36,204 bases of DNA from a virus: positions 1 to 36,204 of the IMG/VR virus record IMGVR_UViG_3300009182_000172; one strand, written 5' to 3'. A program made the translations under genes and the position numbers. The notes under the pieces are model-generated. The model made no database searches and had not been told where the DNA came from. It worked only from the letters and a program-made list of their open reading frames with translations. Below are positions 1-36,204 of this stretch, piece by piece (positions within the stretch are counted from its first letter, which is position 1; every line of letters begins with the position of its first letter).

Positions 1-138
1 CAGAAAGATCAATGGTATATAATGATAGTCAACTTCATGCGTGTTTGAATTATCTAAGATCGCAAATCGCATATCATCTATCTCTTCAGGAAGATGATCA
101 AGTTCGTAGTGTCTATTTTCTAAGGTCAGTATTCTCAT
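1..138 (-). CDS. Conserved-looking hypothetical protein, partial (3' end cut by window edge)
   Basis: An open frame on the minus strand runs from the ATG at 138 through 46 codons to the window edge without a stop. It begins MRILTLENRHYELDHLPEEI and is rich in acidic residues. I recognise the style of a small phage protein but cannot assign a function. The start is supported by a promoter directly upstream (-10 TATAGT at 145-150, six bases from the ATG, -35 TTGCTT at 168-173). There is no Shine-Dalgarno sequence, so translation may be leaderless. A plus-strand ORF over the same bases is a shadow of this one. Confidence 0.6.
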   Translation of the reverse strand, partial: MRILTLENRHYELDHLPEEIDDMRFAILDNSNTHEVDYHYIPLIFL

Positions 139-144
139 GCTCTA

Positions 145-173
145 ACTATAACAAATTTTGTGTTAAAAAGCAA
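145..173 (-). promoter_or_regulatory. Sigma70-type promoter of the left-edge gene, 6 nt from its ATG
   Basis: -35 TTGCTT (168-173), 17-base spacer, -10 TATAGT (145-150), then 6 bases and the ATG at 138. The -35 matches consensus at only three positions. The expected start of transcription falls on the ATG. Confidence 0.45.
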
Positions 174-175
174 CC

Positions 176-1636
176 TTATTTCCATTCTAATTTTTCTTGT
201 GTAAAAGGATAGTGTGCTTCTTTATAAAATGCCTTGCGCTTCTGTAGATGACGTTTAGCGAAACGACATGTAGAAGTCACGTCCCAGATTTCTACGTGGT
301 CTTTATCTTCTGCTTTACGTATACCACGTCCAATTGACTGTATAACACGAGTAAAACTTTTACCAGACTCGACTAAAACCAAATTAAAAATTCTAGGTAT
401 ATTAATACCAACGGCTGCGATTCCGTAGGTGGCAACGATTATTTTATCAGTGCTAGTGGCTACTTCCTTATATTCGTCTTCACGATCGGAACCTTTTGTA
501 GCTCCGCTGAGAAATACTGCTCGATCCCCTAGCATTTTTACCAATTCATGCCCGGGCGCGACTCGATCTACTAGTACCAGAGTATTACCAGTTGCGTTAA
601 CTTTAGTTACTAAATCTGCTATGACTTTTAATCTGTCATTATCTTCAAGTAAAAATTTCAATTCATTTTGATAAGTGGGGAAGTCGGCATGATCTACAAG
701 TTGTACGATATTTACATGACATTGTGCCAGTACACCACGATCTTGTAATTCACTGGCCGATAACTTATTGATGACTGGCCCCAAACTTATATTTAAAGAC
801 TGTGCTTCGGCAATTTCTTTAGGTATCGTACCAGTTAGGCCCCATCTAATGGGCACTCTTGACATCACCCCAGTTAACAGCGTTTGAAGGGCTGAAGCCT
901 TTGCTTGATGCACTTCGTCCACCATTACACAAACAACGTCTTCTAAAAAATCATGTATGGTGAAATCAACTAAATCATTTTTAGTATTCTTTAGTAATAT
1001 ATTTAGACTTTGCCATGTACATATAGTATGTGTCCTTCCAAACTCTTTTCTGTCACCAAAAAATACACCTACATCTAATCCTAACCCTCGATAGTCTTTT
1101 TCAGTTTGAGTTACTAGTGATTTATTTGGAACAATTACAATGGTACGTCCGTGTGCTTCACATCGTTGACTTAATGCTGCCGTCATGATAGATTTACCAG
1201 CCCCGGTAGCAACTTCTTGTACACTTTGTGGGTTGACTAGAAAATTATTAATGACTTCAACTTGATAATCTCGTAAAATAATTGGCTTGCCTGCCAGCGG
1301 ATGCCCTTCTCCCCACATACAATGACTAAATGTTGCTTCAGTTACTTTACTGAACTCATAGATCGTAGAGTAATCACGCTGATCATCTAAATCAATGTCA
1401 TAGTTAAAATTATCTAAAATAGGTATAATCTCGGGAAGTAGATTTACGTATGTGCTTCCCCCTAACTGAAAGTATGAAACTTTTCCGTCCCAACGGCCCA
1501 ATCTAACAGCGGGTAAATATCTAGCCCCAGGCACGTCATATTTAAATGCGTTGACTAAGGCACGCCTAGCGTCGAGCTCAAGACCCACTAGTCGGCAGTT
1601 AACTTCATCTCTAATTTCTATTGTACATTTTTTCAT
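176..1636 (-). CDS. uvsW: UvsW-like superfamily 2 DNA helicase
   Basis: This is an SF2 DNA/RNA helicase of the UvsW family. In T4, UvsW unwinds branched recombination and origin R-loop structures and drives the switch from origin-dependent to recombination-dependent replication. Numbering from the upstream ATG at 1651, it shows motif I ATGAGKS (148-154), a DEVH box (245-248), motif III GLTGT and motif VI QSIGRGIRK near the C-terminus. The N-terminal ~125 residues would be the UvsW DNA-binding domain, including a GRWDGK stretch. At about 490 residues it is close to T4 UvsW. I prefer the ATG at 1636 (MKKCTIEI) because an extended -10 promoter ends only 4 bases before the ATG at 1651, but the upstream start remains possible. 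It lies with the AAA ATPase, UvsY-like, UvsX and gp32 in a recombination block. Confidence 0.9.
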   Translation of the reverse strand: MKKCTIEIRDEVNCRLVGLELDARRALVNAFKYDVPGARYLPAVRLGRWDGKVSYFQLGGSTYVNLLPEIIPILDNFNYDIDLDDQRDYSTIYEFSKVTEATFSHCMWGEGHPLAGKPIILRDYQVEVINNFLVNPQSVQEVATGAGKSIMTAALSQRCEAHGRTIVIVPNKSLVTQTEKDYRGLGLDVGVFFGDRKEFGRTHTICTWQSLNILLKNTKNDLVDFTIHDFLEDVVCVMVDEVHQAKASALQTLLTGVMSRVPIRWGLTGTIPKEIAEAQSLNISLGPVINKLSASELQDRGVLAQCHVNIVQLVDHADFPTYQNELKFLLEDNDRLKVIADLVTKVNATGNTLVLVDRVAPGHELVKMLGDRAVFLSGATKGSDREDEYKEVATSTDKIIVATYGIAAVGINIPRIFNLVLVESGKSFTRVIQSIGRGIRKAEDKDHVEIWDVTSTCRFAKRHLQKRKAFYKEAHYPFTQEKLEWK

Positions 1637-1655
1637 ACTGTATATTAACATACTT

Positions 1656-1664
1656 AGTATAGCA
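1656..1664 (-). promoter_or_regulatory. Extended -10 promoter element of uvsW
   Basis: TGC followed by TATACT, an extended -10 (TGnTATAAT type). There is no convincing -35 17 bases upstream (TGTATC). Transcription would start around the first of two possible uvsW start codons. Confidence 0.4.
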
Positions 1665-1731
1665 TAGTCAAAAAAATAGATACATTTCTGTACCTATTGT
1701 AAAGAGCACACGGTAGCGTTCCGGAAATAAC

Positions 1732-2760
1732 TCAGGAATTTTTCATGCAAGTTGATACTGCCAAAGTTTTCCACTCAGTTTCACTTACTTTGGTAAGATC
1801 AGCCAGCTTCAACGCCATACGCAAACTAATTTCTCGCAAACGATTTTGATTTTCGCGCATGAATTCAATAATTTCTTCTCCGACTGTTGGCTCAAAATTA
1901 TAGTCTTTAAATAAATAACCTTGTCGGAAAATCTGTTTAATGCGCAGCAATTTGTCTCGCACGGTATCTAATGTAAGATCTAAAAAGTGGCAGCGAGACT
2001 GTAGTGCTTCTAAATGATCCTGCATCTTCTTAGACTTAACATTTTGGAATTTAAGATTAGTGATAAAAATTGCCGAACCTTTAAAATCAAAACTGTCAGG
2101 CACACCTTCTCTGCGTAGCATGGCACTGTCACTGTTCCAGTAAATTTTACGTTTTTTGCCCGAATCTAATGCTGCCTTAAGAATATTCAGTGACAAGTCA
2201 TCTTGGAATACCGCATCGCAGTCATCAAACACTAAGACATTTTGAGGATCGCTCATGCGATATAACGTACAGTACAACCCGATAGGGGTCATCGCACCTT
2301 TGATGATTTCATATTTAATACGACGATTGGCGATTTTATCAAACATGCCTGATTTTTCTAATTCGTATTCTACACCGTAACTTTTACCTACACCCGGAGG
2401 ACCAACAACAATCATGGCACGCACATCGCCGGAAATAGTAGCACGTGTCATTTGCTGTAAGATGTCAAATCTCTGTTCAATGCGATCCATAACTTCTTCG
2501 TCAGTTTCTTGTACCGCCGTCGAGTTTGATACCAGTCTCATTTTATTGGCTTCCCTAGGTAGTTGATTAGTAATTGTCATGTCTTCGATACTGTCTAACT
2601 TGATTCGCACAACATCGTGATCTTCACCGAAGTAACCATCTGATTTTACAGTTACAAAATTACCGTTTGCTCCCGTCTGATAATCTTTCACCAATGTAAA
2701 TGCTACATTAACGACTGGTTGTTTACGATAAACACCGTTTTTGATCAAGATCGTAGTCAT
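1732..2760 (-). CDS. Phage AAA-type ATPase
   Basis: A 342-residue P-loop ATPase. Walker A GPPGVGKS is at residues 120-127 and Walker B VLVFDD at about 175-180, followed by an FITNL sensor-1-like strand and a C-terminal helical lid rich in arginine (REISLRMALKLADL). The first ~100 residues form a separate beta-rich domain. The family is common in aquatic T4-like phages but its job is not settled. Position between uvsW and the uvsY/uvsX genes suggests a role in DNA replication or recombination, for example as a remodelling or loading factor; that is inference. It is not the T4 clamp loader gp44, as I see no clamp-loader SRC motif. It has its own near-consensus sigma70 promoter and an AGGG ribosome-binding site 8 bases from the ATG. 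Confidence 0.75.
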   Translation of the reverse strand: MTTILIKNGVYRKQPVVNVAFTLVKDYQTGANGNFVTVKSDGYFGEDHDVVRIKLDSIEDMTITNQLPREANKMRLVSNSTAVQETDEEVMDRIEQRFDILQQMTRATISGDVRAMIVVGPPGVGKSYGVEYELEKSGMFDKIANRRIKYEIIKGAMTPIGLYCTLYRMSDPQNVLVFDDCDAVFQDDLSLNILKAALDSGKKRKIYWNSDSAMLRREGVPDSFDFKGSAIFITNLKFQNVKSKKMQDHLEALQSRCHFLDLTLDTVRDKLLRIKQIFRQGYLFKDYNFEPTVGEEIIEFMRENQNRLREISLRMALKLADLTKVSETEWKTLAVSTCMKNS

Positions 2761-2792
2761 TTGCTAGCCCTGTGCTGTTAGTGTATGTGTAC

Positions 2793-2821
2793 ATTATACA
2801 GCCACTGGCATCAGAAGTCAA
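2793..2821 (-). promoter_or_regulatory. Near-consensus sigma70 promoter of the AAA ATPase gene
   Basis: -35 TTGACT (2816-2821), spacer exactly 17 bases, -10 TATAAT (2793-2798). The transcript would have a leader of about 27-30 bases with an AGGG before the ATG at 2760. It fits an early or middle gene read by host RNA polymerase. Confidence 0.75.
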
Positions 2822-2828
2822 CCGTAAA

Positions 2829-3578
2829 TTATCCTACATAATTCAAACTTTTGTTCAACCAGGGCAGTACTAAGTCTTTTTGTTGTAAAAATCCAATTGA
2901 ATTTATTATATCTTCGGCAGATTTAGGCAACAGTCCAGCTTCGGCTAGATCGTACCAGCGCGTGGTTTTGGGATCGCGTGGTTCTTGATCACTTTTATAT
3001 ACCACAGCATGAATAAAAGGATCATTTGGTGTTTTTTTGAAGAAGCCACCACGGCAATCCCAACCAGTAAGTGCCAGCATATGTATGAGACTGACCATAG
3101 TGTAGTGGTGATAACAACCATCGTGTTGTGTAAAATCAAGATAGCGTTGATAAACGTTGGTAGTTTGGGGAACAATAATGGCTAGCATTGCGCCGTTTGA
3201 AGTAATGTTACGCCATTTTATCAGTGTTTGAATAGGATTAACTGCGTATTGAAAAGCATCGTGACACCATAAAATGTCAAACTTATCTTTAGCCAGTGTT
3301 TGAACTTTTCCTTCAAAGTCAATTTTCTGATAAGTTAAGTTATCGTATTGACGCGCGACGGGTAGAGAGTCTACTATATCTATACCTTGACATTTAATGC
3401 CCAGCGGGCTAGCCCGTTCATCTCGCATAGTCCTTGTGGCCCACCACTCGATGTCTTTGCCATAGCCGCAGCCCAAATCAGCAACTGTTTTAATTGATAA
3501 CATAAAGTCATCATATTCATACAGCAAGTTTAAGGTTTCTAAACTATGATTATGTGATTCTTCTGGATTTTTGAACAT
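2829..3578 (-). CDS. Class I SAM-dependent methyltransferase
   Basis: A 249-residue Rossmann-fold methyltransferase. Motif I VADLGCGYG lies at residues 32-40. GIDIVD follows as the acidic strand-2 end that binds the SAM ribose, and DILWCHDAFQYAVNP is the strand-4 region. The substrate cannot be told: there is no DPPY or PC motif of a DNA base methyltransferase, and the order of motifs resembles small-molecule or glycan methyltransferases. It lies 2 bases upstream of the UvsY-like frame and appears co-transcribed with it (AGG ribosome-binding site, tight spacing). A role in modifying a virion glycan, a lipid or a host factor is open. Confidence 0.75.
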   Translation of the reverse strand: MFKNPEESHNHSLETLNLLYEYDDFMLSIKTVADLGCGYGKDIEWWATRTMRDERASPLGIKCQGIDIVDSLPVARQYDNLTYQKIDFEGKVQTLAKDKFDILWCHDAFQYAVNPIQTLIKWRNITSNGAMLAIIVPQTTNVYQRYLDFTQHDGCYHHYTMVSLIHMLALTGWDCRGGFFKKTPNDPFIHAVVYKSDQEPRDPKTTRWYDLAEAGLLPKSAEDIINSIGFLQQKDLVLPWLNKSLNYVG

Positions 3579-3580
3579 TA

Positions 3581-4033
3581 TTATACCTGTACGTCTTCCA
3601 TTCCGGCAGTGCGAAGTCTAACGATATGACCCATCTGCCATTGTTTAGTATCGAGACCTTTCATAATACCAAGCCAGCGATTTCTTAGATACGCCACTTC
3701 GTTAATGATAGTTTCCATATCAATAACTTCAGTTTCGCCATCTACATATTTTTCAGCATCACGACTGGTCAAAGCACGAGCATAACCTTCTAGATATTTT
3801 TGAAAATACTTACGGCGAGTTTTTCTCAACTGGATGTTAAGATAATTTAGTACTGCTTCAACTTCCTGTAATTGATTAAATCTATGTTCAGTAATGCCGG
3901 GTAAGGCAGTGATGTTTTTTTCCACGATACCGCCTACCCTGCATTCCTTTTTAGCAGCGTCAAGTTCATCTTCATAATGTGCGATGAAATCTGGGAGTTG
4001 ACCTAAATCAGCTGTAACACGACTATACCACAT
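3581..4033 (-). CDS. uvsY: Probable UvsY-like recombination mediator
   Basis: A 150-residue, mainly helical, charged protein. In T4, UvsY (137 residues) displaces gp32 from single-stranded DNA and loads UvsX. Length, charge, the C-terminal block with LRNRWLGIMKGL followed by a short basic end, and the location directly downstream of the uvsX pieces support this call. I see no single diagnostic motif, so the assignment is inference. It overlaps the stop codon of the acidic small protein (TAATG), which suggests coupled translation. Alternative: an unrelated helical phage protein of the same operon. Confidence 0.55.
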   Translation of the reverse strand: MWYSRVTADLGQLPDFIAHYEDELDAAKKECRVGGIVEKNITALPGITEHRFNQLQEVEAVLNYLNIQLRKTRRKYFQKYLEGYARALTSRDAEKYVDGETEVIDMETIINEVAYLRNRWLGIMKGLDTKQWQMGHIVRLRTAGMEDVQV

Positions 4034-4302
4034 TAGTAATCTTCATCTTCATCATCTGAGTCATCATAGTCATCATCATCATAGTCTTCGTCATCTTCGG
4101 CATCAACCGGATGATCTTTTAGATAGCTGGTAAGAGCACGCTTGACTTCGCTGTCAGACTTAAATGATGTTTTGATATCATCTGCATCAACATCATTGTC
4201 GATTAATACTGAAACTAAATTTTCAGCAGCTTCTTGACGGTCAACAATGTTAATATGACGTTTTAGTTCATTCCAAATTTCATAGTACAAATCTACTGAC
4301 AT
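4033..4302 (-). CDS. Small protein with a very acidic C-terminal tail
   Basis: An 89-residue protein of unknown function. Residues 1-68 look helical; the last ~20 residues are almost only Asp, Glu and Tyr. Such tails often mimic nucleic acid or bind basic surfaces; gp32 in this same cluster also has an acidic C-terminal region. A GGAG ribosome-binding site precedes the ATG. It sits between uvsX and the UvsY-like gene with coupled translation, so a role in the recombination machinery is plausible but not shown. Confidence 0.65.
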   Translation of the reverse strand: MSVDLYYEIWNELKRHINIVDRQEAAENLVSVLIDNDVDADDIKTSFKSDSEVKRALTSYLKDHPVDAEDDEDYDDDDYDDSDDEDEDY

Positions 4303-4342
4303 CTAATTATTTCTCCTATATCCAGTACTTACCAATTTTTGA

Positions 4343-5587
4343 TTATTCGGCATCATCAACATCAGTTTCATCAACTGGTGTTGTTACCTTAGTTTTTTCA
4401 GAGAACTCTGTCATCACTAGATCAAAGATACCATTTTCGTTGCGATTCCACTCCTTGCGAAAATACTTATGTAACTCGCCATTTAAGTCAATGTAAGCAT
4501 AACGATTTCCATCTTTAGTAATGAGATTTTTCTTTTCTAACAGGTCAAATAATCCCGAATAAGGACTCATTCCAGTATCGTAAGGGATACGAACTTCAAT
4601 ATCTTCAAACGGTTTGGCATAACGTGTCTTCATAATCTTACAACCCGCACGGATACCATTTACTGTAGTAGTCTTATTGCCATCCTCGTCTTCTTTCAAT
4701 TTGAGTTTTTTCATTGCTACCACGATACTCGACGCATAGACAAATCCTTGACCACCACTTATGTTTGGATCTGGATTATATGGATCTTGGCTAGCATATG
4801 TATGATTGGTTGCCACTAATCCAACATTATAACTGCCAAACATGTTGACACAGTTGCGAACTAATGCTGTTAGTGCTTTAGGTTTGCGCCCCATGTCACC
4901 TTTCATGTCGCCGCTGTCAAACTGATTAACGTCAGTGGGTGTAAGTAACATACCCAAACTATCAATAACAAACAGCACCTTAGGACGTTCGCCATCGGGC
5001 AGTGTCTTATATTCTGACATAAAAGTGGATATGGTTTTTGCCACATCATCGATCATTGCCATACTTAGTTTCAGTAATTTACTTTCACTTGTATCCACCC
5101 CCAAGGCATGAAGCCAAGTCTCATCTAGCGCGTTTTCTGTGTCAATTAATACTACATAGATACCTTGTGCTTGTGCGTTTTTGACGATGTTGCCCGCGCA
5201 AATATAACTTTTGCCGCTGTTGTGACTGGAAATGCCATCTCCCCAATATCTATGATTTGGGTGAAGAATTTCAAAGTCATAACATTCTTCGTTTTTAGAT
5301 GATTTAATATCTAATACTGGTTCAGCTCCAGACTCAGTTATAATCAAATCTCCAACTGAAAGTTCTATTGCCAAAACCCACTTTCCATCTTCTAGTTGGA
5401 TCATATGATTTTCTGCGCAAGTAGTAGAATAGGATTTAGTTGTCACTGACACCATTGGCAACGATCCTTTGTCAAACCATTGTCCAATAGGTTGATAGCC
5501 ATCAGGAGTATCTAATTCAATATTGTACAATCCAGAATCATACAAAGTTTTAAGTTCGCCTACACTTATTTGTCTTTCTTCAATCAT
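4343..5587 (-). CDS. uvsX: C-intein fused to the C-terminal part of UvsX recombinase
   Basis: Residues 1-123 are a C-intein: block B with CAENH (57-61), block F YDFEILHPNHRYW, and the terminal GISSHN with the penultimate His and last Asn that catalyse C-terminal cleavage. Residue 124 is the +1 Ser. From there on (291 residues) it is the RecA/UvsX ATPase core, starting SGKSYICAG (second half of the Walker A), then DTENAL, Walker B-type VLFVIDSLGML, and an ISGGQGFVYASS loop. Joined to the N-terminal piece (5839-6081), the P-loop would read GESGSGKS and UvsX would be 356 residues (T4: 391). The ATG at 5587 overlaps the last codons of the endonuclease remnant by 8 bases. Without trans-splicing neither half would have a complete P-loop. 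Confidence 0.92.
   Translation of the reverse strand: MIEERQISVGELKTLYDSGLYNIELDTPDGYQPIGQWFDKGSLPMVSVTTKSYSTTCAENHMIQLEDGKWVLAIELSVGDLIITESGAEPVLDIKSSKNEECYDFEILHPNHRYWGDGISSHNSGKSYICAGNIVKNAQAQGIYVVLIDTENALDETWLHALGVDTSESKLLKLSMAMIDDVAKTISTFMSEYKTLPDGERPKVLFVIDSLGMLLTPTDVNQFDSGDMKGDMGRKPKALTALVRNCVNMFGSYNVGLVATNHTYASQDPYNPDPNISGGQGFVYASSIVVAMKKLKLKEDEDGNKTTTVNGIRAGCKIMKTRYAKPFEDIEVRIPYDTGMSPYSGLFDLLEKKNLITKDGNRYAYIDLNGELHKYFRKEWNRNENGIFDLVMTEFSEKTKVTTPVDETDVDDAE
5219..5587 (-). other. C-intein of the split UvsX intein
   Basis: 123 codons. It holds the block B CAENH, block F and terminal HN followed by Ser. It carries nearly the whole intein fold, leaving only 15 residues to the N-intein. 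It aligns with the terminase C-intein, also 123 residues: both share GYQPI, CAxxH and NHxxxxxDGIxSHN. Confidence 0.9.
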
Positions 5588-5849
5588 TTGATTTTCCCAT
5601 TATTTTTTCCACTAAATTGTTGATAACCATAGTTGGATTTCGTCTATAGTCACTTTCCCAAACTACTATTAATTGCTTTACATTTTTTGACTTTTTAATT
5701 TTATCTATCCTAAAATTATCTGTATTCCATTTTTCAGCCGACGAATATCCAAATATGGTATAATCAGCTTCGTACAACAGTGGGTTTCGATGGAAAAAAT
5801 CGCCGTAAAATTCTATAACTGTACCAGACTCTTTTAAGTTATTTTCTAG
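5580..5849 (-). pseudogene. Remnant Vsr-like homing endonuclease between the UvsX halves
   Basis: The minus-strand frame is open from 5849 to the stop at 5580 but has no ATG or GTG; a TTG at 5777 is the only common start and would cut off the core. Reading from the first codons it contains VIEFYGDFFHRNP, the counterpart of IIEFDGDYWHSP in the terminase-linked endonuclease, and VVWESDYRRNP, typical of Vsr/EDxHD-type phage homing enzymes. The N-terminal strand with RPDF seen in the terminase copy is missing. It is shifted +1 against the N-intein frame and overlaps it. I infer a decayed or truncated enzyme that may once have moved the intein. A sequencing indel or programmed +1 shift is an alternative. 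Confidence 0.6.
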
Positions 5850-6081
5850 TTAAACGTACTTTTACCTTCGCAGATTGAGGCAAACAGCCACTTTCTCCTG
5901 CAAAGACCGTTACTTTACCTAAAGGAATACCTCTAGTAAAAGATCCGCTTATCAAGTAATTTAACGCATAGTTACCAGTACTAATCCAGTCAGTGGGATC
6001 ATTAAATCCCACACTAAGTCCGTCGATTGATTTAGTAATATCACGACGGAATTTGCTTATGTCAAACGGCTTCATAGCCAT
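5839..6081 (-). CDS. uvsX: N-terminal part of UvsX recombinase fused to an N-intein
   Basis: Residues 1-65 are the N-terminal region of UvsX up to the first half of the Walker A (VTVFAGESG). Residue 66 is Cys, the nucleophile of an intein block A (CLPQSAKVKV), and the ORF ends 15 residues into the intein. This is an extremely short N-intein compared with the ~100 residues usual for cyanobacterial DnaE. An AAGGA ribosome-binding site precedes the ATG. The partner is the ORF at 4343-5587. The gene follows gp32 after a stable intergenic hairpin. UvsX polymerises on single-stranded DNA and catalyses strand exchange, so splicing is expected to be needed for phage recombination. Confidence 0.92.
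   Translation of the reverse strand: MAMKPFDISKFRRDITKSIDGLSVGFNDPTDWISTGNYALNYLISGSFTRGIPLGKVTVFAGESGCLPQSAKVKVRLTRK
5842..5886 (-). other. Ultra-short N-intein (15 residues) of the split UvsX intein
   Basis: From Cys66 of the N-terminal ORF to its stop. It contains only the block A strand (CLPQSAKVKV). The splice junction is GESG/Cys. Confidence 0.85.
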
Positions 6082-6109
6082 AATATATTCCTTCTTTTAT
6101 ACAAATATT

Positions 6110-6143
6110 ATTGTAACACGGCGTTACCGCACCGTGTTACAAT
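6110..6143. terminator. Stable hairpin between gp32 and uvsX
   Basis: A 12-bp perfect stem (ATTGTAACACGG / CCGTGTTACAAT) with a 10-base loop lies between the gp32 stop and the uvsX start. On the minus strand it is followed by AATAATATTTG rather than a clean U-run. It could be a weak terminator, a processing site or a 3' stabiliser of gp32 mRNA. On the plus strand TTTT follows, but no gene there needs it. Confidence 0.6.
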
Positions 6144-6159
6144 TTTGGCTAATTGCTTA

Positions 6160-7143
6160 TTACTTCTGTTGACGAGAACGGATCATTGCCAAGATATCTT
6201 CAGCTTTCTTAGAATCTTTGACTTGTACAGGAGCACTTGCTACCGGCATGTCTTCATCATCATCAAAGTCACTGGAAGTGGCTGTTACCTGAGGTTTGCT
6301 TGCCACAGGCGCTGGCGTAGAGTCTTCGCTGCGAGCATTGCTGCTGCCCCCGGGGGCTGATACACCTGCTGGACGGAAGTAAGTTCCCCAACGTTCAGTA
6401 TCATAACTTTGACCATCAACACTGGCTTCAAACATTTCTTTGATGACTTTAAGTTCAACATCGCCGGGTTTCTTGGGTAAGAATGTGCTGAGGTCAACTA
6501 AACCATATTGTTCAATGGCGGCTTGTTCAGCTTCAGACAACGCCGATTCTTTACGTGCCCATTTGCTACCGCTGTAATCAGCGAACCCACCTTTGGCACC
6601 TTTACTGATACGGAAATCTAGTCCACGCAAATAGTCAGTTGGCAATTCTTCCAGCTCAGGATCCATCAACGCACCTTTGATTAGTGTAAAGATCTGAGGG
6701 CCAATAATGAAACGACGGATTGGATTTTCCGGAGCTTTATCATCTGGCAAGGGGTTTTCACGTACAAAGCCTTGGAAAATATAATCACGTTTTTTCCAGT
6801 ATTTGCGACCCATTTCCTCCAAAGATTTATCCTTAAACCATGTACGTACTTCAGTTAAGATTGGGCAAGTTTCATTCCACATTTCTACGCATGGTACGCG
6901 GACTTGTACTTGTTTAGATTCTAAATCACCTCTGATGCCATTGAAGGGCAAACGAATCATAGCACGTTCTTGCCAAAAGAATGTGTTTTTTGCGTTACCA
7001 TCGGGTAAGAAACGCATAGTTACTGCTGAATTATCTGGGATGCTCCAGTGGGGATATATTGCTGAATCACCTTGAGATTGTGATCCACTTTGTTTGTTAT
7101 CTGCTGCTGCTAGTCTTGAACGAATTTCTGCTAACGATGCCAT
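6160..7143 (-). CDS. 32: Single-stranded DNA-binding protein gp32
   Basis: A 327-residue protein matching T4 gp32 in layout. The N-terminal part has LAAADNK (LAST-like cooperativity motif region), then an OB-fold core with PCVEMWNETCP (Cys85 and Cys93), YWKKRDYIFQGFV and PIRRFIIGPQIF. A low-complexity linker and an acidic stretch (DFDDDEDM) follow before a short helical end. T4 gp32 binds zinc with one His and three Cys; here only two Cys are present in the whole protein, so the zinc site must be changed. gp32 coats single-stranded DNA and recruits UvsY/UvsX and the polymerase. AAGGAAGG is a strong ribosome-binding site. The ~150-base leader is discussed separately. Confidence 0.92.
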   Translation of the reverse strand: MASLAEIRSRLAAADNKQSGSQSQGDSAIYPHWSIPDNSAVTMRFLPDGNAKNTFFWQERAMIRLPFNGIRGDLESKQVQVRVPCVEMWNETCPILTEVRTWFKDKSLEEMGRKYWKKRDYIFQGFVRENPLPDDKAPENPIRRFIIGPQIFTLIKGALMDPELEELPTDYLRGLDFRISKGAKGGFADYSGSKWARKESALSEAEQAAIEQYGLVDLSTFLPKKPGDVELKVIKEMFEASVDGQSYDTERWGTYFRPAGVSAPGGSSNARSEDSTPAPVASKPQVTATSSDFDDDEDMPVASAPVQVKDSKKAEDILAMIRSRQQK

Positions 7144-7291
7144 ATTAGTTGCCTTCCTTTTAGTTGTTTAATATGTGATGCCTATCTAAATATATAGATT
7201 TTATGTGCTTGCCTAGCAATTATACACATCTAGGTCTGTGTTTACTACTTATATGGTTAAAATATCAGTGTTTTTATTCCGTATTGTATAT
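7144..7291 (-). promoter_or_regulatory. Long AU-rich leader upstream of gp32
   Basis: 148 bases without a gene. It contains a TATAAT box (without a good -35), only weak hairpins (CCTAG/CTAGG, ATCTA/TAGAT) and an A-rich unstructured stretch around the ribosome-binding site. In T4, gp32 represses its own translation by binding an unstructured leader next to a pseudoknot; a comparable operator is possible here, by analogy only. Confidence 0.35.
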
Positions 7292-7295
7292 TTAT
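7289..7295 (-). promoter_or_regulatory. Late-type promoter motif ATAAATA upstream of gp32
   Basis: ATAAATA on the minus strand, overlapping the stop codon of the 1361-residue gene, about 145 bases before the gp32 ATG. Confidence 0.4.
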
Positions 7296-10200
7296 GGTTG
7301 AATGAAAATTCCTGCCAACGATCGCATTCTAGCCAATCCTAACTCTGCGAATTCACTTTCGGCCATAGGAGAAGTCAATTTTGGATATACTGGTTGTGTT
7401 GATCCTGATCCCACAAATTTTTCCGACGGTGTAGCGTACTGTGTTCCTGCGGTCGAAGGTGTTGATTGACTTGCTGAAGAAGTCTGTGCTTCTCTTGATT
7501 GAGCTCCTGTAAAACCTTGCTGAAATCCTTGTGCAAAAGCACTATCTTGTCCTTGATTATTTACTGGTGCCGCAGATGACTGTTGATTCCGTTTTTGACC
7601 AGTTAATTGAACTTGTCCAGGCTGTGTTTGATAATTTTCTTTATCATTTTTTGGATGCCAAAGCGTTGACATCTGCCCAATTTGACCTAATTTATCAGAA
7701 TCTAATCCATGGATTTCTGCCTGGCTCATAGTGCTTCTAAGTTCATTTCCTTGAGCACGCATTTTTTCAAGTTCAAGTCGTTGCAAGGCCTTTTGTTTTT
7801 GCAATGGATCTCGTAAACGAGCAATTTCAGCCTGTTGTTTTTCCCATTTTAATTTATTAGTATTTTGAGCAGCCCTAGCTTGCGGACTACGTTCTCTAGC
7901 TTCCTTTTCAGCTTCAGCTTGCCCCATTGTATTGACTAAATTAGTCCATTCGGTGTCGCCCATCCATGCAGCAATCGCAGGTTTTGCGGGTATAGGAGTA
8001 GCTTCGGCTAGCGCGTTTTGTCTAGAAAGTTTTACTTTTTCCTGTGTGCTGGCAATCCAATCAGTATGCTGATTGGGTGTGGTACTAGCACGATCTCGTT
8101 TTACATTTAGCTCATACTGTTGTAATTCTTTCTCAGCTGCCTTATATACTGTAGGATCATTGCTGCCTAATCGTTTAGCAATATCTCTGTACCATGAACG
8201 AACATCAGAAAACCCATGCTGCTTAGCCATCGTTGTATTACTATGTTGACTGAGATTAGACGTAGTGATAGGATTCGCTGTTTGGTAATTATATATCTTC
8301 TGTGAGTCAGCAACTTGACTATTGAACTTGCTTTTTGAATCAGCCATTTTGCTAGCAAAATCAGTGTTTTCGTTAACTTCACTGGCACGTATACCTGCCA
8401 ACGCTCGTATACGATCAATCATATCTTGATCATGTCCTACAACTGGTTCCATTCTTCCCGAATGACCATACTGTCCCTGTAAGGTTAAACTTTCGTTAGC
8501 TAATACATTGGCTGAATCTGTTTCGTCCCACACAGGATCACCTTTGTCATCTACTTTTTTAAGATTTGGGAAAGTTCTTTGAGCATGTGCCAATTTGTCA
8601 GCTGGGGTATTTTTTACACGATCACCGCCAATATTAACATATTCGTCATCATTTTCTAACCAATTACCGCCGCCAACTGTTTCGCTTATTTTGTCTTGTA
8701 TCTCGCTGCCCAGTGCTCCGCCAATAGCCCCACTACCAGGAATCTCCGGAGCTAATATCTCACCAGCGACTGTGCCTAATGCCTTACCCAATGCAGCTTC
8801 ATCTACTGTATAATCTTGTTCTAAATCTTTTTGGATAATGGGTAAAATTTTATCAAGATCACGTTTTACATCCATGCCATGAGAACGTGCGATGCCTTTG
8901 ATTTTTTCGCCGATCTGTTTGGCTACGAATTTTTCTGCCATGCTTTTTGGATTAACATATACAGTCATGATATCTATGTTACCTGCGGCAATGTCTTTTA
9001 ATAACATATCAACTTCTGTCATCGCTGCTTCTTTTAATTTTTCACTGGATCTGCGAGCACGATCACTTAGATTAGCCGCTTTTCCAGCTCCGCCTGTGGG
9101 CTTACTAACTTTCTTCCAATCACCTACGTCTTTCCAACTAACAACTTTACCTGTTTCATCTTTGGTTTCAGTGCGTTCTTCGGCTACATTTTTATCCCGT
9201 AAATTTTTTCTATTTAAAAATTTAGCGGAGGATACCGTAGATTGTATTTTTGCTGCTGGCACATCAGCTTCATGGCCATTCGCAAATTTTACACGATATT
9301 TAGGACCACTAACATTTTGGAACTTAGATGACGATCCCCACTGATTGATCAATGGACCTTTACTTATGATCTTACCTACGCCAAAACCCTGTACTGTAAC
9401 AGTATCTGAGTATTGGAATTCTTTGTATTCTTTAAGTTGTTCTGCGTCATGGTCAGGTACTCTTTCTAATCCACGTTTACGGCGATCAATCATTCTCTGA
9501 GCGATGTCACCATATTCGCCTGAAACTTCTGGTTCTAAATCTTTGATCTGTTGTCCGGCTGCTTTTTTGTATCTGTCTATAGTATTAGCATCGAGCTCGG
9601 TGAGATCAGTGGGAGCAGCGGGCAAATCCAAATTAAATTTTAGAGCTAACTCTGTTCTAAATTTATCATAAGACTGTGAGTTATCAAAAACAAAAGTATG
9701 TGTCAGGCCACGTGTGCTGTTGAGATTAGTCGGAAACTTTACAAAGTCACCACTATCATTAGAAAAAATCATTTGTGATCCAACACGTTTGACAAATGTT
9801 AAGTTAAGTAAATTTGAATCTAGCGATATTACTTTGTTTTGTATCAACAGCAAAGGAGTTACAATATATCTTTTATCTTGTTTTGGATCTACTGTAAATC
9901 TAGATAGGCCTTGAAAATACTCCACATTGTCGTCATTAGATTCTAAGTGTATACCATCAGCATAATATGATTCAAATATAGAAATTTTATCATTTATGCT
10001 TAAATCATTGCTTAAGTCTGTCCAGTTAACTGCTGATTCGTTAACTTTTTTTTTAATTTGATATCCATTAAAATTTTCCATAACATCAAGCGAAGACTCT
10101 GCCTTGGATCGTGTTTCATCGGGCTGCTCTACTTTTAATTTTCCGATAACTTGTGCTACATCATGGTCATTTTTTAATTCTTCTAATCGGGCAAGTATAA

Positions 10201-11377
10201 CAGTACGAGCATCAGCGTTGGCATCTTCGTCGGCCAATTCGTGTAGTTTATCAAATAACTCATCGTCGCCTAACAAATCATATAGTTGTTCAGTGGCATT
10301 GATAGCATCGGCGCCTACAGGAAAATCTTGACTTAATAGTTCTACTAATTTACTTTGTTTTTCTTTAGTATCCGGCAGCGCCCAAGTTCCCTCAGAGAGT
10401 AAATTCATCCAACTTTCAAAAATATTAGCTTCTTTCATGTCTGTATCCTGTTTTTTCAATTTTGCCAATAATGGCAGAGCTTGCTCGATGCGACTGTCAA
10501 TGTTAGTTTCTATAAACATATGTCGCAGATCTTCGATGATAACATCTTCGTCAGTGACAGCAGCAGGGTCCCATGACTCAAAATATCGGTTATATCCAGT
10601 GTGTGTTGCCAACGATTTAAGATTACGACGCAGGGTTTCAAAATATTGGCTAGCTTCTGTTACCAACTGTGCCGCGTCGCCTTCAAATATTTTATGCTGA
10701 CTAGCACGACGAAAACGACTCAGTAAACTCATCTCGTTGACAATAGTTGTGATATGCTGGCCTCTGGCATCATAAGGTTTACCGCCTTGGCGCACATGCT
10801 CTACCATAGCACGACCACCAGCCAAATTAGCAAATGCCAGTTTATGTCTTTCGCCTTCGGCAGTTTCCACAAATAAACTTTCAATGTAGCGGAACCGAGC
10901 ATCACCTTCGCCGATGGTTTTTTTGTGTTTAATCATCAATCTCGCAGCAGCGGGGGCACTGTTCCAACTGGCAGTTTTAGTACCACGCCATGATTCGAAG
11001 ATCCCTTCTCGTATCGCTGCTTGTCCTTGTAAACTATATTTTAATTTGGAAATATCCATCAAGTTAAAGAGGAACACGTTACGTTTGGCAAGTTGACGTA
11101 GCTGCAGCAAGAAATCATCAAACCACGATTGTTTATCCTCTGGTTCCATGCTTTTACCAAGGTTGTCTCCGAAATAAACATCTAATCGATTAGTGTCATT
11201 GGGTACCGTTGTATCAGCATAATGTAATAATATACTGGCTTGACCATAGTCACGGCCTGATTTACCTTTGTAATCAAAAGAAAGTACATCATCGTTACCA
11301 GCTTTTATAGTTTCTGGACTGAAGTTCTTTGTGACTAGCAGGTTATCAAGCTGAGCTTTAATGTTATTGTTGGACAT
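7292..11377 (-). CDS. Large head-associated protein of unknown function (1361 aa)
   Basis: A long hydrophilic protein of a type seen in aquatic T4-like phages; I cannot assign a function. Visible features: three FESW motifs in the first ~350 residues (GIFESW, RYFESW, NIFESW); an SH3-like stretch around residues 650-710 with KYRVKFANGHEADVP; a glycine-zipper-like segment around 855-890 (GKALGTVAGEILAPEIPGSG, then AIGGALGSE) that could insert in a membrane; a Q/S-rich low-complexity region after about 1100; and two RxRxLAGI motifs (RIRALAGI, RMRSLAGI), the second near the C-terminus. IFE and similar IxE sites match the cleavage rule of T4-type prohead protease. I infer an internal or ejected head protein lying between terminase and gp32. 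An ATAAATA box ends 4 bases before its ATG. Confidence 0.75.
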   Translation of the reverse strand: MSNNNIKAQLDNLLVTKNFSPETIKAGNDDVLSFDYKGKSGRDYGQASILLHYADTTVPNDTNRLDVYFGDNLGKSMEPEDKQSWFDDFLLQLRQLAKRNVFLFNLMDISKLKYSLQGQAAIREGIFESWRGTKTASWNSAPAAARLMIKHKKTIGEGDARFRYIESLFVETAEGERHKLAFANLAGGRAMVEHVRQGGKPYDARGQHITTIVNEMSLLSRFRRASQHKIFEGDAAQLVTEASQYFETLRRNLKSLATHTGYNRYFESWDPAAVTDEDVIIEDLRHMFIETNIDSRIEQALPLLAKLKKQDTDMKEANIFESWMNLLSEGTWALPDTKEKQSKLVELLSQDFPVGADAINATEQLYDLLGDDELFDKLHELADEDANADARTVILARLEELKNDHDVAQVIGKLKVEQPDETRSKAESSLDVMENFNGYQIKKKVNESAVNWTDLSNDLSINDKISIFESYYADGIHLESNDDNVEYFQGLSRFTVDPKQDKRYIVTPLLLIQNKVISLDSNLLNLTFVKRVGSQMIFSNDSGDFVKFPTNLNSTRGLTHTFVFDNSQSYDKFRTELALKFNLDLPAAPTDLTELDANTIDRYKKAAGQQIKDLEPEVSGEYGDIAQRMIDRRKRGLERVPDHDAEQLKEYKEFQYSDTVTVQGFGVGKIISKGPLINQWGSSSKFQNVSGPKYRVKFANGHEADVPAAKIQSTVSSAKFLNRKNLRDKNVAEERTETKDETGKVVSWKDVGDWKKVSKPTGGAGKAANLSDRARRSSEKLKEAAMTEVDMLLKDIAAGNIDIMTVYVNPKSMAEKFVAKQIGEKIKGIARSHGMDVKRDLDKILPIIQKDLEQDYTVDEAALGKALGTVAGEILAPEIPGSGAIGGALGSEIQDKISETVGGGNWLENDDEYVNIGGDRVKNTPADKLAHAQRTFPNLKKVDDKGDPVWDETDSANVLANESLTLQGQYGHSGRMEPVVGHDQDMIDRIRALAGIRASEVNENTDFASKMADSKSKFNSQVADSQKIYNYQTANPITTSNLSQHSNTTMAKQHGFSDVRSWYRDIAKRLGSNDPTVYKAAEKELQQYELNVKRDRASTTPNQHTDWIASTQEKVKLSRQNALAEATPIPAKPAIAAWMGDTEWTNLVNTMGQAEAEKEARERSPQARAAQNTNKLKWEKQQAEIARLRDPLQKQKALQRLELEKMRAQGNELRSTMSQAEIHGLDSDKLGQIGQMSTLWHPKNDKENYQTQPGQVQLTGQKRNQQSSAAPVNNQGQDSAFAQGFQQGFTGAQSREAQTSSASQSTPSTAGTQYATPSEKFVGSGSTQPVYPKLTSPMAESEFAELGLARMRSLAGIFIQP

Positions 11378-11381
11378 AGTG

Positions 11382-11388
11382 TATTTAT
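11382..11388 (-). promoter_or_regulatory. Late-type promoter motif ATAAATA, 4 nt before an ATG
   Basis: ATAAATA then CACT then ATG (11377). The start of transcription would be at or next to the start codon, and no Shine-Dalgarno is present. Confidence 0.5.
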
Positions 11389-11390
11389 GA

Positions 11391-13067
11391 CTAGTACATC
11401 GAAGCTATAAATGGCAGAGGTGGCACGATGTGTGAGCCATGATCTCGCATCTGTGTATCCATTTCAGGATGATAGCTTTGTAGTAGTATCATCATTCTAG
11501 TTACTAGTATAGTGGCCATGACTAAATCATCGGTTTCGCCGGGTTTGGCAGCATAACTTACCCCGTGCGCCACAAACGCCTTTAATTCTGAGATCAATGG
11601 TTTACTGCGTATTTTCATCTTGCCTGATTCTATTAATGTCTTTAATTTAGCGCAGGCAGTTAGTTTATTTTTTGGGCTAGTATTAAATCCTTTGCGATAC
11701 CTGCCGGCTCCTCTGTTAGGATCTGACAAGAAATATCCTCGAATATTTTCCTCGCCATACTGATCTATGGAAATCAGTGCCGCTTCACCAATGGTGTTAT
11801 TTTCTACACTATAATAAACACTTTGTTCGTCGCCTACTATATTGTAGATATACTGTACTACATCGGCTAATATTCTAATTTGTTCGGGGATAGTCGTACG
11901 ATTGTGTTTCCACTCACCCACTTGCTCAGTTGAGTTGGCTTCAAATACCTGTATAGCAGCCGGATCGCCACCAGTGCCCAAACTGGGATCTAGGCCCACA
12001 CAATAAATTTTACCCAATTCTGGAGTTTTATACCATCGTATCTGCGCTGTTTTATGCGTGGGCTCAACCCCTTCTAGATCTATAAGTTTAGCCGGAGCAA
12101 TTAATGTTTCATCATTGATAATGAATTCACAACCTATTTCTCGCCTAAAGCGATCTTCTCCTAGTTGCGCTTTAGTAGCTTCTGCCCATGCATCGTCTCT
12201 GTCGGGATGTTCTTGCCAATAACTTCTAAATGGTCTGAACCCGTTTAACCCCACTTCTTGGGGATTACCATGGCTATCCTCCATTTTATTAGCGGCTTTC
12301 CACAATAACGCAAACTGATCTTCGTCACTATTTGGGGTACTAGTGATGATTGCTTTACCGCCAGTTGACAGCGTTGGTGAAATTGAAGTCCAGAATTCAG
12401 AGGCAATAGTGGGACGCACAAATGCGAACTCATCCAGGTAAAGTAACGAAAGACTCATACCACGACCAGTGTTTTCAGTTGTAGTAGCAGATACTATACG
12501 CGATCCGTTTTCAAATTCAATCGAACCTTTATTATAGTTTGTGGCACCTGCTCTGATATGATCAGGGCAAAGCTCATAAGCGTATCGGACACGGTTCATA
12601 ATTTCTTGTGAACCGTCATACTTGTGAGCAGATACGAGAATGGTGCTGTCAGGCACAAACATAGCATACCACAACAAATAGCCTGCTGCGCTTGTTGAAT
12701 TATGACTTAATATACCATCCGAGTAAAATCGATGATGGTTACTTGCTACTGCCAAATCATACATTGATTCATACACACCAGTGGCCGTGACAGACAGAAC
12801 TTGGCTTGGACCTTGAATAGTCTGTACTAACTCAGTTGATGTTAAATCTTTGACAAAAACCTCATTAAATTTGTCATCAAATACAATATGTGTATCCGCA
12901 CAACTTAGACTTAACCCATTTGATAATTTTAACGTATAAATTTCATATTCAACTGTCTGTTTGACTTCTTCAATAGGTTGGTACCCAGTGTCAGTCAGTA
13001 CACTCCACTCACTGACTGGTACTATATCAGTAAATTTTCGTGTTATTGAGTTAGAAAGTTGATGCAT
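11391..13067 (-). CDS. 17: C-intein fused to the C-terminal part of the large terminase (gp17)
   Basis: Residues 1-123 are a C-intein: block B CADTHIV, block F MYDLAVASNHHRFY and the terminal DGILSHN. The +1 residue is Ser124. After it comes the ATPase part of TerL: STSAAGYLLWYAMF completes the P-loop, LLYLDE (208-213) is Walker B with the catalytic Glu, and SIT-like STPNSDED follows as the coupling motif. The nuclease domain shows GLDPS (Asp361), YYSVENN and a late Asp pair in ETDDLVMA (about 512-517). Joined to 13352-13759 the mature terminase is 520 residues and the P-loop reads RQSGKS. TerL pumps DNA into the prohead and cuts the concatemer. The ATG at 13067 overlaps the endonuclease gene by 25 bases. 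Confidence 0.93.
   Translation of the reverse strand: MHQLSNSITRKFTDIVPVSEWSVLTDTGYQPIEEVKQTVEYEIYTLKLSNGLSLSCADTHIVFDDKFNEVFVKDLTSTELVQTIQGPSQVLSVTATGVYESMYDLAVASNHHRFYSDGILSHNSTSAAGYLLWYAMFVPDSTILVSAHKYDGSQEIMNRVRYAYELCPDHIRAGATNYNKGSIEFENGSRIVSATTTENTGRGMSLSLLYLDEFAFVRPTIASEFWTSISPTLSTGGKAIITSTPNSDEDQFALLWKAANKMEDSHGNPQEVGLNGFRPFRSYWQEHPDRDDAWAEATKAQLGEDRFRREIGCEFIINDETLIAPAKLIDLEGVEPTHKTAQIRWYKTPELGKIYCVGLDPSLGTGGDPAAIQVFEANSTEQVGEWKHNRTTIPEQIRILADVVQYIYNIVGDEQSVYYSVENNTIGEAALISIDQYGEENIRGYFLSDPNRGAGRYRKGFNTSPKNKLTACAKLKTLIESGKMKIRSKPLISELKAFVAHGVSYAAKPGETDDLVMATILVTRMMILLQSYHPEMDTQMRDHGSHIVPPLPFIASMY
12699..13067 (-). other. C-intein of the split terminase intein
   Basis: 123 codons ending in SHN before Ser. 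It is related to the UvsX C-intein over its length. Atypically split TerL inteins with a long C-part have been described from aquatic metagenomes (AceL-TerL, from memory). Confidence 0.9.
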
Positions 13068-13309
13068 TCTTGTAAAACCTTGTCTTTGTTTTGTTTATAT
13101 TCATATTCAAAAACGTGAAATATTTTATACCCAGCATTTGCTATTCTATGATCGCGCATTTTTTCACGCTCTGGATTTGCTCGCACCGGCGAATGCCAAT
13201 AATCTCCATCAAATTCAATTATTTTTTTCCTAGTTAAACATATAAAATCAGGGCGTACATATGTATTATCAAGCTCCAAGACATACTCTTTGTTTTTGTA
13301 TGTACTCAT
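13043..13309 (-). CDS. Vsr-like homing endonuclease between the terminase halves
   Basis: An 88-residue protein with RPDF at 19-22 and IEFDGDYWHSP starting at 31, then HRIANAGYKIFHVFEYEYKQ. This is the very-short-patch-repair (Vsr)/EDxHD fold of small phage homing endonucleases, with an acidic residue and His of the active site in place. It is expected to cut an intein-less terminase gene so that repair copies the intein and itself. GAGAAG stands before the ATG. The same frame is open for 11 more codons upstream, so a non-ATG start further up is possible. Free-standing endonuclease genes between split-intein halves are a known arrangement ('fractured genes'). Confidence 0.82.
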   Translation of the reverse strand: MSTYKNKEYVLELDNTYVRPDFICLTRKKIIEFDGDYWHSPVRANPEREKMRDHRIANAGYKIFHVFEYEYKQNKDKVLQECINFLTQ

Positions 13310-13351
13310 ATCTTCTCGAATGTGTGTGGCGTAAAAGTCATTTTACAGTGT

Positions 13352-13759
13352 TTACAATTTTTTGACTTCATATTTCGATATGTCAGGGATTTCTGTTCCG
13401 TCTCGTTGAGCCTGCATAAATTTGTGGTAGATGCCAATCGGTATGTCATATTGTTTTCCAGTTTTGTTGTTCATAATATTTACATTGGAATCTTCTTGTA
13501 AACATTTTCCCGACTGTCTCGGCATCATGGCTATAGCGTATCGGTAGTTGTGGTACGTTTCAATCAATCTTTTTTGATAATCAAAAGGTTGATATTGCAT
13601 CTTGCCCTGAACTGGATGCTGTATGAAAAAGAAATTGCCCATAAAGTAGTGAGGCCCTGACTCAGGATCTGTACATAGAGCAAATTCAGTTAGCTGTTGA
13701 GCCGTCCAGTTTTGTTTTTTGTAAGGGGCTTTGGCTAGGCTAGATGCGTCAAATGACAT
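13352..13759 (-). CDS. 17: N-terminal part of the large terminase (gp17) fused to an N-intein
   Basis: Residues 1-85 are the start of TerL, with FDYQKRLIETYHNYRYAIAM (adenine-binding Q motif region) and the P-loop opening PRQSGK. Cys86 opens the N-intein (CLQEDSNVNI, block A), which runs 50 residues to the stop. The partner is 11391-13067. No Shine-Dalgarno is visible; a GTAAATA box ends 4 bases before the ATG. Without splicing this fragment would have only half of a Walker A. Confidence 0.92.
   Translation of the reverse strand: MSFDASSLAKAPYKKQNWTAQQLTEFALCTDPESGPHYFMGNFFFIQHPVQGKMQYQPFDYQKRLIETYHNYRYAIAMMPRQSGKCLQEDSNVNIMNNKTGKQYDIPIGIYHKFMQAQRDGTEIPDISKYEVKKL
13355..13504 (-). other. N-intein (50 residues) of the split terminase intein
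   Basis: It starts at Cys86 of the N-terminal terminase ORF. Block A is CLQEDSNVNI. The tail after ~25 residues (KFMQAQRDGTEI and on) has no obvious intein motif and may be extra. Confidence 0.85.
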
Positions 13760-13763
13760 GTGT

Positions 13764-13770
13764 TATTTAC
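13764..13770 (-). promoter_or_regulatory. Late-type promoter motif GTAAATA, 4 nt before the terminase ATG
   Basis: GTAAATA, ACAC, then ATG at 13759. Same geometry as the box at 11382-11388. Confidence 0.4.
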
Positions 13771-13780
13771 AATTAGTTGA

Positions 13781-14497
13781 TTACTGGCCTAACCCAAATT
13801 TCATGCCTGTAGCTTTTTCAATTTCAGTCATACTTGTTTGATATTGTAACCAATTAGTGGCGGGCACAATTGGAGCATTTGGCATTAAATATGCTTGAAC
13901 TTTTTTGCTACGCTTCTCAATAATAATTTTATATAATCGTGTCGGAATACCCAAACCATTGCCAGTAAATGCGTGACCTTGATCGAATATACCACCCGAG
14001 ATAACGTAAAAATCTGTTCCTTGTGCCATAGCCCATTGCCGTTCGGCAGTTTCGAGTAAACGCCATCCACCTCTGTTATTATTAGCATTTTGTGGAACCA
14101 TATTACTTAAATTAAAACTCTCACTCATGATGTCATCATTTTGTGTATTGTTGCCAGCGGGCGCCATATGACCGCGATCATGTGTTTTACCTACAGTAGC
14201 ATAGTCAGCTAGACTGGCACTACATTGAGGCGAGACACTGGCGTCTGGATGGAAGTTATCTCGGCGTTTTGCTGGACCAGTCATAGCCGCTACTGTTAAA
14301 TGTTCAAATACTGCCACCGGAGCTTTAACATCACAACGATGAATCACTGCGTAATTGAGGTGACAAATTTCTTGATCACCGGGGTGTGATTGATACTGTG
14401 GCGTGCCGTTTACAGTAAACTGTGGACATTCTTGATCAATTTGTGCAAAAGTTGATAAACTTGTTAATGCTGTTATTATTATAATAAATTGTTTCAT
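13781..14497 (-). CDS. Secreted DNA/RNA non-specific endonuclease (NucA family)
   Basis: A 238-residue beta-beta-alpha metal nuclease. Residues 1-18 form a typical signal peptide (MKQFIIIITALTSLSTFA) with a cleavage site near AQ. The catalytic motif DRGHMAPAGN is at 107-116 with His110 as the general base, and SNMVPQNANNNRGGW (131-145) supplies the Mg-binding Asn. These enzymes degrade any nucleic acid. A signal peptide on a phage nuclease sends it to the periplasm or outside. Possible uses are clearing host DNA after lysis, nucleotide recovery or destroying incoming competitor DNA; these are guesses. AGGAG ribosome-binding site; ATAAATA box 22 bases further up, so it is probably a late gene. 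It could have been acquired from a bacterium. Confidence 0.9.
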   Translation of the reverse strand: MKQFIIIITALTSLSTFAQIDQECPQFTVNGTPQYQSHPGDQEICHLNYAVIHRCDVKAPVAVFEHLTVAAMTGPAKRRDNFHPDASVSPQCSASLADYATVGKTHDRGHMAPAGNNTQNDDIMSESFNLSNMVPQNANNNRGGWRLLETAERQWAMAQGTDFYVISGGIFDQGHAFTGNGLGIPTRLYKIIIEKRSKKVQAYLMPNAPIVPATNWLQYQTSMTEIEKATGMKFGLGQ

Positions 14498-14519
14498 TAT
14501 GAATCTCCTAAATTTTGGT

Positions 14520-14526
14520 TATTTAT
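14520..14526 (-). promoter_or_regulatory. Late-type promoter motif ATAAATA upstream of the NucA gene
   Basis: ATAAATA, 22 bases before the ATG at 14497, with AGGAG in between. Confidence 0.55.
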
Positions 14527-14535
14527 GTAAAAAAT

Positions 14536-16035
14536 TTATGTTTTTTGGGTTAAACAATCACCTACGACCAGCACATCCAGTTCAGAGTTTTCAAATAATT
14601 CCCGAGCATTATCAATATACCCTGCTATAGGTTTTCCTGCTAAATTTAAACTAGTATTCAGCAATACAGGACATCCTGTAATTTTATAAAATTCTTCTAA
14701 TAGCAGGGCCAGATTGGTTTCAGAATCCTTAACTGTTTGAATCCTACAAGTTCCATCTATATGAGTAATACACGATAATGCTGGATTTTTAACTTTGGCA
14801 ACATACAACATATAAGGATTTTCATAACTTAATTCAAAATGATCTTCTTTATATTTATCTAGTACAACTGCTCCAAACGGTCTGTATTTTTCACGTTTTT
14901 TAATATTGTTTATAATTTTCTTACCTTCTGGAATCCTGGGATCCATAAGTATTGACCTATTGCCTAATGCCCGTGGACCTAATTCGCCGTGTCCTTGATA
15001 CCAGGCTACTGTTTTTCCACTTGCTAATAAGTTGGCAGTATGTTTAATTGTATCTAACGTTACTTTACTGTGCGGAGCCTCATCATGCTGCACAAATGGA
15101 AAGTCATTCAGCACAAAGGGCGGTAAATTATGCTTACGCCTAAGCCACTCAATTGCTCCCAAACTAAGTCCTTCGTCCCCGCAATGTGGAGGTATAATTA
15201 AATTTGGAAAATATTCTTTAAGTTTTGTATTCCAAATAACATTTTGAGCTATGCCACCAGTATAGGAAATAACATCAGTTGGGTTAGCAAATTTTTTAAA
15301 AAATTCCAATAGTGCTTCTCCTACTCTTTCATGAACAGTTCTAATCCAATCTAGCGGTTGCAAATGAGCTAACCATAAATCATTATGATGATTGACCCAG
15401 TGATCTAAACTAAAAATATCATCTACTGTATAGATGTCATATTGCCTAATTACATCTAAAAATTTTTGATCTAGTTTACCATAACTTTGAAGTCCCATGG
15501 CCTTGCCGGGCATTTCTAGTAGATCATGTTTACAATCAATCTTCAAATAATGCCCGGCATTGGTCATATTGACCCCGACTGATCCATTAGTGTCTAACCA
15601 TCCTTCTTGAAGTAGTTCTTCGTTTTTAATTACAGTCCATACTCTATTTGCGTCACCGTGCCCATCCATCGCAATGTAGACATCGGGATCTTTATCTGTT
15701 AACATCCATGCGCTAAGACTATGAGCCAGATGATGATTAATTCTCCAAACTTTGCACGGTGCTGGGAAAAATTCGTATTCTACAGCTGGGAAAAACGATT
15801 TGGCATCTTCTGGAAGTTTATAATTATCCGGATCAATTACAATAACGATCTCATCTATATCTGAATAATCCACGTCCCAGACATCTTTAATTTCTTGGCG
15901 CCACTCCCATAGGTTTTGATAAGAATGATATTTTATCTGCTTTTTCCTTTCAGATTTATAATAATGTAATTGACTACCGTCCCAGTAACTAAAATTACTA
16001 TCATGCTCGCAAAGTCGTAAGGCAAGAAGCTTCAT
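14536..16035 (-). CDS. NodU/CmcH/TobZ-type carbamoyltransferase
   Basis: A 499-residue O-carbamoyltransferase. These enzymes make carbamoyl-adenylate from carbamoyl phosphate and ATP and pass the carbamoyl group to a hydroxyl. The N-terminal Kae1-like domain contains HHLAH (101-105, iron ligands), DGHGD and TGGIAQN. The C-terminal YrdC-like half holds GELGPRALGNRSIL (about 350-363), which marks the family, and PVLLNTSLNLAGKPI. Length fits the family but is on the short side (TobZ is ~570). In phages such enzymes may decorate hydroxymethylated DNA bases or a sugar on the virion. I see no hydroxymethylase in the window, so the substrate is open. AGGA ribosome-binding site. The 135 bases upstream hold no gene and no clear promoter. 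Confidence 0.9.
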   Translation of the reverse strand: MKLLALRLCEHDSNFSYWDGSQLHYYKSERKKQIKYHSYQNLWEWRQEIKDVWDVDYSDIDEIVIVIDPDNYKLPEDAKSFFPAVEYEFFPAPCKVWRINHHLAHSLSAWMLTDKDPDVYIAMDGHGDANRVWTVIKNEELLQEGWLDTNGSVGVNMTNAGHYLKIDCKHDLLEMPGKAMGLQSYGKLDQKFLDVIRQYDIYTVDDIFSLDHWVNHHNDLWLAHLQPLDWIRTVHERVGEALLEFFKKFANPTDVISYTGGIAQNVIWNTKLKEYFPNLIIPPHCGDEGLSLGAIEWLRRKHNLPPFVLNDFPFVQHDEAPHSKVTLDTIKHTANLLASGKTVAWYQGHGELGPRALGNRSILMDPRIPEGKKIINNIKKREKYRPFGAVVLDKYKEDHFELSYENPYMLYVAKVKNPALSCITHIDGTCRIQTVKDSETNLALLLEEFYKITGCPVLLNTSLNLAGKPIAGYIDNARELFENSELDVLVVGDCLTQKT

Positions 16036-16170
16036 AAAATCCTTATCTATGGTAAAAATGTCAAACTATCTTAAAATAGTAGATGTATAATGCATCATAC
16101 TTATATGAACACAGTTTCAATCAAAATATATAACTAAGATTTTAACATAAAGATAGGTTTGCATTTCCAG

Positions 16171-16563
16171 TTATCTTGGGTAGCCTTTGAAACTGATAAC
16201 TGGACTAACTTTGTCTACATCAGGCATCTCTTCGCTAGCCATTGAACCAATTTGTACAGCATCGCTGGGCGGCATACCCATAGCTCGCAGCGCATCGTGA
16301 ATATAATCAATCACATGCGGATCGTAGCTTACTACGATTTCATTTTCGCCAAATACAGATTCTTTGCCATCAAATGGTGGCACACCATCCATGGCACGTT
16401 GTTTGGCGCCTTTGGCACCGGCTATGGCCACACCAAATCGATATTGCAAATAAGGATCTTGATTTTTAAGGGCTGGAATTTTAAATGCGCCAGGTAGAGA
16501 TCTACCTACATCTTGTGTTATTGATCCAGTACGGCCTTCTCGAACGAATTCTTTTGCTCTCAT
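16171..16563 (-). CDS. Small FKGYPR protein with a capsid-targeting-like N-terminus (A)
   Basis: A 130-residue protein of unknown function. The N-terminus MRAKEFVRE resembles the T4 internal-protein leader MKTYQEFIAE, which targets proteins to the prohead and is cut after (I/L)xE. The C-terminus SPVISFKGYPR is nearly the same as that of its upstream neighbour. It starts inside the stop codon of that neighbour (ATGA), so translation is coupled. I infer a paralogous pair of internal head proteins. Confidence 0.6.
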   Translation of the reverse strand: MRAKEFVREGRTGSITQDVGRSLPGAFKIPALKNQDPYLQYRFGVAIAGAKGAKQRAMDGVPPFDGKESVFGENEIVVSYDPHVIDYIHDALRAMGMPPSDAVQIGSMASEEMPDVDKVSPVISFKGYPR

Positions 16564-16931
16564 CTAGGGTAGCCTTTGAAACCAGTTACTGGACTTATGC
16601 GATGTGTCTCTGCCGGTTCGCGTGAATGATGATCACTGAATGCGCTGACATGATCGGTTTTTATCGTAGCCATGGCCTGCTTGACCATGTTGTGCTCTTC
16701 TTCGGTGTAGGGATGAACGGTATTGTATTTTTCGGTCCAGCTAGAATCATCCATGTCAATTGGCTTGTGGCTCTTGCCATCTGCTTTAGCCATAGCCATC
16801 ATAAATCGATTCATGTGGTATATGCGATCAATGTTTTCACCGTCGCGTACCAACTCTGCTCCCTTCATAGGACGACTTTGATGCGCAGTCATCTTTCCAG
16901 CTTCTTCAGTTATAAACTCATGCGCTCGCAT
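16560..16931 (-). CDS. Small FKGYPR protein with a capsid-targeting-like N-terminus (B)
   Basis: A 123-residue protein, paralogue of the next gene only at both ends: MRAHEFITEEAG at the start, SPVTGFKGYPR at the end. ITE fits the prohead protease rule (I/L)xE. The middle is charged and His-rich. It begins 3 bases after the 162-residue gene. Unknown function, probably packaged in the head. Confidence 0.6.
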   Translation of the reverse strand: MRAHEFITEEAGKMTAHQSRPMKGAELVRDGENIDRIYHMNRFMMAMAKADGKSHKPIDMDDSSWTEKYNTVHPYTEEEHNMVKQAMATIKTDHVSAFSDHHSREPAETHRISPVTGFKGYPR

Positions 16932-16933
16932 AA

Positions 16934-17422
16934 TTATGCTTGTCCAAATACGCTGTGCTGCGCAGAACTAGCAGTGCCAAGTTCTCTAGCAGTCCAATTA
17001 CTTCCTGTTATTGTTAGATAATTTCCAGCGCCCACAAAAATCTGTTGACGACTATTAGCTGCGATTTGAACTGCGTTAGAGTAGATATTGCCAGGATTGA
17101 CTACAGTTACAGTAAACATGCCAGAAGTATTACCAGTGGCAGTGGCACTTAATATTAAATTAGCACTGGCAGAAAACCCAGTTACCGTTGTACTGGCAGG
17201 AATATTAGCACCTGTTACTGTGGCATTGGCCATACTGGCTCTTGCTGCCGTTGTAACTAGTACGTTACTAGCGTTGGTAGTTGAACCACTAATCGTAATA
17301 GGTTGTGTGGTAGATAAGGCATATACGTTATACGTAACAGGGGTACTGCCTGTTACAACTTCTGCTTTATCAGTGTACCATACGATATTACCTGCGCTTG
17401 TGACAACATTAGCCTGACTCAT
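16934..17422 (-). CDS. Beta-rich virion structural protein
   Basis: A 162-residue protein dominated by Ala, Thr, Val, Ser, with the repeating pattern ATVTGANIPASTTVTGF followed by LSATATGNTSGMFTV. This is common in beta-sandwich decoration and fibre proteins of phages. There is no signal peptide or membrane segment. It lies between two head-type genes. A head decoration role is plausible; I do not recognise a T4 counterpart. Confidence 0.5.
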   Translation of the reverse strand: MSQANVVTSAGNIVWYTDKAEVVTGSTPVTYNVYALSTTQPITISGSTTNASNVLVTTAARASMANATVTGANIPASTTVTGFSASANLILSATATGNTSGMFTVTVVNPGNIYSNAVQIAANSRQQIFVGAGNYLTITGSNWTARELGTASSAQHSVFGQA

Positions 17423-17433
17423 AATTTATTCCT

Positions 17434-20133
17434 TTAGGTTCTTTCTGCTATAGCTTTATATAAATCAAACATACTGCGCTCTTCTGACATTTGTCTTGTA
17501 TCTTGGGATGATATTACAGGTACCGTTGTCTGCCCGGTCGATTTGCGACCGTTTAATCCACCGCTGTATTGTAACGCGTCATCGGAAAATTCATTGTTAG
17601 TTGGGTAATCAGGATTATTTTCACTAACATCAACATCAGCTTCGTCTAATTCTAATTCAAAAGTACCTTCCTCATCTTGGTAATCTTGTGCCATATCACG
17701 TTGATCGGAATGTACATCAATACCAGCATTTTTTAGCAGATCTTTAAGCATGTCAGCTTCTGCCCCATTAGCACTAATCTTAATGGTACTAGTTTCTTCG
17801 CCCTCGTCGCTAAAATTCTTACTCATATCAACATCGATTGATTCGCTGATCATAGATTCAACTTGGCGATTGATGCTATCGTAAATGCCTTTGCCAACAG
17901 TGGGAGAGCCTTTCGTAGACTTAGCAGCAGCAGGTGCTACTGAACCTGCGGTGGTAGTTTCTTTTACTTTTTTAGTTTTTTTCTTGTCATCGTACTCGAT
18001 ATCTTTGGCTACACGCTTACCAGCATGTTCGGCTTTGTCGTCTTCACTATCACGCTTTTTGCCATGTATACGATCTTTAACTTTTTCATCGTACTCGATA
18101 TCTTTGGCCACACGCTTACCAGCACGTTCGGCTTTGTCGTCTTTTTTAGCATCTTCATTCTTAGATTTCTCTGGATGCATGCCATAGAAGGCACCTAATG
18201 CTTGCTTTTTACGTTCTGCTTTGCTTTTTCCGGCAAACTTAGGGTTCTTACTTTTTTCAAAATCACTGATGATTTCGCCAGCTGAAGTTTTTTTAGTAAT
18301 CTTTTCATCTAGCGTAGAAGTAACGCCTTCTCGTCCTGTGGCGCGCTCAACACTACGTTCCATGGCGCTTTCAAGATAATCGCGCACAGTTTTCAAATAA
18401 TCATTGGCAATAGTGATCTTGCTCTTTACCCATTCTGGTACTTCTTCGTCGGCACGAACAATACTTTCTAATGCGCGAGCAGCACGGCGAATTGTATGAA
18501 TTTGATTTTTGGTCATGTCATCGTCATCGTGCTCAGATAGTTTAGATTTATCTGTTTTGCGTATATAAGCAGAGCTACGTTTCGATTCATACATGATGCC
18601 ACATTCTTCAACACTGTTTACCATAGCACGTTCAGCTTCGGCATAAAACTTATAAATGTAAGAAGATAACTGTCTACGTTCTTCGCTGCTGACCGGAAGA
18701 TCATGTACTAGCTTATCAAGTTTGTCTAACAAATGGTCAATCGCTTCTAATGGGTCACTAAGCATCATACTTTCGTCAACTTCTTTACCTTGACGGCGTT
18801 CAGCGCGTTTCTGAGCATCTATTAACCACTGCGGCTTACCATGAGGACCATCTTCTTCAAATTCAATACCGGCATGAGCAGGGCTCATGTCATTGACCGC
18901 CACCATATGGGCATTTTCACGTTGGGCTTTGCGCCTTAGATATTCCATCATATGCTGATCTTCGTCCATTGTGTCACTGTCCATCACTCCGACAGTGTTG
19001 TGATAAAATTCTTTGACCCATGCTTCATCGCCGTATTTTTCACAAAACTGTTGTAGGCTCATGTGCTCAGCATCTGCCATCATCTGATTTTTCATGGAAC
19101 CTTCTAATGTCATCGGAATCGCTTCATCTAGATCATCTAAATCAGTATCGGGGCGGTTGAAAGTTACGCTTCTCACTGTCTTAGCAGAGTGTCGTGGCTC
19201 GTTGCCAAAGTCAAAATCATCAAAGCCTCGTTCAGCTTCTTTCTCAGCTCGACGATCTAACATAGCTTGATATGCGCTAGGATTGGTTTTAGCCTTGCCT
19301 AATTTTGTTGGCAATTCAAAATCATCTTCGTCTTCCATCGCTTCGTTTACAGCTTCTTTAGAAACTAACATGCTGATATGACGTCTCTTTAATTCAGTGG
19401 TTAATACGTTTAGTCCACGTTGTTGGATAAAAGTAGGATTTTTGTTTGCGGAAGTTTGCATGCCAGCTCTTATGTCGGCTATCCTTTGCTTTATTTCATC
19501 GTCAGTCATAGCTGCTGCCTTTTTCCATAAAGCATCCATCATGTCGCGTTCGCCTTCTTCATGGGCATACGCCCCGTCACTGCCGTCATTTGATCCACGA
19601 AAAGGATTTGTGCTATGTATATGCCACATTTGACGTAATAACTGATCAAATGAAAGTTTTCCTATGGCAGTCTTACGCCGTGCTGGATCTTTTATTCCGC
19701 GCAGCATAAGAGCGAATGCGCTAGGATCGTCTTCCATCGCTTCGTTTACGCCTTTCTTCCAGCCACTTTTAGCACGAATAGCAAAATTTAACTCTTGCTG
19801 TTTAGTATACTCTGGGGTACCTTTTTTATGTGGTCCAGTTTTGTGTAAAGCAGCTAATTGTTTTTCTAAATCAGCTTTAGTTTTACCTTTGAACATACCT
19901 TTTTTCTCAGGATTAAGTGTAGCACCTCCGGCCCATTTTTCCTCAAGACTACCCGATCCACTGAAATTTGCGCCGCCTGTGCCATCTTCCCATAATTTTT
20001 TAAGATCTTGCTCAAGTGTAGTTTCTAACACCTGACGTACTGGGCTCGAAGCTGGCTTTTTGCTTTCAGTCAACTGCGTTGATTCAGTACCAATACTGTT
20101 TAATTTTTGATTTAATTCATAAAAAAATGTCAT
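17434..20133 (-). CDS. Large charged, probably head-internal protein (899 aa)
   Basis: A very hydrophilic protein rich in Lys, Glu and Asp. An LTE-S site lies at about residues 21-24, similar to the processed leaders of T4 head proteins. VNEAMED occurs twice with related surroundings (around residues 130 and 265). A 33-residue tandem repeat (DDKAE-AGKRVAKDIEYD) lies near residues 695-750, followed by a TTAGSVAPAAAKS linker. The function is unknown. Position between the other leader-bearing proteins suggests a scaffold/core or internal protein. An alternative is a host-takeover protein injected with the DNA. Confidence 0.6.
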   Translation of the reverse strand: MTFFYELNQKLNSIGTESTQLTESKKPASSPVRQVLETTLEQDLKKLWEDGTGGANFSGSGSLEEKWAGGATLNPEKKGMFKGKTKADLEKQLAALHKTGPHKKGTPEYTKQQELNFAIRAKSGWKKGVNEAMEDDPSAFALMLRGIKDPARRKTAIGKLSFDQLLRQMWHIHSTNPFRGSNDGSDGAYAHEEGERDMMDALWKKAAAMTDDEIKQRIADIRAGMQTSANKNPTFIQQRGLNVLTTELKRRHISMLVSKEAVNEAMEDEDDFELPTKLGKAKTNPSAYQAMLDRRAEKEAERGFDDFDFGNEPRHSAKTVRSVTFNRPDTDLDDLDEAIPMTLEGSMKNQMMADAEHMSLQQFCEKYGDEAWVKEFYHNTVGVMDSDTMDEDQHMMEYLRRKAQRENAHMVAVNDMSPAHAGIEFEEDGPHGKPQWLIDAQKRAERRQGKEVDESMMLSDPLEAIDHLLDKLDKLVHDLPVSSEERRQLSSYIYKFYAEAERAMVNSVEECGIMYESKRSSAYIRKTDKSKLSEHDDDDMTKNQIHTIRRAARALESIVRADEEVPEWVKSKITIANDYLKTVRDYLESAMERSVERATGREGVTSTLDEKITKKTSAGEIISDFEKSKNPKFAGKSKAERKKQALGAFYGMHPEKSKNEDAKKDDKAERAGKRVAKDIEYDEKVKDRIHGKKRDSEDDKAEHAGKRVAKDIEYDDKKKTKKVKETTTAGSVAPAAAKSTKGSPTVGKGIYDSINRQVESMISESIDVDMSKNFSDEGEETSTIKISANGAEADMLKDLLKNAGIDVHSDQRDMAQDYQDEEGTFELELDEADVDVSENNPDYPTNNEFSDDALQYSGGLNGRKSTGQTTVPVISSQDTRQMSEERSMFDLYKAIAERT
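17987..18044. repeat. Direct repeat in the 899-aa gene, copy 1
   Basis: 58 bases repeated at 18086-18143 with 2 mismatches. The period is 99 bases (33 codons), so the reading frame is kept. Confidence 0.85.
18086..18143. repeat. Direct repeat in the 899-aa gene, copy 2
   Basis: Second copy of the 58-base unit at 17987-18044. It encodes the KAERAGKRVAKDIEYDE block. Confidence 0.85.
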
Positions 20134-20138
20134 TTCTA

Positions 20139-20750
20139 TTATCCTCTGGGCTGGGCGCCGGTGGCAGGGCGTTTGGGTCTTTTTTCTGCGTGTGTCATGG
20201 GGCTATCGGTACCCATAGGTAGTTCGTTTGTAGTTTTGGCTTTGGGCGGGCTACCACCAGCTATTTTAAAATTACTGCGATATGAATTTTTTAATACTTC
20301 ATGGTCATATGGATCAGCCGAATAATCTTGACTTAATTCCTGCTGACGTTTATCAGGCTCAGGATAGTCAGTGTCAGATAATAAATCTTTATTTTCTGTT
20401 TCAACTTTTGCTTTTTCGATATCTGCCACGTCATCATAGTAAGTATTCTGCATGATGATCTTGTTTGGGTTAAGCCCCATTAGTTGTGCGATCTGTTTGA
20501 TCTGCGGCTCAATAGCAGGATAACGCAATTTGACATCAAAGTGATTGACTTTTTCATTTTCAAATGCTGGGAAATCAGCTGGCTTAACCTGAATGGGAGT
20601 TGATTTAACAGCCGCGATTGACACGGGATCAAATTGCTCAAGTTTTTCTTTGAGTCGATCATAAAACCCAGCTGGCATGTCACCTACAATTTTGATGCGA
20701 TAGTTGTAGGTTCTTTCACTTTCTGCTAGATAGTCTCTGAAGTTCTTCAT
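20139..20750 (-). CDS. Head-associated protein with capsid-targeting-like N-terminus
   Basis: A 203-residue protein. MKNFRDYLAES matches the T4-type prohead leader with an LAE-S cleavage site. A ~110-residue folded domain (alpha/beta pattern, VNHFDVKLRYPAIEPQIKQI) follows, then a long polar tail with Pro, Lys and Gly. Function unknown. It has its own late-type promoter and AGGA ribosome-binding site, and stands at the head of the run of leader-bearing genes going left. Confidence 0.65.
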   Translation of the reverse strand: MKNFRDYLAESERTYNYRIKIVGDMPAGFYDRLKEKLEQFDPVSIAAVKSTPIQVKPADFPAFENEKVNHFDVKLRYPAIEPQIKQIAQLMGLNPNKIIMQNTYYDDVADIEKAKVETENKDLLSDTDYPEPDKRQQELSQDYSADPYDHEVLKNSYRSNFKIAGGSPPKAKTTNELPMGTDSPMTHAEKRPKRPATGAQPRG

Positions 20751-20767
20751 ATGTTTTTCCTATATTA

Positions 20768-20774
20768 TATTTAT
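20768..20774 (-). promoter_or_regulatory. Late-type promoter motif ATAAATA
   Basis: ATAAATA 17 bases before the ATG at 20750, with AGGAAAAACAT between. Good match to the T4 late consensus TATAAATA. Confidence 0.6.
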
Positions 20775-20775
20775 G

Positions 20776-21276
20776 CTAATTGTCTTTTTGCTGTCTGGCG
20801 CTGAGTATACGCTCTAATAAATCGTTACGTGACAGTATTTGTCCCTCAGCAGTCTGCATGTTAGCATTGACATCTTCCCCACGATTTTTAGCAGCATCTT
20901 GATCTAATTTTAATTTTTTAAGTTGAAGATCAATCACTTTTAATTTTTTGTTTAACTTGGTAGTTTTTGCTGTTAGCGCATGTCCTAACATAGTGCTGGC
21001 AACGGCAAATAGCTCACCAGAAAATCTACTGTCCACGTTAAAACCAAGATCTGTTAAGTCTTGAAAACTTTGTTTAGCTAGATTTGCTATCTCGTCAAGT
21101 TCTTGATCACTAGTATCTAAATCCCGTACACCAGGTAGTGCTTCGTCAATTTTATCTATCGTAGCATCAATAGAAATTATAGCAGACTGTGTTTCTGCAG
21201 ATGATAAGTTAGCTTGTTCTTGTGGGGTTTCTTCTAATTTATCAAACCCAAAAATTTGTTCTAATTTTGATGTCAT
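20776..21276 (-). CDS. 16: Probable small terminase subunit (gp16-like)
   Basis: A 166-residue helical protein. The central ELFAVASTMLGHALTAKTTK, followed by a Lys/Leu-rich coiled coil, resembles the matching segment of T4 gp16 (164 residues), which recognises DNA and stimulates TerL. Length and the position next to the gp4-like gene support this. Similarity is weak and judged by eye, so it is a probable call. A GTAAATA box ends 5 bases before the ATG. Confidence 0.6.
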   Translation of the reverse strand: MTSKLEQIFGFDKLEETPQEQANLSSAETQSAIISIDATIDKIDEALPGVRDLDTSDQELDEIANLAKQSFQDLTDLGFNVDSRFSGELFAVASTMLGHALTAKTTKLNKKLKVIDLQLKKLKLDQDAAKNRGEDVNANMQTAEGQILSRNDLLERILSARQQKDN

Positions 21277-21281
21277 ACGGG

Positions 21282-21288
21282 TATTTAC
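21282..21288 (-). promoter_or_regulatory. Late-type promoter motif GTAAATA, 5 nt before an ATG
   Basis: GTAAATA, CCCGT, ATG (21276). It sits inside a small inverted repeat (TACGG/CCGTA). Confidence 0.35.
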
Positions 21289-21304
21289 CGTATTTTTATA
21301 ACGA

Positions 21305-21742
21305 CTACTTCTTTCTTCCGCCCTGATGGAAAATTTGATCTTCAGTCAATACTCTAAAAAATAATCCATTTTGTTTAGCCCACTTAGTGGCTTGATCCCA
21401 TTTAGCGTAATTTACTGCCACAGTAGCGCGTTGATTGGCATTCATTTTACTTTCAACTACACTTTGATTTTTAGGTTTGATTTCTATTAATTCAGCACGG
21501 GTGGTGTTGTTTGGTCCACGATAAGTTACAATAAAATCAGGAACATACACGGTCATTTTTCCCGTTAGTGGGTGGCGATAAGGTATCTTAACTGGCTCAC
21601 TAGCCCACTGTAGTATGTTGTCATTGTTATCGCAGAACAACATAAATGACATTTCCCATGAACTGCGGAATATTGGTTTATTAGAGCCCGCATACTTGTG
21701 AGTATTTTTTATTTGATATTCACCGCGATGGAATTTATTCAT
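21305..21742 (-). CDS. 4: Head completion protein (gp4-like)
   Basis: A 145-residue protein that matches T4 gp4 in pattern: basic N-terminus, FRSSWEMSFMLFCDNNDNIL (compare the RSLWE...CD.N..VLQW block of gp4), PYRHPLTGKMTVYVPDF and a later EIKPK. The PDF and ExK residues resemble a TnsA/restriction-type nuclease fold. In T4, gp4 is one of the last proteins to join the filled head before the tail binds. Confidence 0.8.
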   Translation of the reverse strand: MNKFHRGEYQIKNTHKYAGSNKPIFRSSWEMSFMLFCDNNDNILQWASEPVKIPYRHPLTGKMTVYVPDFIVTYRGPNNTTRAELIEIKPKNQSVVESKMNANQRATVAVNYAKWDQATKWAKQNGLFFRVLTEDQIFHQGGRKK

Positions 21743-21744
21743 GA

Positions 21745-22116
21745 TTACTGTTTTACATTTCTAGCCGCATAATAATTAGGCGTGATTGGCGTTTGAATAC
21801 CCAACATAGTACTTGGACTTTGTATTGTATTCAAATAATAAGCAAAATTTAATGTGATTTGTGGGGCGGTAAGACCCTTCATTGACTGCAGTAAAGTCAT
21901 TGCTGGTATATTAGACAAGCTGGCTATACGAAATAAAGTTACAGTAAAGTTGCCAGCTTGAGCAGCAGTGGCAAATACTGATCGGAAATAACTGTACACT
22001 ACATCATATTCCGTGGCACTGACCCCTTGTTGATAGCTGTAAAATCTATCAAATATTTGAACCGTAGTATCTATCGAAGGATTAGTTGCGTTAACTGTAT
22101 TCATAGCTGATGCCAT
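21745..22116 (-). CDS. Small conserved virion protein
   Basis: A 123-residue protein with YDVVYSYFRSVFATA and, near the C-terminus, TPNYYAARNVK. I recall similar small proteins in aquatic T4-like phages without a known role. It sits 2 bases from its neighbours on both sides and lacks a Shine-Dalgarno, so it is probably translated by coupling with the tail-tube-fold gene upstream. Likely a minor structural or assembly protein. Confidence 0.6.
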   Translation of the reverse strand: MASAMNTVNATNPSIDTTVQIFDRFYSYQQGVSATEYDVVYSYFRSVFATAAQAGNFTVTLFRIASLSNIPAMTLLQSMKGLTAPQITLNFAYYLNTIQSPSTMLGIQTPITPNYYAARNVKQ

Positions 22117-22118
22117 CG

Positions 22119-23291
22119 TTAAGTGTCATAGCCATTGGCTGGCGATTGTATTGGCGCAGTAGGGAAAAACATACCATTTTTAGAATTAGCAGTGGCGTTC
22201 AATGCCGCCGGTAGTATACCCAGTGCTACTCGTGCTAAATTATTTTGTACATTAGGACCAAATACTTGACTAGCACTAGTATGATTGGAAGTATTATAAA
22301 CTGTGCCGGGACGTCGTACACCACCGATCACCTGTGCTAAACTGCCTAATCCAGATACTAGAGCTTGTAGATCTTGTGTTGATCCATTTACAGCATTGAC
22401 CATACCACCTTGCCCAAACGCAGTTGCTCTACCCGAAGGTGTAGTAATAGGCGAATGCGCCATGTCGTAGTGGGGAGGATTAGCAAATCCGGCGACACTG
22501 GCCGATGGCTGCTCTGCTCCGACTACTCCCGAATAATACTTTACGGTTTCATATTCTATCGCTACTTCATTCTGCAGTGTCTGTCCACCTTCGCTGTAAT
22601 CATAGCTATCGCTGCTCCAAGAAGATATCATAGGATTAATCAACGTCCATGCCGCATATTTCTTTTGACTCATTCCATATATGGTAATGTCGCGGAAGAA
22701 AGCTGGTTTGCCTGTGGAGTTAGTTGAAGTGGCAGTTCCATCAGCAGGGCTTTCACCTACATAACCCCAATCAGCAGTTTGTAAAACTGAACTATAAATG
22801 TCACTGGTATTATAACTAAATCCGTTACTGAGAGTGGCGATCTGTCCTATACTACCCGATGTCGAAGATACATTATTATATGGCTGGCTGGGATCTTTGT
22901 AGTAGTAACTAAAATAATTATACCATAACTGACGAATCAAATCACTTTGATCGTCATGGAATGTTATTCGACTTGGTTCGTAATGTATTTTCGTTTGTGT
23001 TACACGTTTGCGATTATATTGATTTAAGACTGCTGTGTCAATCTTAAATTTAGGTAACTCAATATTTTTTACCATTAACCCAATACTGGCTCCGGAGCCG
23101 GCTCCATACGCTGCTTGAAGCTGAGGAATCTGTGTGGTATTTAGATTAAAATAAACATGAAATAAGAACTTAAGGCGCGGGGTAAGTTGGTACCCGTTGG
23201 TTAAAAAAGTTCTGCTGGCATGGGCATAATCCTTCAAGTCAACTTGCGTGGATACTTGAAGAGATTGATTGCCCTGCCCAAAAAAGGCCAT
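22119..23291 (-). CDS. Tail-tube-fold baseplate protein (gp48/gp54-like)
   Basis: A 390-residue protein. Residues ~75-130 hold IELPKFKIDTAVLNQYNRKR, VTQTKIHYEPSRITFHDDQS and LWYNYFSYYYKD, the signature of T4-type tube-fold proteins that cap or start the tail tube at the baseplate. The rest is Gly/Ser/Ala rich. It is adjacent to gp19, which has the same fold. Which of gp48 or gp54 it corresponds to cannot be decided by eye. Confidence 0.6.
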   Translation of the reverse strand: MAFFGQGNQSLQVSTQVDLKDYAHASRTFLTNGYQLTPRLKFLFHVYFNLNTTQIPQLQAAYGAGSGASIGLMVKNIELPKFKIDTAVLNQYNRKRVTQTKIHYEPSRITFHDDQSDLIRQLWYNYFSYYYKDPSQPYNNVSSTSGSIGQIATLSNGFSYNTSDIYSSVLQTADWGYVGESPADGTATSTNSTGKPAFFRDITIYGMSQKKYAAWTLINPMISSWSSDSYDYSEGGQTLQNEVAIEYETVKYYSGVVGAEQPSASVAGFANPPHYDMAHSPITTPSGRATAFGQGGMVNAVNGSTQDLQALVSGLGSLAQVIGGVRRPGTVYNTSNHTSASQVFGPNVQNNLARVALGILPAALNATANSKNGMFFPTAPIQSPANGYDT

Positions 23292-23296
23292 TTAGT

Positions 23297-23968
23297 TTAG
23301 CCTAGTGTAATTGTAATGCCACCAGGATTAAAAGCTCCGGTACCAGTTGCTACACTATTGGTAGTGCGACGAATAGCTTCGCCGACACCAATCGGAGTTC
23401 CTGCTGTGTTAACTTGAATAGCATTATCAAAGGTTATAGTCATAGAAATCTTAACAGCTTCACTTGTGCCATAGTCCATTGAATTATAGTTTACATCTTT
23501 TAAGTAGCATCCAAGTATATTCCACTCTTCAAGTACTAGCGGTTGATTGGCACCGTTGCCGCCATCTAGCACTTGGAATACTGTGGTAAACTTATAGTCG
23601 ATACCTGAGCTAGCTGAACTTTGCTCCATAAAGTCTAATTGTTTCTGTAGTTGCTCGCCCACTAGCTGGCTTACATTGCCCTGCGCATCATCACGCAAAT
23701 CACATGTAACATCATTCCACGAATGCTTGCCAGTAATTTTAACTGTACTATTATAGATAGGCAATTTAATTTCTTCAAACTGTACATGCGGACGATCAAA
23801 TTTCATTACCTGTTTAGATAATTCAGTAGTTGGTGTGCTAACGCCAAAATTAGTAAAGAATACACGAAAGCGGAACGCCAGCTTGGGCATAAGCAAGCCT
23901 TGTGTACTTGGGCTTTGACCATCAGCACCTAGGGGTACGGTCATGTTAGTTAATGAGGATGTTGCCAT
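23297..23968 (-). CDS. 19: Tail tube protein gp19
   Basis: A 223-residue protein with MPKLAFRFRVFFTNFG, VQFEEIKLPIYNSTVKITGK, LVGEQLQKQLDFMEQSSASS and GIDYKFTTVFQVLDGG, the usual blocks of T4-type tail tube subunits. It stacks in hexameric rings to form the inner tube. A CTAAATA late promoter and GGAG ribosome-binding site precede it. Confidence 0.88.
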   Translation of the reverse strand: MATSSLTNMTVPLGADGQSPSTQGLLMPKLAFRFRVFFTNFGVSTPTTELSKQVMKFDRPHVQFEEIKLPIYNSTVKITGKHSWNDVTCDLRDDAQGNVSQLVGEQLQKQLDFMEQSSASSGIDYKFTTVFQVLDGGNGANQPLVLEEWNILGCYLKDVNYNSMDYGTSEAVKISMTITFDNAIQVNTAGTPIGVGEAIRRTTNSVATGTGAFNPGGITITLG

Positions 23969-23990
23969 GTTTTAATCTCCGATGTACTTT

Positions 23991-23997
23991 TATTTAG
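23991..23997 (-). promoter_or_regulatory. Late-type promoter motif CTAAATA upstream of gp19
   Basis: CTAAATA 22 bases before the ATG at 23968, with CGGAG between. Confidence 0.55.
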
Positions 23998-24004
23998 CTA
24001 AGAA

Positions 24005-24037
24005 ATTTGGGTAAAATATTTGATATCTTACCCAAAT
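24005..24037 (-). terminator. Hairpin between gp18 and gp19
   Basis: A 10-bp perfect stem (ATTTGGGTAA/TTACCCAAAT) with a 13-base loop directly after the gp18 stop. On the minus strand TTTCTT follows. Probably a terminator or partial attenuator that ends the sheath transcript before gp19's own promoter. Confidence 0.6.
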
Positions 24038-24042
24038 ATCGC

Positions 24043-27000
24043 TTAAGCTGCTGCTTGTGCAGCTATTGTTCCTGTGTTTTGTATACGTAATGGAATGTAA
24101 ATAAACTCCACTGCCTTAACTGGTTCTATGGCAATATCTACCCATAATTGATTTGCATCAATAGTTGTTGGTGTATTGTTTGAATTGTCGCATACTACCA
24201 AATAATCATATAATCCACGTTTAGCCACTAAATCAAGCATCAAACTGGTGATTGAGTTAGAAATTTCAGTGCGTGTAATAGCATCGTTTGGTTCAAACAA
24301 ATATTGCTTGCCAATAATGTTTAGACGTGAGCGGATGTATGCCACTAATCGTGCTACGTTGATTCTGTCTAAAGCAGTAGCAGTGCCTTGTAGCGTCTTA
24401 TTACCAAAGTTAGTTATACCCACACCAGGAATAAAGGTAATTGGATTAACTTGATGTTGATATAATACATCACGTAGTGACTGACCGACACTTAAGGTTA
24501 CAAATGCTCCTGTAGTGCTGTTTATGTATCCTAGTTGTAACGCATTATCGACTAGACCACGACGTGTGCCGGCAGGTGCTAACCATGGGAAGGCAATTTC
24601 ATCACTGCGAATAATTGTACGAATCATCATGTGACTTGGTGCTGTGACTACAAAATTTCCAGTTAAATCAGTAGTTTGACAGCTTGGGTAAAATGCGCCA
24701 GCATAGCTACTATTGGTTTGTAAGCCATCGCCTGTTGCTAAACCTAATCCACCATTATTAGTAGACCATGTTGCTATGTCGTTTGGACTTAATCGCATCG
24801 GAGTATCAACTACAGAGAACGCAACATCACCGATGTCGTTATTTAATTCTGCCATGTTAGGTGCCAACTCTGGATAACCAGGTACAGCAATTAAATTATA
24901 GACATTTTGTTCTTCGCGAATGTTTGTATTGGTATCAATAGCTGACTTCAACGCTGCCACAATGATTTCACGCTGCGATTGGCGACCCATATACGGAGCG
25001 CCAGTTGCTTTTGTTCCGGTAGCCGATACCCAAGTACTGGTATATTCTTGTAATGACCAGTATGTTGGGCTCGTGTCAGGTTCATAACCTGTATTACTAT
25101 CTATACAAGCATACACTAACCCTGCATATTGTACATATTCGCCAACCATATAAGCTGTGTTTGATGCCCAATCATATGTGGGGAAGCTATTGTTATTGAA
25201 ATAGTTAGACTGATAAGTTTTAACATTATATCCCGAACGACGTGTATTCCATAATAAAATACCATTTGGATACAATTCAGCATTTGGCGCATCTTGATCC
25301 AAGTAATTACTAATCAATAAACTTTCAATGGTAGGTAATGCGTCATTTACTGGATCTGTTGTACCGTTTGATGCCCAACGAGCATCGTTGAAAACAATAC
25401 CATTACTAGTAGTGTAATCAGTATTACTGATTTCAACCCACTGATCTACACCGTTGACATTTTGCCAACGATATAATAAAGGATACAATTCTAAATCACT
25501 GGTATTAACCCATAAGTCACCATACTGTAGTGGGCTTTGAGCTGAGTTAGTTTGTGTGGTAGGAGCAGTAGCTGAAATAATTGGTCCTGCGGCATTGGTC
25601 AACGATAAATTGTAACCGCGAGCATCCATAGTTACATTTTGATAACCTTGCCACACGCCATTGTTAGAAATTAAAATGTCAACTTGAGTAGGATCACTGT
25701 AATACCAATAAGTTCCCGATGCTGGATCTAAGTACGGAGCTGAATTTGCTGCGGTGTATGTAAACAAGGGGCTGCCTACCCAGTTAGATAAAATTAAACC
25801 AGAAGCACTGCCACTTACATAATTTTGTCTAACTAAAGGAGTACTTGTAGTAAACCCAGCTGCTGTAACTGGAGTGCCAGTTACATTAGTTAGAATAATA
25901 TCTCCGCCAGTAGTGTGAGTAAACACAATAGCTCCTGTGCTGGCTACACTGGCACTAACATAAGGAATACCAGCTGAACTAACAGCAGCAATGAAAGCAC
26001 TGGGAGATGTGCCAGTTAATGTAACTGTTGCCGTAGTTAAAGATGCTGTACCAGGCTGTGTAGCTTTGATTGTAAAGCTATTACCACTTACAAATGTTTG
26101 TGTTGTGTTACTACCAGTTACGATAGTTGCGCCAGCAGCGTAGCGGGACAATAATAATAAACCTGCTAGAGAATTATTGTAAGGCGTGCTTTGAGCGTAA
26201 GTTGTATTAACGGCGATATTAGCACCGCCGCCTGATGGATCAAGAGCATAAATCGCAGCAGCATCAGATGCGTATACTAAGCAACTTTGTGGAACAAATG
26301 TTCCTAATGTCGTACTGTATCGTTTAACTACAAGATTAGTTCCAAGATTGACATTAGATGTTTTTTGCCATATCGATCCAGTAGGAGCTCCCCCCATTGG
26401 ACTCGCGCTAAATGTATTCCATTGAGGAACTGTGTAGCTGGGACTAGCTTGATACTGTGGCGCATAGTATGTGCCGGCAGTAAGTCCTAAAGTAGCTAAT
26501 ACTGTGCCTGGCTGGCTACCACCTGATGCTATGGTAATAGTACCTGCGCCAGAAGCAGCAGTGGCATCGCAGTATAAATTCAACGCTCCGCCAACATTGG
26601 CAGCGTGGACGCCAGTAATAGCAGATCCTGTAATCACAGTCACTAAACCAGTGACAGTATTACTGGCGGCAGGAGGAACCGTAATCGTAATTCCGTTTAA
26701 TACAAAAGTATCGCCAGCGGTTAATGTTGTGGGCGTGTTTGTACCTTGTACCGTTGCCCATGCTGTTTGCCAGCTCGTGCTGCCAACTTGTACCCATGTG
26801 TTATATAAACTACTGATAGCAGTATCGGGAGTTTGTGTACTTGTTGGACCGCCACGTTTTAAGTAAAGTGGGTTAGCTGTATATGTAGCAGTTATCGCAT
26901 AATTGCCAATACTGCCATATGACTGTAGTGGTACTGAAGAACTAGTAATCAAATATTGACTGTCAGTTATAACCAACGGAAGTTGATTAGTAAATTGACC

Positions 27001-27465
27001 AGTAGTTTGATTCCACTGGAACACTCCCCATGCGGTATCATTAGTATCTAACCAGAAACTTCCGCTGGTTGGGCTTCCAGTTGGACGATTTAACGTAGCA
27101 GTAAGAGCTGCTAGATCAATATTGGCTCGCAATACATAGCATTGATTAGTTACACCCAGTGCCGAGTACGCTGCTAATAAGCCATATTCATTAAGCTCAT
27201 AACCGTTGATAGGCGTACCATTTGTTGTTTGATAAAAGAATGGCACTCCATAATTGGCCGACAGAGAACGTTGGCTAGTAGCCAAGAATAACTTGTCAGC
27301 ATTTACAGCTAATGTGCCAGGAGCAATACCTGTGCCATCGCCGGATACTTTATTTGACGCAGTAGCCAAAACTACTAACGGAACTGAATTGGTTGCGGCA
27401 GGTAGATAGTTACTTTGGTCAACTACTGTAACTTGTACGCCGGGAGATACTAGTGTGCTAGCCAT
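24043..27465 (-). CDS. 18: Tail sheath protein gp18, enlarged
   Basis: 1140 residues against 659 in T4. The N-terminus (SPGVQVTVVDQSNYLPAATN, then SVPLVVLATAS) and the C-terminal third (RSDEIAFPWLAPAGTRRGLV, ITFIPGVGITNFGNKTLQ, and the handshake domain ending in VDIAIEPVKAVEFIYIPLRI) are typical T4 sheath. The middle (~residues 130-700) holds inserted beta-rich domains. Two related blocks are seen (DTFVLNGITITV and NSFTIKATQPGT), plus several GSxW/GDLW-type repeats (GSFWLDT, GSIWQKT, GDLWVNT). Insertions in this family lie on the outer surface of the sheath. A CTAAATA promoter and AAGGA site precede it. Confidence 0.93.
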   Translation of the reverse strand: MASTLVSPGVQVTVVDQSNYLPAATNSVPLVVLATASNKVSGDGTGIAPGTLAVNADKLFLATSQRSLSANYGVPFFYQTTNGTPINGYELNEYGLLAAYSALGVTNQCYVLRANIDLAALTATLNRPTGSPTSGSFWLDTNDTAWGVFQWNQTTGQFTNQLPLVITDSQYLITSSSVPLQSYGSIGNYAITATYTANPLYLKRGGPTSTQTPDTAISSLYNTWVQVGSTSWQTAWATVQGTNTPTTLTAGDTFVLNGITITVPPAASNTVTGLVTVITGSAITGVHAANVGGALNLYCDATAASGAGTITIASGGSQPGTVLATLGLTAGTYYAPQYQASPSYTVPQWNTFSASPMGGAPTGSIWQKTSNVNLGTNLVVKRYSTTLGTFVPQSCLVYASDAAAIYALDPSGGGANIAVNTTYAQSTPYNNSLAGLLLLSRYAAGATIVTGSNTTQTFVSGNSFTIKATQPGTASLTTATVTLTGTSPSAFIAAVSSAGIPYVSASVASTGAIVFTHTTGGDIILTNVTGTPVTAAGFTTSTPLVRQNYVSGSASGLILSNWVGSPLFTYTAANSAPYLDPASGTYWYYSDPTQVDILISNNGVWQGYQNVTMDARGYNLSLTNAAGPIISATAPTTQTNSAQSPLQYGDLWVNTSDLELYPLLYRWQNVNGVDQWVEISNTDYTTSNGIVFNDARWASNGTTDPVNDALPTIESLLISNYLDQDAPNAELYPNGILLWNTRRSGYNVKTYQSNYFNNNSFPTYDWASNTAYMVGEYVQYAGLVYACIDSNTGYEPDTSPTYWSLQEYTSTWVSATGTKATGAPYMGRQSQREIIVAALKSAIDTNTNIREEQNVYNLIAVPGYPELAPNMAELNNDIGDVAFSVVDTPMRLSPNDIATWSTNNGGLGLATGDGLQTNSSYAGAFYPSCQTTDLTGNFVVTAPSHMMIRTIIRSDEIAFPWLAPAGTRRGLVDNALQLGYINSTTGAFVTLSVGQSLRDVLYQHQVNPITFIPGVGITNFGNKTLQGTATALDRINVARLVAYIRSRLNIIGKQYLFEPNDAITRTEISNSITSLMLDLVAKRGLYDYLVVCDNSNNTPTTIDANQLWVDIAIEPVKAVEFIYIPLRIQNTGTIAAQAAA

Positions 27466-27490
27466 GGTTTAATCCTTTTTCTATTAATTA

Positions 27491-27497
27491 TATTTAG
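27491..27497 (-). promoter_or_regulatory. Late-type promoter motif CTAAATA upstream of gp18
   Basis: CTAAATA 25 bases before the ATG at 27465, with AAAGGATT between. Confidence 0.55.
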
Positions 27498-27548
27498 TCC
27501 ATTCACACAAAAATTGGTTTTATGCGGTACCTTACCGTAAGGTTTAGG

Positions 27549-27555
27549 GTAAATA
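27549..27555 (+). promoter_or_regulatory. Late-type promoter motif GTAAATA for the HNH gene
   Basis: Plus-strand GTAAATA 23 bases before the ATG at 27579, divergent from the gp18 promoter. TAGGA precedes the start. Confidence 0.4.
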
Positions 27556-27578
27556 TATGTATCTATTAGGATTAAGTC

Positions 27579-27926
27579 ATGGATCGCCCGCTGTGTCTAA
27601 ACTGTAAACAACGCTTTCGAGCTGTGAATTGCCATCGTAACGGCAAGATTTATTATCGAAAAATGTGTGAAAACTGCCTTAAACGGCGTAAGAAAATTAA
27701 ACCTGCTGTGCCAAAATGGACTGAAACTGGATATCAAAAAAAACCCGCATGTGATAGATGCGGGTTTAGAAGTAAGTATGCTGCTCAGCTACTAGTTTAT
27801 CATATAGACGGCAATATGAACAATACAGCCCCAAAAAATCTTAGAACTATTTGTCAAAACTGCGTTATAGAAGTTACAAAGTTGGATTTACCGTGGCGTG
27901 CCGGAGATCTTGAACCAGATCGCTGA
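27579..27926 (+). CDS. HNH-type endonuclease with zinc knuckles
   Basis: A 115-residue basic protein with four Cys pairs of the CxxC kind (CLNC, CENC, CDRC, CQNC) and VYHIDGNMNNTAPKNLRTIC, the HNH core (His, Asn, Asn). Such small HNH proteins in T4-like phages are mostly homing endonucleases. It is the only plus-strand gene in a long minus-strand stretch and its 3' end overlaps that of the dNMP kinase gene by 53 bases, as expected of an inserted selfish gene. It also carries, antisense, the terminator of the kinase operon. Confidence 0.8.
   Translation: MDRPLCLNCKQRFRAVNCHRNGKIYYRKMCENCLKRRKKIKPAVPKWTETGYQKKPACDRCGFRSKYAAQLLVYHIDGNMNNTAPKNLRTICQNCVIEVTKLDLPWRAGDLEPDR
27736..27767 (-). terminator. 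Strong rho-independent terminator inside the HNH gene (antisense)
   Basis: On the minus strand: a 10-bp perfect stem AAACCCGCAT/ATGCGGGTTT with a 7-base loop and a run of eight T. It lies 107 bases after the stop of the dNMP kinase gene and ends its operon before gp18. Confidence 0.85.
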
Positions 27927-28542
27927 TCTGTTGATAAAGTTGATCTAAGCCATCGGCGTTATTATCTATAATTTTATCAAATTCCGTACCAGCCCAAGCA
28001 GTTTCGCTAGTGTGAATGTTGGCTTTTTCTAAGTTATGTTTACTTAATGCCCAGGTAATATTGTCGTTGGGTCCTTGATTTACACTAATGGCCCACTTAA
28101 ACCATTCGGGTTCAGGTCCACGAATAACACGAATAACTGTGCCACCGGCATTTTTAATAGCAGCAATTTCGTTGGGAAATCTAACATCTGAAATTACGAT
28201 GTCATCTTGTGTTTTACGTAGTTTATTTTCTAAGGCAGCAATCCAAATATCATCGTGGAAATTGCGCCGACAAACTTCTGTTCCCCAATATTGTAACACC
28301 CAACGCGGCGTTAAATTGGGAATATCAAAACGTTCTGACCACCATGGGTCTACCTGTTCGCGCCATTCTCTGCTTTCGCGGGTCCTGCCTTCTAACATGT
28401 CTCGAGGCCAACCAAACACCATAGCAACAGCATCTTTCAAACTATTAGCAAAACTTTCTCTGCGGAATTGATGTATATTCTGTAAGTAATCTGCTATAGT
28501 GTCCTTGCCGCTGCCTATTAGGCCAGAAATTCCAATAATCAT
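27874..28542 (-). CDS. 1: Deoxynucleoside monophosphate kinase (gp1-like)
   Basis: A 222-residue P-loop kinase (T4 gp1: 241). P-loop GLIGSGKDT at residues 7-15, then SFANSLKDAVAMVFGWPRDM, RWVLQYWGTEVCR and VISDVRFPNEI, the usual blocks of phage dNMP kinases. It phosphorylates dNMPs released from host DNA to dNDPs for phage replication. It follows the exonuclease gene closely, and the pair makes sense: one frees dNMPs, the other recycles them. Confidence 0.88.
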   Translation of the reverse strand: MIIGISGLIGSGKDTIADYLQNIHQFRRESFANSLKDAVAMVFGWPRDMLEGRTRESREWREQVDPWWSERFDIPNLTPRWVLQYWGTEVCRRNFHDDIWIAALENKLRKTQDDIVISDVRFPNEIAAIKNAGGTVIRVIRGPEPEWFKWAISVNQGPNDNITWALSKHNLEKANIHTSETAWAGTEFDKIIDNNADGLDQLYQQISDLVQDLRHATVNPTL

Positions 28543-28551
28543 ATATGTTCC

Positions 28552-29073
28552 TTATCTAATCGATGTAATGCTCAACTGTTTTAACGTCAGTTGAACTAGA
28601 TCAATCTGTCGTCTACAGTCTTCTAATGCGTGATGGCTAGCTGGAGGTTTGGGGCAATCTGTCCACATTGACATCAAAGTGCGACTATCACGTATCTTAT
28701 AATATTGCCACGGTTGCTTGTGACTACGACTACGATAAGCGTGTTCTAGAATATTGATGTCGAATGTCGGCCCTTGTGCCCATATTAAATCATGCTGCCA
28801 TGCTAAACGGTATAAGTCATCAAGTGCTGTGTCTAAATCTACACGATCTGCTTCGTTGAAAGCTTCAGCTTGTGCCTCAGGTTGTGTGGCCCACCATTTG
28901 ATAGTTTCTTCATTTATCGCACGATCTTCTTGACTTTCTATAGTAATACGAGCATAATAATGCCTATCTAAATAACCGTGCCCAAAAGGATCAAAACTCT
29001 GTGCTGCTATAGTCAGTATAAGAGCGTCTGGAGTTGTGGCAAGAGTTTCTATATCTATCATTAAGTTGGACAT
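28552..29073 (-). CDS. dexA: DexA-like 3'-5' exonuclease (DEDDh fold)
   Basis: A 173-residue RNase H-fold exonuclease. MIDIET (Asp7, Glu9), FDINILE (second acidic motif) and HHALEDC (His and Asp of DEDDh) are in order. T4 DexA (227 residues) degrades single-stranded DNA from the 3' end. The start is fixed by a promoter whose -10 (TACAAT) ends 6 bases before the ATG, with no Shine-Dalgarno. Operon with the dNMP kinase. Confidence 0.85.
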   Translation of the reverse strand: MSNLMIDIETLATTPDALILTIAAQSFDPFGHGYLDRHYYARITIESQEDRAINEETIKWWATQPEAQAEAFNEADRVDLDTALDDLYRLAWQHDLIWAQGPTFDINILEHAYRSRSHKQPWQYYKIRDSRTLMSMWTDCPKPPASHHALEDCRRQIDLVQLTLKQLSITSIR

Positions 29074-29079
29074 AGAGCT

Positions 29080-29108
29080 ATTGTAGCATTATGTCCAACA
29101 GATTACAA
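29080..29108 (-). promoter_or_regulatory. Sigma70-type promoter of the exonuclease gene, 6 nt from its ATG
   Basis: -35 TTGTAA (29103-29108), 17 bases, -10 TACAAT (29080-29085), 6 bases, ATG at 29073. Confidence 0.55.
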
Positions 29109-29140
29109 GAAAAACTTTACCGTATAAGTTGTTGAATTTA

Positions 29141-29911
29141 CTAGCCAATAACAAATGTTATGGGTTGTGAACCATCGACATAATTTTTAAGATCAAGAAG
29201 ACATTGAGCCATTAGTTCTTTAGCATCTGCTTTCATTGCTGCGCCGTTTAGACTAGTTCCGCCCTGTGGTCCGTTGATAGTGGCGAATTTTTCACGGGCA
29301 TCACCGATAATCAATTTACAGTTAGCGTACATATAGTTTTTAATCCACTGCTGTATCTGAAAATCTGACAGTAGATTAACTTCAGGTTTTAGATTGTATG
29401 TCCAGAGCAAAACTTCTTCGCCTGTGCCTTTTGGATCACGTATTAACTGTAATTTTTTAGTCACTTGATTCCATGTAAAGTTCATGTAAGCACCAAACAT
29501 ACGTCCAGCTAATTTTACGTACTGACTATAAAAATCATAAGTTGCTAATCCACCCGACACATTAAAGTTCATCAAATAAACGTTGAGTGTGGCTTGGCTA
29601 AAAGGATCAAAATTTGAAGCATATGGGCCAGTTGAATCTCCAAACGTTCTGCGGAAAATCTGTCTAACTTGGATGATTTCCTGTGGCAAATCGTAGATGT
29701 TTACGTTTTGAACTAGCTCCATGAAGATATAACTTTCTTCATAGGCATTAGCAGCTCGCTGACGATAGGTGCCTATAGTATTACGATAAGCAGATTCATA
29801 ATGGCTGGCATCTAATTCAATGTCAATGATATCATCTGCTAATTGTAATCGTACATACTCAATGAGATTTTGCTTCAATGTTTCAAGCGTGGATTGTGAT
29901 TCTAAAGTCAT
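29141..29911 (-). CDS. 13: Neck protein gp13
   Basis: A 256-residue protein with the T4-type gp13 layout: an N-terminal helical part (LIEYVRLQLADDIIDIELDA), NIYDLPQEIIQVRQIFR, and a C-terminal block ending SQPITFVIG. gp13 closes the portal vertex after packaging and, with gp14, makes the tail attachment site. The ribosome-binding site lies in a hairpin loop, and an ATAAATA promoter overlaps the hairpin base. Confidence 0.75.
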   Translation of the reverse strand: MTLESQSTLETLKQNLIEYVRLQLADDIIDIELDASHYESAYRNTIGTYRQRAANAYEESYIFMELVQNVNIYDLPQEIIQVRQIFRRTFGDSTGPYASNFDPFSQATLNVYLMNFNVSGGLATYDFYSQYVKLAGRMFGAYMNFTWNQVTKKLQLIRDPKGTGEEVLLWTYNLKPEVNLLSDFQIQQWIKNYMYANCKLIIGDAREKFATINGPQGGTSLNGAAMKADAKELMAQCLLDLKNYVDGSQPITFVIG

Positions 29912-29936
29912 AATAGGGAATATCTCCTTCCCTATT
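29912..29936 (-). promoter_or_regulatory. Hairpin carrying the gp13 ribosome-binding site in its loop
   Basis: Minus strand: perfect 9-bp stem AATAGGGAA/TTCCCTATT, loop GGAGATA holding the GGAG, stem base touching the ATG. The linear GGAG-ATG distance is 12 bases; folding would shorten it. Confidence 0.6.
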
Positions 29937-29942
29937 ATTTAT
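29936..29942 (-). promoter_or_regulatory. Late-type promoter motif ATAAATA upstream of gp13
   Basis: ATAAATA immediately 5' of the ribosome-binding hairpin. The transcript would start close to or within the 5' arm of the hairpin. Confidence 0.55.
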
Positions 29943-29945
29943 GCA

Positions 29946-31091
29946 TTACCAGGCTTTGAGAATGATTAGATCAGGATTGCTGCGACCGTTAAATGGACTT
30001 TCCGCGGACTTAATGCTGGCAAATTCTTTGCGAGCCGCTGGTTTACCCACAGTCATAATTGCTTTTAACTGTGTTTCTGGTTTGCGCAGAGTTTTTTGTA
30101 CTGTGGTAACTTTGTCAAATGATATAATGCTAGTACCTTTAATGGTAAACCTCACGGCGTATTCATCTGCCACCACGTGTATAAGTTTGCGTGTTTTTGT
30201 GTTGTAAAGCCATGCTTCGCTGGCTTCTACTAGTTTTACTGGTGATTCTGATTTAAGCTCGAGGTCTTTAAACTCCTTGAGATAACGGAATTTAGCTGAT
30301 AACTTTTCCGGACTTACTGCTTTTCTAGCACGGGGCTTACGCTCAGTCTTTTTCAATTGAGCATAAGATTCGCAATCACCGATAACAAGCTCGCAGAATT
30401 TTACGCAATTTTTAAGTTGAACTTTGGTCAAATGACTATAACCTTCAACTAGTTGCGGATCTTTGCCCGCCAAAACTTCGTTAAATTCTTGCAAACGTAA
30501 ACGCCAAACTGCCGTGATATTGCCAATCATCTGTGGCACAATATTCATGCTGCGTAATAGTGCCATAGGTTTGAAATCAGCGGACATTTTTGTTTCAGCT
30601 ACGATAAAATTGTCAAACAATCCTTCGAGTTCGCCGGCACATTCATTGGCTTTTTCTCGTAAATGATCTTGAATAGTTAATTTAGCCTGTGCTTGATCAG
30701 CAACTGTGGTGTTAGATTTAGCTGCTGATTGTTTAGAATTAACTAACTTGGTGATTTCATCTTCGACTAGAGATCGCTCATAATCATTTAAAATTAGTCC
30801 TATTAAACTCATACGACAAACCCAGCCAATAGTTATGCGTATTTGATTATCCGGGATAGCGCGGATTATTTTAGCCTCTTGACTTCTATCAGCATAGTCT
30901 AGATAAGTAGCAATCATATCTTTAGCGTCTTTTCTGCCATAAAATTGATTGTACCAATTAAAAGCTCTAGAGATAGTTGAGATTCTAAATCCTTCCGCAG
31001 GTTGCTCTACCCATTCAGGTTCAGCACCCATATAAGTAGTATCTGCTGCGCTGGGTTTTAGACGTTTGATAGTGTTGAGTTTTTTAATCAT
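29946..31091 (-). CDS. Hypothetical protein, probably an early gene (381 aa)
   Basis: A basic, mostly helical protein of unknown function with KLNTIKRLKPSAAD at the start and a KKTERKPRARKAV basic linker near the middle; the C-terminal ~120 residues look beta-rich. I chose the ATG at 31091 because a TTGACT-17-TATACT promoter ends 6 bases before it and lies inside the longer frame that starts at 31130. The gene lies between gp13 and a small helical gene. A DNA-binding or packaged role is possible. Confidence 0.6.
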   Translation of the reverse strand: MIKKLNTIKRLKPSAADTTYMGAEPEWVEQPAEGFRISTISRAFNWYNQFYGRKDAKDMIATYLDYADRSQEAKIIRAIPDNQIRITIGWVCRMSLIGLILNDYERSLVEDEITKLVNSKQSAAKSNTTVADQAQAKLTIQDHLREKANECAGELEGLFDNFIVAETKMSADFKPMALLRSMNIVPQMIGNITAVWRLRLQEFNEVLAGKDPQLVEGYSHLTKVQLKNCVKFCELVIGDCESYAQLKKTERKPRARKAVSPEKLSAKFRYLKEFKDLELKSESPVKLVEASEAWLYNTKTRKLIHVVADEYAVRFTIKGTSIISFDKVTTVQKTLRKPETQLKAIMTVGKPAARKEFASIKSAESPFNGRSNPDLIILKAW

Positions 31092-31097
31092 ATTCGT

Positions 31098-31126
31098 AGT
31101 ATATAGGAGTGTTAGAGGAAAGTCAA
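31098..31126 (-). promoter_or_regulatory. Near-consensus sigma70 promoter, 6 nt from an ATG
   Basis: -35 TTGACT (31121-31126, overlapping the stop of the preceding gene), 17 bases, -10 TATACT (31098-31103), 6 bases, ATG at 31091. Confidence 0.7.
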
Positions 31127-31377
31127 CCAAGTAATAATGCTAGTGTAATATGTTGTTCTAAATTGTCTAGTAAATCTGTTACTTTCTGTGTTAACTCCGC
31201 AAATTTGATAGTAGTACGTTGTATACGCCTACATACTACTAACTCCTTGTCTATTTCTGTAAAAGCAGAGTCTATAGTTGCTAGCATTTTACTTAAATCG
31301 CGACGAACCTGCTTGTTTTTTACCTTTAATATTTGATTTTCTGCGTTGGTTATACGCTCAGTAAGTTCTGTTAGCAT
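31123..31377 (-). CDS. Small helical (coiled-coil) hypothetical protein
   Basis: 84 residues from the ATG at 31377; nearly all helix with heptad-like Leu/Ile spacing (LTERITNAENQILKVKNKQV and on). The longer frame from 31416 would read through a perfect promoter, so the shorter start is preferred. Unknown function; early gene by its promoter. Confidence 0.6.
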   Translation of the reverse strand: MLTELTERITNAENQILKVKNKQVRRDLSKMLATIDSAFTEIDKELVVCRRIQRTTIKFAELTQKVTDLLDNLEQHITLALLLG

Positions 31378-31383
31378 GTCAGT

Positions 31384-31412
31384 ATTATACACGATTTGGT
31401 ATTTACTGTCAA
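31384..31412 (-). promoter_or_regulatory. Perfect consensus sigma70 promoter, 6 nt from an ATG
   Basis: -35 TTGACA (31407-31412), 17 bases, -10 TATAAT (31384-31389), 6 bases, ATG at 31377. Divergent from the late promoter at 31424-31430. Confidence 0.8.
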
Positions 31413-31423
31413 CCAAAAAAGGG

Positions 31424-31430
31424 CTAAATA
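31424..31430 (+). promoter_or_regulatory. Late-type promoter motif CTAAATA of the plus-strand virion operon
   Basis: CTAAATA 25 bases before the proposed ATT start at 31456. Confidence 0.6.
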
Positions 31431-31443
31431 CGTATAGAATAAC

Positions 31444-31458
31444 GGGAGAAACAAAATT
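31444..31458 (+). promoter_or_regulatory. Ribosome-binding site and ATT start codon
   Basis: GGGAGA (31444-31449), 6 bases, ATT (31456-31458). It decides the start of the following gene; no ATG, GTG or TTG exists in that frame between the upstream stop (31435) and the ATG at 31570. Confidence 0.6.
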
Positions 31459-32808
31459 CCAAGATTAAGTTTATGGCGTCCAAATAGAACCTCCGACTAC
31501 CAATTTTTAGATCGTACGATATCTGAACGCTATACTGTAGGTGGCGTAGACATCCACGTACACAAATATATGGGGCCTATTGTAGACACTACAGCCAACC
31601 CCGGCAATGCTGATGCTACTTTACCTGTTTACAGCAGTCAAAATCCTCTATTCATCGAAGATTTACTACTGCTGGAAAATCGTGACAGATCGTATGATCC
31701 CAATATCTATATAATGCGCGGTGTTTATACTCATAGTGACATCGATTTTGACTTAACACAATTTGGATTATTCTTAAACAACGACACACTTTTTATCACA
31801 TTTCATTATAACAATATGATAGACACATTTGGTCGTAAGTTAATGTCCGGCGATGTATTAGAATTACCCAACTTAAAAGATTATTATCCGCTTAACACAA
31901 ACATTACTCGTGCGCTGCCCAAATATTATGTAATTCAAGATGCTTCCTATGCTGCCGAAGGATTTAGTCAAACTTGGCTACCTCACTTATGGCGTGTTAA
32001 AGCTACACCAATGGTCAACGCACAAGAATATCAGCAGATCATTAATCAACCACTTATGCCGGATAATGTGTGGGACAGTGGTAATTTTTATCCCGGCGGT
32101 ATGGTGGTTGATAACGGTGGTAAATACTACGAAGCCACAAAAAATGTCCCGCCGGGCACTGATATCAATGATCCAAATTATTGGGCACTGATTGAAAAAC
32201 CAACTACAGTCGGCGATATTACATCTACGCGCAACAAAGATCTTGCCATCAATGATGCGCTAGTGGCTCAAGCCAATATAGAAGTCCCGCTTAGTGGTTA
32301 CGATAATGTCGCATTTTATATACTGCCCACTACACCACTCAGTGAACCTGCCGGCGAAGGATTATTTGCCGACGAAACTGCTCCTAAGGTAGACGGCACA
32401 CAACCCGACGAAGGCACTACACCTAAATCCTTTGGCTATACCATGGGCTACTTAACCGGCGATAATATGGCGCCAAATGGATTGCCAGTTACACCGGGTG
32501 TGAGTTTTCCTTTATCGCCCGCAAGTGGAGATTATTGTTTGAGATTAGATTATTTTCCAAATCGTTTGTTTAGATTCAACGGGTCAATGTGGCTAGCCAT
32601 TAGTGACGACGTGCGCACACCATTGGATTGGGGATTGTCAAATACCACACAACGTTCCAGTTTTGTCAACAATCCTTATACTGTGCCCACAACAGATCAA
32701 GGTAACATACCAAGTCGTCAAAGTTTATCACAGTTACTTAAACCTGAAGCAGATAACGGTAATGCCGGCGGTAATTTACCGCCTAACCCGCCGCCTAGAG
32801 GACGATAA
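31456..32808 (+). CDS. Virion structural protein of the neck/tail region (gp14-like position)
   Basis: 450 residues from an ATT start. The 38 residues before the first ATG include SLWRPNRTSDYQFLDRTIS and VGGVDIHVHKYMGP, which read as normal conserved protein and continue smoothly into the rest, so an ATG start at 31570 would truncate it. Later blocks are LLLLENRDRSYDP, FDLTQFGLFLNNDTLFITFH, GRKLMSGDVLELP and WLPHLWRVKATPM. Similar proteins are virion components of aquatic T4-like phages. Order before gp15 and a GDVLELP block suggest a neck protein like gp14, but this is weak. A gp15 gene follows with a TAAATG junction. Confidence 0.7.
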   Translation: MPRLSLWRPNRTSDYQFLDRTISERYTVGGVDIHVHKYMGPIVDTTANPGNADATLPVYSSQNPLFIEDLLLLENRDRSYDPNIYIMRGVYTHSDIDFDLTQFGLFLNNDTLFITFHYNNMIDTFGRKLMSGDVLELPNLKDYYPLNTNITRALPKYYVIQDASYAAEGFSQTWLPHLWRVKATPMVNAQEYQQIINQPLMPDNVWDSGNFYPGGMVVDNGGKYYEATKNVPPGTDINDPNYWALIEKPTTVGDITSTRNKDLAINDALVAQANIEVPLSGYDNVAFYILPTTPLSEPAGEGLFADETAPKVDGTQPDEGTTPKSFGYTMGYLTGDNMAPNGLPVTPGVSFPLSPASGDYCLRLDYFPNRLFRFNGSMWLAISDDVRTPLDWGLSNTTQRSSFVNNPYTVPTTDQGNIPSRQSLSQLLKPEADNGNAGGNLPPNPPPRGR

Positions 32809-34200
32809 ATGGCACAACAGTACTTTTTTGATGGTCAGATTCGGCGTTATCTAACACAATTTGCGCGTATGTTCAGCGGATTCTCAGTGGAGTTTGGTCG
32901 CAACGAAGCTGGTGCTGCCAACACGGGCGATACATTATATCGAGTACCTGTGAGATATGGCGACGCCAGTCGCCAAGCTCAAACTATCATGCAGGATAAT
33001 TCAGCAAATAATATGCCATCAACCCCGTTAATGACCTTTTATATTACCGGGCTGGATTACGACAGACCACGTATGCAGAATCCCACATACGTAGATAATA
33101 AAGCTATACGCCAAAGACAATACGATGCTGCTACAAATACCTACGAAACTACTCAGGGTAATGCGTTTACTGTTGAACGTTATATGCCAGCGCCTTATAA
33201 ATTGTCAATTAACTTAGATATCTGGACTAGTAATACTAATCAAAAAATGCAGATATTAGAACAAATCTTACCGCTATTTAACCCTAGCTTAGAAATACAA
33301 AGTACAGATAATTTTTTAGATTGGACCAGCTTAAGTATAGTCGAATTAGTCAGCAGCGGATGGTCGAGCAAACCAATTCCGCAAGGCACCGCAGACCCCA
33401 TCGAGATTAGTACTTTAAAGTTTGCTTTACCTATTTGGCTGTCGCTACCAGCTAAAGTTAAGAAACTGGGAGTAGTAGAAACTATTATTGCCAGCATCTA
33501 CGACGGCAGCGGCGATTTAGTCAACGCTATTTCCAACAATGATCTGCTGCTAGGTACGCGACAATATATTACACCATACAGATATCAAGTTGTGTTAATA
33601 GGTAATAAACTTCAGATACTGGCTCAAAGTGCTGTGGTAGATGAACCTAACTATGCGTTAGCGCCGCCTGATCCCGTAACTACCAGCAATCTAACATGGA
33701 CACCAATTGTCAATATGTACGGTGTATTGCGACCGGGCATCAGTTTAATTGCGTTAACACAAGAAGATGGAAGTCAAGTGTATGGCACGGTGGCCTTTGA
33801 CCCTACAAATGATCAATTTTTATTGTTTACCATTATCTCAGAGTCTATACCCTCTAATACATTGCCAGCAGTGAACTCGGTGATAAATCCGCAGTTAAGT
33901 GGGCCAGACTATGGCTTACCTGCAGCGGCGGTTGGGCAAAGGTATCTGTTGACTGAACCAGTTGGGGCAGCTCCGGGTTGGTTAGGCACTGCTGGTCAAA
34001 GTGTAACAGCTTATCCCAACGATATAATTGAATATGATGGCTCACGCTGGGTCATTTCTTTTAGTGGTGAAAGCAGTCCTGGTAATATACAATATGTAAC
34101 AAATATAGTCACTGAGATACAATATAAGTGGACCGGCTATAATTGGGTTAAGTCATATCAAGGGCTCTACCCAGGAGGTCAGTGGTCAATTATAATCTAA
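32809..34200 (+). CDS. 15: Proximal tail sheath stabilisation protein gp15
   Basis: 463 residues (T4: 272). The N-terminal 210 residues match gp15 in pattern: YFFDGQIRRYLTQFARMFSG, LYRVPVRYGD, ERYMPAPYKLSINLDIWTS, then QILEQILPLFNPSLEI. gp15 caps the finished tail and joins it to the head neck. The extra C-terminal ~200 residues are beta-rich, with GxxW-type repeats (YDGSRWVISF). AGGA ribosome-binding site. Confidence 0.8.
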   Translation: MAQQYFFDGQIRRYLTQFARMFSGFSVEFGRNEAGAANTGDTLYRVPVRYGDASRQAQTIMQDNSANNMPSTPLMTFYITGLDYDRPRMQNPTYVDNKAIRQRQYDAATNTYETTQGNAFTVERYMPAPYKLSINLDIWTSNTNQKMQILEQILPLFNPSLEIQSTDNFLDWTSLSIVELVSSGWSSKPIPQGTADPIEISTLKFALPIWLSLPAKVKKLGVVETIIASIYDGSGDLVNAISNNDLLLGTRQYITPYRYQVVLIGNKLQILAQSAVVDEPNYALAPPDPVTTSNLTWTPIVNMYGVLRPGISLIALTQEDGSQVYGTVAFDPTNDQFLLFTIISESIPSNTLPAVNSVINPQLSGPDYGLPAAAVGQRYLLTEPVGAAPGWLGTAGQSVTAYPNDIIEYDGSRWVISFSGESSPGNIQYVTNIVTEIQYKWTGYNWVKSYQGLYPGGQWSIII

Positions 34201-34209
34201 GTACTTACA

Positions 34210-34689
34210 GTGAGTGTAAATACTTTTATGAACGAAGCACACAGTAATATTGATGCCGTAGGCGTTTGGTTTTATTCTGCCGCCACAAAAAGATATTTGT
34301 TTTTGATGAGGAATGACGACAAGCATCCGCAATGCTGGTCTTTACCTGGTGGAAAAGTTGAATCAGGCGAATCTCTAATGACTACGATGACGCGAGAATG
34401 CCAGGAAGAGATTGGCAGCATGCCAGAATACATAAAGATTATTCCTTTGGAAAAATTTACCAGTATTGATAATAAATTTTGCTATCATACATTTTTTTGT
34501 GTAGTCGAAGAAGAATTTACACCCGTACTAAATAGTGAACATTACGGATACGCATGGATTGATGCTGGAACTAATCCTAGGCCAATGCACCCTGGGCTAT
34601 GGTCTACAGTTAATTTCCAAGCAGTACAAAGTAAAATTTCAGTAGTACAGCAGCTTTATACGTCACAAAAACTGATAAAATGTCTGTAA
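34210..34689 (+). CDS. NUDIX hydrolase
   Basis: 159 residues from a GTG at 34210 (an ATG at 34228 is the alternative). The NUDIX box GGKVESGESLMTTMTRECQE followed by EIG fits Gx5Ex7REUxEExGU with all catalytic Glu residues. WSLPGGK and the pattern around it resemble GDP-mannose or nucleotide-sugar mannosyl hydrolases and MutT-like enzymes; the substrate cannot be told. It follows gp15 by 9 bases and its 3' end overlaps the opposing gene by 34 bases. Confidence 0.85.
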   Translation: MSVNTFMNEAHSNIDAVGVWFYSAATKRYLFLMRNDDKHPQCWSLPGGKVESGESLMTTMTRECQEEIGSMPEYIKIIPLEKFTSIDNKFCYHTFFCVVEEEFTPVLNSEHYGYAWIDAGTNPRPMHPGLWSTVNFQAVQSKISVVQQLYTSQKLIKCL

Positions 34690-35318
34690 GTAAAATTTTC
34701 AGTGTTGGGTAGCGATAACCATTCTTCGGGCATGTTGTCTTTATTGCCTACCATGATAAATGTAGTTCCGCTATATGCTTTTATTACTTCGGCGATGTGT
34801 AGAACAGAATCTCTTCGTGTAATTGGTGTTTCGCTAGTATAACCCAACATATAAATTTCTTTGTGACCGTCAAACGCGGCGAGGTACAACGGCAGTGCCT
34901 CTGTACACAAATGAGGATTCATTGGGATTAAATAAAATTCACCAGGTTTAGTGATACAATTTCTTGCGGTAGTATAAACTATATTACTTTCAACGTATTT
35001 GTTTTCAACTAAGGGTACTAGATTAGTTAAATCTGTATCAACTGAAAAATCCAGCGTCATGTGATGAGCTGTTTTAGCTGTGCCATATGTTTGCAGTGTT
35101 CTACTTGCCAGTAGTCCGCCATTGTGTGATTCCAGTATTCTGTAGTTAAAAGATTTATAGTCTATGTCACTGCATATACAAGCGGCCATCCCTGACAGAT
35201 GCTCGTTTGTGATGGGATTGTCAATCCATACACGCTTTTCTTCTTTCTTACCCTGTGACCACTTTGACTCAATAATCACAAATTCACCAAAGTAATCTTT
35301 ACGATATCTAGCATCCAT
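34656..35318 (-). CDS. Hypothetical protein (220 aa)
   Basis: An alpha/beta protein of unknown function. GEFYLIPMNPHLCTEALPLY, EIYMLGYTSETPITRRDSVL and TTFIMVGNKDN suggest a small Rossmann-like domain. A GTAAATA box and TTGGA precede the ATG. Convergent with the NUDIX gene, downstream of the fibre-like gene and its terminator. Confidence 0.65.
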   Translation of the reverse strand: MDARYRKDYFGEFVIIESKWSQGKKEEKRVWIDNPITNEHLSGMAACICSDIDYKSFNYRILESHNGGLLASRTLQTYGTAKTAHHMTLDFSVDTDLTNLVPLVENKYVESNIVYTTARNCITKPGEFYLIPMNPHLCTEALPLYLAAFDGHKEIYMLGYTSETPITRRDSVLHIAEVIKAYSGTTFIMVGNKDNMPEEWLSLPNTENFTYRHFISFCDV

Positions 35319-35344
35319 TAGAGTTTTCCAATCATCATATAATA

Positions 35345-35351
35345 TATTTAC
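35345..35351 (-). promoter_or_regulatory. Late-type promoter motif GTAAATA of the 220-aa gene
   Basis: GTAAATA 26 bases before the ATG at 35318, directly after the terminator hairpin. Confidence 0.4.
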
Positions 35352-35354
35352 ACA

Positions 35355-35384
35355 AAATGATAGGACCCGCAGGTCCTATCATTT
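35355..35384 (-). terminator. Rho-independent terminator with a cUNCGg tetraloop
   Basis: A 13-bp perfect stem (AAATGATAGGACC/GGTCCTATCATTT). On the minus strand the loop is UGCG closed by C-G, a UNCG-type very stable loop, and TTTTG follows. It ends the fibre-like gene, 20 bases after its stop. Confidence 0.85.
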
Positions 35385-35403
35385 ATCATGCTAGCTATGC
35401 TTT

Positions 35404-36204
35404 TTACACACGGCCTACAACTATTTCAATAACTCCAGTAACACCATCAAAGTCTGCTAAGGCTTTACCAATTACTGTACCAACTGCGGGGTTAGCTTCT
35501 GCTCTAGCTGTACCGTCACCGTTTGATACCATTAAATCACCTTTACGTACTGTGCCAGTTACACGGCATGGTACGCGACCTGTTAATGCTATTGCTACAA
35601 CATTATCGCCAGTTAAAGTACTGTTCATCAAGTAAGCAGGATTTGTTGATACAACACCAGCTACACGTGCATCACTATCTGCTGTTGATGCTGTAACTTC
35701 AAGAGCACCGCCAAATGACACAACTGTACCTGGCTCATATAACGCGTCTGCCAAGTATTGCTCTGCCAAGTCAGCGTATTGTGCCGATGTTGCTTTAGCA
35801 AATACTGTATTGAACGGTAATGCTGTAGAACCAACGTTGCCAGTAGCACTTGTTCCGCCGTTAACAATGTTGTTGAGTGTAATTGTACCAGTACCTACAC
35901 TTAAGTTACCGCCAGTAATGTTACCACTTACACTCAGCGACGTTAATGTACCAACTGAGGTAATAGCAGTTTGACTTGCTGTAGCAACAGTACCTACGAA
36001 ACTTGTACCAGTTACTGTACCAGTTACACTTAACGAGCTTCCTGTTATCACACCACCGACAACACTAGCTGAAGTAACAGCACCAGTTACACTAACAACA
36101 CTACCTAAGTGACTACTACCTGTAATTGTACCAGTTGAGCTAATTAAACCACCAGTTAACAAGTTACCACTTGTTGTGTTACCAGTTACAGCTAATGATG
36201 TCAA
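35404..36204 (-). CDS. Tail-fibre-like protein, C-terminal part (5' end outside the window)
   Basis: 266 residues visible; the frame is open at the right edge, where the first codon is TTG inside a repeat, so the real start lies outside. Residues 1-130 are Ser/Thr/Gly/Val repeats of the form LTSLxVxGN and SVTGTVTG, typical of beta-helical fibre shafts. The C-terminal domain has QYADLAEQYLADALYEPGTV, VAGVVSTNPAYLMN, ALTGRVPCRV and KGDLMVSNGDG, a conserved end domain of many aquatic phage fibres that I would compare with self-cleaving peptidase G2-type chaperone domains. Likely a host-binding or structural fibre. Confidence 0.75.
   Translation of the reverse strand: MTSLAVTGNTTSGNLLTGGLISSTGTITGSSHLGSVVSVTGAVTSASVVGGVITGSSLSVTGTVTGTSFVGTVATASQTAITSVGTLTSLSVSGNITGGNLSVGTGTITLNNIVNGGTSATGNVGSTALPFNTVFAKATSAQYADLAEQYLADALYEPGTVVSFGGALEVTASTADSDARVAGVVSTNPAYLMNSTLTGDNVVAIALTGRVPCRVTGTVRKGDLMVSNGDGTARAEANPAVGTVIGKALADFDGVTGVIEIVVGRV
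35850..36204 (-). repeat. Degenerate coding repeats in the fibre shaft
   Basis: Repeated codons for T-G-S/N-L-S/V-V-T (SVTGTVTG, SVTGAVTS, LTSLSVSGN, LTSLAVTGN) with matching DNA stretches. They continue past the window edge. Confidence 0.6.

What the first reader, a model, noticed from the sequence alone, without database searches (positions are those of the whole stretch)
4343..6081. UvsX recombinase encoded in two pieces joined by an atypically split intein
The N-terminal ORF stops 15 residues after a Cys that interrupts the Walker A (GESG/Cys). A separate ORF starts with a 123-residue C-intein ending SSHN, then SGKS. All splicing residues are in place: Cys1, block B His, penultimate His, terminal Asn, +1 Ser. 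Naturally split inteins with so short an N-part are rare (known examples of about 16-25 residues, from memory). A split recombinase would need trans-splicing before any strand exchange, which could time recombination.
Basis: partly seen in the sequence, partly recalled or inferred. Interest (0 to 1): 0.93.

Follow-up and report, generated by a model that had tools for sequence, protein, structure and literature searches.

The report
Phage recombinase split by VidaL-type intein
A bacterial virus makes its DNA-recombination protein as two separate pieces that an intein should join after translation; it is a close relative of the already studied VidaL split intein, and neighbouring sequences show a decayed mobile nuclease gene between the pieces and the whole element moving between related viruses.

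Summary
UvsX is encoded as a 65-aa N-extein plus 15-aa IntN (5839-6081) and a 123-aa IntC plus 291-aa C-extein (4343-5587), split inside Walker A (GESG|SGKS). It is not new in kind. The fused intein matches the solved, fast trans-splicing VidaL intein over its full length (PDB 6VGV/6VGW, E 1.5e-51, 82 of 138 aligned positions identical). The same insertion in uvsX occurs in 30+ IMG/VR loci and in eleven Pseudomonas jumbo-phage records (PA5oct, Paride, MIJ3...). Between window and relative, the intein-plus-nuclease cassette differs at 20% of synonymous codons and the UvsX exteins at 45% (p=2e-9), as expected if the cassette moved after the hosts diverged. Many close relatives lack the intein and others carry it unsplit, so a decayed selfish element explains it better than a timing device. 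The window also has a second split gene, the terminase, with its own truncated endonuclease. Relatives carry up to six inteins, including a terminase in four pieces.

The parts
5887..6081 (-). UvsX N-extein (65 aa), ends at Walker A GESG
   Evidence: ORF; PHROG 97 UvsX E=5e-13
5842..5886 (-). IntN, 15 aa CLPQSAKVKVRLTRK, followed by TAA stop at 5839-5841
   Evidence: sequence; aligned to VidaL IntN; conserved 15-17 aa in relatives
5580..5834 (-). 3' remnant (84 codons plus stop) of a Vsr-fold homing endonuclease gene; no ATG/GTG/TTG at its 5' end; 943 bp deleted relative to L086
   Evidence: family fold
5219..5587 (-). IntC, 123 aa, ends SSHN; start codon overlaps endonuclease stop by 8 nt
   Evidence: VidaL alignment
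4346..5218 (-). UvsX C-extein (291 aa), begins SGKS
   Evidence: Pfam RecA 2.4e-9; PHROG 97 2.8e-51
13355..13759 (-). Second split gene: TerL N-extein (85 aa, ends PRQSGK) plus 50-aa IntN (13355-13504)
13043..13342 (-). Vsr-like endonuclease frame between TerL halves; equals only residues 305-403 of the 403-aa endonuclease at the same site in contig G002
12699..13067 (-). TerL IntC, 123 aa, ends SHN
   Evidence: Intein_splicing, below cut-off; TIGR01443, above cut-off
11394..12698 (-). TerL C-extein (435 aa), begins STSAAGY

Best explanation
The uvsX gene of this phage carries a class 1, S1-split intein of the VidaL family at the Walker A loop. The two polypeptides associate, the 15-residue IntN completes the Hint fold of IntC, and trans-splicing yields a 356-aa UvsX (inferred from the characterised homologue, not shown here). 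The split came with a Vsr-fold homing endonuclease gene lying between the halves, whose product would cut intein-free uvsX alleles so that repair copies the whole IntN-endonuclease-IntC cassette (inferred). In this virus the endonuclease has since been destroyed by a 943-bp deletion, leaving a 3' remnant that still overlaps the UvsX-C start. The split intein stays because precise loss or in-frame re-fusion is rare and imprecise loss destroys UvsX (inferred). It is a decayed mobile element, not a regulatory switch.
For: VidaL match E=1.5e-51 over residues 2-138 of the fused intein, with VidaL shown to trans-splice (PMC13014065). L003 differs from VidaL at 4 of 138 positions, one of them the final Asn, which is Ala in the crystallised chain. 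Same site and split in PA5oct and Paride with a 477-aa ORF between, and one UvsX place per listed genome. Full endonuclease in L086, L088, L090, L092, L093, L096, L099, L112, L114, L115; broken in the window, L087, L103, L105; absent but still split in L003, L101, L102, L110; unsplit intein in 12 loci. Endonuclease C-domain matches Vsr (Z 11.5) and the homing endonuclease I-Bth0305I (Z 9.4). Purifying selection on IntC (dN/dS 0.06, window vs L086). Cassette synonymous difference 40/203 vs exteins 148/330, p=1.9e-9, also with A/T-ending codons only (p=2e-6); strongest such contrast of 325 pairs. Split and unsplit forms interleave on the intein tree, at least 3 changes forced by starred branches.
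Against: No splicing was observed. IntN is too short (15 codons) for its own selection test. The cassette contrast is clear in one pair only; most other pairs are too diverged to tell. The endonuclease's sequence-level match to Vsr is weak (E about 0.2), and neither its target site nor any homing was shown. The deletion in the window cannot be checked against reads.
Confidence: 0.9

Rival explanations
1. The split is a regulatory device: trans-splicing delays active UvsX and so times recombination-dependent replication.
For: The split interrupts Walker A, so unspliced halves should be inactive (sequence). Purifying selection on the intein fits any need for splicing.
Against: VidaL t1/2 about 1 min. 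78 of the 80 best UvsX loci have no intein. Unsplit and split forms interleave in the tree. Endonuclease relics and cassette transfer point to a selfish origin.
Confidence: 0.06
2. Assembly or sequencing error: in the real genome the intein is one continuous ORF.
For: Continuous UvsX inteins exist in relatives (L004, L085, L089). The window is a single metagenomic contig.
Against: Stop after 15-17 IntN residues and a separate IntC start are conserved in at least 15 distinct loci, including finished genomes of cultured phages. The gap sequence is homologous to the last 84 codons of the relatives' endonuclease.
Confidence: 0.02
3. The halves no longer splice and UvsX is lost or works as non-covalent fragments, as in split NrdA of phage Aeh1.
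For: Fragment complementation without splicing is known for other endonuclease-split phage genes (PMC2988022).
Against: All splicing residues kept and IntC under strong purifying selection. The break lies inside the P-loop with the intein still attached, so non-covalent assembly would leave a 138-residue insert at the ATP site.
Confidence: 0.03

Closest known systems
VidaL atypically split intein (PDB 6VGV, 6VGW)
   Same: Full-length homologue; same S1 split after beta-2; IntN 15 vs 16 aa. Near-identical L003 sits at the same GESG|SGKS site of UvsX.
   Different: About 59% identical; a relic endonuclease lies between the halves here, only 58 bp in L003.
UvsX of Pseudomonas jumbo phages PA5oct / Paride / MIJ3 (Wroclawvirus)
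   Same: Same insertion site, split, 17-aa IntN and intervening endonuclease-family ORF.
   Different: Intervening gene intact at 477 aa. The MIJ3 paper reports only the split PolB intein.
Fractured genes with split inteins and Vsr-like homing endonucleases (Dassa et al. 2009)
   Same: Split-intein halves flanking a free-standing Vsr-fold endonuclease gene; nearest homing-endonuclease fold is I-Bth0305I.
   Different: S1 rather than canonical split; endonuclease degenerate here. The paper itself was not held, so its details rest on citing papers and memory.
AceL-TerL / GOS-TerL atypically split inteins
   Same: Short IntN, phage ATPase host.
   Different: S2 split and IntN of 25-37 aa. The window's TerL intein has Ser+1 and is only weakly similar to the Cat consensus (E=0.02).
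PolB16 OarG intein
   Same: 15-aa IntN, the shortest characterised (PMC10189870).
   Different: Cysteine-less, Ser1, in PolB.

Membership tests
VidaL-type atypically split intein in UvsX | Sequence homology over IntN and IntC | tested here: met
   phmmer E=1.5e-51, query 2-138
VidaL-type atypically split intein in UvsX | S1 split with IntN of about 15-17 aa | tested here: met
   IntN 15 aa
VidaL-type atypically split intein in UvsX | Insertion at UvsX Walker A GESG|SGKS | tested here: met
   L003 is 97% identical to VidaL and lies in UvsX
VidaL-type atypically split intein in UvsX | Trans-splicing activity | not testable with these tools
   homologue active; window pair untested
Class 1 intein | Cys1, block-B His, penultimate His, Asn, Cys/Ser/Thr+1 | tested here: met
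   sequence
Fractured gene (split intein plus free-standing endonuclease gene) | Endonuclease gene between the intein halves | tested here: met
   intact in relatives; truncated remnant in the window
Fractured gene (split intein plus free-standing endonuclease gene) | Homing of the cassette | tested here: inconclusive
   lower synonymous divergence of the cassette than of the exteins, but no homing assay
Vsr-fold (EDxHD-like) homing endonuclease | Vsr/PD-(D/E)XK-like catalytic fold | tested here: met
   L086 model vs 1CW0 Z 11.5 (115 aligned, 2.7 A), vs 3R3P Z 9.4
Vsr-fold (EDxHD-like) homing endonuclease | Complete reading frame in the window | tested here: not met
   only residues 295-378 of 378 remain; VDF motif (290-292) deleted

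The most novel reading that the evidence does not exclude
In this phage clade several key P-loop ATPases (UvsX, UvsW, gp41-like helicase, terminase in up to four pieces) are built only after several separate trans-splicing reactions, and the endonuclease-free split inteins have been kept as a post-translational checkpoint that orders replication, recombination and packaging.
Probability: 0.06. Interest if true: 0.85.

Novelty: new member of a known kind. Interest (0 to 1): 0.42.

Why it matters
The locus is a new natural VidaL homologue with a 15-aa IntN, as short as the shortest characterised, so it is a candidate tool for protein semisynthesis. With its relatives it lays out the life cycle of a split intein: unsplit, split with an endonuclease gene, split with a broken one, split with none. 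It gives sequence evidence that the cassette moves as a unit. Cultured PAO1 phages with the same split UvsX make trans-splicing in a natural infection directly testable.

Tried and rejected
Pfam and NCBIfam do not recognise the UvsX-linked endonuclease, apart from sub-threshold hits; its identity came from the AlphaFold model and VIA-align, with Foldseek alone not significant (E 0.56). Profile search of PDB sequences gave Vsr only at E about 0.2. Papers: no held paper joins UvsX with split intein, and Dassa 2009 and the GOS-TerL paper are not held. L089 (unsplit) may be a re-fusion: it nests with split L091 (100/96) and keeps the internal start-codon region ATGAATATG, but polarity was not proven. 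The extein tree has long branches and was not used for transfer claims. The cassette-versus-extein contrast was not general across pairs, so it is claimed only for window/L086. An alignment of UvsX-C orthologues failed on frame coordinates and was not needed.

Full report
What is there. On the minus strand the phage fragment has UvsX-N (5839-6081), a 251-bp gap and UvsX-C (4343-5587). UvsX-N ends ...VFAGESG|CLPQSAKVKVRLTRK*, and UvsX-C is a 123-residue IntC ending ISSHN followed by SGKSYICAGN. The exteins add up to 356 aa. PHROG 97 (UvsX-like recombinase) hits both halves and Pfam RecA the C-half. The record is a 36,204-bp viral contig.

What it is. Placed head to tail, the two intein fragments match the PDB entries of the VidaL split intein (6VGV, 6VGW) over residues 2-138 at E=1.5e-51; 82 of 138 aligned positions are identical. 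L003, whose intein differs from the crystallised VidaL chain at 4 of 138 positions (one is the final Asn, Ala in that chain), sits at the same UvsX Walker A site, so VidaL and this intein are orthologous at the same site. VidaL has a 16-aa IntN, an S1 split, and t1/2 of about 1 min at 37 C (PMC13014065). The 15-aa IntN here equals the shortest characterised (PolB16 OarG, PMC10189870).

Distribution. A scan with the IntC found 31 loci in IMG/VR. Of all intein loci examined about two thirds are split and 12 carry an unsplit mini-intein (L095 is unsplit by inspection). Complete genomes of Pseudomonas phages PA5oct, Paride, MIJ3 and others match over the IntC and C-extein; the split was read directly in PA5oct and Paride, and Salicola phage SCTP-2 carries the intein unsplit. 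The tblastn search lists one UvsX place per Wroclawvirus genome. Of the 80 best UvsX loci, 78 have no intein.

The gap. In most split relatives the gap of about 1.1-1.5 kb holds one ORF of 350-480 aa of a single family. An AlphaFold model of the L086 protein (mean pLDDT 77.5) has a C-terminal domain that aligns with Vsr endonuclease (1CW0, Z 11.5, 115 residues, 2.7 A) and with the homing endonuclease I-Bth0305I (3R3P, Z 9.4). In the window only 84 codons of this gene are left (75 of 84 residues identical to L086 residues 295-378). A 943-bp deletion took the start, the helical N-terminal part and the conserved VDF motif. L087, otherwise identical to L086 over the compared 1,163 bp, has a 17-bp deletion that breaks the same gene. 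L103 and L105 keep short remnants, and L003, L101, L102 and L110 have no endonuclease at all. In the window the endonuclease stop and the UvsX-C start still overlap by 8 nt (sequence).

Movement. Between the window and L086, codons for unchanged residues differ at 148 of 330 positions in the exteins but 40 of 203 in IntN + endonuclease tail + IntC (p=1.9e-9; 4-fold sites 73/126 vs 20/72, p=6e-5; codons ending A/T only, p=2e-6). NG86 dS is 1.9-2.7 in exteins and 0.38-0.39 in intein and endonuclease tail. This is the strongest such contrast among 325 pairs. The simplest reading is that the cassette, both intein halves and nuclease together, was exchanged more recently than the hosts diverged. 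IntC dN/dS is 0.06, so the intein is under constraint. On the intein tree, split and unsplit forms interleave and at least three changes are forced by well supported branches.

Mechanism and rivals. Shown: anatomy, homology to an active split intein, endonuclease family and decay, cassette-limited low divergence. Inferred: trans-splicing of this pair, homing by the intact relatives, retention after endonuclease loss because precise deletion is rare. A timing role is disfavoured by fast splicing of the homologue and by sporadic occurrence. Assembly error is excluded by conservation of the split in independent and finished genomes.

Wider context. The same window has a second split gene: TerL is cut after PRQSGK with a 50-aa IntN, a truncated Vsr-like endonuclease (99 codons, matching residues 305-403 of a 403-aa relative) and a 123-aa IntC. 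Contigs of relatives hold more. G002 (contig of L088) encodes TerL as four ORFs with three split inteins, whose joined exteins align colinearly with the window's TerL without gaps at the joints, plus split UvsX and a UvsW with one split and one continuous intein; G001 (contig of L086) has split gp41-like helicase, UvsW, UvsX and TerL. The window's UvsW is intact, and it lacks G001's TerL intein while G001 lacks the window's, although these TerLs are identical at 455 of 520 positions, another sign of frequent gain and loss.

Verdict. Real, correctly described, new member of a known kind, with useful evolutionary detail.

Noticed in passing
window 11391-13759 (-): TerL is also a split-intein gene: N-half with 50-aa IntN, truncated Vsr-like endonuclease, IntC with Ser+1. 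Both endonuclease genes in the window are 5'-truncated.
   Followed up: partly
L143 (IMGVR_UViG_3300020198_000018, contig bases 17500-24000): Terminase encoded as four ORFs with three atypically split inteins (PRQSGK|TTC, SLLY|CDEF, RREFN|CEF) and two intervening endonuclease-type genes; joined exteins are colinear with an ordinary TerL.
   Followed up: partly
L149 (same contig, bases 7500-14500): UvsW helicase with one split intein at GAGK|T and one continuous intein at DE|CH, beside split UvsX: with the three in TerL, six inteins in about 15 kb.
   Followed up: no
L147, L148, L144 (IMGVR_UViG_3300028392_000113): One contig with split gp41-like helicase, UvsW, UvsX and TerL; nuclease-like genes between the halves, one of them HNH-like by eye.
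   Followed up: no
L145 (IMGVR_UViG_3300012031_000015, contig of the VidaL-like L003): TerL Walker A site carries an unrelated large continuous intein that appears to begin with Ala (TGK|ALALDTPIPT...HN|TTC) where the window has a split intein; a further split intein lies at the RREYG|CEF site.
   Followed up: no
NC_071039.1 134722-137728 (L083): PA5oct split UvsX is annotated as a hypothetical protein plus 'UvsX-like recombinase' with an MS note; the MIJ3 authors described only the PolB split intein.
   Followed up: partly
L089 2000-2432: Unsplit UvsX intein that keeps the IntC start-codon region of its split sister L091 inside the linker (KMNMYLEKEV), suggesting re-fusion of a split intein.
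   Followed up: partly
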